DNA from: Moraxella catarrhalis
GTDB taxonomy: Bacteria; Pseudomonadota; Gammaproteobacteria; Pseudomonadales; Moraxellaceae
Direction: 5' to 3'
Length of the DNA stretch: 64,000 bases
Assembly: GCF_001656295.1 (NCBI RefSeq)
Contig: NZ_LXHE01000015.1
Span: forward strand, 1 to 64,000
In this document: piece after piece, positions 1 to 64,000 of the stretch
How the letters are laid out: each line of letters opens with the position of its first letter
Position numbering within the stretch: position 1 is the stretch's first letter
The notes under the pieces: generated by a model
Seen by the model: only the letters and a program-made list of their open reading frames with translations
Told to the model about the DNA's origin: nothing
Database searches by the model: none
Program-made: the position numbers and the translations under genes

Positions 1-98
1 GGGGGAATCTTTGCGACCCATAACAACCTAAGCTTAGATTGAGTTGCTATCTTTCGCCAGTACACTTACGCTGATAAGTATTATACTGAGGGAACTCT
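1..98 (-). mobile_element. Probable right end of IS605-type element, possible omega-RNA region
   Basis: This stretch lies directly downstream of tnpB on the minus strand, where IS200/IS605 elements carry their right end and the 3' part of the omega (re) RNA that guides TnpB. It holds a near-palindrome around 27-44 (CAACCTAAGCTTAGATTG), as expected for a subterminal hairpin. The exact right boundary cannot be fixed, because the element may continue left of the window. The role is inferred from position; no covariance model was run. Confidence 0.4.
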
Positions 99-1226
99 TT
101 ATACAACACTAAGTCCTAGTGCATCAGCTAACGCTTGCTTGCGTATATTGTTTGCGGCATTGGTATCACGGTTATGCTGTGTTTGACAGCTAGGACACGT
201 CCAATGCCTGACTGACAACGGCAGACTGTCTAATTTGTGATGACAATGCGAGCAAATTTTAGAACTGGCAAAGAACCGATTTACTTTTAGAATGTTTTTG
301 CCATACTAATTTGCCTTGTAAGTAAGCAAGGTAACAAATTGCCCTAAGCCCACATCATGAATCGCTTTGGCAAGTTTTCGGTTTTTTACCATGTTTTTGA
401 CACCCAAATCTTCAAGTGCATAGCTTGTTGCTTGGTTTTCACAGATGAGGCTATGCGTGATTTTGTGGTGTATGTCTAAACGCTGGTTGCGTACTTTTTC
501 ATGAATACGAGCGGCGGCTAACTTTTGCTTTTGATGGTTTTTACTTTGTTTTTGTTTGCGAGCAAAGATTTTTTGTTGTATCGCAAGTCTTTGACTGGCT
601 TTGGCTAAATGTTTTGGGTTATCAAATTTGCTGCCGTCTGATAAGTTAAGTAAGTGGCTGATGCCTAAGTCAATACCAACAGTTAGGCTAGGCTCTATTG
701 TGGTGGGTGTTGGTACAACTTCATTGTTTTCTACTAAAATACTTGCATGGTATTTGCCTGTGGCTGTCTTAGTGATGGTAACTGTTTTGATATTGCCAAC
801 AAATTCACGGCTAAATACGGTTTTGATGCCTTTGGTTTTGGGTAGGTTGATGATGCCTTGTTTAAAATTTATGGTGCAATGTTGGGGACATTGATAACTT
901 CGCTGTGGGATTTTTTTAGATTTAAAGCGTGGAAACTTGGTACGACTTTTGAAGAAATTGGTAAAGGCGGTATAGACATTTAGCAAGGCATTTAGTAACG
1001 ATTGGCTATTAACTTCGTTTAGCCATGCAAACTTGCCTGTTTTCTTTTTCTTGACGAGCTGACTTTGGATTTGGGTACGAGATAACGACTTGCCAAACAT
1101 GGCATAGTAGCGTTGTTGCAATGCCAATGCCCAATTATAAACAAAACGAACACAACCAAAGTGTTGTTCAAACGCTATGGCTTGTTGTTGGTTTGGATAA
1201 ATTCTGTATTTGTAGGCTTTGAGCAT
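99..1226 (-). pseudogene. tnpB: TnpB (IS605 OrfB) RNA-guided nuclease, interrupted by an amber codon
   Basis: TnpB is the RNA-guided nuclease of IS200/IS605 elements. The reading frame starts at 1226 and runs 306 codons to a TAG at 306-308. Beyond that stop the same frame continues to a TAA at 99-101 and encodes the missing C-terminus: a CxxC...CxxC zinc ribbon (CSHCHHK, CPSC) and the third RuvC acidic residue in NRDTNAANNI. RuvC I (GIDLGIS) and RuvC II (ALEDLG) lie before the stop. Family members commonly have Gln where the TAG sits, so a CAG to TAG change is likely. The 306-residue product lacks the zinc finger and a catalytic Asp and should be inactive unless the amber is suppressed. It is divergent from a truncated tnpA, the usual IS605 layout. 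Confidence 0.9.
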
Positions 1227-1266
1227 GGCTTGTTAGTTGAGTGAATGTAGTTATAATTTAGCGTAA

Positions 1267-1524
1267 ACCCTACTTAGTGTCAATCTTAGTGTCAATCATG
1301 TGCATTTACTGCTTGATATGCACCCCAATATCATGCCAAGTAAGTTTATCAATAATCTAAAAACAGTGACTAGCCGACTAATGAGAAAGGAATTTGCAAA
1401 GCATTTAGCTTACTTTTACTGGAAACCTGTACTTTGGACTAGGGCGTATTGTTTGCTAACGACTGGTGGTGCTACCGTTGATACCATTAGACAGTATATC
1501 GAAAAACAAGAACGCCCTGATTAG
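1267..1524 (+). pseudogene. tnpA: TnpA (IS200/IS605 Y1 transposase), 5'-truncated
   Basis: The frame is open from 1267 and encodes the C-terminal half of a Y1 HUH transposase: the HxH metal-binding motif within NHVHLLLDMHP, the SRLMRKEF helix, and the catalytic tyrosine helix IRQYIEKQ near the C-terminus. Full family members are about 130-155 residues; only about 80 remain here, and the N-terminal beta strands are missing. Just before the HUH motif a 12-bp unit (CTTAGTGTCAAT) is present twice in tandem, giving the residues LSVN twice, which may mark the deletion scar. It is divergent from tnpB. The single-strand transposition machinery is therefore non-functional in this copy. Confidence 0.8.
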
Positions 1525-1531
1525 GGCATCA

Positions 1532-1581
1532 GTGCTTACATCTCCACCTAAATCAAAGATTATGGGTGGAGATGTAAGCAC
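1532..1581. repeat. 17-bp perfect inverted repeat, probable IS left-end hairpin or terminator
   Basis: GTGCTTACATCTCCACC (1532-1548) is exactly complementary to 1565-1581, with a 16-nt loop. It lies 8 bp after the tnpA stop and before the convergent DUF4442 gene. The position fits the subterminal hairpin at the left end of an IS605-type element. There is no U tract, so an intrinsic terminator is less likely. Confidence 0.6.
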
Positions 1582-1639
1582 GATAAGTTAAATCATCACT
1601 AACAATGGCTCACACTCAAAGCGATCTGTTGGATCTTGG

Positions 1640-2155
1640 TTAATCTTTCGGGGTGATGACGACAGCTTTGGTGATGGTCGCCACGACTTTTTGATGACCA
1701 TCGACGATGTCAATGTCGTATTCTCGGATAAGTTCACCAGTTTTGGTCAGCTCAATGATTTCAAGGATTTCGCTGGTGTCTACTCGAATGCGTGCTGTCA
1801 CTGCTGAGCCTGCTTGCGCAAAAAATTCAATGTGAGCGGATTTGTCTTTGATGGTATAATCCTTACCCAAGCGATGCGCCAAGATCACCTTTATAAATGG
1901 TTCAGCCATCATCATCAGACTGCCAGTAAACTGCTTATCATCAAAATAGCGATTCAGGCGAGTCAGTGGCATCACGATGACACAAAGCCCATTATCCAAA
2001 TCCATCGTCTGCACACGAATGCCCGCCCCAACAAACGGTGCAAAGGCATTCATACGCTTTTTGATGAGATAAGGCAGTAGCTGTGGATAGGTGCTTTTTT
2101 TGCCTTGTTTGATAAGTTTATCCAATTTTGATTTGGTATGAGCAAACATAAACAC
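1640..2155 (-). CDS. DUF4442 hotdog-fold protein (thioesterase-like)
   Basis: This 171-residue protein has the size and pattern of the DUF4442 family, which has a hotdog fold related to acyl-CoA thioesterases; its substrate is unknown. A central alpha helix with GxGxxV (FVGAGIRVQTMDLDNG) leads into alternating beta strands. No signal peptide or membrane segment is visible. It is transcribed away from uvrC, with 64 bp between the two start codons, so the two share a short divergent promoter region. It is a Moraxellaceae-typical conserved hypothetical. Catalysis is inferred only from the fold. Confidence 0.65.
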   Translation of the reverse strand: MFMFAHTKSKLDKLIKQGKKSTYPQLLPYLIKKRMNAFAPFVGAGIRVQTMDLDNGLCVIVMPLTRLNRYFDDKQFTGSLMMMAEPFIKVILAHRLGKDYTIKDKSAHIEFFAQAGSAVTARIRVDTSEILEIIELTKTGELIREYDIDIVDGHQKVVATITKAVVITPKD

Positions 2156-2219
2156 ACTCCCCGACTTGAAAAAGCCATTTTGCCACAGATATATTTGAAA
2201 AGAAAGTCAAATACATGAT

Positions 2220-4094
2220 ATGACACGAGCAATTCATCCAAGAATGACCATAACTATCTTAGAAAACGAAACACCTGCACAAAGACGCCAACGGCTCAAA
2301 ACCTTGGTACAAACCCTGCCCAATCGACCAGGCGTCTATAAAATGCTCAACAAATCAGGCGAGATTTTGTATGTGGGTAAAGCAAAATCGCTCAAAAATC
2401 GCGTGAATAGCTATTTTGCTAAGACCATCGAGCACCCCAGAACTCAAGCCTTGGTGCAGCGTATCCACGATGTCGAAATCATCATCACGCGCGGCGAAAC
2501 TGAGGCGCTTTTGCTTGAGCAAAATCTCATCAAAAATCATCGACCGCCTTATAATGTCCTGCTCAGAGATGACAAATCCTACCTGTATATCTATGTCAGT
2601 ACAGATAAATTTCCTAGGCTGTCAATTGGGCGGGGTAAGGGCAAGCACGTCCAAGGGCGGTTTTTTGGTCCTTATCCATCGGCACGTAGTGCCAAAGAGT
2701 CGCTGCAGCTGATGCAAAGGCTATTTATGCTCAGAAGCTGTACGAACAGTTTTTTTAAGCTTAGAAAACGCCCTTGCCTAGAATACCAAATCAAACGGTG
2801 CAAAGCGCCCTGCGTCGGCATGGTCTCCGCTGAAGAGTATCAGTCCGATGTGCGCGCAGCTTTGGTGTTTTTACAAGGCTATTCTAATGAAGTGCAAGCC
2901 ATTTTGGTTGAAAAAATGGAGGCAGCGGCGGCTGAGCTCAACTTTGAGCAGGCGGCATTTTATCGCGATAGACTTACTATGATCAGCGAGCTACAAGCCA
3001 GACAGGCAGTGTTTCGCCTAAAAGGCGAGGCGGATGTCTTTGCCATCGCGGTACGCTCTGGCGTGGTGGCGGTGTATGTTCTGACAGTGCGTGGCGGTCA
3101 AGTCTTGGGCGGTAAAAATTATTTTCCTGATGACATCGAGCCTGATATCAAGACTGACGCTGAGCGTCTCAAAGAATTTTTATTTTCATTTTATTTTCAG
3201 GTGAGTGATGATCTGCCTGATGAGATCATCACATCTGTCGCTATCGAGGATGCGCCTGTATTGGCAGATATTTTACAAGCACAGTTTGATAAGCGCACGA
3301 CGATTAAACACAGGGTGACTACGCATCGTGATGACTGGCTTTCCATCGCCAATTTAAATGCCAGTAACGCTCTGACCACCAAACTCAAAGACGGGCAAGA
3401 GCTTGGCTCGCGCTTTGATCGGCTTAAAGAGATTTTAAAGCCCATTACCGAGGATGCCATCGATCGCATCGAGTGTTTTGACATCAGTCACACCATGGGC
3501 GAGGCAGCCATCGGCTCTTGTGTTGTCTTTGATCAAGGCGGACCTAGAAAGCGTGACTATCGCCAATACGCCATCCATGACATCACCGCAGGCGATGACT
3601 ATGCTGCCATGCGCCAAGTTCTAACGCGCCGATATTCTAAGCATCCTTTGCCTGATTTATTATTGATCGACGGCGGCAAAGGGCAGCTGAACATCGCCAT
3701 AGAAGTACTGACCGAGCTTGGCAAATTAAATGACACCTTGCTTGTCAGTGTCGCCAAAGGTGAGGGACGAAAAGCAGGCTTGGAAGTGCTGCATTTTGTG
3801 AATCACGAACCACTGGATTTGCCCGCTGATAGTAAAGCGCTGCATCTTATTATGCAAATCCGCGACGAGGCGCACCGATTCGCCATCACCGCTCACCGTA
3901 AAAAAAGGGACAAAAAGCGCTCAGGTTCGGTGCTTGAGGTCATCCCTGGTCTTGGGCAGGTGCGCAGACGCGATTTATTGAATCATTTTGGGGGCATACA
4001 GCAGCTACTTGGCGCATCCCAAGATGAAATCGCCCAAGTCAAAGGCATCGGTACGGTGCTTGCTGGCACGATTTATAAGGCGCTGCATGAATAA
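2220..4094 (+). CDS. uvrC: UvrABC excinuclease subunit C
   Basis: UvrC makes both incisions in nucleotide excision repair after UvrA/UvrB locate the lesion. The 624-residue protein has the family's usual length. It has an N-terminal GIY-YIG nuclease domain (PGVYKML ... [13 protein letters not shown], about residues 36-60), the Cys cluster [13 protein letters not shown], a UVR motif for UvrB binding (around 230-258), and a C-terminal RNase H-like half ([20 protein letters not shown]). The C-terminal helix-hairpin-helix pair includes [11 protein letters not shown] and [12 protein letters not shown] second in-frame ATG at 2244 is an equally plausible start. It ends at a bidirectional terminator shared with ddc. 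Confidence 0.97.
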
Positions 4095-4103
4095 TATATA
4101 AAT

Positions 4104-4141
4104 AATAAAAAGCCGCTAAGTCATCAAAGCGGCTTTTTATT
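4104..4141. terminator. Bidirectional terminator between uvrC and ddc
   Basis: The stem AATAAAAAGCCGCT (4104-4117) pairs perfectly with AGCGGCTTTTTATT (4128-4141) around a 10-nt loop. It has A/T flanks on both sides, so it can end both convergent transcripts. Confidence 0.9.
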
Positions 4142-4161
4142 AAGTCAAATGAATTCAAATA

Positions 4162-5706
4162 TCAATCAATCGGCGGTGTGTAAGTGCCATTTTTGATGTC
4201 ATCACCGATTCTATCTGCTTCGGTCAGTACTTGACCCAATAACGCTTTGACATTATCCAATGTGGCAATGGGGCTTAATGTGGTCATCTTTAATGACTGA
4301 ACATTTTGACGGCTGTCAATGACTCGCGTTACGCCGATATTGGCTTCTCCGCGGGCAAACAGTTCATCGGCAACGTTTTGATTAAGGCTGTCAATAAACT
4401 CATCGGGATAATCTGTTGGCACAACACGAAACAGCACAGATGCAAACTGTGGCTCAACTAATAGCTCCAAGCCATCGGTAGCACGAATATACTCCGCCAC
4501 TTCACGGGTGAGTTTGACACCATGGTCAATCATTGAGCCGTACAGCTCTTCACCCAATGCCTCAACCGTAAACCACAGCTTTAAGGCATCAAAACGGCGA
4601 GTGGTTTGTAGGGATTTAGACACCAGATTTGGCACGCCATGCTCTTCATCATAGGCAGAATTTAGATATTCAGCTTCATAGTGCATAAAGCGGTAATTTG
4701 TCTCATCTTTTAGCAAGAAAGCCCCACAAGAGATGCTTTGAAAATAATGCTTATGAAAATCAAGCGTGACCGAGTCGGTCAGCTCAATGCCATCAAGCAT
4801 ATCCCGATAGTCGTTAGACAACAGCAAAGCACCGCCCCACGCAGCATCCACGTGTAGCCACGCCCCAAATCTATCACACAGCTTGCGAATGACTTTGATG
4901 TCATCAATCGCCCCTGCATCTGTCGTGCCTGCGGTTACCACCACGCACGCCACAAGATTACCCTGATTTTGTAAATCGGTCATGATGTTTTCAAGTGTGG
5001 CGGTATCCATTTGGGCATGGTCATTGACAGGTACAGTAACCACGGATTGAAAGCCCATGCCCATCATCGCCATGTTTTTTTGTACGCTAAAATGAGCATT
5101 TTCTGAACAAATGACCTTGACCTTTTGCATGGCATCAGGGGGGATACCATCACGCTGTGCCGACCACGGTTTGCCGTCTTTATCGGTATAATGTTTGGCA
5201 ATGCACCAATCACGAGCCAAAAGCACGCCCATCAGGTTAGACTGCGTACCGCCTGATGTGAACACGCCTGCCTGCCCTGCCCCATAGCCCACTTTTTGGC
5301 GTAACCAGTCAATGAGCTGAACTTCCATCAGTGAGCCTGCTGGCGACTGGTCCCATGAGTCCATTGATTGGTTGGTGGCGTTAATGAGTATCTCGGCGAT
5401 TTGTGATGTTACCATGGTTGGGCAATGCAAATGGGCAAGCGAATGCGGATGATGCACTTTTAGGCTGTTGTTTAAAAACAGATTTATCGCACGCTCTAAC
5501 GCCCCATCAATGCCTAAGCCGTCTTTGGTTGGGTTAAAAGCAATCTGTGAACGCAGCTCGCTGATGCTGCCACCTGTATACATTTTATCATCTTGTAGCC
5601 ATGATTTTACCGCTTGGACGGCTTGATTCATTGCACTTTCGTAGTCGGCGATGGACTTATCGTCATTGCAAAATAGGGCTTGACGATGTTTGGATAGATT
5701 TGGCAT
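4162..5706 (-). CDS. ddc: L-2,4-diaminobutyrate decarboxylase
   Basis: This PLP-dependent group II decarboxylase converts L-2,4-diaminobutyrate to 1,3-diaminopropane. With dat (10399-11763) it forms the two-step route from aspartate semialdehyde known in Acinetobacter. The 514-residue protein shows the PLP-lysine motif DFHKHYF (Lys319), the stacking His in SENAHFS (His205), the Asp contacting the pyridine N in HVDAAWGG (Asp287), and SGGTQSN. It lies 64 bp downstream of the type III res gene on the same strand. In related bacteria dat and ddc are adjacent, so here the pair appears split by the R-M genes. Substrate assignment rests on family resemblance and on the dat partner. Confidence 0.9.
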
Positions 5707-5770
5707 AAGGTGATTTCCTAAAAGTAAAGAATTTTCCTATTTTAACATATTTACATTGTTTAATATTATT

Positions 5771-8365
5771 TTAGGTTAATTCATTGATCTTTTGTACCAC
5801 TTGATAATCCACTTCATCATTTATTTCAAAAAATCGTTTTGCACACGCAATTTTAAACCGCTCTTCCCACTTCAATTTATCAACCGCCACCCCATCTTGA
5901 ATGGATTTATCGCCTGTATTTTTGGTTTCAGCAATAAAATAAACCTGCTCACCATTCTTTTTTATAATCACCGCCCAATCTGGGTTGTAATTACCAATCG
6001 GCGTTGGGATTTTAAATTTTTTGGGTAATTTAAAATAAAATGCCACTTGCTCATCATAATTTTCACAATCTGTTGCAAATTGATGTTCGGTGGTTGAATC
6101 CAAATCTAGCACGCCATTATAAATGGTTTTATCCTTTTTACTCACATCAAAAGTGTATTGATTGGTATAAATTTGATAAGTCTTAAATAGACTTTGTTCG
6201 TACACTTCATCCAATTTTTGATAACAAATACCATTTTTCATCAAATCGTACAATTCATCATTGATAATCTCTGTTACAGTTTCAATAAAGCGTTGTGGAT
6301 TACTCTTAACTTCATCAATTCTGCCAGATTGCTGTAAAATCTGTGCCAATGTATTGCGAGTTAAACCTGTTTTTTGTTGCAATACTTTTAAAATATCAGG
6401 TATCACAAACTTCGTTTGAATATGTTCACTTTGAGAAAAAATCTCTTGTGTTTCTATGCCTGTTTCACTGCTTTGCACCAGCCTTGCTTTTTTAATTTCA
6501 ATTTTTGGTGTGTCAATTTTTGGCATGACATGGATTTTTTGACTGGCATTGTTAATCAATTCATCGCTATCAAATTGTACACGGTAGCTGGTTTTGTGGC
6601 GAATACGCTCCCAAATTCGTAAAAATAATGGGTCGGTAAACGCATCAAAACGATAAGTTACCGTGCGTTCATTTTTGGCATTTTTAAGATGGGATTTTTC
6701 AAATTTAATGCCACAATCATCAATATATTCTTGTTGCAAACTGTTAGCAAATTGCTCATAACTTTCATTAGGAATCACGGTCAAAATATTAACCTGTTCA
6801 TCATAAATTCGTTCGCCTTTTTGATTCACAGGCAAACGAAGTCCACGCCCAATTTCTTGGCGTTTTTTGATTTGTGAAGTTGTTTCATTTAAAGTACAAA
6901 TCTGAAAAACATTGGGATTATCCCAACCTTCTTTTAATGCCGAATGGCTAAAAATAAATCGCACAGGCTCATCAAAAGATAACAACCGCTCTTTATCTTT
7001 CATAATCAGCTCATAGGCATCATTATCATCTTTGGTAGTACCATTGCTGTTTTTAGCATTGCCTTTTTTGTCTTGGCTAAAATAGCCATTATGTACGCCA
7101 CTAGCTGATTGTTTGGTTTCTAATTCGTACAGTTCTTCAAACCATTTATAAAATTTCCCCAATTCACCTTGTGCATTGGTGCGATAATTTTCTACCTTGT
7201 CAATAAAAAACAGTGATAATACTTTTATACCGTCTTTATTTAACTCCTTTTCACGCTTTAAATGCTCTTTAATAGTATAATGAATCTGCTGTTTCATTAT
7301 TTCATCTCTAAGACAATCCATATTTACACCAGCATCAATTTCTATACCATTAGAGAATTTAATCATTTGATTTTCTAAATCAATACCTGTAATTATAAAT
7401 CCTTGATAATTGGGGTTTTGCTTTGATTTTTCATATAAATCATCACCCAGTTTAACAGTAATTGCTTTGCGTTTTAATTGCTGTTTTTCGTTAATATCAA
7501 GTATTATTTTGGCTTTCAAACCGCTTTTGTTTGTGATTTCTTTTAGTTCAATAAAGGCATTATTTTTATCTTGTGATATCACCGAATTAACGACAATTTG
7601 TTTTACCAAATTTTGCTCAAATGCTTGTACAGGATTTAGGCTATATACTTTATTGATAATTTCTTTATGTGTTGCCGAATACCCAACCGTAAATAATGGA
7701 TTTAAATTATCAATGGCATTTTTGCGTTTATCGCTACTGATGTTTTGTGGCTCATCAATAATAATGATTGGGTTTGTTGCTTGGATTAACTCCATTAACA
7801 CGCCACTTTCTCGCTGTTGATTGATGATGTTGCTTTCTTTTTCAAAAGATTGAATATTCATCACTAAAATTTCAATATGTGTGCTTGTCGCAAAATGTTT
7901 TAATGCATTGGTTTTTTGACCGCTATATTCATCATAATGATAAATTGGCGAATCAAATTCATCTTTAAAATAGTCTTTTGTGCTATTTAAAGTCTGTAAT
8001 ACCCCTTCACGAATGGCGACACTTGGCACAACAATGATAAATTTTCGCCAGCCATAGCGTTGATAAAGCTCAAAAATGGTATTTAAATAAACAAAAGTTT
8101 TGCCCGTTCCTGTTTCCATTTCTACACTAAAATACAAATTATCCAATTGATCGGATAAAGAAAGCTGATTTTGTGTTTGGATATTTTTTAAATTATTAAA
8201 AATATCATCTTTGGATAAAGATAATTCATTGGCAATCACACGCATACTATCTTTATCGGACAAGCTAAAATCATCTTGATGATGCGTGATTTCGCCTTGA
8301 AATAAATCCACGATACTATCAATCGCCTGTTTTTGATAATCCAGATGTTCGTATTTGAGCTGCAT
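5771..8365 (-). CDS. res: Type III restriction endonuclease, Res subunit
   Basis: This is the ATP-dependent translocase/nuclease of a type III R-M system and works in complex with Mod. The 864-residue protein has superfamily 2 helicase motifs: Walker A METGTGKT (83-90), the DEAD-like IIIIDEPQ (200-207), a motif III-like VGYSATHKE (about 228-235), and motif VI QEIGRGLRLP (503-512). The C-terminal PD-(D/E)xK nuclease is seen as NPDWAVI followed by FIAETKNT in the last 70 residues. It starts 15 bp downstream of mod, so the two form an operon. It is AT-richer in codon choice than the flanking ddc and dat genes, consistent with acquisition. No frameshift is seen. Confidence 0.95.
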   Translation of the reverse strand: MQLKYEHLDYQKQAIDSIVDLFQGEITHHQDDFSLSDKDSMRVIANELSLSKDDIFNNLKNIQTQNQLSLSDQLDNLYFSVEMETGTGKTFVYLNTIFELYQRYGWRKFIIVVPSVAIREGVLQTLNSTKDYFKDEFDSPIYHYDEYSGQKTNALKHFATSTHIEILVMNIQSFEKESNIINQQRESGVLMELIQATNPIIIIDEPQNISSDKRKNAIDNLNPLFTVGYSATHKEIINKVYSLNPVQAFEQNLVKQIVVNSVISQDKNNAFIELKEITNKSGLKAKIILDINEKQQLKRKAITVKLGDDLYEKSKQNPNYQGFIITGIDLENQMIKFSNGIEIDAGVNMDCLRDEIMKQQIHYTIKEHLKREKELNKDGIKVLSLFFIDKVENYRTNAQGELGKFYKWFEELYELETKQSASGVHNGYFSQDKKGNAKNSNGTTKDDNDAYELIMKDKERLLSFDEPVRFIFSHSALKEGWDNPNVFQICTLNETTSQIKKRQEIGRGLRLPVNQKGERIYDEQVNILTVIPNESYEQFANSLQQEYIDDCGIKFEKSHLKNAKNERTVTYRFDAFTDPLFLRIWERIRHKTSYRVQFDSDELINNASQKIHVMPKIDTPKIEIKKARLVQSSETGIETQEIFSQSEHIQTKFVIPDILKVLQQKTGLTRNTLAQILQQSGRIDEVKSNPQRFIETVTEIINDELYDLMKNGICYQKLDEVYEQSLFKTYQIYTNQYTFDVSKKDKTIYNGVLDLDSTTEHQFATDCENYDEQVAFYFKLPKKFKIPTPIGNYNPDWAVIIKKNGEQVYFIAETKNTGDKSIQDGVAVDKLKWEERFKIACAKRFFEINDEVDYQVVQKINELT

Positions 8366-8380
8366 TCTTATTTCCCCTGA

Positions 8381-10279
8381 TTAAATACTTTCAAAATTTA
8401 GTCCAGCATCTTTAAATTGCAAAATTATATTGGATTTTTCGCTGTCATCTAAAAATGCCTTATCCAATACAACGGTTTTGGCAGGTTTTTTGACAATGAT
8501 AGCATGAAACTCATCTTGGGATAATGAGTTTAGCACAATGGCGTACGATTTATTTTCACAAGTTAGCCAATAAACGCCATTATCAAATTTAATATCCGCT
8601 GTTAATTTTAATCCCATTTTTAATAACAATTCATAGACAATATCCATTTCATTAACATTGTCTTTTAGGGGGTCAATATACATTTCTAATTGCTTGGCAA
8701 TATCATCATCAATTTGCCACGCTTTAAAATTACTGTCCGTTAATTTAAATACTTTAAATCCTGTATCTATATTTTTATCAGGGTTTTCGGCTTTGATTTT
8801 TGCCCCTGCACGGCGAATGCGTTCTTTTGATATTTCGGCGATATTTTTAAATCCTGCTTTGCGGGCTTCGCTTTTTTCATCAGTGAGTTCTGGCAGTTGT
8901 ACCATAATAAATTGACGATTGCCATTATCTTCCGCATTTAATTGCATTACGGCGTGGGCGGTAGTTGCCGAACCTGCAAAAAAGTCTAGGATTATTGAGT
9001 TTTTATCCGAATTTAGGCTAATAATTCTTTTTAATAGTTTTGTTCCCTTTGGATCATTAAATATCCCCTTGCCAATAATTTCTGAAAATTCTTCATTATT
9101 TCCGTGAGAGTGTCCAACATCTTCGTAACTCCATAAAGTTCCACAAGTTACTCCCTGCCTTACCTCACTCAAATAAGTTTTTCTATCAACTCCGCCATTT
9201 TTATTAAAGTACAAAGCTTCTTGATAATACAGCTCCATTAATTTATCCTTTGAATATCTTGGATACCGTCCTATTGGTGCAGTCCATTTAATACCATTTG
9301 GAAATTCTATTTCATAAATGTTATTTAATGATCCACTTCTAGCGTGAATTGGTGTTGGTTTCCACGCTCCGTTTGGGTCATTATCTCTATTCTTATAACT
9401 TTTATTTTGCTTTTCTGTTCTTGGCAATAAATTTAATTCAAAAATATCCCTATTTTTGCAAAAACATACAATATGTTCGTGCTGATAAGAAACATCAGTG
9501 TCATTTGATACAGTATATTTATTATTCCAAATAAAATCCGCAACAAAATTCTCTCCCCCAAAAATCTCATCACATAATAATTTTAATTGAGCCTGTTCAT
9601 TATCATCAATACTGATAAATATCACGCCATCATCAGAAAGCAAGGTATGAGCTAAATGCAATCGTGGTAACATCATATTAAGCCAATTAGAATGATAATG
9701 CCCATTGTCTTTACTGTTCTTTTTAAAAGATTTTAATAATTGCCCATTCATATCTCTATCGCCTGTGGCAATTTCATAGTCTTTTTTGGATTGACTAAAA
9801 TCATCATGATAAATAAAATCATTGCCAGTATTATACGGTGGGTCAATGTAAATCATTTTGATTTTACCTGCATAGGATTTTTGTAATATTTTTAGAACTT
9901 CTAAATTATCACTTTCAATAAAAATATTTTGTGTGGCATCAAAATCCACGCTCTCGGCAGGACAAGCGGTTAATGTATTGTTTGTGGGGCGTTGTAGGGC
10001 TTGATAGGCGGTTGATTTTCCTGCCCAATTTAAGCCATAGCGTTCGTTTTGGGCAGGGTGGTCGCCCAGTAGGGTTTTGAGTTTTTCTAGGTCTAGGGTA
10101 TTTTCGGAAAATATTTCGGGAAGAATTTGACGAAGTTTGGCTAATTTTTCACCAAAAAAGTCGGTATTATGGGCAGTTTTTAAGCTATTGGTTGGTTGGT
10201 TGGTTGGTTGGTTGGTTGGTTGGTTGGTTGGTTGGTTGGTTGGTTGGTTGGTTGGTTGGTTCATTTTGTAAAATTCCAT
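8381..10279 (-). CDS. mod: Type III DNA methyltransferase Mod, repeat-controlled (phase-variable), ON frame
   Basis: Mod recognises the target and methylates adenine N6. The protein is 632 residues and belongs to the beta class: DPPYN (146-150) comes before the SAM-binding FFAGS (433-437), with the target-recognition region between them (about 240-400). Residues 7-30 are six NQPT repeats encoded by 18 copies of a 4-bp unit. With 18 units the ATG is in frame with the rest of the gene, so the gene is ON here. A gain or loss of one unit would truncate it. ATG codons at 10279 and 10264 are both in frame. The repeat type matches the ModM/ModN family of M. catarrhalis, but the sequence alone does not tell which allele this is. 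In that species such genes control phasevarions. Confidence 0.95.
10188..10261. repeat. Tetranucleotide repeat (TTGG)18 inside mod
   Basis: There are 18 uninterrupted TTGG units plus TT, read as CCAA on the coding strand, starting 3 bp after the inner ATG of mod. Uninterrupted 4-bp units are the classical substrate for slipped-strand mispairing and ON/OFF switching. Confidence 0.98.
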
Positions 10280-10354
10280 TCAGAGTGTCAAGTAAAATTT
10301 TTTTATTTTAACAAATTTTTTGATAAACATAAAACCAGTTTGTCTTATAAAAAA

Positions 10355-10377
10355 AAGACGCGCTATTGGCACGCCTT
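10355..10377 (-). terminator. Terminator downstream of dat
   Basis: On the minus strand AAGGCGTGC pairs with GCGCGTCTT (two wobble pairs), followed by a run of T. It separates dat from mod, so the R-M genes probably have their own promoter. Confidence 0.7.
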
Positions 10378-10398
10378 TATTTTTATGATAATCAACGA

Positions 10399-11763
10399 TT
10401 AGCCACGCACTGCTTTCACCGCTTCGCCCACCGCCTTTTTAAAGCGAGTGATGACTTCAATACACTCCTCTTGAGTGATTGTAATTGGGCAAAGTAGGCG
10501 CACGACCGTACCGCCACGACCACCGCGCTCTAAAAGTAGCTTATTATCAAAGCACGCTTTTTGGATGGCGGCAGCAAGCTCGCCATCAGCAGGATAAGAG
10601 CCCATGTGATCGGCAGGCTGACGCTCATCCACGATCTCAACGCCCGTCATCAAACCGCGTCCACGCACATGACCGATACAAGGGTACTGTTCCGCTGCTT
10701 TTCTCAATTCACCGCGCAAAAACTCACCTTGAATGCGTGCATTGTCCGCCAAGTTGTTTTCGGTGATTTGGGTTAATACATTATAGCCTGCTGCCATGGC
10801 AAGCTGATTGCCACGGAATGTGCCTGTGTGTCCTGCTGGCGACCATGCGTCAAACTTTTTGTTAATAGCAAGTACAGCAAGGGGTAGACCGCCGCCCACC
10901 GCCTTACTCATCACCACCACATCAGGGATAATCTCAGCATGCTCAAAGGCGAACATCTTACCAGAGCGAGCAAAGCCTGCCTGCACTTCGTCCAAAATCA
11001 GCACAATGTCATGCTTGGTGGTGACTTCACGGATTTTTTGAAGCCATTTTTTGGGAGCAGGGACAACACCGCCCTCACCTTGAATGGCTTCTAGGATAAC
11101 AGCAGCAGGTTTGACCACGCCAGACTCTACATCTTCAATAAAGTTCTCAAAATAATAAGTCAAAGCATCCACGCCAGCTTCACCGCCTAAGCCCAAAGGA
11201 CAGCGATACTCATGCGGATAAGGCATAAACTGCACGCCCGCCATGAGATTACCGACTTTTTCTTTGGCGGATAAATTACCCGTCATCGCAAGCGACCCAT
11301 GTGTCATCCCATGATAGCCACCGCTAAAGGCAATCACATTATCGCGACCTGTATAAGTTTTGGCAAGCTTAATCGCCGCCTCGGTGCCATCTGCCCCTGT
11401 CGGACCACAAAACTGTAGAACAAAATCTTTGGGGAAAAACGACAGCAGTTTTTCGGTAAAAGCATCTTTGATGGGTGTGGTGATATCAAGAGTATGCAGC
11501 GGCAACCCACTGTCTAGCACATCTTTGATGGCGTTAATGGTCGCAGGGTGATTGTGACCCAGTGCCAAAGTACCAGCACCTGCCAAACAGTCAAGATATT
11601 CATTACCCTCCACGTCTGTCACCCAGCAGCCTTGAGCTTTGGCGATGGCTAGGGGTAGCTTGCGGGGGTAGCTTCTGACATTAGACTCCATCTCATTTTG
11701 GCGAGTTAAGTAGTAGTCATTGGTTGCATTTTGTGGGGGAATTACAGGGGTGTGAACGCTCAT
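10399..11763 (-). CDS. dat: Diaminobutyrate--2-oxoglutarate aminotransferase
   Basis: This class III PLP aminotransferase makes L-2,4-diaminobutyrate from aspartate semialdehyde and glutamate, feeding Ddc. The 454-residue protein shows the cofactor-phosphate region [11 protein letters not shown] (120-130), GGYHGMTHG (148-156), the PLP aspartate in [14 protein letters not shown] (Asp258) and the Schiff-base lysine in [12 protein letters not shown] (Lys287). It is preceded on its own strand by an unusual structured leader with a terminator-like hairpin about 50-80 bp upstream of the start. Its usual partner ddc lies 4.7 kb downstream, beyond the R-M system. Confidence 0.93.
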
Positions 11764-12333
11764 ATCGGATTACCATCTCAGATAAGGGTTGAAGAAAAAA
11801 GCACAGATGCTTAACGAAAAAAACCTATACTGCTTGTATAGGTTCTAAGATTTATCAGACCGCTCCATAAAGAACTGCCTAAATAAAAATGGCAGACAAA
11901 CTCATGCGCACACCGCGTCATCAGTTTGATATTGGGTTATCTGTTTTTGATAAAACAGCAAACTTACTATCAGATTTGTCTTTGATTTATTATCTTAAAA
12001 CCTTTTTTGAAATTTACCATGATTTAATGAAAGTTTATTGACAATGGTAAATTAAATTTATTACGCTGTTAAGTTCTTATGAGCCGATCGATAAGATACC
12101 TTTCGGCTCAGCAGGTATCATACACGCTTATTGAAAAATGTAAAGACTTTTTGTCTAAAATTTGATCATAACTTTGGTCAAATCAGCCTAAGTTTACAGC
12201 ACCGATCCATAATCCTGCCAAAAGCTTGATCAAAGCACAAGGATAAATTGAGCCAAGATTCACCGATATATACAAGATAATTCGCCACGCTGAGTGATTG
12301 TTTGGTACAATATTGGAATTTTATTAGCCATTT
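11764..12333. other. 570-bp structured intergenic region between dat and queE
   Basis: No convincing gene is seen. The region holds an interleaved double stem at 12080-12119 (TGAGCCG/CGGCTCA with GATACC/GGTATC), a 10-bp inverted repeat at 12011-12020/12044-12053, a short hairpin near 11941-11957, and a terminator-like hairpin at 11822-11844. Read on the minus strand this is the leader of dat; read on the plus strand it is upstream of queE. Confidence 0.6.
11815..11844 (-). terminator. Terminator-like hairpin in the dat leader
   Basis: On the minus strand AACCTATAC, a 5-nt loop and GTATAGGTT form a perfect 9-bp stem running into seven T. No gene ends here, so it is either an attenuator ahead of dat or the end of an unannotated small RNA. 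Confidence 0.7.
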
Positions 12334-13071
12334 TTGAAAACCAGATACATCGTGAATCAAGCAGACACCCTTAGAAATACCAAAATTCCAACCACCGATC
12401 CGCAAGCTGGATTGAAGCTTACGGAGATCTTTTATTCACTTCAAGGTGAAGCGCTGACTGCAGGGCTGCCGACCATTTTTATTCGCTTGACAGGCTGTCC
12501 ACTACGCTGCACCTATTGTGATACCACTTATTCATTTTCAGGCGGTGAGCGCTGGGGGCTTGATGATATCATGGCGCACATTGCCCAATATCCTTGCAAA
12601 CGCGTCTGCGTGACAGGCGGTGAACCGCTGGCTCAGCCGAATGCCATCGCGCTGATGCAGCGCCTGCTTGAGGCAGGCTATGAGATCAGTCTTGAGACGG
12701 CTGGTGCTTTATCTGTGGCTGAAGTGCCGCGCTCGGTTTCCAAAGTCATGGATCTAAAGACGCCTTCGTCAGGTGAAGCCGATAAAAATCTTTGGGAAAA
12801 CTTGGCACATCTCACTTCTCATGATCAGATTAAAATTGTCATCGCCGATCGTGCCGACTACGACTGGGCAAAACAAATGATCGAACACCATGCGCTACAT
12901 GAGCGGGTTGGTACAGTTTGGTTGTCGCCTATGTTTAATATTGATGAAACTACCAGTCAAGCACCCACCATCGCAACCAACCTGGCTGAGTGGATCTTGG
13001 CAGACGCTTTGCCAGTGCGACTGGGGCTACAGCTGCACAAGATCATTTGGGCAGACGCCAAAGGCAAATAG
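12334..13071 (+). CDS. queE: 7-carboxy-7-deazaguanine synthase QueE
   Basis: This radical SAM enzyme of queuosine biosynthesis forms the 7-deazaguanine ring. It shows the cluster motif CPLRCTYCDT (Cys55, Cys59, Cys62), the substrate-binding N-terminus EIFYSLQGEALTAGLPTIFIRL, VCVTGGEPLAQ and the C-terminal LQLHKIIWAD. The start is uncertain: no ATG is present, and TTG at 12334 or GTG at 12352 could serve; the Shine-Dalgarno sequence is weak for both. The length, about 240 residues, is normal. It stands alone as a plus-strand gene divergent from dat. Confidence 0.93.
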   Translation: MKTRYIVNQADTLRNTKIPTTDPQAGLKLTEIFYSLQGEALTAGLPTIFIRLTGCPLRCTYCDTTYSFSGGERWGLDDIMAHIAQYPCKRVCVTGGEPLAQPNAIALMQRLLEAGYEISLETAGALSVAEVPRSVSKVMDLKTPSSGEADKNLWENLAHLTSHDQIKIVIADRADYDWAKQMIEHHALHERVGTVWLSPMFNIDETTSQAPTIATNLAEWILADALPVRLGLQLHKIIWADAKGK

Positions 13072-13174
13072 CTTATCCATTATCACAGTGGATTCACTCA
13101 ATGACAAAGGCAGCTTTGATACACCAAAAACTGCCAGCGCATCACAGTGATAACACATCAATCAGGAAACATCC

Positions 13175-14135
13175 ATGCCAAAGCTGATCATTTTAGGTGT
13201 GATTGCTGATGCTTTTTTTAGCTCAACATTTGTGCTTAATGAACTGATGGCAAGCCAAGGCGGTCATTGGTTTTGGTCGGCAAGTTTACGCTATGTATTT
13301 ATTTGTTTGATCATTAGCATCTTGGTGGTGATCACAAGTGGTGTGCGCACTTTGATGGCGCTGTGCCGATTATTTTTAGATCATTGGCGCTTTTTTAGTA
13401 TCGCAGGCGGTATTGGTTTTGGTGGGTTTTATGCGCTGCTGTGCTTTGGTGCAGATTATGCGCCTGGTTGGGTCCGCCACATTTCAATTCACTGCTGTGG
13501 CAAGCTTGATCATCCTTGGATTACTGGGTGAGCGTTTGGGCGCTGCCACCATTGGTACAAGCCTGCTGATTTTTCTTGGTATCATATTAACCAATATCGG
13601 CGAGGGGCTGCATTCGCCAAGTAGCACGCCCTTGTCAGTGCTATTATTATATGGAGCATTACCTGCTTTGGCGGCTGGGTTTTGTTTTCCTATCGGCAAT
13701 CAAATGCTTTGGTACGCCACTAGAACGCCTAGCGATCATGCGTGGCGGCGACACATTCCCCATCTGACGCAGGCGCTGATCGCAAGCCCCTTACATAAAG
13801 TGTGGCTTTTGTCGGTGGGCTCGCTGCCGTTTTGGGTAATATTGGCTTTATGGGTGCAGCCACCCACACTAAGCATCTCCCAAGCCTTTAATGCGCTTTT
13901 GGTTGCACTGTTTGCTGGCGTGATTGCTACCAGTGTTTTTCTGCTGGCACGCTCCCAAGCGAATAATAGTGGTCAAGTTGCTGCAGTCGATGCCACGCAA
14001 GCTACCGAAGTTATTTTTTCACTCATCGGTGGTATGATACTGCTAGGTACGCCGATGCCGCCCATACTAAGCTAGGCTGGGATTTTGATGGTGACAGTAG
14101 GACTTGTGTTATTTTCAAGGATGCAGCAGCAATGA
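13175..14135 (+). pseudogene. EmrE/DMT-type multidrug efflux transporter, broken by frameshift and amber codon
   Basis: The gene encodes a roughly 10-TM drug/metabolite-type transporter (EmrE family, PF13536-like). Frame 1 (13175-13531) gives the N-terminus with SSTFVLNELMA and GGHWFWSASLRY. Near 13470, after APGW, homology moves to another frame (SATFQFTAVASLIILGLLGE onward). A second lesion is a TAG at 14073-14075: the frame continues past it as AGILMVTVGLVLFSRMQQQ to a TGA at 14133-14135. That TGA overlaps the ATG of the next gene (ATGA), marking the original 3' end. TGG to TAG is the simplest origin of the stop. Two independent lesions make this a pseudogene rather than a single sequencing error. 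Confidence 0.87.
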
Positions 14136-14776
14136 CATTTTTAGGCAATTTTAATACCGAGATACTGATTTATCTGCTGGATATGATCGGCATCATCGCT
14201 TGTGCCATCGCCGCAACCACTTTGGCGATGTATAAGCGTTTTGATTTATTTGGCGGTATTTTGGTGTCAATGGTCAATGCCATCGGCGGCGGCACCATTC
14301 GTGATGTCATGCTTGGTCGCCATCCACTGTTTTGGATGACAGATTTGACTTATGTCGTGGTCATCACCATCACATCCATCTTATGCCAGATGTTTTTTCA
14401 TCGCCATCAGCACATTGATGGCGCACTGAAATTTTTTGATGCCATCGGTCTTGCCGCCTTTAGCGTGATTGGCTTGACGGTGGCGCTGTCGTTTGACGCC
14501 CATCCACTGATTGCGGTGATGATGGCGGTGATGACAAGCATCGCAGGCGGCATCATGCGTGATATGATTTGTAATGAAATCCCCTTGGTGCTTCAAAAAG
14601 AAATCTACATCAGCGCCAGCATCATAGGCTCTGTATTATATCTGGTTTTGGATCATCTGACGGTAGCGGATTGGATTAAGCAAAGCTTAACACTGGCGAC
14701 CATTTTTGGGGTGCGCATGATGGCACTAAGATTTGATTGGCATTTGCCATCCATTCAATTAAATAAAGACAAATAA
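14132..14776 (+). CDS. TRIC cation channel family membrane protein (UPF0126)
   Basis: The 214-residue integral membrane protein has seven predicted hydrophobic segments built as two repeated halves. Each half has the family's glycine-rich kinked motif: NAIGGGTIRDVMLG and TSIAGGIMRDMICNEIP. Bacterial TRIC homologues form trimeric monovalent cation channels; the physiological role is uncertain. Its ATG overlaps the stop of the broken transporter gene, so the two were translationally coupled. Loss of translation upstream may reduce its expression. Confidence 0.85.
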   Translation: MTFLGNFNTEILIYLLDMIGIIACAIAATTLAMYKRFDLFGGILVSMVNAIGGGTIRDVMLGRHPLFWMTDLTYVVVITITSILCQMFFHRHQHIDGALKFFDAIGLAAFSVIGLTVALSFDAHPLIAVMMAVMTSIAGGIMRDMICNEIPLVLQKEIYISASIIGSVLYLVLDHLTVADWIKQSLTLATIFGVRMMALRFDWHLPSIQLNKDK

Positions 14777-14779
14777 CAC

Positions 14780-16531
14780 TTATCCCATCAACGCCGCTGT
14801 GCTAATCACCGCCAAATCTTTAATAATCAGCTGCAAACTTTGGCTGCCTTGCCATTCATTAATATCCAAAGTATATAAAATATGCACGCCAAACGCTCGA
14901 TAATCCCAGTCATCCGCCCGATAATTGAACCAAATCGCATCAATTGGATATTGCACACCTGCCATCTTTAGGGTGAGTTTTAGGTGCTTATCTTTTAAGA
15001 TGCGCTGATTGATGACTTCAAATTCGCCATCAAATACAGGTGGCACAAAGCCATTACCCCAAACACTGATACTTTTAAGCTTATCTGCAAAATTTAGACT
15101 GAACTCTTCAGGCAAAAGCGCGCCATCGGTGAACTTTTCTTCATAAAATAACGCCTCATCAAAGCCTGCCAGCTCATCTTGGAATGCTTGTGCAAAGCGT
15201 TCAAAATTTGCTTTTTTGAGCGTCAAGCCTGCCGCCATCGCATGACCACCAAAGTGCTTGATCAAGCCAGGATGAGCGACCGCCACACTTTCGATGACAT
15301 CGCGAATATGTACGCCAGCGATAGAACGAGCGGAGCCTTTGATGTCATTTTCATCGCCCAAAGCGTCGGGATCTGCGGGCGCAAATACAATGCTTGGACG
15401 ATACAATTTTTCTTTTAGGCGACCTGCAACAATACCAATCACGCCCTGATGCCAGTCATCTTGATACAGCACAACTCCCCTGGGCGGCGCATCTTCAAAA
15501 AGTGGCAAAGATTCTATGATGGCGACCGCATCATCTTTCATGGTCATCTCAACGCTGCGGCGCGCATAATTGAGCTTATTTAGCTCAATCGCCAATCGGT
15601 GCGCCTCTCCCCAGTCGTCAGTGAGTAAGCACTCAACGCCGATACGCATATTATCCATGCGCCCAGCAGCATTAATCCTAGGCGCGATGGCAAAGCCAAA
15701 GTCTTCACTGGTGATCATCTGAGCCTGCCTGCCTGCCTGCTCTAAAATGGCTAAAATGCCGATCACGCACTGACCTTGACGGATGCGATTGAGCCCATGA
15801 GTGACCAAAATGCGATTATTTTTATCCAGCACCCCAAGATCGGCAACGGTGCCAAGCGCGACCAAATCCAGATACTGAGCGACACTTGCGCTCATCTTAC
15901 CAAGCTGACGCCGATGCTTGGCAAGCCTGCCCATCACATAAAACGCCACACCCACACCAACGAGCCATTTGCTATCAAAGTCGCAGCCCAGCTGATTGGG
16001 ATTGACCACTGCATCAGCAGGCGGAGAAGGCTTGGTCGTTAAGTGATGATCGGTGATGACAACCTTAATCCCCATCTGATGAGCGGTAGCCACGCCATCA
16101 TGGCTTGAGATGCCATTATCCACCGTGATGATTAAGTTTGGGCGATACAATGCAGCACCATGCTCAACAATTTGCGGTGTCAGTCCATAGCCGAACTTAA
16201 AGCGATCAGGCACCAAAAAATCCACCAAAGCGCCCATTTGGCGTAGCACACGCACCATCAAAGCGGTACTGGTAGCGCCATCACAATCAAAATCACCAAT
16301 GATCAAAATTTGATCACGCCGATCAATCGCCTCATCGATGAGCGCTATGGCGTCATCAATCCCCATCAGATCTGCCGCCGCAAGCAGCTGAGAGATATCG
16401 GTATCCATTTGGCTAAAATCATGCACACCCCTAGCCTGTAGAACGCGTGCAAGCGCCAAAGAGCCAACCTGATGATAAAGCTGCCCATCGACAGGTTCAG
16501 TCAGCCTTGGAGTTAAATTAAGATGCGCCAT
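14780..16531 (-). CDS. recJ: Single-stranded-DNA exonuclease RecJ
   Basis: RecJ is the 5'-3' ssDNA exonuclease used in recombination and mismatch repair. The 583-residue protein shows DHH-family motifs: GDFDCDGATSTALM, the second acidic site ITVDNGISS, the DHH motif ITDHHLTT, and the DHHA1 motif HFGGHAMAAGLTL with GSARSIAGVHI. The C-terminal OB-like domain follows. Its ATG overlaps the TAA of ispH (TAATG), so the genes are coupled in one operon; ispH-recJ adjacency is also seen in other gammaproteobacteria. Confidence 0.96.
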   Translation of the reverse strand: MAHLNLTPRLTEPVDGQLYHQVGSLALARVLQARGVHDFSQMDTDISQLLAAADLMGIDDAIALIDEAIDRRDQILIIGDFDCDGATSTALMVRVLRQMGALVDFLVPDRFKFGYGLTPQIVEHGAALYRPNLIITVDNGISSHDGVATAHQMGIKVVITDHHLTTKPSPPADAVVNPNQLGCDFDSKWLVGVGVAFYVMGRLAKHRRQLGKMSASVAQYLDLVALGTVADLGVLDKNNRILVTHGLNRIRQGQCVIGILAILEQAGRQAQMITSEDFGFAIAPRINAAGRMDNMRIGVECLLTDDWGEAHRLAIELNKLNYARRSVEMTMKDDAVAIIESLPLFEDAPPRGVVLYQDDWHQGVIGIVAGRLKEKLYRPSIVFAPADPDALGDENDIKGSARSIAGVHIRDVIESVAVAHPGLIKHFGGHAMAAGLTLKKANFERFAQAFQDELAGFDEALFYEEKFTDGALLPEEFSLNFADKLKSISVWGNGFVPPVFDGEFEVINQRILKDKHLKLTLKMAGVQYPIDAIWFNYRADDWDYRAFGVHILYTLDINEWQGSQSLQLIIKDLAVISTAALMG

Positions 16532-17472
16532 TAGCCTGCCTTGGTCAATGACTTTGGCAAGCTGAAAGTCACATTTTCTTCGATACCCGACAGCTCCGTG
16601 GGCGCATCAGCCCCCCACTGCTGTAAGGTGTCAAGCACTTCTTGAATGAGTATCTCAGGTGCTGATGCCCCTGCGGTCACGCCAACTGACCCAACCCCAT
16701 CAAACCACGATCGATCCATCTGACCGGCATTATCGATCAAATACGCTCGTCTGCCCATGCGTTCGGCAAGCTCGCGCAGACGGTTTGAGTTGGAGGAATT
16801 TGGACTGCCCACCACCAACACCACATCGCACTCATTAGAAAGCATCTTGACAGCATCTTGGCGGTTTTGGGTGGCGTAACAAATATCATCTTTTCTGGGG
16901 GCATTGATGGCAGGAAATCGGTCTTTGAGTGCATCAATGACATTGGCAGTATCATCCATTGATAGCGTTGTTTGTGTGACAAATGCCAATGACTTATCAC
17001 GCTCAAAGTCAAGCTTAGCCACATCTTCAACATCTTCAACCAAATGAATGCGTCCACCAAAACTGGTATCAAAACGCCCCATTGTCCCTTCTACCTCGGG
17101 GTGTCCTGCATGCCCAATAAGAATGGCGTCCATGCCCCCTTTGGCAAATTTACCCACCTCAATATGCACTTTGGTAACCAAAGGGCAAGTCGCATCAAAT
17201 ACCGTCAAATCACGGCGTTTTGCTTCATCTTCAACCGCCTTTGAAACCCCATGTGCCGAAAAAATGACAATCGCCCCATCAGGTACTTCATCAAGCTCTT
17301 CAACAAAAACCGCACCTCGGCGTGCCAAATCCTCAACCACAAATTTATTATGAACAACTTCATGACGGACATAAATGGGCGGATTAAAACGGCGTAACGC
17401 TTCATTGACAATCGCAATCGCTCTGTCCACACCTGCACAAAATCCACGAGGATTGGCTAATAATATTTTCAT
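16531..17472 (-). CDS. ispH: 4-hydroxy-3-methylbut-2-enyl diphosphate reductase IspH
   Basis: IspH catalyses the last step of the MEP isoprenoid pathway, giving IPP and DMAPP. The 313-residue protein has the three conserved cluster-binding cysteines: Cys12 (NPRGFCAGV), Cys96 ([12 protein letters not shown]) and Cys198 ([11 protein letters not shown]). It also has the substrate-binding [17 protein letters not shown] and [11 protein letters not shown] motifs. It is the first gene of the ispH-recJ pair, and its length is normal for the family. Confidence 0.97.
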
Positions 17473-17638
17473 TGTGTTACTCGGTATTTCCCAAAATATC
17501 TGCCCATTTTAGCAAATTTTAGCCAATAAACCTAGCCGTTACCCCAAATACATTCGCTGATAAGCTGCCCATCAAAGCGATTATTTTATCCCAAAAATAT
17601 GCTAAAATAGGGTAATTTATCACTTACAAGGTCATATC

Positions 17639-18268
17639 ATGGCAGGCACACTCTTTATCATCACCGCTGCATCAGGCACAGGCAAAACCTCACTGGTCAA
17701 AGAACTGCTCAGCTGCACAGACAACCTAAGCGTCAGTATCTCGCATACCACACGCCATCCCCGTTTGGGCGAAATTAACGGTACACACTATCATTTTATT
17801 GATCATGCAAGCTTTCAGTCATTAATTCAAGCATCTGAATTTTTAGAATATGCCCAAGTATTTGACCATTATTATGGCACATCAAAACAAGCCGTCATAG
17901 ATTTATTAGCCCAAGGGATTGATGTCATCTTGGAAATTGATTGGCAAGGTGCATTACAGGTCAAAGCACAATTTGACCAAGCGGTGATGATTTTTATTCT
18001 ACCGCCAACCCGCCAAGCATTGGCAGAGCGTCTGTCAAACCGTGGTCAAGACAGCCAAGAGGTCATCAAAAAACGCTTAGCAGGCTCACTGGATGAAATA
18101 CGCCAATACGATCAATTTGATTATGTGGTGATTAATGATCGCTTTGAGATGGCGTTAGATGATTTACAAACGATTATTAAGAGCCACCGCCTGACGCTAC
18201 AGGCACAGCAGGCTCGCCATGCTGCTTTGATTGCTGCATTATTTGATGATACGCCAACCTATCCATGA
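17639..18268 (+). CDS. gmk: Guanylate kinase
   Basis: Gmk phosphorylates GMP to GDP with ATP. The 209-residue protein begins with the P-loop [17 protein letters not shown] (residues 8-24) and has the GMP-binding motifs [19 protein letters not shown] and [13 protein letters not shown], followed by the lid region [20 protein letters not shown] Ser to Ala change in the usual SAPSGAGK motif (AASGTGK) is a common variant. It heads the gmk-rpoZ-spoT-ridA block, linking guanine nucleotide supply, RNA polymerase omega and (p)ppGpp turnover. Confidence 0.96.
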
Positions 18269-18355
18269 ATTGATAAAAATCATCAAAAGACACTTAAAAA
18301 ACCCAAAAAAACTTGATATAATACAAAATTCACCATTTAGTTTAAGAGAATATCC

Positions 18356-18628
18356 ATGGCACGAGTAACCATCGAAGACTGTCTAGAAAATGTCGATAAT
18401 CGTTTTGAGTTGATTTTGGTGGCAAGCAAGCGCGCCCGCCAACTTGCCAATGGTAAAGTTGAGCCAACGGTCGCCGTTGATAACGACAAGCCAACCGTAC
18501 TTGCATTGCGTGAAATCTCAGCAGGCAATGTCGGTCGCGCCATCTTGGATGAGCCTGATGAGGACTTATTCCCAAAGTCAAATCAATCCTACGAAATCAC
18601 GCCTGAGCAGCTGGGCAATACCCTATAA
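18356..18628 (+). CDS. rpoZ: DNA-directed RNA polymerase subunit omega
   Basis: This 90-residue omega subunit helps assemble RNA polymerase and forms part of a (p)ppGpp-binding site. It starts with [30 protein letters not shown], the family signature, and has the conserved [15 protein letters not shown]. It lies 87 bp after gmk and is followed by a clear terminator, so spoT needs its own promoter. The purine-rich AAGAGAAT before the ATG serves as ribosome binding site. Confidence 0.96.
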
Positions 18629-18643
18629 TCTGCTTAAATTCCC

Positions 18644-18668
18644 AAAGCCATGTTTTATTCATGGCTTT
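18644..18668 (+). terminator. Terminator after rpoZ
   Basis: AAAGCCATG (18644-18652) pairs with CATGGCTTT (18660-18668) around a 7-nt loop, followed by a T run. Confidence 0.88.
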
Positions 18669-18866
18669 TTTTATTTTATATTTTTTAAACTGATGATCGG
18701 TGGTGCCATGCACTGTATTATTGATTAATAAAAATCTTAAAATTAATCAATTCAATGGTAAAGATATTGACAACACCCCTACAAAGTGCTTTATTATAGA
18801 GCTGAAATTAAGGGATCAAAACCCAAATAAGCCAAGTTATTTTTTTAGCCATTAATCAAAGTTAAT

Positions 18867-21071
18867 TTGTACGAGCCATCTATGCTAGAAAGCTATCATC
18901 TACATAATATTCCTACCACTCTTAGCCACCCGCTTGTGGATGAAGCTCGTGACAGTCTGATGCGCGCCGTCGCCTATCTTAAGCCTGATGAGCGCGCCGA
19001 TGTTTTGCGTGCCTGCCATTTTGGTGATGTCGCACACATCAATGATAAGCGAAAATCTGGCGAGCCTTATATCACTCATCCGATCGCAGTGGCAGAGATT
19101 TTGGCAGGCTTTCGCTTAGACCGCGATACCATTGTCGCTGCCATTTTACACGATACTGTCGAAGATACCGAAGTTACCGATGAGATGGTCTCACAAGAAT
19201 TTGGTCAAATGGTCGCTCAGCTTGTTGATGGCGTGACTAAGCTTAAATCCTCAGGGATGAGTAAGCAGCAAAGTCAAGCCGCCACTTTTCATAAGATCTT
19301 AACAGCCACCTTATCCGATCCGCGCGTTCTCATCATCAAGCTGTCTGACCGTCTGCACAATATGTCCACGCTCGATGCTGTCAGCGAAGAAAAACAAAAA
19401 AGAACCGCTCAAGAAACGCTGGATTTTTATATTCCTTTTGCGCGCCTGATGGGACTAAATAACATCGCTGATTATATTGAGCTGTTATGCTATCGCAATT
19501 TAAACCCCGATATGTATAACAAATTTACGGATAAATTATTACAGCATGGCTTGGGGCGTAATTTTCAAAAAACCGAAATTAGCACTTATCTACAAAGCTT
19601 ACTGTCGCACCTCAACCTAGATGGTAATGTCCAAGTGCTCGACAATCGCACCTCAATGTATCGACAGTTTTTCAAAAATCGTAGTCAAATCAGCCGACTG
19701 ATTCGTCAGTATGATTTTGAAGTCATCTTAAAAGATATTGAAGCTTGCGACACACTGGCCACTTATCTGATCCAAAAATACCAAATTGGCAATCGCCAAA
19801 TCCATGATAATATCCGCAAACCTTTAGCAGGTGGCAATCAGTCTTTGACCTTATTTTATGACCGTGATTATAATCACATTAAAATCACGCTGATGACTCG
19901 CCGTATGCAAGAGGCTGCTCGGCTGGGTATCATCAGTAATGACCGAACTGGCGTCAGTCAGTCAGTCATTCAAGCCAGTCTGCGCAATATGCAGGATCTG
20001 GCAAATGCCAGCGAGACCGAAGGTGATGATTCGCACATCGCCATCATCGAAGAGCTGATCAGCTATCTGCACGAGCGAAAAATTGTCTGCTACAGCCCCA
20101 AAGGGCGCGCCTACGAACTGCCACGTGGCTCAACGGCGCTAGATTTTGCTTATGCAGTCGGACCTGCCATCGGAAACATTGCTACGGGTGCTGATATTAA
20201 TCATAAGCATGGCAAGCTTGGTCTGGTGCTCGCCGATGGAGATACCGTCAGTATCGACACCGACAAAAACGCCACCCCGCGCGCCGAATGGCTCGGCTTT
20301 GTCGCAACCAACAAAGCCCGCACAGAAATTTTAAAATTCTTAAAGCGACTACCTGAAGATCAAAAGATCCATTATGGTAAGCAGGCGCTTGATCGCGCTT
20401 TGAACACTTACGGCAAAAGCATCACCGATTTGAACGATGATGACTGGGCTGACATTCTAAAATGGCGTGGTATCAATACGCCTGATGAGCTATTTATGCA
20501 ATTATCAACAGGCGTGCTATTACCACAGCTTGTGGTTTCTCGTTTATTTAGTGAAGAGATTGATACTGCCGATGACCATGAAATTACTCGCTCTAAGCAT
20601 CTCTTGGCAGGCATCAAGGGCGTGGAGGTGGATTTTGCACGCTGCTGCAATCCGATTTATGGCGATACCATTGTTGGGCATTTATCTCGCCAAGGTTTGG
20701 TTGTACATCGTCATAAGTGCTATTCTTTACAAGCAATACGCACCGATACACCTTACCAAATCATTCACCTAGATTGGAAGTCTGACCAGTCTTTACAAAA
20801 TCAACCTGATGCACTGCGATTCCCTGCCATGCTGCGTATTTATGCCAGTTTAAACGAAGAGCAAATCAGCCAAGTCATTTATGAAATGCGTGCGCTAAAT
20901 ATCGGTGTTGAGCAAACACACATCAAAACAGATACCAAGTCAGACCAAAGCAGTAAAGTCGGTACAACAACGCTGCACATTGTGGTACGCTCACGCTCTC
21001 ATTTGGCAGAGGGCATCGAAAAATTACGCACATTGCTTGGCTATCCAAATATCATGCGACTGTATCAGTGA
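18867..21071 (+). CDS. spoT: SpoT, (p)ppGpp hydrolase with degenerate synthetase domain
   Basis: The 734-residue RelA/SpoT homologue degrades the alarmone (p)ppGpp. The N-terminal HD hydrolase domain is intact: RKSGEPYITHPIAVAEILA, HDTVEDTEVT, and the LSDRLHNMSTLDA motif. The synthetase region (about 230-370) lacks the usual basic substrate motif and the GYQSLHT and EVQIRT motifs; NQSLTLFYDRDYNHIKI and LMTRRMQEA stand in their place. The TGS domain (LPRGSTALDFAYAVGPAIGN), the conserved Cys cluster ARCCNPIYGD and a C-terminal ACT domain remain. It is therefore probably a hydrolase-only SpoT, as described for Moraxellaceae. The start at 18867 is approximate; an ATG at 18882 is also possible. 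Confidence 0.93.
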   Translation: MYEPSMLESYHLHNIPTTLSHPLVDEARDSLMRAVAYLKPDERADVLRACHFGDVAHINDKRKSGEPYITHPIAVAEILAGFRLDRDTIVAAILHDTVEDTEVTDEMVSQEFGQMVAQLVDGVTKLKSSGMSKQQSQAATFHKILTATLSDPRVLIIKLSDRLHNMSTLDAVSEEKQKRTAQETLDFYIPFARLMGLNNIADYIELLCYRNLNPDMYNKFTDKLLQHGLGRNFQKTEISTYLQSLLSHLNLDGNVQVLDNRTSMYRQFFKNRSQISRLIRQYDFEVILKDIEACDTLATYLIQKYQIGNRQIHDNIRKPLAGGNQSLTLFYDRDYNHIKITLMTRRMQEAARLGIISNDRTGVSQSVIQASLRNMQDLANASETEGDDSHIAIIEELISYLHERKIVCYSPKGRAYELPRGSTALDFAYAVGPAIGNIATGADINHKHGKLGLVLADGDTVSIDTDKNATPRAEWLGFVATNKARTEILKFLKRLPEDQKIHYGKQALDRALNTYGKSITDLNDDDWADILKWRGINTPDELFMQLSTGVLLPQLVVSRLFSEEIDTADDHEITRSKHLLAGIKGVEVDFARCCNPIYGDTIVGHLSRQGLVVHRHKCYSLQAIRTDTPYQIIHLDWKSDQSLQNQPDALRFPAMLRIYASLNEEQISQVIYEMRALNIGVEQTHIKTDTKSDQSSKVGTTTLHIVVRSRSHLAEGIEKLRTLLGYPNIMRLYQ

Positions 21072-21097
21072 TGATTGTGCCACCTAAAACGCTTGAA

Positions 21098-21129
21098 TTT
21101 TGATGGCAAAATGGTCTATTATAATAGAC
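21098..21129 (+). promoter_or_regulatory. Candidate promoter overlapped by a 16-bp palindrome
   Basis: GTCTATTATAATAGAC (21114-21129) is a perfect palindrome and contains TATAAT (21120-21125); TTTTGA lies 16 bp upstream. A second copy of TATAATAGACATAATA follows. It precedes the 59-codon ORF and ridA, so a dimeric repressor site over the -10 is plausible. Confidence 0.45.
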
Positions 21130-21182
21130 ATAATATATAATAGACATAATAATAGTCACTTCAGTCAAAATAAGGATATCTT

Positions 21183-21362
21183 ATGTGCTGTAAAATCGAC
21201 CTTAATAGCCAAAAAGACGCTGCACATTTTCTTGGTAAAGTTGAACCGACCCTATTACCAAAAACGGTGGACAATATCGCACCTTCGAACACCGTCTATA
21301 CTGGCGAAGCGATGAGCCTATTTGATAAACTTGTTGCCTATTTTCGCACCAAACACATCTAA
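21183..21362 (+). CDS. Small hypothetical protein, 59 residues
   Basis: An ATG with a good ribosome binding site (AAGGA, 8 nt upstream) opens a 59-codon ORF beginning MCCKIDLNSQKDAAHFLGKV and ending LFDKLVAYFRTKHI with TAA. No known domain is recognised. It has a Cys-Cys near the start, a Pro-rich middle (VEPTLLPKTVDNIAPSN) and an amphipathic C-terminal helix. It sits between spoT and ridA, 30 bp before the ridA ATG, on the same strand, and may be co-transcribed with ridA from the palindromic promoter. Support is the RBS, the start codon and the position; the function is unknown. Confidence 0.55.
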   Translation: MCCKIDLNSQKDAAHFLGKVEPTLLPKTVDNIAPSNTVYTGEAMSLFDKLVAYFRTKHI

Positions 21363-21392
21363 TTTGTATTTATTTTGGGATGTTTAAATATC

Positions 21393-21773
21393 ATGAGCAA
21401 ACAAATCATTCATACAGACGACGCACCTGCCGCTGTTGGCACCTATTCTCAAGCGGTCAGGGTTGGCGATACCGTCTATATCTCTGGACAATTGGGTCTT
21501 GACCCAAAAACCATGACACTCAAAGAAGGCTTTAAAGCACAAGCCGAGCAGGCGATGGATAATTTACAAGCCATCGCTGAAGCGGCAGGTGGCAGCTTGG
21601 CTGATGCGGTCAAATTTAATGTCTCGCTGACAGATTTGTCGGATTTTGCGACACTCAACGAGGTATTTAATGCTCGCTTGAGCGCACCTTATCCTGCTCG
21701 TGCTGCTGTTCAAGTTGCCGCACTGCCTAAAGGTGGCGTGGTTGAGATTGAAGCCATCTTATATTTGTCATAA
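21393..21773 (+). CDS. ridA: RidA family enamine/imine deaminase
   Basis: RidA hydrolyses reactive enamine/imine intermediates such as 2-aminoacrylate released by PLP enzymes. The protein is 126 residues when started at the ATG at 21393, matching family length. Signature motifs are visible: APAAVGTYSQAV, VYISGQLGLDP, and the C-terminal PARAAVQVAALPKGGVVEIEAI with the key Arg and Glu. It is the last gene of the gmk-rpoZ-spoT-ridA block, as in many gammaproteobacteria. Confidence 0.95.
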   Translation: MSKQIIHTDDAPAAVGTYSQAVRVGDTVYISGQLGLDPKTMTLKEGFKAQAEQAMDNLQAIAEAAGGSLADAVKFNVSLTDLSDFATLNEVFNARLSAPYPARAAVQVAALPKGGVVEIEAILYLS

Positions 21774-21972
21774 GCGGTATGTCAGTCTTTGGTCAACAAG
21801 CCTTTGGATATCCAAGGGCTTTGTATTTTAGCACCCAAAAGTGCCGTCCCATCTGAAATAAGCACCAAATTTTATATTCAGTATTAATTCAGTATTAATT
21901 CATTCATAATTAATTTACTTAAAAAATGAATTAAATTGTTTAAAAATTCATTGATATTATATAAGGTCATCT

Positions 21973-22878
21973 ATGTCTAAAACGCCACAATCTGCCATCA
22001 TTCCCGACCATTGCCGTGCTGGCATCTTTATGGAGGGTGATTTTATCACCAATAACACAGCAACCATCGCAGACGCCTGCCGCCAAGCTTTGCACGCTTT
22101 AAATGAGCTACAAGCCAAATTTACGGGCGAATCTTTAGGTCTGACCATTGGTTTTGGTGCGCAGGCTTGGCAACGCTTTGGCTACACCAAAGAAGGCGGC
22201 CAAATCAAACCATTTCGCCCATTGGGTAATGGTCTGGCACCTGCCACGCAGCATGATGTAATGTTTCATATTCAGTCAATGCGTCATGATATCAATTTTA
22301 GCCTAGCAAAAGAATTGGTAGCGATATTTAAGGATATCATCCAAATTCAATCAGAAACACATGGCTTTCGCTGGGTAGAAAATCGTGGCTTAGAAGGCTT
22401 TGTAGATGGCACTGAAAACCCCCAAGATGATGCCGTAAGTGGCGTGGCTGCCATCGCTGATGGTGATGATGCTGGCGGCAGCTATGTGCTTTTACAAAAA
22501 TACCGCCACGACTTGAATAAATGGGATAAGTTGCCTGTGTGCGACCAAGAAAATTCTATTGGTCGCTCAAAAGTTGATAATATTGAATTTGATAAAGCCA
22601 AACGCTTATCAGATTCTCATTTGGGCCGCACCAATCTTAAGGAAGATGGTAAGACTTTGGAGGTGGTACGCAGAAGTCTGCCTTTTGGTACAGTGACTGG
22701 CGAGCATGGCTTAATGTATATCGCTTATGCAGCACGGCTATGGAATATTGAAGCTCAGCTACTTAGTATGTTTGGTGAGACCGATGGCAAGATTGATTTG
22801 CTGCTTAAACATGTCAGTACGGCGGTTTCGGGTGCTTATTATTACGCACCTTCGGTTGAGCGCTTAGAAAATCTATAA
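21973..22878 (+). CDS. DyP-type heme peroxidase
   Basis: The 301-residue cytosolic DyP-family peroxidase (YfeX-like) lacks a Tat signal. It shows the distal GxxDG motif with catalytic Asp (RGLEGFVDGTENPQDD, near 135-150), the conserved distal Arg in VVRRSLPFG, and a C-terminal heme-ligand region. These enzymes use H2O2 to oxidise dyes or porphyrinogens; the physiological substrate here is unknown. It starts at an ATG with AAGGTC upstream and ends just before priA. The 5' flank (21871-21950) is AT-rich with repeated TATTCAGTATTAATTC-like units. Confidence 0.9.
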   Translation: MSKTPQSAIIPDHCRAGIFMEGDFITNNTATIADACRQALHALNELQAKFTGESLGLTIGFGAQAWQRFGYTKEGGQIKPFRPLGNGLAPATQHDVMFHIQSMRHDINFSLAKELVAIFKDIIQIQSETHGFRWVENRGLEGFVDGTENPQDDAVSGVAAIADGDDAGGSYVLLQKYRHDLNKWDKLPVCDQENSIGRSKVDNIEFDKAKRLSDSHLGRTNLKEDGKTLEVVRRSLPFGTVTGEHGLMYIAYAARLWNIEAQLLSMFGETDGKIDLLLKHVSTAVSGAYYYAPSVERLENL

Positions 22879-22888
22879 TTTGCCAATC

Positions 22889-25177
22889 ATGACTAAAGAC
22901 CCACAGCAGACGCCAAAATTAGTTGCCCAAGTGGCACTGGCAGTACCTGTGGCTGATTTTTTTGATTATACTTGTCCCAGTGATTTACTTCTGCCAGAGA
23001 TTGGTGCTAGGGTATTGGTGCCGTTTGGTCGTAGGTCAATGGTAGGGGTGGTGGTTGGGCTGATTTTGGCAAGCCAAAGTCAAGTTCCACCCAATAAACT
23101 CAAGCCCATCAAGCAAGTCCTGGACGAGCGCGCCATCCTTGACGATGAATTATTAAAACTCGCTCGCTGGCTGTCTTCTTATTATCATCACCCCTTGGGC
23201 GATGTCTATTGTGTGATGCTGCCGACACTCATCAACCAAGGCAAGCCCATACACGCCAAGCAGCGATATTACAAAGCCATCTGTGATGATACCGCCATCG
23301 ATAAGTTGCCAAAAACTGCCAAAAAACAACGACAAATTTTAACACATCTGATGGCATATCCAGCAGGTCTTGAGACCGACACACTCAGCCAAATCGGTGC
23401 AACACGCTCTGCACTTGATGGTCTTATCAATAAAGGTCTTATCATCACTGATGAGCATATACCGCCTAACAAACAGCCGCCACCAGTACAACTCAAAGAA
23501 CCTAAGCTTGATGCCAATGACGAACAACAGATTGCCTTGGATGCCATTAAGACTGCCAGTGATTTGGGGCAGTATCAAGGGTTTTTGTTGGATGGCGTAA
23601 CAGGTTCGGGTAAAACGGAAGTCTATCTACAAGCCATGCACCATGTGCTAGACCAAAGCAAACAGGTGCTGATACTCGTGCCTGAAATTGGGCTAACGCC
23701 CCAAACCAAGGGCAGATTTGCCTCACGGTTTTCTGCCAATATCTGTGTATTGCACTCCAAGATGAATGACACCGAACGCCTTCAAGGTTGGCAAGCGTGC
23801 CGTTTGGGTCACGCACAAATCATCATCGGTACACGCTCAAGCATCTTATATCCTTTTGCAAATCTTGGTATGATCATCATTGATGAAGCACACGATGCGT
23901 CATATAAGCAACAAGACCATCTTCGCTATCATGCCTGCGATGTGGCGATGATGCGTGCTTTATTTGCCAAGATTCCAATCATTTTAGGAACTGCCACACC
24001 AAGTCTTGAACAGCTCAAACTCATCCAAGATGGCAAATTAACACCGCTCACCCTAAAAAATCGTGCAGGCGACGCTCAGGCGGTCTGCATGCATTTGGTG
24101 GATATGCGATTGGGTCGCTATCATGCTCAGCATCTCGATGGGACAATCAGCGACACTGCCTTTGTACCCGCGACAATTCAGGCAATGCGTCATTGCTTAG
24201 CCAAAGGTGAACAGGTGCTTGTGTTCTTAAATCGCCGAGGCTATGCACCGATCTTGATTTGCCGAAGTTGTGGTCATCAAGCCAATTGCCCCAATTGCGA
24301 TGCACATTTGACCGTTCACAAAAAAAGCGTACAGCCCATGCATGGTGAACTACGCTGCCATCACTGTGGCTATCGTACGCCCATACCAATGGCCTGCCCT
24401 GAATGCCACAGCCCTAATATGGACAGTTTTGGTGCAGGCACAACCCGCCTAGTCGAGCAGCTGCACGCATTATTTGCCAATCCACAAGTCAGCCGCACAA
24501 CTTATCCGATTTATCAGATCGATAAAGATACCATGCAAAAAAAAGATGCATGGACTCAGATGACAAAAAACATCAATACTGGCAACCCTGCGATCTTAGT
24601 GGGGACACAAATGATTGCCAAAGGTCATCATTTTGAAAATGTTACGCTTGTGGTCATTGCCAATGCTGATTTGGGATTTTTATCGGCTGATTTTCGCTCA
24701 CCTGAGCATACCGCACAGCGTATCATACAGGTAGCAGGTCGAGCAGGTCGTGCCAAAAAGCCAGGCAAAGTCCTAATCCAAACCTTACAGCCTGATAACG
24801 CCCTGCTCATTCAGCTTGTGCGTCAAGGTTATCACGCCTTTGCCCACGAGCTATTACACGAACGATCACAGTTGGGGCTGCCGCCTTTTAGCCATGCCGT
24901 ACTCATTCGTGCCGAAAGTTTGCACCATCAGCGAGCCAAAGACGCCATCATTGCTGCCAAAGGATTGATACCAGCCAATCATCCGTTTGCCATCAATGCA
25001 CCCATCGACGCACCCATGACCAAAAAAAATAATCGCTATCAGGTGCATATGCTCATCTTGGCAAAAACTCGCCCACCATTGCATGAATTTTTACAGACAT
25101 GGTGGCCATCAGTACAGTCACTACCAAGCAGTAAAGCGGTACGCATGAGTATTGACATTGATCCAATGGGTTGGTGA
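22889..25177 (+). CDS. priA: Primosomal protein N' (PriA helicase)
   Basis: PriA restarts stalled replication forks by loading DnaB through PriB/DnaT. The protein, about 762 residues, has the N-terminal 3'-DNA-binding domain, Walker A GVTGSGKTEVYL, the DEAH box IIDEAHDASYKQQ, and LGTATPSLE. Its zinc-binding insert is CRSC-CPNC-CHHC-CPEC, giving eight cysteines, and GTQMIAKGHHF and QVAGRAGRA follow. The ATG at 22889 is preferred to the TTG at 22880. It is convergent with the traX-like gene, with only 18 bp between the stops. Confidence 0.96.
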   Translation: MTKDPQQTPKLVAQVALAVPVADFFDYTCPSDLLLPEIGARVLVPFGRRSMVGVVVGLILASQSQVPPNKLKPIKQVLDERAILDDELLKLARWLSSYYHHPLGDVYCVMLPTLINQGKPIHAKQRYYKAICDDTAIDKLPKTAKKQRQILTHLMAYPAGLETDTLSQIGATRSALDGLINKGLIITDEHIPPNKQPPPVQLKEPKLDANDEQQIALDAIKTASDLGQYQGFLLDGVTGSGKTEVYLQAMHHVLDQSKQVLILVPEIGLTPQTKGRFASRFSANICVLHSKMNDTERLQGWQACRLGHAQIIIGTRSSILYPFANLGMIIIDEAHDASYKQQDHLRYHACDVAMMRALFAKIPIILGTATPSLEQLKLIQDGKLTPLTLKNRAGDAQAVCMHLVDMRLGRYHAQHLDGTISDTAFVPATIQAMRHCLAKGEQVLVFLNRRGYAPILICRSCGHQANCPNCDAHLTVHKKSVQPMHGELRCHHCGYRTPIPMACPECHSPNMDSFGAGTTRLVEQLHALFANPQVSRTTYPIYQIDKDTMQKKDAWTQMTKNINTGNPAILVGTQMIAKGHHFENVTLVVIANADLGFLSADFRSPEHTAQRIIQVAGRAGRAKKPGKVLIQTLQPDNALLIQLVRQGYHAFAHELLHERSQLGLPPFSHAVLIRAESLHHQRAKDAIIAAKGLIPANHPFAINAPIDAPMTKKNNRYQVHMLILAKTRPPLHEFLQTWWPSVQSLPSSKAVRMSIDIDPMGW

Positions 25178-25195
25178 TTGCAAACTTTTGTACAA

Positions 25196-25960
25196 TCAAA
25201 CGACCCAAGCCAAGCAAACAATCGCCAATAAATGCAAAGGATAAAAAAGATAGAAAAAATATCGGCCGCCCAGCCTGCGCCCCTGCTGACCTGTATGATA
25301 ATAAATCAGCGGTAACGCAAAAAACATACCCACATTCATCCACCCAAGACCGACCGTCAACGCCCACCCATAAATCAGATAATGTGCCAAAGGGACGCTT
25401 AGGGCATAAGCGATCAGTTGTAAGATTTTGTCATGTTTAAAAATCTCAAACACCATCACCCACATCACCATCGCCGCCCCATACTCCCCAATCTCTGCAA
25501 TCATCGCCATCACCAGCACACCAATCACCCTAAGCGTCACAGGTATACTCATATGCCAGATCATTAATGCCGCCAAGCTGGCAGCTAAGCTAAACAGTAC
25601 ATTACCCCAAAGCACTTGTGTCAATGAATCGACACTACCAATGGTATATTGAAACGCCATAAAAATCGGCTGCGAGAGAACAGCAAAAGCCAAAAGACGC
25701 CCCAAGTACGCCCATTGATTGTGTGTATGATACAGCCCCATCACCAAAAAATACGCCATCATCGGTGCAACCAAACGCCCCACCGTGTGCATTATCTCAG
25801 CGGTCATACTGTAAGTTGCCACAAACACCCAACCGATGTGGTCAATGAGCATGGCAATCAGCGTGATGAGTTTTAGGTGAAAAGTTGTCAGCTGCAGCTG
25901 ATTGGTAACAGTATCATCTGCCATATTCGGTTCATTGTTCACTGATTTGATATTGGTCAT
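25196..25960 (-). CDS. TraX family membrane protein
   Basis: The 254-residue integral membrane protein has about seven hydrophobic segments and the TraX-family opening LKLITLIAMLIDHIGWVF. TraX of F plasmid N-acetylates pilin, but chromosomal homologues are found widely in bacteria, including those with type IV pili, and their substrates are not established. Further family hallmarks are VGRLVAPMMAYFLVMGLYHT and the C-terminal FFYLFYPLHLLAI. It lies 13 bp downstream of a membrane protein with a pilin-like C-terminus, so a joint surface role is possible but unproven. Confidence 0.8.
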   Translation of the reverse strand: MTNIKSVNNEPNMADDTVTNQLQLTTFHLKLITLIAMLIDHIGWVFVATYSMTAEIMHTVGRLVAPMMAYFLVMGLYHTHNQWAYLGRLLAFAVLSQPIFMAFQYTIGSVDSLTQVLWGNVLFSLAASLAALMIWHMSIPVTLRVIGVLVMAMIAEIGEYGAAMVMWVMVFEIFKHDKILQLIAYALSVPLAHYLIYGWALTVGLGWMNVGMFFALPLIYYHTGQQGRRLGGRYFFYLFYPLHLLAIVCLAWVV

Positions 25961-25973
25961 ACAAGGTTAATGA

Positions 25974-26912
25974 TTAGCCAATGCAGCGTTTTGGGGTTTG
26001 TTTTTTTGATAAAGAAGTTTGGCATCGCCATACCAATCCATGTTGGGTAGGCGTACTATATATTGTCAAAGTTCGCCCTTTTAGATAGCTAAGTGGATAA
26101 GATGCCTTTAAAACGGTCGCAACGACAGCACATTTGGTATTAATACCGTCTGCTTGTGTCACCACTTGGATATCAGCACGATGATGCGTGCTGGTCACAG
26201 GTAAATTGACTGGGCATTGACCTGTGTTCGCCATAATTACATCCACACGCTTAACCACCGCATTGGCTTCGCTATAGACATCAAACAAAAGCTTTTGCTC
26301 AGCTTGTTTGATATACATCGGTACAAACTGCCCGACGATGATTGATAAAATCATCCAAAACATCGCAAATGCCACCGACAAACCAAGCAAGCTTACGCCA
26401 CCTTCACGCCTAAGATGCTGTTTTTGTGCAGCTTCATCTCGAGGGTATAGCTCTAGAGCATCTGCAATCTCTCGGCGAGCCGTACGATAATAATACGCAT
26501 CCGCCCAGCGTGCCACCATGCTCGACCAAAACAGCCAAACCCCCAAGCCAATCAAAATACGCACAGGCCACTGCATGCCATCTGCCAAAAATCCAATCAA
26601 TGTATATTCTGCCACTGCTAAGATGATGACAATATTAACCTTAATAAATGACCAGCCTGCCACACAATACACCACGCAATCTAAGTAACGCTTACGATAC
26701 AGCAGCCAGCCAAATGTCATAAAAAATGCCGCCCAATGCCATTTTGCGTGTAACCGACCCACTCGATCAAACTCAGCAAATCGTCTCAAATAGTACGCTT
26801 GGGAGCGATGACCAATAAACCATCGATCCAATCGGGTGCGTTCATCATCACTCAAATGACTTTGATAAAATGGTGGTGGCGTTGTATCTTCTAAAAAAGG
26901 TAGGCGAAACAT
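25974..26912 (-). CDS. DUF2628-like membrane protein with pilin-like C-terminal domain
   Basis: The 312-residue protein has an N-terminal cytosolic segment (DRWFIGHRSQAYYLRRFAEFD), membrane segments at about 60-135 including FFMTFGWLLYRKRYLDC, and a further helix near 170-195. The C-terminal part looks like the minor pilin/pilA-like domain attached to DUF2628 proteins in Acinetobacter and Moraxella, with Cys pairs (GQCPVNL, TKCAVV, WRCQTS). The expected topology puts the C-terminal domain in the periplasm. It forms a pair with the traX-like gene. The function is unknown, and the domain names are from pattern recognition only. Confidence 0.6.
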   Translation of the reverse strand: MFRLPFLEDTTPPPFYQSHLSDDERTRLDRWFIGHRSQAYYLRRFAEFDRVGRLHAKWHWAAFFMTFGWLLYRKRYLDCVVYCVAGWSFIKVNIVIILAVAEYTLIGFLADGMQWPVRILIGLGVWLFWSSMVARWADAYYYRTARREIADALELYPRDEAAQKQHLRREGGVSLLGLSVAFAMFWMILSIIVGQFVPMYIKQAEQKLLFDVYSEANAVVKRVDVIMANTGQCPVNLPVTSTHHRADIQVVTQADGINTKCAVVATVLKASYPLSYLKGRTLTIYSTPTQHGLVWRCQTSLSKKQTPKRCIG

Positions 26913-27030
26913 GGCAACTCTTTGGCTAAATGCGATGAACAGCGACTAAAAAACCAAGCTGTTAGCTTGTGGTTGGGTCAGTTATTCTTTATAATGACCG
27001 TTTTTAATATTAGCTATTGTACGCCCTTTT

Positions 27031-27861
27031 ATGACAAATTCAACACCCCAAGATGCCCAAAATGTCTTGGCAGACGCTCAATCTTTACAAGCCATTGACA
27101 AAGAAGAAATCAGCACCCGCCTCACCAAATTGGCACAAACACCCGAGCAGTTTCGTAAAATTAATACCTTTATGAAGCGTCGTTCACACATGAGCCAATA
27201 TCATGAACACGCCTTATTAGACGCTCATTTTCGGTATCTTTATGTCAATCCAACCGATGAGCTTGGCAAGCTTGGCGATGTCTCAGCAATCAGAGATTTA
27301 CGAGTTTTATTTACAGATACGCCCAATGGCAGTGATGCGTCTTTGGTGCTTGAAATTGGCTTTGGCATGGGCGATAGCTTATTTGAGATGGCTAAAAATG
27401 CCCCTGAAACCAATTTTGTTGGCGTTGAAGTTCATGAACCTGGTATTGGGCGTTTGGTGGCGTTGGCAGATGAAGCAAAACTTCACAACCTAAAAATCAT
27501 CAATGGCGATGCTGTGGCGTTACTTGATAATCTACCCCCGCAACATTTGGACACCGTTCAGTTGTATTTTCCTGACCCTTGGCAAAAAAAACGACATTAT
27601 AAACGCCGCTTTGTGACGCATGACCGTATGGCAAAAGTCGCTCGTGTGCTAAAATCTGGGGGTAAGTTTCATGCGGCAACCGACTGGGAGCATTATGCGT
27701 TTTGGATGCTTGAGGTGTTGGATGGTATGCCTGAATTTATCAACAGTTGTGAAAAGGGTAACTTTACGCCACGCCCTGACTTTCGCCCTTTGACCAAATT
27801 TGAAAAGCGTGGCATCACTCATGGTCATGGCGTTTGGGATTTGATTTATCTAAAAGCCTAA
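27031..27861 (+). CDS. trmB: tRNA (guanine-N7-)-methyltransferase TrmB
   Basis: TrmB makes m7G46 in tRNA using SAM. The 276-residue protein has the SAM motif [29 protein letters not shown], the tRNA-contact signature [20 protein letters not shown], and a C-terminal [17 protein letters not shown]. It carries an N-terminal extension of about 50 residues, rich in charged residues, absent from E. coli TrmB; extensions of this kind occur in Moraxellaceae. It stands alone, flanked by minus-strand genes on both sides. Confidence 0.96.
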
Positions 27862-27977
27862 AAAGTGGGGCAATCAAACGATCGTAATTTGGTGGCTAAG
27901 TTTTGGCTGTTTTATGCTGATAACTGTGGCGGTATTGGGGTGCGTTATTCCATGTGTTTTATTCAATCGCATTTTAT

Positions 27978-28961
27978 TCAATCACATGAGTATCCTTGAT
28001 CATCTCGCCACGCAAGCAAAGCCGCCACATCGTTGGTAATGCCTGTCTTTAGGGCATCAACACCATCATAATGCCGTTCACCATGCAAAAAATGCGTAAA
28101 CACCACCCAAAGCGTCACGCCATATAATTCACCGTTAAAATCAGGTAAGTGCACCTCAAGTCGCCACTGTTTGCCGCCCACACTGGGGCGTAATCCAATG
28201 CTAACGGCACCAAATAAACTGTCCTGTTTTAGACCCATCACACCGCCTTGACCCAGCGATGCCCAATCCAAACGCACGCCATTTTGATAGGCGATGACAT
28301 CGGCAGCAAAAATGCCATGCAGTGCAGGCTTTAGACGCCCCAAAGACACATTTGCTGTTGGGAAATCCAATGTTCGCCCAATCTTATCACCATGCTCGAC
28401 CACGCCAGTTATGCCATAAGAGCGACCCAACATAGATTTGGCAGCGTTTAAATCACCGACCGCCAAAGCTTGACGCACCAAAGATGAGCTGATGCGTACG
28501 CCATTTTGGGTGATGCTGGGCAAATTATCTACGCTAAATCCTGCAGCTTGCAAAAATGCTTTGTCGCCAACACGATCTTGACCAAAACGAAAATCATCAC
28601 CAAGCACAAGATGGCTCACATTCAAGCTGCGTAAAAGATCGACAAACGCCGCCGCTGATAATGAACGAAACGCATCATCAAAACTTGCCACAATCAGATA
28701 TTGAACGCCCAATTGCATAATTTGCTCTGCTTTTTCGGTCAAATTGGTCAATCGAGCTGGTGGATTATCAGGCGAAAAATATTCTCTAGGCTGTGGCTCA
28801 AATACCATCACCGCTGATGACAGACCCATCGCTTTGGCATCATCAGCCAGTGCTGATAATAACGCTTGATGACCCAAATGAACGCCGTCATAATTACCGA
28901 TGGTCAAGGCAAGTGGTGGCAGTGTCGGTAAATGATGACTGTCTAAAAAAATGATTTGCAT
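27978..28961 (-). CDS. ribF: Bifunctional riboflavin kinase/FMN adenylyltransferase
   Basis: RibF makes FMN and FAD from riboflavin. The 327-residue protein has the N-terminal nucleotidyltransferase motif TIGNYDGVHLGHQALL and the middle ISSSLVRQAL. The C-terminal riboflavin kinase domain shows GRTLDFPTANVSL and LEVHLPDFNGELYG. It lies 14 bp downstream of a UPF0149 gene on the same strand. Confidence 0.95.
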   Translation of the reverse strand: MQIIFLDSHHLPTLPPLALTIGNYDGVHLGHQALLSALADDAKAMGLSSAVMVFEPQPREYFSPDNPPARLTNLTEKAEQIMQLGVQYLIVASFDDAFRSLSAAAFVDLLRSLNVSHLVLGDDFRFGQDRVGDKAFLQAAGFSVDNLPSITQNGVRISSSLVRQALAVGDLNAAKSMLGRSYGITGVVEHGDKIGRTLDFPTANVSLGRLKPALHGIFAADVIAYQNGVRLDWASLGQGGVMGLKQDSLFGAVSIGLRPSVGGKQWRLEVHLPDFNGELYGVTLWVVFTHFLHGERHYDGVDALKTGITNDVAALLAWRDDQGYSCD

Positions 28962-28975
28962 GAAAAATATATCGC

Positions 28976-29614
28976 CTATTGCTTGCTTGCCATCGCATCA
29001 ATGACTGGTACAGCCAACTTTTCTGCTGCAAGCTCATTTGCTGTCTTCGCTTCAGGCGACAGACCTTTTAATAACGCCAAGTTTTTGACATCTTGACGCT
29101 GACGAACAGCTAAGCTGACAGGCACCATGCGAGCAAACTCAAATAACTGTAGCCACATCTCCTCACCGCCCTCTAGACTTTCTTCGTCATCCAAGCGAAT
29201 GGCGGCAATCTCCATCAAAGTACCAATCAGCTCGTTTTCATCTGCACTCAATGTCACGCCCGCCACACCAATACCAGTAATATAACCGCCCGCCCAGTCT
29301 TTGAGTGCCAAAACACGCTCATACAACTCATGCTCATCATCAGGTACTAAGGGTTCATAGCCATATGCGTCATCTTTATCTTTGAGTGCAAAGCTGACAT
29401 CTTCGGCATAGTCAGTCAATAGCTCAAGTGCCGATTCACTAGGTATCCCAAAGCTCATTTCTTCTAATAAGCGTACCCAACCATCGGTATCAGGTGCATG
29501 ACACACAGTCATGATACCAGTCATGATGCCGTGCAACTCGCTGATCGATATGTCTGTCCAGTCGCCAAATGCTGACGCCCAATCATCCCAACCTGATAAA
29601 TAATCTGTTGCCAT
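28976..29614 (-). CDS. UPF0149 family protein (YgfB/YecA-like)
   Basis: The 212-residue acidic, mostly helical protein carries the UPF0149 hallmark SISELHGIMTGIMTVCHAPD near the N-terminus and a second conserved block LKDWAGGYITGIGVA. Some members carry a C-terminal SEC-C zinc tail; none is present here. In pseudomonads the homologue YgfB acts as a regulator; the role in this genome is unknown. It probably forms a two-gene unit with ribF. Opposite it, on the plus strand, lies the zapB-like/zapA pair; E. coli also keeps ygfB next to zapA, so this neighbourhood is conserved. Confidence 0.85.
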   Translation of the reverse strand: MATDYLSGWDDWASAFGDWTDISISELHGIMTGIMTVCHAPDTDGWVRLLEEMSFGIPSESALELLTDYAEDVSFALKDKDDAYGYEPLVPDDEHELYERVLALKDWAGGYITGIGVAGVTLSADENELIGTLMEIAAIRLDDEESLEGGEEMWLQLFEFARMVPVSLAVRQRQDVKNLALLKGLSPEAKTANELAAEKLAVPVIDAMASKQ

Positions 29615-29907
29615 AGTTTGCCTTTATTCGTGTGTTTTTGACATCAGTTAACCCTTAAGGATCATCAAACCTTTGTCAAAAATTGTTAAAATTTACCTTT
29701 AAATAATCGCTCAAAAAAACAGAGTATTATAGCACAGACATGCCAGTTTATGTGCTTGTTTTGATTAAACCATGATGTTATCTAAAAACTTTTTAATATC
29801 ACAATGACCAACTTTTATGTAATTTTTACAAAAAATTTGACAACACAATCCAAAGCCATGCTAAGATAAGCTCAGCTAAATTTTGTTTGATCAACTTAGG
29901 ATATCTT

Positions 29908-30267
29908 ATGTTAGCTCAATTACAAGCCTTAGAGCAGACGATCATCGCCATGAAAAAGCAATATGCGGTCACTGCGACAGAACTTGCCAATCTCAAACAA
30001 CGCATCGCCAATGACGACAGCGCCAAACAAATCGAAACACTACAAGACAAGCTCAATCAAGCACTGACTGATATTGAGAATTATAATGACCGCGTGGATG
30101 ATCTACAACAAACCCAAAATGCGCTAGAGCAGCAAGTTGATGAGCTTTATCAAGCCAATCAAGCGTTAATCACCCAAAATCAAGATCTAAAAGATAAAAA
30201 CGCCTTAGCCATCTCACGCGCTGAAGTGATTCGTGATTGGCTGTCAAAAATCGATCGCTCCAACTAA
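29908..30267 (+). CDS. Small coiled-coil protein, ZapB-like
   Basis: Starting at the ATG at 29908 (AGGATATCTT upstream), this protein of about 119 residues is nearly all coiled coil, with heptads over LANLKQRIAND and ETLQDKLNQALTDIENYNDRVDDL. It ends with a basic amphipathic tail (EVIRDWLSKIDRSN). It lies 36 bp ahead of zapA on the same strand. Size, coiled-coil nature and location suggest a ZapB-type partner that links ZapA to the division apparatus. The sequence is too low in complexity to assign it firmly. Confidence 0.6.
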   Translation: MLAQLQALEQTIIAMKKQYAVTATELANLKQRIANDDSAKQIETLQDKLNQALTDIENYNDRVDDLQQTQNALEQQVDELYQANQALITQNQDLKDKNALAISRAEVIRDWLSKIDRSN

Positions 30268-30303
30268 AGACGCGCCATTCAACAGTTTTGCTAAGGAATC
30301 ATT

Positions 30304-30651
30304 ATGAGTCAAGACACCCAAAATTCACCATCATCGGCCATCATCGCCAAAGAAGAATTTCGCCCAATTGATATCAGTATCGCCGGCACGCCGCATCGGA
30401 TTGTCTGCCCAGTGGACGAAATTAAAAACCTAGAACATGGGGCTGAATACATCAACCACAAAATCCGTGATCTGCGCCGTGAAATCAAGCACAAAACACC
30501 GACCAATGAAGAGTTTTTGGTGCTGGTTTGCTTGGAGCTTTATGATGAAGTCCAAGCCCTAAAAACCCAAATCGCTGATGCTGATGACGAAAAAGCCAAA
30601 GTCGCTGCCATGATAGAAAAAATCAATCAACAAGCACGCTCGATGCTTTGA
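30304..30651 (+). CDS. zapA: Cell division protein ZapA
   Basis: ZapA bundles FtsZ filaments at midcell. The 115-residue protein shows the family beta-hairpin PIDISIAGTPHRIVCPVDEIKNLEHGAEYIN followed by a coiled-coil tail, with LVLVCLELYDEVQAL in the middle. AAGGAATC precedes the ATG. It is downstream of the zapB-like coiled-coil gene and ends at a strong terminator. Confidence 0.9.
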   Translation: MSQDTQNSPSSAIIAKEEFRPIDISIAGTPHRIVCPVDEIKNLEHGAEYINHKIRDLRREIKHKTPTNEEFLVLVCLELYDEVQALKTQIADADDEKAKVAAMIEKINQQARSML

Positions 30652-30664
30652 GTCAAACACATCA

Positions 30665-30702
30665 AAAACGGTAGCATAAAAACTACCGTTTTTTATGCTA
30701 CC
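30665..30702. terminator. Two overlapping alternative hairpins after zapA
   Basis: AAAACGGTAG (30665-30674) can pair with CTACCGTTTT (30683-30692), which ends in T6. Alternatively GGTAGCATAAAA (30670-30681) pairs with TTTTATGCTACC (30691-30702). The two stems exclude each other, and together they can terminate both zapA and the convergent minus-strand gene. Confidence 0.85.
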
Positions 30703-30712
30703 TTAAAAGCTA

Positions 30713-31003
30713 TCAATCGTTAATCATTGGTAGATTTTCTTTTGGATGAGTATCGGCATAAGATTTGAGATGGTCAGCATTACAAAAAAACCGTTCATTA
30801 GGCTGCTTTTTGTTCAATAAAATACCACGATAGGTTGCCAACACATGCCCACAGTAGTGGCAATGTCGCACGCTTGTATCATCACCTTCTTTGGGGAAGA
30901 ACGCTTTGGGTGGCTTAGGGTACATGAATTTCAAAAACAGCCACATGACCACACTGATGATGATAATATTTAAAATAAAAGCAAACATAAACTCTCGATT
31001 CAT
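30713..31003 (-). CDS. Small membrane-anchored zinc-ribbon protein (PP0621-like)
   Basis: The 96-residue protein has one N-terminal transmembrane segment (FAFILNIIIISVVMWLFLKFMY) followed by a cytosolic zinc-ribbon-like motif: HCHYCGHVLATY ... FFCNADHLKSY. The CxxC and CxxxH spacing resembles the PP0621 family of small conserved proteins of unknown function in gammaproteobacteria. It is a single gene, convergent with zapA, 234 bp from the nadE start on the other strand. Confidence 0.6.
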   Translation of the reverse strand: MNREFMFAFILNIIIISVVMWLFLKFMYPKPPKAFFPKEGDDTSVRHCHYCGHVLATYRGILLNKKQPNERFFCNADHLKSYADTHPKENLPMIND

Positions 31004-31237
31004 CGCAAATTTTTAGAAACCTAAGATTACTATACCACAAAGTTTAGGGGTTTATGCTATACTATTTGCAGGTTTGTCAACGATTTTGATAAGCCAGAAT
31101 GTTTGGCGTATTTGCCACTTTTACAAAATTTGTTTATGAAATTTGCGACGACAGTGAGGTCATTGCATTTTTTATGACATCAATTTAAACGCACTTGGTA
31201 TGATGCCCAATGCTCACAAATTTCAAGGATATTACAA

Positions 31238-32929
31238 ATGTCAAAAGCTAAAACCGATGCCGTCAACGGCACACAAACCAGTTTTCATACCGCAGATGCC
31301 ACGACAGGTCAAATGACTTTTGCGATCATTCAGACCAATTTTTGGGTGGGGGATATCGCAGGTAATGTCAAAAAAATGCACGCTTTAACCCTAGACGCCA
31401 AAGCTCGCGGTGCGGATATTGTCATCTTTCCTGAGCTTGCTTTGGTGGGTTATCCGCCTGAAGATTTGCTTTTGCGCCCAACCTTAGGTGAGCGCGTCCG
31501 TGAAGCGATGGCAAAACTTGCCGAAATTGAAGGCATTGTGGTGATTTTGGGCTATCCACACATTGATCATCATGGCACATTCAATTCAGCCGCCATCTTG
31601 CAAGGCGGCAGCCAAAAAGGCTTTTATCATAAGCAGCGCCTACCAAACTACGGCATCTTTGATGAGCGTCGCTATTTCCAAAAAGGTCGCAATCAAGTCT
31701 TGTTTGATTATAAAGGCGCGACGATTGGTCTTTTGATTTGTGAAGATATTTGGCATGATGAGCCCATTCAAGCGCTAAAACAAGAAGGCGCTGATTTGGT
31801 GGTGGTGATCAATGCTTCGCCATTTGAAATCGGTAAGCAAACCGCCCGAAAAGAGCTTTTAACCAAACAGTCTTCCGCCCATAATCTGCCCATCATTTAT
31901 GTCAATACCGTCGGTGCCCAAGATGATATCGTCTTTGATGGCGGTTCTTTGATCATGCAATCAGACGGCAGTGTCGCACATGAAGGCGTCAGATTCTTAA
32001 ATCAGCTGATGATGGCGCAGTTTGATACCCAAACTAAGACTTTTGATACACAAACCAAAGCACCGCTTGTGCTGTCTGAAGAGTCTGAGATGTATCAAGC
32101 GCTTGTGGTGGGTCTGCGCGATTATGTCAATCGCTCAGGCTTTAAAGGGGTGATTGTTGGCCTATCAGGTGGTATTGATAGCGCGCTCACGCTTTGTATT
32201 GCGGTTGATGCGTTGGGTTCTGATCGGGTGTATGCCGTGATGATGCCCTATGAATATACCGCTCAAATCAGCCTAGAAGATGCCGAAGCCCAAGCCGCTC
32301 GCTTAAATGTGTCTTATACCGTCTGCCCCATTCATGATGCTGTGGCAGGCTTACGCTCAGCCTTAGCGCCACTGCTTGCCAATAGCGAGCCTGATGTGAC
32401 CGAAGAAAACTTACAAGCGCGCGCCCGTGGCACTATCTTGATGGCACTGTCTAATAAATTTGGGCATATGGTCATCTCAACAGGTAATAAGTCTGAAAAT
32501 GCTGTCGGCTACTCAACGCTTTACGGCGATATGGTGGGCGGATTTGATGTCTTAAAAGATGTGTATAAAACCGATGTCTATCGCTTGGCAAATTATCGCA
32601 ATCGCTTGGAGGATAATCCTGTTATCCCTGAACGAGTGATTACTCGCCCGCCCAGTGCTGAGCTGCGTCCTGACCAAAAAGATCAAGACAGCTTAGGCGA
32701 TTATGAAACGCTTGATAACATCCTAAGAATGTATATTGATGAAGATTTGGGCTATAAAGCCATTGTGGCAGCAGGTTTTGAACCCCAAATGGTCGAAAAA
32801 ATCTTAGGCATGGTGGATCGCTCTGAATATAAACGCCGCCAAGGTGCCATCGGTACCAAGATCACCAAAAAATCATTTGGTCGCGAACGCCGATACCCAC
32901 TGGTCAATGGTTGGTCAATCAAAGGCTAA
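31238..32929 (+). CDS. nadE: Glutamine-dependent NAD+ synthetase
   Basis: NadE makes NAD from nicotinate adenine dinucleotide using glutamine-derived ammonia. The 563-residue protein fuses an N-terminal nitrilase-type glutaminase (Glu in FPELALVGYPPEDLL, Lys in KQRLPNYGIFDERRYF, nucleophile Cys in LLICEDIWHDEP) to a C-terminal synthetase with the P-loop VGLSGGIDSALTL and STGNKSENAVGYSTLYGD. AAGGATATTAC is the ribosome binding site. The first 25 residues are an unusual Thr/Ala-rich extension. It ends at a strong terminator. Confidence 0.96.
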   Translation: MSKAKTDAVNGTQTSFHTADATTGQMTFAIIQTNFWVGDIAGNVKKMHALTLDAKARGADIVIFPELALVGYPPEDLLLRPTLGERVREAMAKLAEIEGIVVILGYPHIDHHGTFNSAAILQGGSQKGFYHKQRLPNYGIFDERRYFQKGRNQVLFDYKGATIGLLICEDIWHDEPIQALKQEGADLVVVINASPFEIGKQTARKELLTKQSSAHNLPIIYVNTVGAQDDIVFDGGSLIMQSDGSVAHEGVRFLNQLMMAQFDTQTKTFDTQTKAPLVLSEESEMYQALVVGLRDYVNRSGFKGVIVGLSGGIDSALTLCIAVDALGSDRVYAVMMPYEYTAQISLEDAEAQAARLNVSYTVCPIHDAVAGLRSALAPLLANSEPDVTEENLQARARGTILMALSNKFGHMVISTGNKSENAVGYSTLYGDMVGGFDVLKDVYKTDVYRLANYRNRLEDNPVIPERVITRPPSAELRPDQKDQDSLGDYETLDNILRMYIDEDLGYKAIVAAGFEPQMVEKILGMVDRSEYKRRQGAIGTKITKKSFGRERRYPLVNGWSIKG

Positions 32930-32940
32930 TCAGCACTTTT

Positions 32941-32966
32941 AAAACGCTCACACCAGTGGGCGTTTT
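32941..32966. terminator. Terminator between nadE and yggS
   Basis: AAAACGCTCAC pairs with GTGGGCGTTTT around ACCA, followed by T; the A run on the left makes it usable from both strands. Confidence 0.88.
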
Positions 32967-32981
32967 TTAATGGCGCTACAT

Positions 32982-33692
32982 TTACTGATATGATCGCTCA
33001 CCAAAAATCGCCGTCCCAACACGCACCATCGTCGATCCATGCGCCACAGCTTCTGCCATATCACCGCTCATGCCCATGCTGATGCTATCCCAGTTTGGCA
33101 AGTCAAAACGCCTTGCCATCGCATCAAATAGTGCTTTTGTGCGGGTAAACGCATCTACGGTTTGCTGACTTGGAATGACCATCACGCCACGCAAGTTTAG
33201 GTTTTTGTAGTTGATGATTTGTTCTATGAGCGTGGGCAGTTCAGTTGGTTTACAGCCTGATTTACTGCTTTCATCATCAATATTGACTTGGATCAAGACA
33301 TTGAGCGGCTTCATACCTGCGCGCTGCTCATTGAGACGCTTGGCGATGACCTCGCGCTCCAAGGTGTGCACCCAGTCAAAATACTTGGCAATGTCTCGCG
33401 TTTTATTTCTTTGGATGCTGCCAATATAGTGCCATGTGATCGGCAAATCAGGCAGCGCCGTGATTTTACCAAGCGCCTCTTGCAGATAATTTTCACCAAA
33501 ATCTTCTTGACCTGCACGGTACAGCGCCTCAATCATCGAAGCAGGCTTTGTCTTTGACACCGCAAGTAGTGCCGCTGAACGGTGTTCGTCGTTTGTTTCG
33601 GCAGCCTTGGCATTAGCCACAGCTAGCGCATCACTCACTGCTTGATAATTAGCCAATAATTGCGCTTCATCAAAATCGGTCACGGTCTGCAT
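32982..33692 (-). CDS. yggS: YggS family pyridoxal phosphate homeostasis protein
   Basis: This 236-residue fold-type III PLP-binding protein (PLPBP) buffers cellular vitamin B6. It shows the PLP lysine in LLAVSKTKPASMIEAL, DFGENYLQEAL, the HYIGSIQRNKTRDI block and the C-terminal SMGMSGDMAEAVAHGSTMVRVGTAIFG. It is divergent from pilT with less than 120 bp between the starts, the yggS-pilT arrangement common in gammaproteobacteria. Confidence 0.95.
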   Translation of the reverse strand: MQTVTDFDEAQLLANYQAVSDALAVANAKAAETNDEHRSAALLAVSKTKPASMIEALYRAGQEDFGENYLQEALGKITALPDLPITWHYIGSIQRNKTRDIAKYFDWVHTLEREVIAKRLNEQRAGMKPLNVLIQVNIDDESSKSGCKPTELPTLIEQIINYKNLNLRGVMVIPSQQTVDAFTRTKALFDAMARRFDLPNWDSISMGMSGDMAEAVAHGSTMVRVGTAIFGERSYQ

Positions 33693-33809
33693 AATCTACC
33701 CTTTATCATATGGCTGTATTTCATCAAATTATTGTAACACTAAGAAGATCACTTGTGAAATCCGCCTGAATTTGATTTAATGTGGCAAATGTTTGGAGTC
33801 AAGATCCCC

Positions 33810-34856
33810 ATGCTCAATCTTAAAGATCTGTTGGTTTTTGCACACAATCAAGGCGCATCAGATTTACATTTATCCGCCCAACAGCCCGTTATGCTGCGTA
33901 TTGATGGCAATCTTTTGCCCATGGACATCACGCCCATTGATACAGATAGTATCATGCAGATGCTACGCCTTGTGATGGATGACACAGATTATCGCCAATG
34001 GCAACACAATCTTGAACATGATTTTGTACTTTCACTTGATGGCATCGCTCGCTTTCGGGTGAATGTATTTTTTCAGGCACACGGTGCGGCGGCTGTTTTT
34101 CGGGTGATTCAAGCCAAAGTGCCCACACTTAGGCGGTTAATTGATGATGATCGAATTTATGACAGCCTGCGACAAATCACGACACTGCGCGCAGGCTTAG
34201 TGCTTGTTACAGGCGCGACAGGCTCGGGTAAATCAACGACACTTGCCAGTTTCATCGACCACATCAACCAACACCAAAAAAAGCACATTATCACCATTGA
34301 AGACCCCATTGAATATGAGCATGTCTCCAAGCTTTCTCTGATTAATCAAAGGCAAGTCGGTAAAGATACCCGAAGCTTTCAAAATGCCCTACGCTCAGCA
34401 TTGCGTGAAGATCCTGATGTGATCTTGGTCGGTGAGCTGCGCGATCTTGAGACCATTCGCTTGGCGCTGACAGCTGCCGAAACTGGGCATTTGGTACTAG
34501 CAACCTTGCACACGGTCAACGCCCCAAAGAGTATTGATCGTATCATTGAGGTTTTTGATGCTGCTGAAAAGCACATGATTCGCACGATGCTCGCTGACTC
34601 ACTAAAGGCAGTGATCGCCCAACGGCTATTGCCTGCCCAAGGTGGCGGTCGTGTGGCAGCGTTTGAGATTCTCACTCACACGCCTGCGGTTGCCAATCTT
34701 ATTCGCGAAAATAAAATCTCGCAGCTGCCTTCTGTCATCCAGACCAGCTCAGCCCAAGGCATGATCAGTCTGAGTCATCATCTATCACGCCTGGTCTCAT
34801 CTGGTAAAATCAGCCCAGATACCGCCAATCATCATGCCCAAGAGCGGCTATTTTAA
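33810..34856 (+). CDS. pilT: Type IV pilus retraction ATPase PilT
   Basis: PilT is the hexameric ATPase that depolymerises type IV pili, giving twitching and DNA uptake. From the ATG at 33810 it is 348 residues. It shows the N-terminal ASDLHLSAQQPVMLRIDG, Walker A VTGATGSGKST (133-143), the Asp box IITIEDPIEYEH, the Walker B region LREDPDVILVGELRDLETI, and the His box TGHLVLATLHT. An AIRNLIRE-like C-terminal motif appears as VANLIRENKI. The in-frame ATG at 33780 is less likely because the family starts at the inner Met. Confidence 0.95.
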   Translation: MLNLKDLLVFAHNQGASDLHLSAQQPVMLRIDGNLLPMDITPIDTDSIMQMLRLVMDDTDYRQWQHNLEHDFVLSLDGIARFRVNVFFQAHGAAAVFRVIQAKVPTLRRLIDDDRIYDSLRQITTLRAGLVLVTGATGSGKSTTLASFIDHINQHQKKHIITIEDPIEYEHVSKLSLINQRQVGKDTRSFQNALRSALREDPDVILVGELRDLETIRLALTAAETGHLVLATLHTVNAPKSIDRIIEVFDAAEKHMIRTMLADSLKAVIAQRLLPAQGGGRVAAFEILTHTPAVANLIRENKISQLPSVIQTSSAQGMISLSHHLSRLVSSGKISPDTANHHAQERLF

Positions 34857-34868
34857 GCCTTGATTTAA

Positions 34869-34899
34869 AAAATGCCCAATATCATCTATTGGGCATTTT
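34869..34899. terminator. Bidirectional terminator between pilT and fur
   Basis: AAAATGCCCAATA (34869-34881) pairs perfectly with TATTGGGCATTTT (34887-34899) around a 5-nt loop. Confidence 0.9.
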
Positions 34900-34925
34900 G
34901 GATCACACCGCATACGGGGCTTGGC

Positions 34926-35366
34926 TTATTTATTTTCGCTGTTTGCCTTTAGGCACTCTGGACTGTCACAGACGCCATACAGCACCAAAGAATGACCTGA
35001 TAGCTTAAAATTATGCGCCTGAGCCACCTTAAACTGCTCTTCTTCGATGACCGAATTATGAAATTCAACAATTTTACCACACACATCACAGACCAAATGA
35101 TCGTGATGTTCATCTTGGACAATCTCAAAGACTGATAAATTATTCTCAAAATTATGTCGCTTAACGATGCCTGCTTGCTCAAACTGGGTCAAAACACGAT
35201 ACACTGTTGCCAAACCCACATCTTCGCCCTGCGCTGCTAACGCACGATAGACATCTTCAGCACTCATATGATGATGTTCAGCATTTTCAAGCAGCTCTAA
35301 GATTTTGATACGAGGCAAAGTAACCTTTAAGCCAGCTTTACGCAAATCTTTATTTGTAAAAGCCAT
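34926..35366 (-). CDS. fur: Ferric uptake regulator Fur
   Basis: This 146-residue iron-responsive repressor shows the winged-helix opening LRKAGLKVTLPRIKILELL, the recognition helix region DVGLATVYRVLTQFEQAGIVKR, the metal site HHDHLVCDVCGKIVEFHN, and a second C-terminal Cys pair YGVCDSPECL. It is divergent from bamE, the classic fur/omlA arrangement of pseudomonads and Acinetobacter, with about 230 bp between the starts. The DNA just upstream of its ATG is AT-rich (ATATTATCC, GATATTAAATCAT), which could include a Fur box. Confidence 0.96.
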   Translation of the reverse strand: MAFTNKDLRKAGLKVTLPRIKILELLENAEHHHMSAEDVYRALAAQGEDVGLATVYRVLTQFEQAGIVKRHNFENNLSVFEIVQDEHHDHLVCDVCGKIVEFHNSVIEEEQFKVAQAHNFKLSGHSLVLYGVCDSPECLKANSENK

Positions 35367-35602
35367 ATATTATCCATCCTAACTTGATGATATTAAATCA
35401 TATAAATTAATTAATAATGTATCATAAAATCGCCCTGCTTGCACCCCAAAATCATCACCATACGCCAAAAGCTTATGATTTATTTATCCAATCATCAAAA
35501 CTTATCATCATCATAAAAACCGCCCAAATAGCAAAAGATACTTGCATAATGATAAGCCTTTGGTTTAATATGATCACACTTCATCACCATATGGGAATCA
35601 TA

Positions 35603-35977
35603 ATGCAAAAGATGACTTACAAAGCTGTCAGCTTAGGTTTGGTTGCGGTGCTTGCTCTGACTGGCTGCAGTGCCTTTCGGGTCTATACGATCGATCTACC
35701 CCAAGGCACGCCGCTATCTGCCGCCCAAGCCAATCAAATACAAGTGGGCATGAATGCCAACCAAGTGCTATATTTACTTGGCTCGCCTGCCTTGCGTGAT
35801 ACGCTGGCACCAAACCGCTGGGATTATATTTATGACTATACCGCAGGCACTGATGGCAAACGCCAAAAAAAATCTGACATTAAAAACGCATCGCAATACT
35901 TGAGCATTCATTTTAATAACCAAGGCATCGTTACACGCATTGACGGTCGTGACAGCTTACCTGATACTCGCCATTGA
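35603..35977 (+). CDS. bamE: Outer membrane protein assembly factor BamE (OmlA/SmpA)
   Basis: BamE is the small lipoprotein of the beta-barrel assembly machine. Started at the ATG at 35603 (GGGAATC upstream) it is 124 residues, with a lipoprotein signal ending in the lipobox LALTGC. The SmpA/OmlA core follows: YTIDLPQGTPLSAAQANQIQVGMNANQVLYLLGSPAL and NRWDYIYDYTAGTDGK. The in-frame extension to 35417 has no family match and is not needed. It is divergent from fur, as in related genera. Confidence 0.92.
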   Translation: MQKMTYKAVSLGLVAVLALTGCSAFRVYTIDLPQGTPLSAAQANQIQVGMNANQVLYLLGSPALRDTLAPNRWDYIYDYTAGTDGKRQKKSDIKNASQYLSIHFNNQGIVTRIDGRDSLPDTRH

Positions 35978-36003
35978 TGCTGGTGTGGTCGTAACCAATT
36001 CAT

Positions 36004-36032
36004 AAGCCGCTTATACATCCACTAAGCGGCTT
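36004..36032. terminator. Bidirectional terminator between bamE and dedA-type gene
   Basis: AAGCCGCTTA (36004-36013) pairs with TAAGCGGCTT (36023-36032). The right arm overlaps the last codons of the convergent DedA gene. Confidence 0.85.
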
Positions 36033-36666
36033 TATTAAGTTTTTGTTTAATAAAACTAAAAATAACTGGCAAGATGCTAAAAATAATAATACCAAAAATC
36101 ACATAAGTGAAATTATCTTTAATGGCAGGCTGATTCCCAAAAAAATAACCCAGCAGCACAAATGACACAATCCATAAAAATCCACCGATGATATTATAGC
36201 TTAAAAAATAGCGATAATTCATGCTGCCCGCTCCTGCCACAAATGGCGCAAAGGTACGAGCAAACGGGATAAAGCGTGCAAGAATAATCGTCTTTTTACC
36301 ATGTGTTGCAAAAAATTTTTGTGTATTAACCAAGTGCTGATGATTGATCCAGCGGGAATTTGTGACAAATACTTTAGGTCCGATATATTTACCGATATGA
36401 TAATTGAGCGTATCACCCAACACCGCAGCCAAAGACAGCAGTATGATCAATAAGATCGGATTTATCGCACCTGTCACAGCGGCCAACGCACCTGTAGCAA
36501 ATAACAGGCTATCTCCAGGTAAAAACGGCATCACCACAAGCCCAGTTTCAACAAAAATAATCAAAAATAAGATGCCATAAATCCACATGCCATAATCTTG
36601 TAAAAATACTGCCAAATGCTGATCGATGGTCAAAATAAAGTCCATCAGCTGCATAATCATATTCAT
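36022..36666 (-). CDS. DedA family membrane protein
   Basis: The 214-residue integral membrane protein has four to five hydrophobic segments and the DedA signatures: VFVETGLVVMPFLPGDSLLF, GDTLNYHIGKYIGP, and the reentrant-loop motif ILARFIPFARTFAPFVAGAGSM with its essential Arg residues. DedA proteins act as flippases or proton-dependent transporters for undecaprenyl phosphate/phospholipids. It is closest in pattern to E. coli YqjA/YghB, inferred from motifs only. It is divergent from metR. Confidence 0.88.
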   Translation of the reverse strand: MNMIMQLMDFILTIDQHLAVFLQDYGMWIYGILFLIIFVETGLVVMPFLPGDSLLFATGALAAVTGAINPILLIILLSLAAVLGDTLNYHIGKYIGPKVFVTNSRWINHQHLVNTQKFFATHGKKTIILARFIPFARTFAPFVAGAGSMNYRYFLSYNIIGGFLWIVSFVLLGYFFGNQPAIKDNFTYVIFGIIIFSILPVIFSFIKQKLNKAA

Positions 36667-36916
36667 AATTCCCTACTTTTTATTCAAACTTTTTACTCAA
36701 AACAGTGCCTATATTATCAAAAAAAATAATCTTTATAAAAATTTTGTATTGCTTAAATGTTTGATACACAGACATAGATGAGATATCCAAAAAACCAAAG
36801 TCATCACATTGGTCATTTAGACAACATGAATGTTGTTTGATATTATGATAAAATGTTACTCATATAAAATTTCAAATTTCATGTCAATGTAAACGATATA
36901 AACAAATGGCTTTATT

Positions 36917-37804
36917 ATGCTAGAGATTCGCCACCTACAGATGATGCACGCCCTAAAACGCCATGGGTCGCTTGCCACTACCGCCGATGAGATGAACCTA
37001 ACGGCCTCAGCCATCAGTCATCAGCTCAAAGAGCTTGAAAACTATTATGACATTACGATGGTCAATCGGCGTACTCGCCCCATCAGCTTCACGCCAGCAG
37101 GCTTGATGGTGCTTGAGTTGGCAGAGAGTATTTTACCACAGGTAGCACGCACCCAATCCGATATTAAACGCCTCGCACATGGTCAAGCAGGTAGGCTGCG
37201 TTTGGCGAGCGAATGCCATAGCTGTTTTGATTGGCTGATGCCGATTTTAAACACCTATCGTGGGCAATATGCTGATGTTGAGCTTGATTTTTCAACAGGA
37301 TTTGACCCTGAGCCACACCAAATGCTGGTAGATGGTGAGATTGATTTACTCATCACCTCAAGCGATTTACCCATTGATGGTATCAGCTATTTACCGCTAT
37401 TTACTTATGAAAGCCGATTGGTGGTCGCACCAACTCACCCTTTGGCAAGCCAAGCAGTCATTGCCCCCCAAGATTTGTGCGACCAAACACTGATTGCCTA
37501 TCCTGTTGAAGAAAGCCATTTGGACATCATCGCCCAATTTTTGACGCCCAATGGGGTAGCACCTGCCAATATCCGCACAACTGAGCTGACCGCCATGCTC
37601 ATTCAGCTGGTCGCCTCCGAACACGGCGTTGCCGCTCTGCCTGATTGGGTAATTTTAGAATACGAACGCAAAGGCTGGGTGGTCTCACGCCCTCTAGGCG
37701 TCGGTGTGCATTGCCAGCTGTATGCCGCTACTCGTAGCTCCGATGCCCAGCTTCATTTTATGCAGGGGTTTTTAAACTTATTAAAAGATATCCAAAAACC
37801 CTAA
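36917..37804 (+). CDS. metR: LysR-family methionine regulator MetR
   Basis: This 295-residue LysR-type regulator is strongly similar to E. coli MetR. The N-terminal helix-turn-helix (LEIRHLQMMHALKRHGSLATTA, ASAISHQLKELE) is followed by the effector domain with LRLASECHSCFDWLMP and DGEIDLLITSSDLP, matching MetR's CHSC motif. MetR activates methionine genes such as metE and metF with homocysteine as co-inducer. No met gene is adjacent here; neighbours are a DedA gene and uspA2. Confidence 0.88.
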   Translation: MLEIRHLQMMHALKRHGSLATTADEMNLTASAISHQLKELENYYDITMVNRRTRPISFTPAGLMVLELAESILPQVARTQSDIKRLAHGQAGRLRLASECHSCFDWLMPILNTYRGQYADVELDFSTGFDPEPHQMLVDGEIDLLITSSDLPIDGISYLPLFTYESRLVVAPTHPLASQAVIAPQDLCDQTLIAYPVEESHLDIIAQFLTPNGVAPANIRTTELTAMLIQLVASEHGVAALPDWVILEYERKGWVVSRPLGVGVHCQLYAATRSSDAQLHFMQGFLNLLKDIQKP

Positions 37805-37880
37805 ACCGCTTATTGACATTTGTCAATCACTTGACAAGCTTTTATCCATCACTCACAACCAAAAGCCACAAAAACCCATA

Positions 37881-37910
37881 AAAAAGCAGCCAGTAAACTG
37901 ACTGCTTTTT
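37881..37910. terminator. Bidirectional terminator between metR and uspA2
   Basis: AAAAAGCAG-CAGT and ACTG-CTGCTTTTT pair with one internal mismatch around a 2-nt loop, with A and T tracts on the two sides. Confidence 0.88.
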
Positions 37911-37928
37911 TTTGGTGATGATAGACAA

Positions 37929-39478
37929 TTAGAACTCGTAATTTACACCGATGTTATAAGAGCCTTTTTATCGCCACTGGTATTAATTGCCGCACCAGCT
38001 TTAAACGCCAGATTTGGATTAACACGATAGCCAGCACCGATAGCAACCGCAGATTTTGAACCATAGCCACCAAGTGCAGCGGTAGCGTTAAACTTACCAA
38101 CGCTATAAGGCTGGAATAGACCACTTAGGGCAGCTTGGGCAGCCATACCGTTTTCAACTTTGCTATCTAAAGCCGTGATACGACCATCAAAAGCATTTAC
38201 CTTAGTATCCAAGGCACTGATACGACCGTCAAAACCATTGACTTTGGTGTCTAATTCAGTTACACGACCGTCAAAACCATTGACTTTATCGTTTAAGCTA
38301 TTCAGTGCTTGGGCATCTGCCTTACCACCCAATTTTGCTTCGATGGCTTGTTGATTTTCATCGATTTTTTTGGTGTTCTGGGCAAGTGTGGTTTTGTTAT
38401 TTGCAATGTCTAATTGCACACCTTGAAGCTTAGCATCAGCATCGGCTTTGTTTTTAGCGATTAATGTGTCTTGTGCTTTATCTTTTTCAATCAAAGTGTT
38501 TTGATTTTCGGTGAGCGTTTTAAAGCTTGCATCAGCATCGGCTTTGTTTTTGGTGATGTCAGCTTGATTTTTATCAACGCTTGTTTTTAACTCTGATAAT
38601 TTTTGCAAATCTGCCTTGCCACCCAATTTTTCTTCGATGGCTTGTTTATTGTCATCGATTTTTTTGGTGTGCTCGGCAAGTGTGGTTTTGTTATTTGCAA
38701 TGTCTGTTTGCACACTTTGAAACTTAGTATCAGCATCAGCTTTGTTCTTAACAATAGCATCTTTATTCGTTTTGATATTACTTTCGTTATCTTCTATCGA
38801 TCCTGCATGGGCTTGGAAAAGTGTTCCTAAATTGGTGATTTTGCTACTGTTTGCCTCAATCTTAACTTTATTTTCTTCGACATCAGCTTTGTTTTTGGCA
38901 ATATTATCAGTATTCTTAGTACTGTTTGTGATCAAGTTTTCAAGAGTTTCATTTTGCTGTTTATTATGATCATGTATCTCGTCTATAATGTTTGTAACTT
39001 CTTGATCATATTTATAAAGATCATCAATATCCTTTTGAATGCCTTGTGCATACGCACTTTTTTCAACATCTTCTTCGGTGGCGATTCTAGTAGTCACAGA
39101 GCGAACTTTTTTAGTTTGACCATTACTATCTATTACATTATCTACTTGAGTAATAGGATTACCATTGTCATCAACAGGAATAAATGGCTGACCTGCTTTA
39201 AAGCCTTTGAGTCGTTGGTTTGTCATGAACTGATCAAATAACATACTGCTAGGTAGTGTCTTATCCGAGTCAGAATAAAACTTCATAGAGATATCATTGG
39301 TGGTCTGATTTTCAACAAAAAAAGTATCACCGAAGACCATCTTACCTTGGTTAGCTTCACCAATACTTGAAATATCGTACTCAACTGTTTGTGCATTCGC
39401 AGTAGATGCTGCACCCAAGCCAACAATCATGGCACTGGTTACAGCGATTTTTAGGGGGAGAAGTTTCATGGTTTTCAT
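37929..39478 (-). CDS. uspA2: UspA2-type trimeric autotransporter with 3' frameshift
   Basis: This surface adhesin belongs to the Oca family (in M. catarrhalis: serum resistance, binding of vitronectin and C4bp). Residues 1-30 form the signal peptide ending ANAQ, about 31-140 a head region, and about 150-440 a coiled-coil stalk with two long similar repeats (246-290 and 344-388, NKADAD...LGGKAD) and [10 protein letters not shown] units. From about 441 the four-strand YadA-type anchor begins ([24 protein letters not shown]). The frame as read stops after 511 codons at 37943. In the next frame the canonical ending [11 protein letters not shown] and a stop follow at 37929, so one A is missing from a run of five at 37965-37969. 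Losing the last strand and terminal Phe should impair outer membrane insertion, unless this is a sequencing error. Confidence 0.9.
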
Positions 39479-39626
39479 TTGGCACTCTCTTTTGGTAGTT
39501 AAGTCTCATATCAGTCATCACGGTGAAACAACTGATGCCTAAAAAAGCAGATAAATGATGTCATCGGGGCAGGTAGAAAGTATCAGCGGATAGATGAAAA
39601 TATAGATAAAAACCCAAACAAAATTT

Positions 39627-39654
39627 TATCTATCTATCTATCTATCTATCTATC
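39627..39654. repeat. (TATC)7 tract upstream of uspA2
   Basis: There are seven uninterrupted TATC units (GATA/AGAT on the coding strand), about 150-175 bp upstream of the uspA2 start. In M. catarrhalis the AGAT copy number in the uspA2 5' untranslated region sets expression level and changes by slippage. The remaining 39479-39841 gap is the uspA2 promoter/leader and the tsaD 3' flank; no gene is seen. Confidence 0.95.
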
Positions 39655-39841
39655 GCTTTTGCTGGTATAAATGGAAAATCCCTATCATATCCATTTATAG
39701 GTTATAGTATAGCAAGGCTTTATCAAAGTATCAACACCAAATTAACCAAATTACATAAACAATACTTAAGCCTTATTTTAATCACCACCCTGATATGGCA
39801 TTTTGGCATATACCAATAGATAGTTGATATGATTGATTTGG

Positions 39842-40888
39842 CTATCTATGACCAGATACGCCAAGCGTCGTCATATCCCAGCGGGGAATACAGCGAACCG
39901 CCAAGTCATCCGACTGCCCAAAGCTTAGCCGACAAAAGCCTGCATAAGCGATCATCGCACCATTATCCGTGCATAGCTCGGTAGGGGCATAATACACCGA
40001 CGCATCGATTTGGCGGAGCGTCTTGGTCAGCGTGCGGCGTAGTGTCTGATTGGCAGAGACGCCCCCTGCGACCACCAGCTGGCGAATACCAGTCATCTGT
40101 AGTGCTTTGGTGCATTTTTTGACCAAAGTATCCACCACCGCATACTCAAAGCTTGCGGCGATGTCTGCTCGTGTGGCGGGGTCGCTTTGGGCGTTTGGCG
40201 TGTCTTTGATGAGATTATGAATGGCGGTTTTCATGCCACTGAACGAAAAATCCAGCCCCTTATGCTGCATGGGTCTTGGCAGTTCATAGGCGTGTGGGTT
40301 ACCGTTTTTGGCTAATTTTTCGATATTTGGGCCACCGGGATAGGGCAGTTTGAGCATTTTGGCCGTTTTATCAAAGCATTCACCCACCGCATCATCGATA
40401 GACTCGCCCAATATCTGATACATGCCCACACCATCAGCACGCACCAGCATGGTATGACCGCCCGACACCAGCAGGCACACAAATGGAAAGCTTGGGGGGT
40501 TATCACTGGCTAATAACGGTGCTAACAGATGCCCCTCCATATGATGCACCCCAACCGCTGGCACGCCCAGCCCATACGCCAGTGTCCGCCCAAATAGTGC
40601 CCCCGTCATCAACGCCCCAATCAGCCCTGGGCCTTTGGTATACGCCACCGCATCAATGTCGGATTTGGTGATATTTGCCTGATCCAACATCTCATTAAAT
40701 AACGGCACAAGCTTACGAATGTGGTCTCGACTGGCAAGCTCAGGCACGACACCGCCATAGGTGGCATGTAGATTAATTTGGCTATACAAAACCTGAGACA
40801 ACACGCCGCCCCTGCCGCCATTCATCGTACTATCATAGATGGCAAGCCCTGTTTCATCACAAGATGTCTCCAATCCCAATACTTTCAT
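39842..40888 (-). CDS. tsaD: tRNA N6-adenosine threonylcarbamoyltransferase TsaD
   Basis: TsaD transfers the threonylcarbamoyl group to A37 of ANN-decoding tRNAs, with TsaB and TsaE. The 348-residue protein has the signature [16 protein letters not shown], the metal-binding HMEGH motif (His116, His120), [21 protein letters not shown] and the C-terminal [13 protein letters not shown] with the metal Asp. TcdA, encoded at 52950-53732, acts on the same nucleotide later (ct6A). Confidence 0.96.
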
Positions 40889-43775
<2,887 letters not shown>

Positions 43776-43790
43776 AAGTAAGCCTAAAAA

Positions 43791-43812
43791 ATATCCCAAA
43801 CCTTTGGGATAT
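43791..43812 (+). terminator. Terminator after icd
   Basis: ATATCCCAAA and TTTGGGATAT flank CC, followed by T6. Confidence 0.92.
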
Positions 43813-43876
43813 TTTTTTGGGTTCATCAGGTTAATAGTCATAGATTAAATAGATTAAATAGATTGTGATGGCATTA

Positions 43877-43905
43877 AAAAATCCCCATATTGCATGGGGA
43901 TTTTT
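43877..43905 (-). terminator. Terminator after the baeRF3 gene
   Basis: AAAAATCCCCAT and ATGGGGATTTTT form a perfect 12-bp stem downstream of the minus-strand gene ending at 43940; it is symmetric enough to work both ways. Confidence 0.85.
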
Positions 43906-43939
43906 AGGCGTTTGGCAACTTAGCCAATCGGCAATCCGA

Positions 43940-45049
43940 TTAGTAACGAGTAATCAAAGCAATAGGCTCTTTTTCGTTCATTTGCTCACGAGGTACAAAG
44001 ACGACCTCACCACCATTATGATCAACCAATTCAATGATTTCTGCCACCGCATCATCATTTACGCCATCATCAGTTGCATCTTCGGCAACCAGTAAGGTTG
44101 CATTTTGTTCATCGATGGTTGCAGGTACGCTATAACCTTGGCGAACAAGTAAGGTAACCGCATTACCCTCAACGGCAGAACGATAGATTTGTTGTAGATC
44201 TGTACGAACCATTTTTTCGTTACGAGCTTTTTCAAGTTCACCTTGGGCAGTTTCGTAACGAGTTTTACGCTGATTTTCAACCAACTCTTGAACGCCATCG
44301 ATAATCTCTTGAGCATTGCCATCTTTAAGATGTGCTAAGTTATCAACCTTGCCCAAAATGATTGATGGGTTATCGCACACTTGCTCATAAAAGCCCAAAG
44401 TGCGTGAATCACCCACCAAAATGACAGGTAATGGCGATGCGTTGTAGATACGCTGTAAGCTTTTATCCACACGATTCATAAACTCTTTTAGATAGCTGTG
44501 GTCATCTGATGAGCCTGTACGGTCTGATTTACTGCCTGTTGGTAATGTGGTATTTTTGATGGGGAATGCCAACTCATCATGGACTTCTTGGCGTGGACTG
44601 TCGCCCACCACTTCTTTAATCAAAGTGCCGTTCGTGCCAACCAATAGGCGAGCGTTTTCGCTGGTAACAACCAGCACATAATAATTCACCGCCTCTGACA
44701 AATCACGCATCAAATCACGAGTAGCGAACTTATTCCCCAAAATCACACGCTCTTTGGCATCAAAAGGCAGACGAAGTACAGTCGCTTCTGACTCAGTTGC
44801 AAAAATTGCCAGCGTATCTAGATTATAGTTGTGATCAAGCTCATCTGTCTGAGCGGTAATATTCGCCAAGATGGCATCAGCGGTGCGTTTGTCATGCTCT
44901 TCACTGATACGGTCTTCGGCAACTTTGAGCTGATTTTTTAGAGCAATGGTATCTTGTTCATTTTCAGGGTGAGTGCGATGTGTTTTTACAAAAATACTTA
45001 CCGCAGGATTGGCTTGGGTTTGTTTGAGCTGTTTTAGTGTTGCTTTCAT
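43940..45049 (-). CDS. baeRF3-type (bacterial archaeo-eukaryotic release factor-like) protein
   Basis: The 369-residue soluble acidic protein has the layout of the bacterial eRF1-related family 3. The N-terminal part (LKQLKQTQANPAVSIFVKTHRTHPENEQD) has the typical start, the middle has TLAIFATESEATVLRLPF and YYVLVVTSENARLLVG, and the C-terminal part resembles an eRF1 domain 3/L7Ae-like fold (AVTLLVRQGYSVPATIDE). Such proteins are predicted to act on ribosomes or RNA, possibly in hibernation or rescue; no function is proven. It is a single gene with its own terminator. Confidence 0.7.
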   Translation of the reverse strand: MKATLKQLKQTQANPAVSIFVKTHRTHPENEQDTIALKNQLKVAEDRISEEHDKRTADAILANITAQTDELDHNYNLDTLAIFATESEATVLRLPFDAKERVILGNKFATRDLMRDLSEAVNYYVLVVTSENARLLVGTNGTLIKEVVGDSPRQEVHDELAFPIKNTTLPTGSKSDRTGSSDDHSYLKEFMNRVDKSLQRIYNASPLPVILVGDSRTLGFYEQVCDNPSIILGKVDNLAHLKDGNAQEIIDGVQELVENQRKTRYETAQGELEKARNEKMVRTDLQQIYRSAVEGNAVTLLVRQGYSVPATIDEQNATLLVAEDATDDGVNDDAVAEIIELVDHNGGEVVFVPREQMNEKEPIALITRY

Positions 45050-45326
45050 TGTGATGTTCTCCTATTTGATAAAAGCTTAAATTAAACAAATTAAACTAAA
45101 TATATCCATAAAATATCTTAATATCAGATGATTTTTAGTATAACAACTTTTTAAAATCAATTCAAAGTCAAGCCTGCTTGATTTTGTGAGATTTTTACCA
45201 TCGGTGCGTTATTTTATGTTATTTTATGTTATCTAATCCTCTAATCTAATCTTTAGCCCAGCCCAACAGGCGTTACCGTCAATCGCCCAAGCCCAGTCTG
45301 ATAGATACTTGATATATTGAGATGCT

Positions 45327-46292
45327 TTATATATATTGTTTGACAAGTTCCGCCATCATTTGAATATGCAGCTCATCGGTGTTTAGTGCTGGAATATAGT
45401 CATACGCTCGCCCTCCTGCCTCTAAAAAATTATCCCTATTTTCAACCGCAAGCTCCTCAAGTGTCTCAAGACAATCAGCAGAAAATGCTGGGCTGATGAC
45501 TTGTACCGAAAACCTAGCCGCCCCCCATTCAGCAAGCAGCTCATCGGTATAAGGTTTTAGCCACTCTTGGGCGCCAAAACGAGACTGAAAACTCATCGCC
45601 CAATCATTGATGGACAGCCCCAAGCGATCCGCCAAAAGAACGGCGGTTGTACGGCATTGTTCAGGGTACGGATCGCCCTTATCGGCATAAGGCTTGGGGA
45701 TACCATGAAAACTCATCAAAAGCTTATCAGCGCGCCCATGCTCCGCCCAATAGCGCTCGACAGACTGCGCCAATGCTTCGATATAATCAGGATGATCGTG
45801 GTAGTCCTTGATAAAGTTTAGCTCAGGTACATTTCTGGTGTTTAATAGTAGCTTGGCAATTTTATCAAAGGCGGCAGCCGTTGAAGTGGCTGAATACTGC
45901 GGAAAAAGCGGCAAAACAATAAAAGACTCCACGCCCTGCGACATCAAATCCGTCATCACCGATTTGGCAGAAGGATTGCCATAAGTGGTTGCAGGATAAA
46001 CAGGTATATCAATGCCTTGCTGGGCAAGAATATCCTGCAGGTCTTTAGCTTGATTTTTGAGTATCACCAATAACGGTGAGCCGCCGTCCATCCACACACT
46101 TTGATACGCATGGGCGACACGCTTAGGTCTGGTCGTCAGCACAAAGCAATTTAAAATCACCTGCCAAATCACTTTGGGGATTTCGATCACGCGCGTATCG
46201 CTCAAAAATTCACGCAAATAACGACGCACCGCGTCTGGCGTTGGGGCATCTGGCGTACCCAAATTAACCAGAAGTATGGCTGTTTTTTTCAT
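45327..46292 (-). CDS. hemH: Ferrochelatase
   Basis: HemH inserts Fe2+ into protoporphyrin IX. Started at the inner Met (46292) it is 321 residues, close to the family length; an ATG at 46313 would add seven residues. Motifs: LLVNLGTPDAPTPDAVRRYLREFLSD, the active-site His in LLMSFHGIPKPYADKGDPY, the FQSRFGAQEWLKPYTDELL block, and the C-terminal Glu-rich helix SPAFSADCLETLEEL. It stands alone between the baeRF3 gene and a 400-bp gap. Confidence 0.95.
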   Translation of the reverse strand: MKKTAILLVNLGTPDAPTPDAVRRYLREFLSDTRVIEIPKVIWQVILNCFVLTTRPKRVAHAYQSVWMDGGSPLLVILKNQAKDLQDILAQQGIDIPVYPATTYGNPSAKSVMTDLMSQGVESFIVLPLFPQYSATSTAAAFDKIAKLLLNTRNVPELNFIKDYHDHPDYIEALAQSVERYWAEHGRADKLLMSFHGIPKPYADKGDPYPEQCRTTAVLLADRLGLSINDWAMSFQSRFGAQEWLKPYTDELLAEWGAARFSVQVISPAFSADCLETLEELAVENRDNFLEAGGRAYDYIPALNTDELHIQMMAELVKQYI

Positions 46293-46313
46293 AAGGTAAA
46301 ACAAATTAAACAA

Positions 46314-46702
46314 AGTTTGATTTTATCATTTTTTTAATAAAAAATCTCAGCCAAACTTAGGATTTATCATTAACTTTATCGATCATAGCTTTTGGATGTT
46401 TTGGTTTGTGCGCTTGTCTGATCGGGTTATGCTGTCTTTGTGATTGGGTTTTTACCAGCTTTATGATGACGCACAAGCTGTCTAATCAGTTGGTTGTTTT
46501 GCTCAAATGTCCGACACTTTTTTCAAATCATCAAATGTGTCTTAACCGCCAATTTTTCTGAGGTACTCAATGATTCTTCATATGAGCGGCTAATGAGCGG
46601 CTAATGAGCGGCTAATGAGCGGCTAATCAGCTCTGTTGTTTTTTGGCAATTTGCCATAAATTTTATCATAAATTTAAGCACTTTATTAAAATCTTGGAGC
46701 AA
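46314..46702. other. 389-bp gap between hemH and the sigma factor remnant
   Basis: No intact gene is seen. The minus strand holds a short coherent stretch (FEQNNQLIRQLVRHHKAG, around 46420-46505) without a start codon, possibly a gene fragment, and an 11-bp tandem repeat (next entry). Confidence 0.5.
46583..46626. repeat. Four tandem copies of an 11-bp unit
   Basis: TGAGCGGCTAA is repeated four times without interruption in a non-coding gap. The unit length is not a multiple of three, and no reading frame uses it. Confidence 0.95.
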
Positions 46703-47301
46703 CTAACAGTCTAGCCATTTGATCGACAAACAGGTCTGCAGTCTCAATCTAGCACGATGCATGAGCACATAATAATATAATTCTGACGGCTGATGTTTAA
46801 TTCTTGGCAGATAACCTCTGTGTCAAGCTCAATATACTCTTTCAGCAAAAACGCGCGAGCCTACTCTTTGGGCAAATTATCCAAACACAACTCAAGCACC
46901 GCCCAAAAATCATCTTGCTCTACACAGTCAGCAGGATTTACCAAGGTTTGGCTTAGTGCTTGAATTCGGCTATCAGCGTGCCAATGCCCATTGACATCAA
47001 ACAAATATTCAAGCAATGAAGCATCATCTTGCTCATCATTTGAAAAGTCGCACAAAGGTATGTATTTTTGGGTTTGGCGAATATGATCACTGATCTTATT
47101 TTTTAAGATGGCAAACATCCAACTTTTTAATGCCGATCTGCCCTGAAAGCTGTCGGCGTATTTTAAAGCATTCATCAAAGCTTCTTGCACCACATCTCGT
47201 GCGCACTGCTCATCGCCCAATTGATTATAGGCAAACCGATACATGGGTATATAAAGCTTAGCAATGACATCGTCATCAATTATCGTATTGACATCAGTCA
47301 T
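46703..47301 (-). pseudogene. ECF sigma-70 factor, degraded by amber codon and 8-bp insertion
   Basis: The gene encodes an ECF sigma factor of about 197 residues. Region 2 is intact (YRFAYNQLGDEQCARDVVQEALMNALKYADSFQG, LKSWMFAILKNKISDHIRQ). After LPKE there is a TAG at 46861-46863; the frame then continues as ARAFLLKEYIELDTEVICQELNISRQNYYIIM, region 4 of the same protein. A second lesion follows: eight extra bases (about 46750) shift the frame, and in the new frame HRARLRLQTCLSIKWLDC completes the protein to a stop at 46703. Family members have Gln at the TAG. The 146-residue product lacks region 4 and cannot recognise a -35 element. The downstream partner of such factors, DoxX, is also truncated here. 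Confidence 0.88.
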
Positions 47302-47312
47302 GATTTATCTTT

Positions 47313-47662
47313 TCTTAATAAAAATCAGACGATAAAACCAATCATCCACGCTCAAATAACGCCCTGCGCCAAACACCAATAACACCAGTAGCATGATCAA
47401 ATAAGTAACACCAAATTCTACGCCATTATTGAGTATTACAAAATTCCCTGTTTGAGTCAGCCACTCAAAATCACCCTGAGATTGTAAAATTTCATTGGCT
47501 TTTGCCAGTCGTTCGCCAGCAGCAAGCGAATTTTGTAAACTTGCTTAACCTTCAGGCAGGTAAGAAAACAGCTGAGAGATGTTCGTTGCAGGGTCTGTGG
47601 GCGTAATGGCGTACCATCCGTTTTTCAAATGCACCTTAACAATTGCAACCATCATGGTCACA
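47313..47662 (-). pseudogene. DoxX family membrane protein, 3' remnant with internal stop
   Basis: One minus-strand frame reads VTMMVAIVKVHLKNGWYAIT, then LPEG, a TAA, then ASLQNSLAAGERLAKANEIL and a C-terminal part with NNGVEFGVTYLIMLLVLLVFGAGRYLSVDDW, ending IKKR and a stop just before the sigma start. These are the third and fourth membrane helices of the DoxX protein encoded next to DUF692/DUF2063 genes and an ECF sigma in BUF-type operons. The N-terminal half is missing: homology stops at about 47662, exactly where the barnase-like module begins on the other strand. An internal TAA adds a second lesion. Confidence 0.75.
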
Positions 47663-48415
47663 AATCATACCGGCTCCACCTTAAAGCCAAATGACTATCT
47701 GTTTAATAGGGGTACAGGTGATGAACATGAAAAAATATTTTGGGATGCTGCAACACAACGCAATATAAACAAGCAGGTTAGTGATGTTGCATCTTTGGGT
47801 GGCGATGCTGTATTTGCAGCTCCTGGAAAGGTAATGAATGTTGTTCGCATTGCCACAGGTAGCACCATGATAGCAAGCGGCATTCAGAGTGTTAAACAGG
47901 GAAAAACAGGACAAGGCTCTTTTCAGGTTGTGGCTGGAACTTTAATGTTTGTGCCGATTGGCAAGAAAGCAGTCTCCACCAATCAACTAAGTTTATCTGG
48001 CACTATTAGCCATGTAAATGGGTATGCCACTAGCTCTTATAATGGCATGAGGCTAAATTTGGATCTTAGAACTACTGAAGCAGCAAACTCTCTTATTGAG
48101 AGCTTGCGTTCAAATGGAAGGTTGCCTAGTCATTACATTACAAAAATTGAGGCAGGGAAAAATGGATGGCAAGCAGGAAAGGCTTTAAATAGCACAAACC
48201 CAGGTAAGCAAATTGGAGGAGATATTTTTTGGAATACTCTCAGTGTTGTACCTAATGCACCTAGGAGAATCTGGTATGAGGCGGATGTTGGTCTTAAAAA
48301 TACCATATCCAGATCAAAACAACCAGGTACAAGACTCTTGTATTCAAACGATGGCTTGTTATACATTATAACAGACCATTATCAATCTGTAACTTTTATA
48401 GGGAGATGGAAATGA
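47579..48415 (+). CDS. Orphan barnase-like ribonuclease toxin module (polymorphic toxin C-terminus)
   Basis: The C-terminal 100 residues (about 180-278) match barnase closely: LPSHYITKIEAGKNGW, GKQIGGDIFWN, RRIWYEADVG, TRLLYSNDGLLYIITDHYQSVTF. The catalytic positions are all kept: Lys189 (barnase K27), Glu234 (E73), Arg245 (R83), Arg252 (R87), His267 (H102). Residues about 29-135 look like the pre-toxin linker of CdiA/FhaB-type proteins (GGDAVFAAPGKVMNVVRIATG). The first 28 codons are antisense to the DoxX remnant, so there is no native start and no secretion signal; this is a detached toxin tip. Its stop overlaps the ATG of the barstar-like gene (ATGA). Whether it is expressed is unknown. 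Confidence 0.85.
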   Translation: MFVAGSVGVMAYHPFFKCTLTIATIMVTNHTGSTLKPNDYLFNRGTGDEHEKIFWDAATQRNINKQVSDVASLGGDAVFAAPGKVMNVVRIATGSTMIASGIQSVKQGKTGQGSFQVVAGTLMFVPIGKKAVSTNQLSLSGTISHVNGYATSSYNGMRLNLDLRTTEAANSLIESLRSNGRLPSHYITKIEAGKNGWQAGKALNSTNPGKQIGGDIFWNTLSVVPNAPRRIWYEADVGLKNTISRSKQPGTRLLYSNDGLLYIITDHYQSVTFIGRWK

Positions 48416-48707
48416 ATCAAATTATGATTGATGGTAATATTGTTAAAACTGAAAAAGATTTTCATAGAACCTTAGCAATTCAATGTGATGTAACAGAATT
48501 TTATGGGCATAATCTTAATGCTCTTTGGGATTTACTTTCCTGGGGGGGGTGGAAAGACCAGTTTGTATTATTTGGAATAACTCTGAAAATTCAAAAAAAT
48601 TCATGGGCGCGTCAGCATTCTACCAAATCATTAATGTCTTACAAAGAGTTAAGGAGCAAGATGAGAGTTTTGGCTGGGTAGATCGTTTTGATTATATAAT
48701 AAAATAG
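48412..48707 (+). pseudogene. Barstar-like immunity gene, out of frame at a G8 tract
   Basis: Barstar inhibits barnase by plugging its active site. The ATG at 48412 overlaps the toxin stop. Residues 1-44 read as barstar (MIDGNIVKTEKDFHRTLAIQ, FYGHNLNALWDLLSW); Trp38 and Asp39 equivalents are present and Asp35 is Asn. At the G8 run (48542-48549) homology jumps frame: GVERPVCIIWNNSENSKKFM up to WVDRFDYIIK and a TAG at 48705-48707. With six G the two halves join exactly at barstar length; with nine G one residue is added. With eight G the product ends at 48681 with an unrelated tail. This is a frameshift mutation or a phase-variable tract in the OFF state. Confidence 0.85.
48542..48549. repeat. 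Homopolymer G8 inside the barstar-like gene
   Basis: Eight consecutive G sit exactly where the reading frame of the immunity gene breaks. G tracts of this length are slippage-prone, and in M. catarrhalis they control surface genes such as uspA1. Confidence 0.95.
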
Positions 48708-48914
48708 CACGGGCGGTCACAAAATGCTGATGCTGCTATCGCCGCAGATCACCCTGCCATCAAAAGCCGCTTAACCGAATTTGACAACGGCGTCTATCAG
48801 CTCTCCACCGTACACCTGCCCCTGCCAAATGAGTGGCAAAATCACACAATCACCCATCTCACCATCACGACCGACGGGAACAAAATTGAAGTTCGCAGTG
48901 TGGATTTTTATTGA
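48708..48914 (+). pseudogene. 3' remnant of an unidentified gene
   Basis: Directly after the barstar stop, and in the same frame, an open stretch of 68 codons reads QNADAAIAADHPAIKSRLTE, then FDNGVYQLSTVHLPLP and ends with EVRSVDFY and TGA. It has no start codon but looks like genuine protein sequence, with a likely secreted beta-rich character, and it is followed by a terminator. The product is not recognised. It is probably the 3' end of a gene whose front was lost when the toxin module arrived. Confidence 0.5.
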
Positions 48915-48924
48915 TACTAAAAAC

Positions 48925-48948
48925 TGCCTGACATTGAGCCAGGCTTTT
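48925..48948 (+). terminator. Terminator after the remnant at 48914
   Basis: GCCTG, a 9-nt loop and CAGGC are followed by TTTTAT. Confidence 0.65.
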
Positions 48949-49318
48949 ATAGGATAAATGTGACAAATGTTGATTGGCATGTCGATGCAGCTATCCCAAT
49001 CCACAGAGTGTGGACGATTTAGAAAATTTATTTATCAAGCATACACTTTCTGCGGTTAGGGCGTCGGTGAGCATTTAGAACGTGTTTATGTTTACCGCCC
49101 AGCGTCTGTATGGTAAGGCGGCAGCTTTTCGTCGTGTGATTGGATATCAAAGCTTTGAATCAAATATTTTTATTTTCATTCACTGATGCCATCATCCAAG
49201 CCAATTAACATAACAATTCATCACTGATGCCAAAAACCGATACTTTATCAGTGATGTAAGCGATCTTGTCAGTGACTTGTATTTTATTTATGCATCCCAA
49301 GATAAGCATATCTGTATT
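48949..49318. other. Gene-free stretch upstream of lipA
   Basis: Only short broken frames are seen. A perfect 10-bp inverted repeat, CATCACTGAT (49219-49228) and ATCAGTGATG (49247-49256), lies about 60 bp upstream of the lipA -35 element. CACTGATGCCA occurs a second time nearby. Confidence 0.5.
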
Positions 49319-49347
49319 TTGTTATTTATGCCAATTTGGCGTATAAT
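49319..49347 (+). promoter_or_regulatory. Candidate sigma-70 promoter of lipA
   Basis: TTGTTA (49319-49324), a 17-bp spacer and TATAAT (49342-49347) lie 42 bp before the lipA ATG, which has AGGAT as ribosome binding site. Confidence 0.65.
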
Positions 49348-49389
49348 AAGATGATTTTTGCAGAATTTTTATGATATTTAGGATAAGCC

Positions 49390-50454
49390 ATGACTGTCCA
49401 AACCTTTACCCCCGATACTCGTCCTGCACCCAAAAAAGCAGTGCAAGGCGAGAAACTGCGCGGCTATGATAAAGTCGCTCGCATTCCCATCAAGGTCATT
49501 CCCACTGTTGAGACCCCCAAAAAACCCGACTGGATTCGCGTGAAGCTCTCAAGTCCCGCCGAAGTTGAGCGCATCAAATCCACGCTACGCAAACAAAAGC
49601 TCTACACCGTTTGCGAAGAAGCCGCCTGCCCAAACCTGCCACAGTGCTTCGGTGATGGTACAGCGACTTTTATGATTATGGGCGATATCTGTACTCGTCG
49701 CTGCCCGTTTTGTGAAGTGGCGCACGGTCGACCAAATCCTTTGGATAAAGATGAGCCGCGCCATACCGCTGAGACCATTTTAGGTTTGGGGCTAAAATAT
49801 GCCGTCATCACTTCGGTGGATAGAGATGATCTCAAAGACGGCGGTGCAGGTCACTTTGTGGAAGTGATTAATGAATCCAAAGCACTGAGCCCTAACTGCT
49901 TGATTGAAATTTTGGTGCCTGACTTCCGCGGGCGCGAGCAGGTTGCGCTTGATTTATTGACCGAAACTGCACCAGATGTATTTAATCACAATATCGAAAC
50001 CGTGCCGCGTCTTTATAAAGCGTTTCGACCTGGCTCTGACTATCAGCACTCACTGAATCTACTCAAAGACTACAAAGCGCGCCGTCCTGATGTCGCGACC
50101 AAATGCGGCTTTATGGTGGGGCTTGGCGAAACTGAAGAAGAAGTGTATGCACTGCTTGACGACCTAAAAGCACATGATGTTGACATCATCACCATCGGTC
50201 AATATCTTGCCCCAAGTAAAAACCATGCCCCCGTAGACAGATATGTGCATCCTGATGAGTTTGCGCGCTACACCGAATACGGTAAGAAATTGGGCTTTTT
50301 TAACATCTGGGCAAACCCAATGGTGCGCTCAAGCTACTTTGCCGACCGTCAATATTATGGTGAAGATTGCCCACCGCCAGCTCGCAGTGCCAAAGCACTT
50401 GCCGAAGAAAAACTGGCAAAGGCAGAGCGTGGCGAAAAGGTTGGGTGTTTTTGA
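49390..50454 (+). CDS. lipA: Lipoyl synthase
   Basis: LipA inserts two sulfurs into octanoyl groups on lipoyl domains. The 354-residue protein has both iron-sulfur motifs: the auxiliary-cluster [12 protein letters not shown] and the radical [13 protein letters not shown]. It also has the C-terminal serine ligand region [11 protein letters not shown], and an N-terminal extension typical of Moraxellaceae/Pseudomonas enzymes. It is a single gene with its own promoter; no lipB is adjacent. Confidence 0.96.
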
Positions 50455-50529
50455 TTTAGCTAGCCATAAAATAACAAGCAACAAACCCAGAACACTTGTT
50501 GCAACGGCTTAATATATGGAATTATTTAT

Positions 50530-50931
50530 ATGCCTAAAATTTTAGCATTAACTGTCTTTGGGCTAAATAATAGATTTTATATAAAATATTTTATTTATGG
50601 AGTATTACTAGCAGCATTTTTATGGTTAAGTATCGATTACATTCATAAAAACGCAATTGAGCAAGGCAAAGCTGGGCTTGATACTACCTATATTTGGTTT
50701 AACCGAATTTGGGTTGGTCTCTCCGCCCTGCTCTACCCCTATGCTCGCTATCTATATGCCAAAATTTGGGGTTTTTTCTTTGGTGAATCAGAATGGTATT
50801 TAGGTGGCATCTTATTATTATTGGTTTATTACTTTAAGCTTATGGTAAGAGTATGTCTATTCTTATTTGCTGTTTTTATTGCTCCAATTGCATGGCTAGT
50901 TTTATATTTTGATAATCGCAAATTTTATTAA
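50530..50931 (+). CDS. Hypothetical small membrane protein
   Basis: The 133-residue protein has three likely membrane segments: FIYGVLLAAFLWLSIDYI (about 21-38), a middle segment, and a strong one near the C-terminus (VRVCLFLFAVFIAPIAWLVL). Between them lie Trp/Tyr-rich loops (TTYIWFNRIWVGLSALLYPY). It resembles no family I recognise. It lies between lipA and a lipase-like gene, all on the plus strand with gaps of 75 and 24 bp. It is AT-richer than its neighbours and may be a recent addition. Confidence 0.6.
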   Translation: MPKILALTVFGLNNRFYIKYFIYGVLLAAFLWLSIDYIHKNAIEQGKAGLDTTYIWFNRIWVGLSALLYPYARYLYAKIWGFFFGESEWYLGGILLLLVYYFKLMVRVCLFLFAVFIAPIAWLVLYFDNRKFY

Positions 50932-50955
50932 CCACTTTAAAGCCAATACCTAAAA

Positions 50956-51888
50956 ATGACCCAAATTATCCTATCATCCAACGGCATCCACCGCCTGCAC
51001 CATACTTTTTTTGTACCAAAAGGCAAGATCAAATCCACCCTGCTTATCGTACATGGCATGACCGAGCATGGCGGCCGATATGCGAGATTTGCCCAATTTT
51101 TGGCAGATCATGGCGTACTGGTGGCGACGTATGATCAGCTTGGGCATGGTCAGACCGTCAAAGATAAGTATGAGCTTGGGTATTTTGATGACAAGCATCC
51201 TGTGCAAGCGCTGTCAAAAGATGTCATCATCATGGCAGATAAGCTCAAAGAGCACGCGCCATCAGTGCCGCATTTTATCATGGGTCATTCGATGGGCTCG
51301 TTTATCGTGCGTTCGGTGCTCATTCATCACAGCACGCGATTTGATGGCGTGATTTTGATGGGTACAGCGGATAATTTTGGTCTTTTAAGCCGTACCACTT
51401 ATGCAGCGCTTAGCCTACTCAACAAACTCTCCCCCAAGCAGGTCAATCAACGTGCCGCTGAGCTGATGAATCATGTGTTATTAAATCAGCTTCGCTCGCC
51501 CATCAGCGCTTCTGCATTTGCTTGGCTGTCTGAAAATCCTGAGGCGATTCAAGCGTTTGAAGCAGATCCGCTGACAGGGTTTGCTTTTACCAATAATGGG
51601 TTTATGACCTTATTTGCCTTGATGCAGCGCGCCATGCGTCCTGATTGGTATGTGAATATGCCCAAAGATTATCCGATTTTATTGGTCAGCGGCAAAGATG
51701 ATCCTGTCGGTAATATGGGGCAAGATATCATTCAGCTTCAAGACAAGCTTTTGCGCGCCAATCGTGATGTTAGCGTGCATCTTTACCCCAATATGCGTCA
51801 TGAACCACTACATGAAAAACAAGCACAAAAAGTCTTTGCCGACATCTTGGCTTGGATCGAACGCCACTGTAACGCTGATAAAATGTGA
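50956..51888 (+). CDS. Alpha/beta hydrolase, monoacylglycerol lipase/lysophospholipase type
   Basis: The 310-residue soluble serine hydrolase of the Hydrolase_4 (PldB-like) group shows the HG oxyanion motif in IVHGMTEHGGRYARFAQFLA, the nucleophile elbow GHSMGS, the acid in LLVSGKDDPVGNMG, and the catalytic His in PNMRHEPLHEKQ. Likely substrates are monoglycerides or lysophospholipids. There is no signal peptide. It starts 24 bp after the small membrane protein, possibly in the same transcript. Confidence 0.88.
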   Translation: MTQIILSSNGIHRLHHTFFVPKGKIKSTLLIVHGMTEHGGRYARFAQFLADHGVLVATYDQLGHGQTVKDKYELGYFDDKHPVQALSKDVIIMADKLKEHAPSVPHFIMGHSMGSFIVRSVLIHHSTRFDGVILMGTADNFGLLSRTTYAALSLLNKLSPKQVNQRAAELMNHVLLNQLRSPISASAFAWLSENPEAIQAFEADPLTGFAFTNNGFMTLFALMQRAMRPDWYVNMPKDYPILLVSGKDDPVGNMGQDIIQLQDKLLRANRDVSVHLYPNMRHEPLHEKQAQKVFADILAWIERHCNADKM

Positions 51889-51998
51889 TGATATTGGATG
51901 ACTGATTTTAGTGAATAAATTGTTGGCTTAGGCGATTTTTGCTCTTTAAATATGCTAAAATTATCAAACAATCTATGATGACTTTTTAAGGATTTATT

Positions 51999-52820
51999 AT
52001 GTCAAATCTTGCAACGATTATTGAAGCGGCTTTTGAAGACCGTGCAAATTTCACCGCCGAAACTGTTTCGCCAGAAATTCGTGCGGCTGTTGATGAAGCG
52101 ATTGAAGCTTTGGATAATGGCTCTTTGCGCGTTGCCGAAAAAATTGACGGTGAATGGGTGGTGCATCAATGGCTCAAAAAAGCAGTGCTGCTGTCATTCA
52201 AACTCAATGACAATAAGCCCATTGAATCATGCGATTTGCGCTTTTATGATAAGGTGGATACTAAGCATGCCAACTGGAGCGAGGCACAATTCAAAGCAGC
52301 TGGCGTGCGTGTCGTACCACCTGCGGTTGCGCGCCGTGGCAGCTTCTTGGCAAAAAATGTCGTGCTCATGCCGTCTTATGTCAATATTGGCGCCTTTGTC
52401 GATGAAGGAACCATGGTGGATACCTGGGCAACTGTCGGCAGCTGCGCTCAGATCGGCAAAAATGTACACTTGTCAGGCGGCGTTGGCATCGGCGGTGTAC
52501 TTGAGCCATTACAGGCCAACCCAACGATCATCGAAGATAACTGCTTTATCGGTGCTCGCTCTGAGATTGTTGAAGGTGTAATCATTGAAGAAGGCTCGGT
52601 CATCTCAATGGGTGTCTATATCGGTCAGTCCACACGCATCTATGACCGCGAGACAGGCGAGATTCATTATGGTCGCGTGCCAGCAGGCTCGGTGGTAGTA
52701 CCAGGTAACCTGCCTAGCAAAGATGGCACTCACAGCTTATATGCTGCCATCATCGTCAAAAAAGTAGACGCCCAAACTCGCGCCAAAACTAGCCTAAACG
52801 ATTTGCTACGCGCTGAATAA
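51999..52820 (+). CDS. dapD: Tetrahydrodipicolinate N-succinyltransferase
   Basis: DapD is an acyltransferase of the succinylase branch of lysine/diaminopimelate synthesis. The 273-residue protein has an N-terminal helical domain ([14 protein letters not shown]) and a left-handed beta-helix of hexapeptide repeats ([35 protein letters not shown]). The C-terminal part has [24 protein letters not shown] precedes the ATG. It is a single gene ended by a terminator. Confidence 0.96.
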
Positions 52821-52843
52821 TACCAGCTTTAGTCAAACCAAAT

Positions 52844-52878
52844 AAAAACGACCGCTCATTGACTTGGCGGTCGTTTTT
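52844..52878. terminator. Terminator after dapD
   Basis: AAAAACGACCGC pairs perfectly with GCGGTCGTTTTT around an 11-nt loop. Confidence 0.9.
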
Positions 52879-52949
52879 TATCTAGCATCTTTATGGTGAT
52901 TGATGATTAAGACATTTGAGATAAATTAAGGGTATGAATGATCCAGTGA

Positions 52950-53732
52950 TTAGTTGCGGCTGATCATTTTTAATGCTTCGCTGACCATCACCATGCCCAT
53001 CGTCGCTGTCACCACCACAGTAGAACCAAAGCCGCCACAGTTTAGACCAGTTTGACACGCCTTGGCTACCTTTGGCGGCTCGTCTGAATAGACACATTTC
53101 AGATCAAATTTTGTCTTACCGCCTTTTGCGATGCCTTTTTCACGCAATTTTGAGCGCAGCTTGGCAAGCAGCGGATCTTGAGTGGTGTCTTTTAGGTCGG
53201 CAACGCGGATCTTTGTCGGATCGATCTTCGCGCCTGCACCGCCAGCGACCACACATTTGATTTTATTAAATCGGCAATGTAGCGCAATGGCAAGCTTGGC
53301 AGACATATCATCCACACAGTCAAGCACGATCACCGTTTTACCTTCATCTTGCATCTGTGCGACATACTCACGAGTCGGCAGAAGCTCTTTGACATTTTGC
53401 GCCGTCAAAAAATCATCCACACATACCACATCCGCCTTAGGATTGATACTGCCAATGCGCGCTGCCATCACATCGATTTTAGTCTCGCCAAGCGTTTCGC
53501 TCAAAGCAGGCAACTGCCGATTGATGTTACTTTCGACAAGCACATCCATATCAATCAAAACAATACGCCCTATCGCTGTACGCGCCAAACTCTCCGCCGC
53601 CCATGATCCGACGCCGCCCACGCCAATCACATACACTTCAGCATCAGCAAATCTATCAAGGCTTTGCTCGCCATACAGCGCACTCACGCCCATAAAGCGG
53701 CGGTCATAATCCATCTGTGTCGTATCAGTCAT
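52950..53732 (-). CDS. tcdA: tRNA threonylcarbamoyladenosine dehydratase TcdA (CsdL)
   Basis: TcdA cyclises t6A37 to ct6A in tRNA with ATP. The protein, about 260 residues, belongs to the ThiF/MoeB/E1 family: the dinucleotide-fold motif VYVIGVGGVGSWAAESLART, the adenylation Asp/Arg region VLIDMDVLVESNINRQLPAL, VLDCVDDMSAKLAI and the C-terminal LNCGGFGSTVVVTATMG. The ATG at 53732 is preferred because it fits the family start; it overlaps the tatD 3' end by 8 nt, indicating coupling. Confidence 0.92.
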   Translation of the reverse strand: MTDTTQMDYDRRFMGVSALYGEQSLDRFADAEVYVIGVGGVGSWAAESLARTAIGRIVLIDMDVLVESNINRQLPALSETLGETKIDVMAARIGSINPKADVVCVDDFLTAQNVKELLPTREYVAQMQDEGKTVIVLDCVDDMSAKLAIALHCRFNKIKCVVAGGAGAKIDPTKIRVADLKDTTQDPLLAKLRSKLREKGIAKGGKTKFDLKCVYSDEPPKVAKACQTGLNCGGFGSTVVVTATMGMVMVSEALKMISRN

Positions 53733-54564
53733 ATTTCCAATCCACACGCAGCGCATCACAGCTATTTTTCCAAAGCTGATTTGCTAATACTTGTTTATCA
53801 TAATTAAATAATTTAGACAGCTCATCTAGCACAAAATGTAAGTGTGCAGGTTCATTTAGCTGTCCTAAATGCTGACAAGGCAGCGGCATCATGTCAGGGC
53901 AATCTGTCTCAATCACAAAAGCCCCAATGCCATATTCATCAAAAACCGCCTTAACAGACCGACGCAGTTTTTTGGCATTAGGATTGGTGATCTGCCCTGT
54001 AATGCCAAGCTTAAAGCCACGTTTGACAAAGGCAAGCGCTTCTTGTTCTCCACCGCTGAAGCTGTGAGCGATACCACCTCTGTCATCAGCAAGATAGTTT
54101 TGTTCAGCCAAAATCTTCAAAACATCGCCATGATTTTTACGGATATGTAATAAAATGGGTAAGTCATACGCTTTGGCAAGCTCAATTTGTTCCACAAAAA
54201 ATCGCTTTTGTTTTTGAAAAATGGTGGATTCTTTGAGTGCTTTTGGGTAAGTATCCAGCCCAATTTCACCGATCGCAATCGACGAATGCGTTTTAAGATA
54301 TTCTTCTAAAATATTCAAATCTGTGTCAGACTGCTCATCAATGTATAATGGGTGTAGCCCAAACGCCAAATGCGATCTTGGTGAGTCTGCCAACTGATTG
54401 GTGGCTGTATTTGCCAACACCATGCGCTCAAAATATCGAGCCAAATAGCCAATGATCAATAAATGCCGCACGCCTTGCTCATACGCACGACTGGCAAATG
54501 CCGCGCGCTGATCATCATACTCAGGCAAATCAAAGTGGGTGTGTGTATCAATCAGAGTTATCAT
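53725..54564 (-). CDS. TatD family metal-dependent hydrolase
   Basis: The 279-residue TIM-barrel DNase/hydrolase shows the metal ligands DTHTHFDL, the Glu in GEIGLDTYPKA, His in ILLHIRKNHGD and IAHSFSGGEQEAL, and the C-terminal FVIETDCPDMMP. TatD proteins have 3'-5' exonuclease and D-Tyr-tRNA deacylase-like activities; the exact paralogue (TatD, YcfH, YjjV) is uncertain. It overlaps both neighbours, the 43-codon ORF upstream and tcdA downstream, in a compact minus-strand operon. Confidence 0.9.
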   Translation of the reverse strand: MITLIDTHTHFDLPEYDDQRAAFASRAYEQGVRHLLIIGYLARYFERMVLANTATNQLADSPRSHLAFGLHPLYIDEQSDTDLNILEEYLKTHSSIAIGEIGLDTYPKALKESTIFQKQKRFFVEQIELAKAYDLPILLHIRKNHGDVLKILAEQNYLADDRGGIAHSFSGGEQEALAFVKRGFKLGITGQITNPNAKKLRRSVKAVFDEYGIGAFVIETDCPDMMPLPCQHLGQLNEPAHLHFVLDELSKLFNYDKQVLANQLWKNSCDALRVDWKYD

Positions 54565-54679
54565 GATGCTTTGGCGAAACTGTCTTATTGGCGGCAGGCT
54601 TAGAACTGCGTCTTAGTAAGGCTGTCATCGCAGCGATGACAGCAAGCTTTATCAAAAAATGCTGATGCGATTTTCTCAT
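54548..54679 (-). CDS. Small hypothetical protein, 43 residues, translationally coupled
   Basis: An ATG at 54679 overlaps the TGA of the 5'-nucleotidase gene (ATGA) and opens 43 codons: MRKSHQHFLIKLAVIAAMTA, then LLRRSSKPAANKTVSPKHHD and NSD. The end overlaps the tatD start by 17 bp. It has one hydrophobic helix (about 8-22) with basic flanks and a polar, basic tail, as in a single-pass micro-membrane protein. No family is recognised. The double overlap in a compact operon is the evidence that it is translated. Confidence 0.55.
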   Translation of the reverse strand: MRKSHQHFLIKLAVIAAMTALLRRSSKPAANKTVSPKHHDNSD

Positions 54680-55725
54680 GATGGCGTCTTGGATTTTTTT
54701 GGTTTGACAGGGGTAAATGCCTGATCTTCCATATCAGGGATCGCTTGAGGCGCCAAGATATTGAGCTGAGATTCGGAGTGATAAGGCACGAGCGCCGATG
54801 GCACCACGGAGCGTGCAGCATCAATGTGCTTGATTGAGTCATCAAAAAAGATGTGCGGCGCAAATGTTTTTAGGACATTTGTCTTATCAAGACCTCCCAA
54901 AAAGAACGCCACATCCACCGTCACACCCCACTCCCTTAGGGTTTTGATGGCGCGCATATCTGCAGGCGCATTACGCGCCGTCACCAGTGCGATGCGAATC
55001 GGATTGTGCGGCGCGTCGGTCGATTGGTTGGGTAATTTGTCTTGCAGTTTGGATAATTTGATCAAAAAATCGGCATAAGGACCTTTTTCAATCGGCAAAT
55101 CTGCCATTTCGTTTTCACGCGCATGAAAAGCATACAGCCCTTCTTGCTTAAAAACCAACTCCCCCGAATCATCAAACAACACCGCATCGCCATCAAACGC
55201 AATGCGAAGTTGATCACTGTCAAGTTGATCGACACTGACTGGCGTAGCATCCAAAACCGCACAGGCACAAATTTGACCATCGGTGACCTGCTGAGCATCC
55301 TCATGATTTGTCGTCAAAAACAAATCGACATTAAAATCCTTAATATAATTTGCAACCGAATCCCCAGAAATAAACGCTGAGCGAGTAATGCCCAGACCAT
55401 GCGCACGAATTGAGTTGAGCACCTGGATGCCGATATCTGGCGAGGATTTGGAGACGATCACCACTTCCACATAGGGCGATTCAATGTGATATTCCATCGG
55501 TGGCTGATGTTTGTTGAGATTAAGCAAGGCTTCTATCAAAGGATAGCCCGATCCTTTATTTAAGATCTCATTTTCGCGCGCCTGCTGATACGCTTGAAAT
55601 TTGCGCGCGGCAGTATCTTTATCTTTGGCAACCAATTCAGTCAGCTTGGCTTCATTTTTTGCCAAATCAAATAAAGCTGTCGCCGAAATTGCGACAATTA
55701 GGGTATTTGAAAAATCGACCGCCAT
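54676..55725 (-). CDS. 5'-nucleotidase (cytosolic 5'-NT-IA-like family)
   Basis: The 349-residue soluble protein belongs to the bacterial 5'-nucleotidase family related to animal cN-IA (PF06189). Visible motifs are the N-terminal LIVAISATALFDL, VEVVIVSKSSPDIGIQVLNS, the HAD-like acidic core RIAFDGDAVLFDDSGELVF, and VDVAFFLGGLDKTNVL with the late FFDDS. It should hydrolyse nucleoside 5'-monophosphates. It heads a minus-strand operon with the 43-codon ORF, tatD and tcdA. Confidence 0.88.
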   Translation of the reverse strand: MAVDFSNTLIVAISATALFDLAKNEAKLTELVAKDKDTAARKFQAYQQARENEILNKGSGYPLIEALLNLNKHQPPMEYHIESPYVEVVIVSKSSPDIGIQVLNSIRAHGLGITRSAFISGDSVANYIKDFNVDLFLTTNHEDAQQVTDGQICACAVLDATPVSVDQLDSDQLRIAFDGDAVLFDDSGELVFKQEGLYAFHARENEMADLPIEKGPYADFLIKLSKLQDKLPNQSTDAPHNPIRIALVTARNAPADMRAIKTLREWGVTVDVAFFLGGLDKTNVLKTFAPHIFFDDSIKHIDAARSVVPSALVPYHSESQLNILAPQAIPDMEDQAFTPVKPKKSKTPS

Positions 55726-55806
55726 AAATTGCCTTATTGGTTGCAGTTTCTTTGTTATTTTAGCACAGTTTTGCTCAGGATTTGGCGAATGATTACATGT
55801 CCTAAG

Positions 55807-56349
55807 CTAGCAGCTTAGCTTGATGACATCGCCATGTTCGATTCTGCTCAAACCATGCATATTAATTGTCGTTTGGTGGCTTAATGCAGCATCGCCATTA
55901 AGGGTGCAATAACGCACATTACCCATGTATCCACGGGGCTTTGCGTTATCGCCCATGAACTTAATATAATGCCGATGTAGTGCCACAGTCATTGATAACA
56001 TGCCATAGTTTAGCTCAAATGATTCTTTGAGCACCAAAGGATCACTGTCGTCTTTGCGATTGTTTTTATTTTTGTCAATGAACACCATCAAACCAGACTG
56101 CCCAAATCTATCACACACACCCAAGGTGTTAATGGGGCAGATGATGACATCTTTTTGGTGCAAGGCCGCCTCGATCTTGGCTCGTCGAAGTGCTTCTTGC
56201 ACATGTCGCCCCACCATTTGAGACTCATATCGGCGCATGAGCGAATCATAGGCTGGCACAGCGATCATACCGATGAGCGCCAATATGGCAAGAACAACCA
56301 TCACCTCAATCAGTGTAAAGCCTTGCTGAGTGTTAGGTCTTTGATTCAT
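55807..56349 (-). CDS. fimT: Type IV pilin-like minor pilin FimT/GspH family
   Basis: Started at the ATG at 56349 the protein is about 180 residues. It has a prepilin leader ending in Gly and the class III signal QQGFTLIEVMVVLAILALIG with Glu5, then a GspH-like C-terminal domain with conserved Cys pairs (IICPINTLGVCDRFG, RYCTLNG). FimT proteins are minor pilins needed for pilus assembly and, in some species, DNA binding during transformation. Its start lies inside the 3' end of the flavoprotein gene (17-bp overlap). It complements pilT in this window. Confidence 0.88.
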   Translation of the reverse strand: MNQRPNTQQGFTLIEVMVVLAILALIGMIAVPAYDSLMRRYESQMVGRHVQEALRRAKIEAALHQKDVIICPINTLGVCDRFGQSGLMVFIDKNKNNRKDDSDPLVLKESFELNYGMLSMTVALHRHYIKFMGDNAKPRGYMGNVRYCTLNGDAALSHQTTINMHGLSRIEHGDVIKLSC

Positions 56350-57751
56350 TGGTAGATGTAGCATTATCGCCAAGGTCAAACCAAATCTTACCAGGATTCA
56401 TGATACCACGAGGATCAATGGCTTGCTTAATCGCCTGCATGACACCGATGGCAGTACCGTGTTCTTTTTGCATATATTTACGCTTGCCTTGTCCGATACC
56501 ATGCTCACCTGTACAAGTGCCACCCATTTCAATTGCACGCACCGCCAAACGCTCAAGGATTTCTTCAGCCTTTTTTAGCTCTTCATCATTGTTTGTATCA
56601 ACAAGTAGTAGCACATGAAAATTACCATCACCCACATGACCGACAATTGGTGCAAGCATGTCTGACTTTTGGATATCGGCTTGGGTTTGTGTCACACATT
56701 CCGCCAGTCGAGAAATCGGCACACATGCATCGGTTGACAGTCCTCGTGCTGTAGGTCTAAGTGCACAGGCAGCATAATACGCATGATGGCGAGCACTCCA
56801 CAGTTTTTTGCGCACCGCTTCATCACTACCCCACTCAAAATCACTGCCGCCAAAGTCTTCAATGATTTGCTCAAATAAATTCGCCTGCTCTGCCACGCTC
56901 TGTTTAGTACCATGAAATTCTACAAATAAGGTGGCTTTTTCGGGCAATGATAAGCCTGAATACTGATTACATGCACGAATCTGAATCGGGTCAAGCAACT
57001 CAATACGAGCAATCGGCAAACACATCTGAATGGTAGCAATGGTCGCCTGACACGCCATATCAATGCTTGGAAAATGACAAGTACCACTGCCAATCACTTC
57101 AGGTTGCCCAAATAGCTTGACTGTCACCTCTGTGACAATACCAAGCGTCCCTTCAGAACCAACAATCAGACGCGTCAAATCATAACCAGCCGATGACTTT
57201 TTGGCACGTGTGCCGGTTTTGATGATTTCACCAGTTGGCAGCACCACTTCCAGCGATAAAACCACATCTTTCATCGTCCCATAGCGAACAGCATTTGTGC
57301 CTGATGCTCGGGTAGCAACCATACCACCGATGGTCGCATTCGCCCCTGGATCAAGCGGGAAAAATAATCCCGTCGCACGCAAATAGTGATTGAGCGATTC
57401 TCTGGTCACGCCTGCTTGCACGGTCGCCGTCAGATCCTCTTCATTAATCGCAACAACTTCATCCATCTGCGACATATCAATACAAAGTCCGCCATACGGT
57501 GCATTTAGCTGACCCTCCAGTGATGAGCCGATACCAAATGCGATGACAGGCATATGATGCTCATAACAAATCTTAACGGCATCTGCCACATCGTACTTAT
57601 GCTTGGCGGTCAAGACCGCATCAGCAGGCTGATTAAGCAGCCAAGTCGTCGTATGTGCGTGCTGCTCACGCGTAGTCATATTGGTTGAAAGCTGATCGCC
57701 AAATCGTGCTTTAAGCGCACTCATCGCTTCTGCAAATCTTGTCTGTGTCAT
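56333..57751 (-). CDS. FAD-linked D-2-hydroxyacid (D-lactate/glycolate) dehydrogenase
   Basis: The 472-residue flavoprotein of the GlcD/D-LDH (VAO) family has a PCMH FAD-binding domain with FGIGSSLEGQLNAPYGG, LDPGANATIGGMVATRASGTNAVRYG and LIVGSEGTLGIVTEVTVKL. The C-terminal FAD-oxidase domain shows VGHVGDGNFHVLLLVD and GTCTGEHGIGQGKRKYM. It probably oxidises D-lactate to pyruvate at the membrane with cytochrome or quinone as acceptor. No Fe-S partner is adjacent, which favours the single-subunit type. Confidence 0.88.
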   Translation of the reverse strand: MTQTRFAEAMSALKARFGDQLSTNMTTREQHAHTTTWLLNQPADAVLTAKHKYDVADAVKICYEHHMPVIAFGIGSSLEGQLNAPYGGLCIDMSQMDEVVAINEEDLTATVQAGVTRESLNHYLRATGLFFPLDPGANATIGGMVATRASGTNAVRYGTMKDVVLSLEVVLPTGEIIKTGTRAKKSSAGYDLTRLIVGSEGTLGIVTEVTVKLFGQPEVIGSGTCHFPSIDMACQATIATIQMCLPIARIELLDPIQIRACNQYSGLSLPEKATLFVEFHGTKQSVAEQANLFEQIIEDFGGSDFEWGSDEAVRKKLWSARHHAYYAACALRPTARGLSTDACVPISRLAECVTQTQADIQKSDMLAPIVGHVGDGNFHVLLLVDTNNDEELKKAEEILERLAVRAIEMGGTCTGEHGIGQGKRKYMQKEHGTAIGVMQAIKQAIDPRGIMNPGKIWFDLGDNATSTNESKT

Positions 57752-58586
57752 TAAATTTATCCCATATTACAAGCGCTTTGTTATCAAACGCTTTTACTGC
57801 CATCAAAATTTCAAAACGATTGTACCACATTTCCGATTTTGAGTGAGACTCACGCATTTGACATCGGCAACATTCAAACCACATAAGTTCCCTAAAATGA
57901 CTTTAACAATTATGACAAACTTGTGAAACTTATACATTTATTAAAATAATATCCTAAAAATTTTCTTAACAAATTTGACGATAAAAATTGTTTACCAAAG
58001 TCCCAAAAGTTTTTTTGACCTTGCCAAGCCTTGCTACTAATAGGCTCAAAAACTTTTCCACACAAGCTGTGGATAACTTTTAAAAACACTCAACATATCG
58101 CCCCTAAAAGCGTGTATTTATCACGCCTGCATAAGAATTGATTAAAATTTGAACAATAATAAATATATATATTTTTATAATAAAAATCAATAACTTATAA
58201 ATATAATAGCTTGAATAGCATTAAAATAACTCAAGGTTATATAGATAATTTTTATATTCATAGAGTCGGTTTGGTGTTCCACAATGATCTGACATATTTT
58301 GTGGATAAGATTGTGGATAAGTTTTTATCAGGTCAAATTTTGGCTCAAAAATCATCTTTTTTTATCATTGCTCTTTGATTGAATTTTGAGATTAAAAAGC
58401 GATTGGTTCAAGCACTGAGTTTTAAAAAATTCATTTAAAATGACACAAATTACTGACAAAATATTTCAGGATAACCCCCTATCAAAAAGGCAGTTATGCT
58501 ATAATTAACGGTAGATTTAGTGACATGATTGTCAAGTTTGTGAGCATAATCGAAGCAGGCAATCGTATTAATTTTAGGAAATTTCT
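57752..58586. other. Candidate oriC-like region with DnaA boxes and AT-rich stretch
   Basis: This is the largest gene-free gap in the window. Perfect DnaA boxes (TTATCCACA or complement) lie at 58068-58076, 58300-58308 and 58312-58320; TTTTCCACA lies at 58054-58062, inverted against the first. TGTTCCACA at 58275-58283 is a weaker match. Between the two clusters, 58141-58250 is almost pure A/T, a plausible unwinding element. Genes to the left are minus-strand and recA/recX to the right are plus-strand, so transcription leads away. It could equally be a DnaA-regulated or DnaA-titrating region; dnaA itself is not in the window. Confidence 0.55.
58498..58534 (+). promoter_or_regulatory. Candidate recA promoter with downstream inverted repeat
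   Basis: TGCTATAAT (58498-58506 region) is an extended -10 with no good -35. TGACATGATTGTCA (58521-58534) is an inverted repeat just past the start point and could be an operator. No canonical E. coli LexA box is seen. Confidence 0.45.
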
Positions 58587-59636
58587 ATGGACGAAAATAA
58601 AGAAAAAGCACTCAAAGCCGCCTTGGCTCAGATCGAAAAACAGTTTGGTAAAAACACCATCATGCATTTGGGTGATGAGACCGCTAAGCTTGATGTGGAT
58701 GTGGTCTCTACTGGCTCGCTTGGGCTTGACATTGCGCTAGGTATCGGTGGCTTGCCAAAAGGTCGAATTATTGAGATTTTTGGACCTGAAAGTTCGGGTA
58801 AAACAACACTGACCTTACAGACCATCGCCGAATGCCAAAAACAAGGTGGCACTTGCGCCTTTATTGACGCTGAGCATGCCCTTGACCCAATCTATGCCAA
58901 AAAGCTTGGCGTAAATATTGATGATTTGCTTGTCTCGCAGCCTGATAATGGTGAGCAGGCGCTTGAGATTGCTGACATGCTCGTGCGCTCAGGTGCGATT
59001 GATCTGATTGTGGTGGACTCTGTGGCTGCATTAACGCCAAAAGCTGAAATTGAAGGCGAGATGGGTGACAGTCACATGGGCTTGCAGGCTCGCTTGATGA
59101 GCCAAGCGCTGCGCAAAATTACCGGCAACGCCAAACGCTCAAATTGTATGGTGATTTTCATCAACCAAATCCGTATGAAAATTGGCGTCATGTTCGGTAG
59201 TCCAGAGACGACGACAGGTGGTAACGCCTTGAAATTCTACGCTTCTGTACGTCTTGACATTCGACGCATTGGCTCTGTTAAGGATGGTGATGAAATTGTC
59301 GGTTCAGAAACGCGCGTCAAAGTCATCAAAAATAAGATGGCACCGCCATTTCGCCAAACCGAATTTCAAATTATGTACGGTGAGGGCATTAACCGCCTAG
59401 GCGAGGTGATCGATTTGGGTGTTGATATTGGTGCTGTTGGTAAGTCAGGTGCTTGGTACAGTTATGGTGATGGTAAAATTGGTCAAGGTAAAGCCAATAC
59501 GGTCAAATATCTGCAAGAAAATCCTGCCATTGCCAGCGAAATCGAAGCCAAAGTTCGTGAGATTAAATTAGCCACAGTCGCACCCATCATAGAATCAGAT
59601 GAGCCTGAAGAGCATATAGAAGACGATAATTTCTAA
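58587..59636 (+). CDS. recA: Recombinase A
   Basis: RecA is the strand-exchange protein and co-protease. The 349-residue protein has Walker [10 protein letters not shown] (66-74), Walker [11 protein letters not shown], the L1 loop [22 protein letters not shown], and L2 with the [17 protein letters not shown] block. It has an acidic C-terminal tail ([13 protein letters not shown]). AGGAAATTTCT precedes the ATG. recX follows 9 bp after the stop. Confidence 0.98.
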
Positions 59637-59645
59637 TCCTTCATC

Positions 59646-60623
59646 ATGAAAATCAAGACGTTATCTGAAGTCCTAGCAGAAATGGGCGAATCGCCTGTTT
59701 CTGCTGATTCTTATCAAGTTCAAGTGCTTGACGAAACCAACTTTGAGGAACTGACGACCACGCAGCCACCGCGGTTTAACCAATTACCCAAATCCAAAAC
59801 ATTTAAAAAATCTGTCAATCCTCCCAAAAAAACCTCCAAAATCCAGAATGCTTCGCCAGATCAAGTCAAGCATTCACCCATCTCCAAGCGGCAGCACTCT
59901 ATATCACCCACGAAGACAGTTAAGAGTGATTCTGTAGCGCAGTCAAGCTCTCAGTCAAAAAGTCCTTCGGTAATCTCTGAAGTGTCGGTATTATTAAAAC
60001 AAGTTAATGATGGCAAAGACAGCGCCGCAGTGCCGCCAGAGCTTGCCAAGCGACTACAAAATGTCGCCATTGAACCTCTAGCACAGACTGACAAAGCCAC
60101 CAATTATCTGCGCTGGCTTGCGTTTTACTACTTATCGCGGCGAGAGATGTCACAGCATGAATTACAAAAAAAACTGCTTGCCAAAGGCTGTGAGCCTCAA
60201 GCGGTGGAGGATTTGTTACAGGAATTTGCTCACAAAGGCTATCAATCTGACGAACGCTTCGCCATGATGCTTGTTCGCGAAAGCATTCGAAAAAGTCGTG
60301 GGAAAAACCACATCTTACAAGCTTTAAAGTCCGCCAAAGTCACACTGCCCGAGGGCTTTGGCAGCATTGACCAGTTGATACAGCAAGCTGGGGTGGACTC
60401 ACTGACTGATAATACCATCCTTGCCGATGACGAATCAGGGACAGTTGATTGGCTGAAGCTGGCTGTCGAGGCGCGAACACGCAAATATGGAGACACCATC
60501 CCAACAACGCCCAAGGACAAAGCCAAGCAGTTAAGATTCTTGCAATATCGAGGGTTTGAGATGTCAGTTAGTTTGGAGGCTTTAAAATACACCTTGGCGG
60601 ACTTAGATGAGCTGATTGACTAG
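59646..60623 (+). CDS. recX: RecX regulatory protein with long N-terminal extension
   Basis: RecX inhibits RecA filament extension. The family domain occupies about residues 155-325: LRWLAFYYLSRREMSQHELQ, LLQEFAHKGYQSDERFA, RGKNHILQALKSAKV and KAKQLRFLQYRGFEMSVSLEALK. The first 150 residues are an extension rich in Ser, Lys, Pro and Gln with no recognisable fold; typical RecX proteins are about 150-170 residues in total. It is co-transcribed with recA (9-bp gap). Confidence 0.85.
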   Translation: MKIKTLSEVLAEMGESPVSADSYQVQVLDETNFEELTTTQPPRFNQLPKSKTFKKSVNPPKKTSKIQNASPDQVKHSPISKRQHSISPTKTVKSDSVAQSSSQSKSPSVISEVSVLLKQVNDGKDSAAVPPELAKRLQNVAIEPLAQTDKATNYLRWLAFYYLSRREMSQHELQKKLLAKGCEPQAVEDLLQEFAHKGYQSDERFAMMLVRESIRKSRGKNHILQALKSAKVTLPEGFGSIDQLIQQAGVDSLTDNTILADDESGTVDWLKLAVEARTRKYGDTIPTTPKDKAKQLRFLQYRGFEMSVSLEALKYTLADLDELID

Positions 60624-60691
60624 TCATGTCAAGCTTTAAGCCCAAACCTCTACCGCGTTGATATGATACACCGCTTGGACTGTGTAGGCGT

Positions 60692-61594
60692 TTAGTATAT
60701 CTGATCAAAACGCTCCCATATCCCAACCTGATCCTTCTGCATGGCTGCCGTTGAGCCAAGCTTTCGCCATGGCATGTTGCTACCATGAAAATCACTGCCA
60801 AGCGATACCGCCAACTCATGTTTGGCGATCGCGCGGCTGACCATCTCAACGCAGCTTAACGGCTCATGATTGGGCAGCTCGCAGCCGTCGCCACCACATT
60901 GAGCAAAGTCACTGATGAGTCTTTGAGTGCGTGTCGCAGACAGTTTATATCGCGTTGGATGAGCAAGCACAGCTAGTCCGCCACACTCATGAATGAGCGC
61001 TACCGTATCTGCCATATTGATGGTCTGTATGGGTACATAAGCTGGTTTATTATCCGCCAAATATTTATCAAAGGCAGCCTGCACACTGGGCACATACCCC
61101 AATTCATGCAAAACTTGACCAATGTGTGCACGCCCAACAGCGCGAGCATTACCACCCACCTTGGTCAGCACCTGTTGCCACAAATTCTCAAATAGCACAG
61201 CGGCTTCATCAGGATGATCCATCAATAGATCAGCAAGTTTTTGGATCATTTGTCGTCCGCGCAGATGTCGGCTATCTTGTAGTGATTGCAGCGCCTCGTT
61301 CATCTTCAGTGAATCTGAAAAATTGAGCGCAACAACATGGATAATTTTATCAATCTCTAGGTGCTTGCCATAGCCACCAGATAAAGTATGGGTGCAGCTG
61401 ATTTCCACCCCTCGGATCAGCTCAACTCCGACCATTTTGGCAGCTTTTTTGGCTTCATCAAGCCCCTTGATCGTATCATGATCGGTCAATGCCGCCATCT
61501 CAATGCCTGCCAAAGCGACTTTTTTAATCAATTCTGTGGGCGTGTTGGTACCATCAGAGCAAGTGCTATGCATGTGCAGGTCTATTTTTTTCAT
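60692..61594 (-). CDS. PHP domain phosphoesterase (YciV/TrpH, RNase AM family)
   Basis: Started at 61594 the protein is 300 residues. PHP metal-binding motifs are all visible: IDLHMHSTCSDGTNTP, AALTDHDTIKG, RGVEISCTHTLSG, LAVLAHPTRYKLS and the C-terminal VSLGSDFHGSN. The E. coli homologue is a 5'-3' exoribonuclease acting on short RNAs and on 5' ends of rRNA, and it also hydrolyses pAp-type molecules. It is placed after ftsZ on the minus strand, separated by a terminator. Confidence 0.88.
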   Translation of the reverse strand: MKKIDLHMHSTCSDGTNTPTELIKKVALAGIEMAALTDHDTIKGLDEAKKAAKMVGVELIRGVEISCTHTLSGGYGKHLEIDKIIHVVALNFSDSLKMNEALQSLQDSRHLRGRQMIQKLADLLMDHPDEAAVLFENLWQQVLTKVGGNARAVGRAHIGQVLHELGYVPSVQAAFDKYLADNKPAYVPIQTINMADTVALIHECGGLAVLAHPTRYKLSATRTQRLISDFAQCGGDGCELPNHEPLSCVEMVSRAIAKHELAVSLGSDFHGSNMPWRKLGSTAAMQKDQVGIWERFDQIY

Positions 61595-61635
61595 GATCCA
61601 AATTTCCGATTCATCACTGACTGGCATTATCTACA

Positions 61636-61666
61636 TTAAAAAAGCCCCACCGCATGGGTAGGACTT
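61636..61666 (-). terminator. Terminator after ftsZ
   Basis: On the minus strand AAGTCCTACC pairs with GGTGGGGCTT (wobbles allowed) around CATGC, followed by T6. Confidence 0.8.
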
Positions 61667-61680
61667 AGTTTTATGGTGAA

Positions 61681-62814
61681 TTAACTGTTTTTTTGCTGCT
61701 CTCTTTGTAAGAAAGTCCCAACGCTGATCGGCTTTGGTGCACCTTGGCGTGGAATGGAGGCTTGTTGATTTTCTTCTGCTAATGCACTTGTATGCGTTTT
61801 TAATGTTTCTTGCTTATTTCCTGATAATTTGACTGGTGCTGGCTGATCATTAACCGTCAGACCTGTCGCAACGACCGTCACATGAATCTCATCTTCCATG
61901 TCAGGATCTTCGACTAAGCCGTAAAACACATGGGCATCTTCATCCATCATACCTTCGCCAATAGCAACGATGGACATCACCTCATCCATACTAACGCCAG
62001 AACCGATAATATTAATGATCAAGCCTTGGGCATTGCGCAGATTTAGATCGTCGAGTAGCGGAGAGCGAATGGCTTTTTCCATCGCTTCAGAAGCACGATT
62101 AGTGCCGCTGGCACGACCGATACCCATCATCGCATGACCCTTGGCACTCATTGCAGTACGCACATCCTCAAAGTCGATGTTAATCATACCTGGGTTTACG
62201 ATAGTTTCGGTCAAACCATTTACCGCATGTAATAAAACATCATCTGCCTTTTTAAAGGCATCTACCATCGTCAAATTACGATATGCTTGGGTCAGCTTAT
62301 CATTAGGAATGGTGATGATTGAGTCTACATGTTGGGTCAATGCATCGATGCCATTACGCGCGGCGGCAGCGCGGCGCTTACCCTCAAAGCTAAATGGTGT
62401 TGTTACCACTGCAACCGTCAAAATACCCATTTCTTTAGCGATGCGAGCAACCACAGGGGCTGCACCCGTGCCTGTACCACCGCCCATACCTGCGGTGATG
62501 AATGCCATATTATAACCCTCGAGCATGGCACGAATTTCATCCTCGTTACTCTCAGCGGCATTACGACCAACTTCAGGGTTAGCACCAGCACCCAAGCCAC
62601 GAGTTGCGTCCGCACCAATTTGGATTTTATTTGGCGCTGACAATTTATTTAGTGCTTGTAAGTCAGTGTTGGCACAAACAAAAGTAATGCCCGAAACATT
62701 TTGACGAACCATATGCTCAACAGCATTACCGCCGCCGCCACCAACACCAAAGACAATGATTCGTGCTTGACCATTAGTTTCTGGTTGAAATTCATCAGCC
62801 ATTCCGTATTTCAT
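61681..62814 (-). CDS. ftsZ: Cell division protein FtsZ
   Basis: FtsZ is the tubulin-like GTPase that forms the Z ring. The 377-residue protein has the tubulin signature GGGTGTGAAP (111-120), FGVGGGGGNAV, the T7 loop region NIDFEDVRTAMSAKGHAMMG and a flexible linker. The last residues (GAPKPISVGTFLQREQQKNS) replace the usual DIPxFLRK-type peptide; the tail motif that contacts FtsA and ZipA is not obvious. It lies downstream of ftsA as in the dcw cluster. The zapA gene product (30304-30651) acts on it. Confidence 0.97.
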   Translation of the reverse strand: MKYGMADEFQPETNGQARIIVFGVGGGGGNAVEHMVRQNVSGITFVCANTDLQALNKLSAPNKIQIGADATRGLGAGANPEVGRNAAESNEDEIRAMLEGYNMAFITAGMGGGTGTGAAPVVARIAKEMGILTVAVVTTPFSFEGKRRAAAARNGIDALTQHVDSIITIPNDKLTQAYRNLTMVDAFKKADDVLLHAVNGLTETIVNPGMINIDFEDVRTAMSAKGHAMMGIGRASGTNRASEAMEKAIRSPLLDDLNLRNAQGLIINIIGSGVSMDEVMSIVAIGEGMMDEDAHVFYGLVEDPDMEDEIHVTVVATGLTVNDQPAPVKLSGNKQETLKTHTSALAEENQQASIPRQGAPKPISVGTFLQREQQKNS

Positions 62815-62991
62815 AACCTAACTCCAAAAAATTGTTTTCAATAAAAGTATAGCACCATTGTACGCACAATCAGTACTTTTGGCAAGCTGCGCAAGGCTTG
62901 TATCAGTTAATTTCACTAAAAAAGCTAGACATTTTTGTCTTAAATCTAGATCAATATTTTAGTAAATTGGCTTGCTCTCGTCAGCCAAAAC

Positions 62992-64000
62992 TTAAAAAAC
63001 CCGCTTAATCCAAGCAGTAAATTGTCCAAAAAGCTGGCTGATCATACTCACGCGCTCAGTCACCCAAGAATTATCAATTTCATCGACTTTTTGGGTTTGC
63101 TGATCACGGGCATATTGGGCGCTACCCACGAATAAAAGTGCGCCGATCGCGGTATGCAGCGTATTATCGGACAGATGTTTATTAAGCAGCTTAATATTAT
63201 CATCAGATAGACGCTCAGGATCCAATTTCACCCTTGGATTATTGGTAATTAGCCGTGCTTTCATGCCAATATGGTTGCGCGCAAAATCAAGCAGCCCATC
63301 CATAGACGAACCACCGCCCGACAAGACGATGCCAGCATCCAAACTGACCAATAAAGAGGCATCAATCGCATCAATAACTTTGTCAAGCAACTTGCGATAG
63401 CGCGCCTCAATCACTTGATTAAGTTCACGTCTGAGCATGGTTTTTTCATGCTTGGTGTGTCGCTTATAAGTCACCACGGCGCCTGGCGAATATTTATTAC
63501 GATTCAATGTACCTTCTTGTCGCTTAAAGCTGTCCGTGTCTGCAAGCGCAATGCCACACTCTTTGGCAATGTCCATGTCGACAGTCACGCCGCCCATATC
63601 CAAGCAATGGCTATAAATCAACACGCCATCTTTATAGATGCACACCTTAGTCATGCCCGCACCGATATCAATAAAACAAACCCCTGCTAGTTTTTCATCT
63701 TCAGACAAGGCATACTCAGCACCAGCAATCCCATCAAACAGACAAGATTCGACATGCAAATCGTCTTGTTCGACCAAACTGATCATCTGGTTGAGCTGAG
63801 TGGTTGGCATATCAATCACATGACTTGCAACACAAATTTTATCCGTCATCAGCCCTTTGGCGTCTTGCACATGATAATCTTCTAAAAAAATCAATTGGCG
63901 ATTCATTTGAAATGGCGCGCGGTCTTGACTTGCGATTTGATCAGACATCACTTGGGTCGCTTGGCGAATATGCTCTGGCGTCACCATGCGGTCAGCCGTA
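62992..64000 (-). CDS. ftsA: Cell division protein FtsA, 5' end beyond the window
   Basis: FtsA is the actin-like membrane tether of FtsZ. The visible 335 codons lack the N-terminus, since the frame stays open to the window edge. Actin-fold motifs are present: VCFIDIGAGMTKVCIYKDG (phosphate 2), GGVTVDMDIAKECG in the 1C region, and GIVLSGGGSSMDGL (adenosine). The C-terminal amphipathic membrane-targeting helix is WIKRVF. The 177-bp gap to ftsZ has room for a promoter. Confidence 0.95.
   Translation of the reverse strand, partial: TADRMVTPEHIRQATQVMSDQIASQDRAPFQMNRQLIFLEDYHVQDAKGLMTDKICVASHVIDMPTTQLNQMISLVEQDDLHVESCLFDGIAGAEYALSEDEKLAGVCFIDIGAGMTKVCIYKDGVLIYSHCLDMGGVTVDMDIAKECGIALADTDSFKRQEGTLNRNKYSPGAVVTYKRHTKHEKTMLRRELNQVIEARYRKLLDKVIDAIDASLLVSLDAGIVLSGGGSSMDGLLDFARNHIGMKARLITNNPRVKLDPERLSDDNIKLLNKHLSDNTLHTAIGALLFVGSAQYARDQQTQKVDEIDNSWVTERVSMISQLFGQFTAWIKRVF

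Follow-up and report, generated by a model that had tools for sequence, protein, structure and literature searches.

A split DARS-type set of DnaA boxes with a central IHF-type site upstream of recA in Moraxella catarrhalis, and its counterparts in relatives

Introduction

DARS sites have been worked out in Escherichia coli, and datA acts in the direction opposite to DARS. In the cores of DARS1 (bioD-uvrB gap) and DARS2 (rppH-mutH gap), as we read them from MG1655, a box on the plus strand is followed after 14 bp by a box on the minus strand and after a further 12 bp by another box on the minus strand. The accessible parts of two papers describe box I as opposite to boxes II and III with equal spacing at both sites, and DnaA molecules as making head-to-head contact with release of ADP (PMC5742627, PMC8682772). 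DARS1 is presented in excerpts of the literature as a core plus short flank that works in vitro without added factors (PMC5742627, PMC4585315). For DARS2, the sections available to us place IHF sites beside the core (PMC8682772, PMC5742627) and add a need for Fis (PMC8682772, PMC5742627, PMC4245941).

Kasho 2014 (PMC4245941) states that both Fis and the DARS2 core are conserved in those gammaproteobacteria that are related to E. coli, and passages of PMC4245941 and PMC5742627 locate the core in gamma- (or beta-) proteobacteria near E. coli. A paper on Vibrio cholerae (PMC3937223) contains the term "DnaA reactivating sequence" once. A search of the open-access literature on DARS and DnaA boxes in Acinetobacter, Pseudomonas, Moraxella, gammaproteobacteria and Vibrio returned no title or abstract start that describes the element reported here.

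The window analysed in this study is a stretch of 64,000 nucleotides of Moraxella catarrhalis DNA. It covers the greater part of the 67,695-base contig C17 in a draft genome (G000) of 26 contigs and 2.23 Mb. A first-pass annotation had proposed that the gap upstream of recA is a replication origin or, alternatively, a DnaA-titration or recA-control region. We found that this gap holds a split DARS-type box set with a central IHF-type site, and that the positions of these parts are kept across related species.

Results

DnaA boxes in the gap upstream of recA

The gap runs exactly from 57752 to 58586 with divergent ORFs on both sides, as the first-pass annotation had described it (835 bp, outward-facing flanks). 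The three perfect DnaA boxes and the inverted box that it had reported were also found (Table 1). An A/T-only stretch of more than 100 bp, claimed for the same gap, is absent; A/T-only runs do not exceed 33 bp, and A+T reaches 88% in the richest 100 bp. Of the two neighbours named, recA was correct, but "D-LDH" is a loose name for a gene whose best NCBIfam match is the glycolate oxidase GlcD, below cut-off.

The gap contains the motif TTWTNCACA four times, whereas 5000 dinucleotide shuffles averaged 0.22 and none of them reached four. In the rest of the window, 835-bp stretches taken every 50 bp contain at most one. The count for the whole window is ordinary (9 found, 10.8 expected), and the telling feature is therefore the clustering of the boxes. 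The element is split, with boxes I and II intact at one end and boxes II' and III' intact at the other, 232 bp apart. Over the whole genome, TTATCCACA occurs 73 times and the reversed control 3 times, with clusters on contigs C8, C17, C20, C21 and C23.

Table 1. Positions of the features in the window and in the second copy on contig C8
Feature	Position	Strand	Remarks
DnaA box I TTTTCCACA	58054..58062	+	Exact consensus match; inverted relative to the other boxes; spacing of 14 bp to box II shared with E. coli DARS1 and DARS2
DnaA box II TTATCCACA	58068..58076	-	Exact; TTATCCACA at this anchor in 11/11 recA-linked loci compared
Core box III position, degenerate	58080..58088	-	4/8 consensus letters; intact box III here in 7/11 loci
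A/T-only run, 33 bp	58155..58187		Longest in window; extends into IHF-type site
IHF-type site AATCAATAACTTA	58185..58197	+	Consensus match, perfect WATCAANNNNTTR; 117 bp after box II start, midway between the box clusters
Weak box TGTTCCACA (7/8)	58275..58283	+	25 bp before box II'; read from sequence
Box I' position of second cluster, degenerate GATCTGACA	58286..58294	+	8/8 in G021 and G013, 7/8 in G003
DnaA box II' TTATCCACA	58300..58308	-	232 bp from box II; corresponds to the fourth box of the wider layout
DnaA box III' TTATCCACA	58312..58320	-	12 bp from II'
recA (neighbour, outside element)	58587..59636	+	NCBIfam TIGR02012, 564.7 bits, above cut-off
FAD-linked oxidase, GlcD / D-lactate dehydrogenase type (neighbour)	56333..57751	-	NCBIfam glcD 351.7 bits, below cut-off 567.9
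C8 box I	C8:26687	+	One mismatch
C8 box II	C8:26701	-	DnaA box
C8 IHF-type site	C8:26818	+	II+117
C8 boxes II' and III'	C8:26930, 26942	-	DnaA boxes

A second split copy with the same layout lies at C8:26491-26950 (L133 6492-6951). Three more DnaA boxes are located just upstream of it. It is flanked by a FAD-binding gene and an integrase-family gene, the latter adjoining a diaminopimelate epimerase gene. The DARS layout was also sought in other box clusters of the genome (C21, C23) and was not found there.

Comparison with DARS1, DARS2 and datA

The recA-linked cores of the relatives have the orientation and the 14/12 spacing of DARS1. DARS1 itself shows a 7/8 box at II+189 and a two-mismatch IHF-like match at II+107, which are the offsets of the wider layout described below, although both are weak and may be due to chance. 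Unlike DARS1, the window copy has a second cluster as well as a perfect IHF-type site, and its core is not contiguous. A contiguous core, with box starts 14 and 12 bp apart, is present in 11 relatives but not in the window copy, and we therefore file the latter as an element that would work like DARS rather than as a proven member. DARS2 has the same core geometry as the sites of the relatives, with one-mismatch IHF matches at +79 and +95. As in DARS2, an IHF-type site, predicted by consensus, lies beside the boxes of the window. The window differs from DARS2 by its same-strand second cluster 232 bp away, the other boxes of DARS2 being arranged differently, and DARS2 lacks the +107/+189 layout.

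The E. coli datA region (slice from L271 3101) has boxes at 145 (+), 307 (+) and 319 (-) and a perfect IHF-type site at 210 (-). Reversed by hand, it reads as a box (+), 12 bp, a box (-), IHF at +93 and a box (-) at +162, which is near the layout of the window. In both, a single IHF-type site lies between same-strand DnaA boxes (II and II' in the window), but the spacing of datA is not matched: its same-strand boxes are 162 bp apart (232 bp in the window) and its inverted pair 12 bp (14 bp in the window). No I-II-III core was seen in the E. coli datA region. When the genes flanking DARS1, DARS2 and datA in E. coli were compared with those of the relatives' and class loci, nnr alone matched, in three loci (L195, L201 and L210), which is too little to claim orthology.

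Conservation of the layout in the genus

We compared the recA gap in 17 of 21 genus relatives, giving 18 loci together with the window; G007, G008 and G020 gave no DNA match, and G014 was viewed via the short locus L203 alone. G007, a complete relative, also yielded no dnaA candidate and no match to the core pattern in the genus and family searches, and it was left out. Box clusters are present in 11 of the 18 loci (10 relatives and the window) and missing in 7. Since G014 also has the core (L203), the site occurs in 11 of the 18 relatives with the recA gap in view, and all 11 of these recA-linked sites fit the DARS core pattern with 0 or 1 mismatch. Anchors II and II', both on the minus strand when oriented with recA, are 230-233 bp apart in 10/11 loci, the exception being G009, which has no recognisable II'. 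The complete three-box set (+/14/-/12/-) is found at the first anchor in G001, G004, G006, G009, G010, G015 and G016, and at the second anchor in G003 (one mismatch), G013 and G021.

A perfect IHF-type consensus begins 116/117 bp after the start of box II in 9/11 loci, and G003 and G016 have an IHF-type site at 117 with one mismatch, so that all 11 loci agree within one mismatch. The number of loci with a perfect IHF-type site expected by shuffling the spacers was 0.003, a guide figure, as the shuffles were mononucleotide and the species are related. The spacers themselves are 36-96% identical across loci (median 50%). In three relatives, G013 (L119), G015 (L122) and G021 (L116), a second element lies 2.6-2.8 kb from the first, downstream of recX in two species and about 2.6 kb further upstream in the third. 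A recA tree groups G000, G003, G013 and G021 weakly (57/86), with G015 drawn among them.

Among 80 recA loci from GTDB contigs, from which near relatives may be excluded, the best recA identity was 86%, to Moraxella caprae. One contig, BMPS01000025.1 (L006), whose record bears the title Streptomyces cinereus JCM 3040, codes for a RecA with 83% identity to that of the window and is probably a case of contamination or mislabelling.

Distribution of the DARS core

We searched genomes with the core pattern TTWTNCACAN5TGTGNAWAAN3TGTGNAWAA, taking the reversed pattern as control. At up to 3 mismatches, the core was found in 18/22 genomes of the genus (control 0/22), and the genome of the window itself has no intact three-box core at this threshold. 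In the family, 172/199 genomes have the core at up to 2 mismatches, with 0 for the reversed control in the table. In the class, it is present in 232/274 genomes at up to 3 mismatches, and the control matched in 4 genomes (manual count). The oriC of G011 also gives a core match with 2 mismatches. In family loci of other genera (L221-L250), DARS-type cores lie at recurrent places, such as the gaps between PP-loop (TtcA-like) and lytic transglycosylase genes and between UspA-family and O-methyltransferase genes.

Layout of a wider element in the class

For the class, 20 stretches (6.9-11 kb) from 19 genomes were picked among low-mismatch matches and contained 21 cores. Of these cores, 15/21 have a fourth box on the same strand at +186 to +201, and 5/21 a perfect IHF-type consensus at +106/107. 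Of 30 family loci from other genera, 7 have a perfect IHF-type site at +106/107, and many are without an IHF site there or a fourth box; several family loci at the UspA / O-methyltransferase site consist of the core, with no perfect IHF site at that place or fourth box. An exact search for boxes I-II plus a fourth box 174-204 bp on was positive in 99/252 class genomes, and the reversed control in 0. By inspection, most of the extended matches listed are 209-216 bases long, corresponding to 186-193 bp from II to IV, which is narrower than the allowed range. In a draw from the phylum, the exact extended pattern was present in 6/299 genomes, namely 5/87 class members and 1/212 others (manual count). 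These counts indicate that the exact form occurs across many families, yet is rare among the families that fill that draw.

We built a nucleotide profile from 15 elements, none of them from the family of the window; 15/21 class cores were kept. Since a full fourth box at +180 to +205 was required, which excluded six cores, the profile favours the fourth-box layout. It finds the window at 58057-58197 (E=1e-4) and the E. coli DARS1 core (E=4e-5), as well as family and genus sites. The best of 40 background stretches scored E=0.2, and reversed sequences gave nothing up to E=1. The C8 copy is matched weakly (E=0.01, at the extra boxes, and 0.27), and the matches to DARS2 (E=0.09) and datA (E=0.8) are not significant. 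The profile also matches the oriC of G011 (L214) via its box pair (E=2e-6). Because this origin is found, profile matches to a box pair alone are not specific, and because it gives both a core match and a profile match, pattern matches alone do not prove a DARS.

Could the core matches across the class be oriC? This was rejected for 20/20 sampled stretches, in none of which homologues of dnaA, dnaN, gyrB, rnpA, yidC, mnmE, recA or ftsZ were found (0/20; the search had no positive control, and in some stretches the core is 1-2 kb from the end). We located dnaA in 14 class genomes, of which 11 are single-contig; core and dnaA on a shared contig are about 80 kb or more apart, except for one G322 copy that is unplaceable, the genome size being rounded.

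Location of the replication origin

Three observations bear on the proposal that the gap is an origin. The gene dnaA is not near the gap but on contig C20, where five DnaA boxes lie between dnaA and rnpA (both genes by NCBIfam), and dnaN, recF and gyrB adjoin dnaA (by inspection). This ordinary dnaA origin is likewise a cluster of DnaA boxes; it differs from the recA gap in adjoining dnaA and in having no DARS core, only a 5/7/7 set. Among the ORFs listed around the gap, none was dnaA, rnpA/rpmH or mnmE/mnmG (by inspection). A further three-box DnaA cluster occurs at C20:16808-16978 (L115), just before an ORF at 16997 that by inspection resembles riboflavin synthase.

In addition, GC skew has no lasting switch at the site in the window. 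We sampled the skew of two single-contig relatives, G004 and G013, with 20 stretches of 12 kb and the recA stretch each, at a resolution of about 110 kb. The change from negative to positive skew falls between 2.02 Mb and 0 in G004, which has dnaA at position 382, and between 1.06 and 1.16 Mb in G013, which has dnaA at 1.152 Mb. One stretch per genome runs against the trend, at 1.75 Mb in G004 and at 2.21 Mb in G013, where it may be near the terminus. Finally, recA is located at 1.597 of 2.123 Mb (G004) and 1.587 of 2.336 Mb (G013). Assuming that the terminus lies opposite, recA would be about 0.50 (G004) and 0.37 (G013) of an arm length away from dnaA.

Discussion

As judged from sequence, the gap is probably, though far from certainly, a DARS-like, IHF-folded element that controls the nucleotide state of DnaA, and not an origin. 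In such an element, IHF would bend the DNA at the centre into a hairpin, and the geometry suggests that the two box clusters would then come face to face. This apposition would let the split core work. By analogy with E. coli, DnaA-ADP would bind the inverted pair I-II in head-to-head orientation and lose its ADP; the freed DnaA would reload with ATP and could fire oriC elsewhere. A place in mid-arm would set the dosage of the element and its timing after initiation, as proposed for the E. coli DARS sites. Several results count against this reading: the genome of the window has no intact core, the layout resembles datA and differs from DARS2, 7 of the 18 recA gaps have no boxes, several family loci have the core alone, the profile matches the C8 copy weakly but also an oriC, and the exact extended pattern is rare in the phylum draw. 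The genome encodes three proteins of the HU/IHF family: IHF-alpha passes the NF001401 cut-off (domain stretches scanned), and the IHF-beta-like and HU-like proteins are, as fragments, below the NCBIfam cut-offs. An Hda-like fragment is encoded as well, also below cut-off. Besides dnaA and the Hda-like gene, two 252-aa open frames have matches to the Bac_DnaA domain (C19:47765-47974 and C8:58587-58790).

The main rival is a datA-like role, in which IHF would loop the same-strand boxes and DnaA-ATP would assemble and have its ATP hydrolysed, or DnaA would be titrated, so that initiation is restrained. The closeness of the E. coli datA layout to that of the window, with II and II' on the same strand and the IHF-type site central, speaks for it, and the two copies 2.6-2.8 kb apart in three relatives would fit a dosage role. 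Nevertheless, the DARS core consists of an inverted pair at 14 bp and a third box after a further 12 bp, the arrangement given in the accessible part of PMC5742627, while the datA pair is at 12 bp; we regard a datA-like role as unlikely, if still a serious competitor. Less probable is that the gap is a decaying remnant, an ancestral DARS-like site that has no complete core now and binds DnaA weakly or not at all. The losses at the two ends complement each other, box III at the first and box I' at the second, and would suit decay, as would the lack of an intact core in this genome. However, four boxes are still full TTWTNCACA matches, the IHF-type site is perfect, and the split recurs in the C8 copy, whose IHF-type site lies at exactly +117; one would not expect decay to arrive at this arrangement twice.

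DnaA regulates some E. coli promoters, and boxes 267-533 bp upstream of recA, between divergent genes, could let it control recA or the oxidase gene. Still, the core lies next to other genes elsewhere: a GroEL-like ORF (GroEL by inspection) paired with either a Methyltransf_4 or a YjeF/Nnr-type gene, an integrase gene, or PP-loop and transglycosylase genes. Second copies are downstream of recX or further upstream, a search of the gap for a CTGTN8ACAG box found none, and the core is present in 0/80 of the GTDB recA loci (chiefly from Gammaproteobacteria, near relatives excluded). Because the same element adjoins other genes in other species and is missing from these 80 loci, such a regulatory region is quite improbable. 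Thus, of the alternative offered by the first-pass annotation, control through DnaA binding points in the right direction and recA control does not hold up well. Its leading proposal, a replication origin, main or secondary, can draw on the DnaA boxes, the A+T-rich spacer and the IHF-type site, which are also parts of oriC. Against it stand the dnaA origin region on C20, the skew switch within the dnaA-holding interval of G004 and G013 with recA in mid-arm, the skew in the window and the missing A/T-only stretch, and we consider an origin at the gap highly improbable.

Returning to the DARS-like reading, we offer a broader and decidedly speculative version of it. Many gammaproteobacterial families may share one ancient element in which the DARS core is joined by an IHF site at the centre and, at a set distance, by a fourth box, and which would act as an IHF-folded hairpin switch for the nucleotide state of DnaA. 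E. coli DARS1 might then be a reduced relic without the IHF half, and the core in the window, split over two ends, might be whole only on folding by IHF, as an IHF-gated DARS.

Similar switches seem, from the pattern of boxes, to exist in many related bacteria. If the element does the job of a DARS, the nucleotide state of DnaA would be controlled by a chromosomal site across the class, with a common IHF-centred design. The logic of this design could then be tested on natural variants, in which the core lies at one end, lies at the other end, is split or is duplicated.
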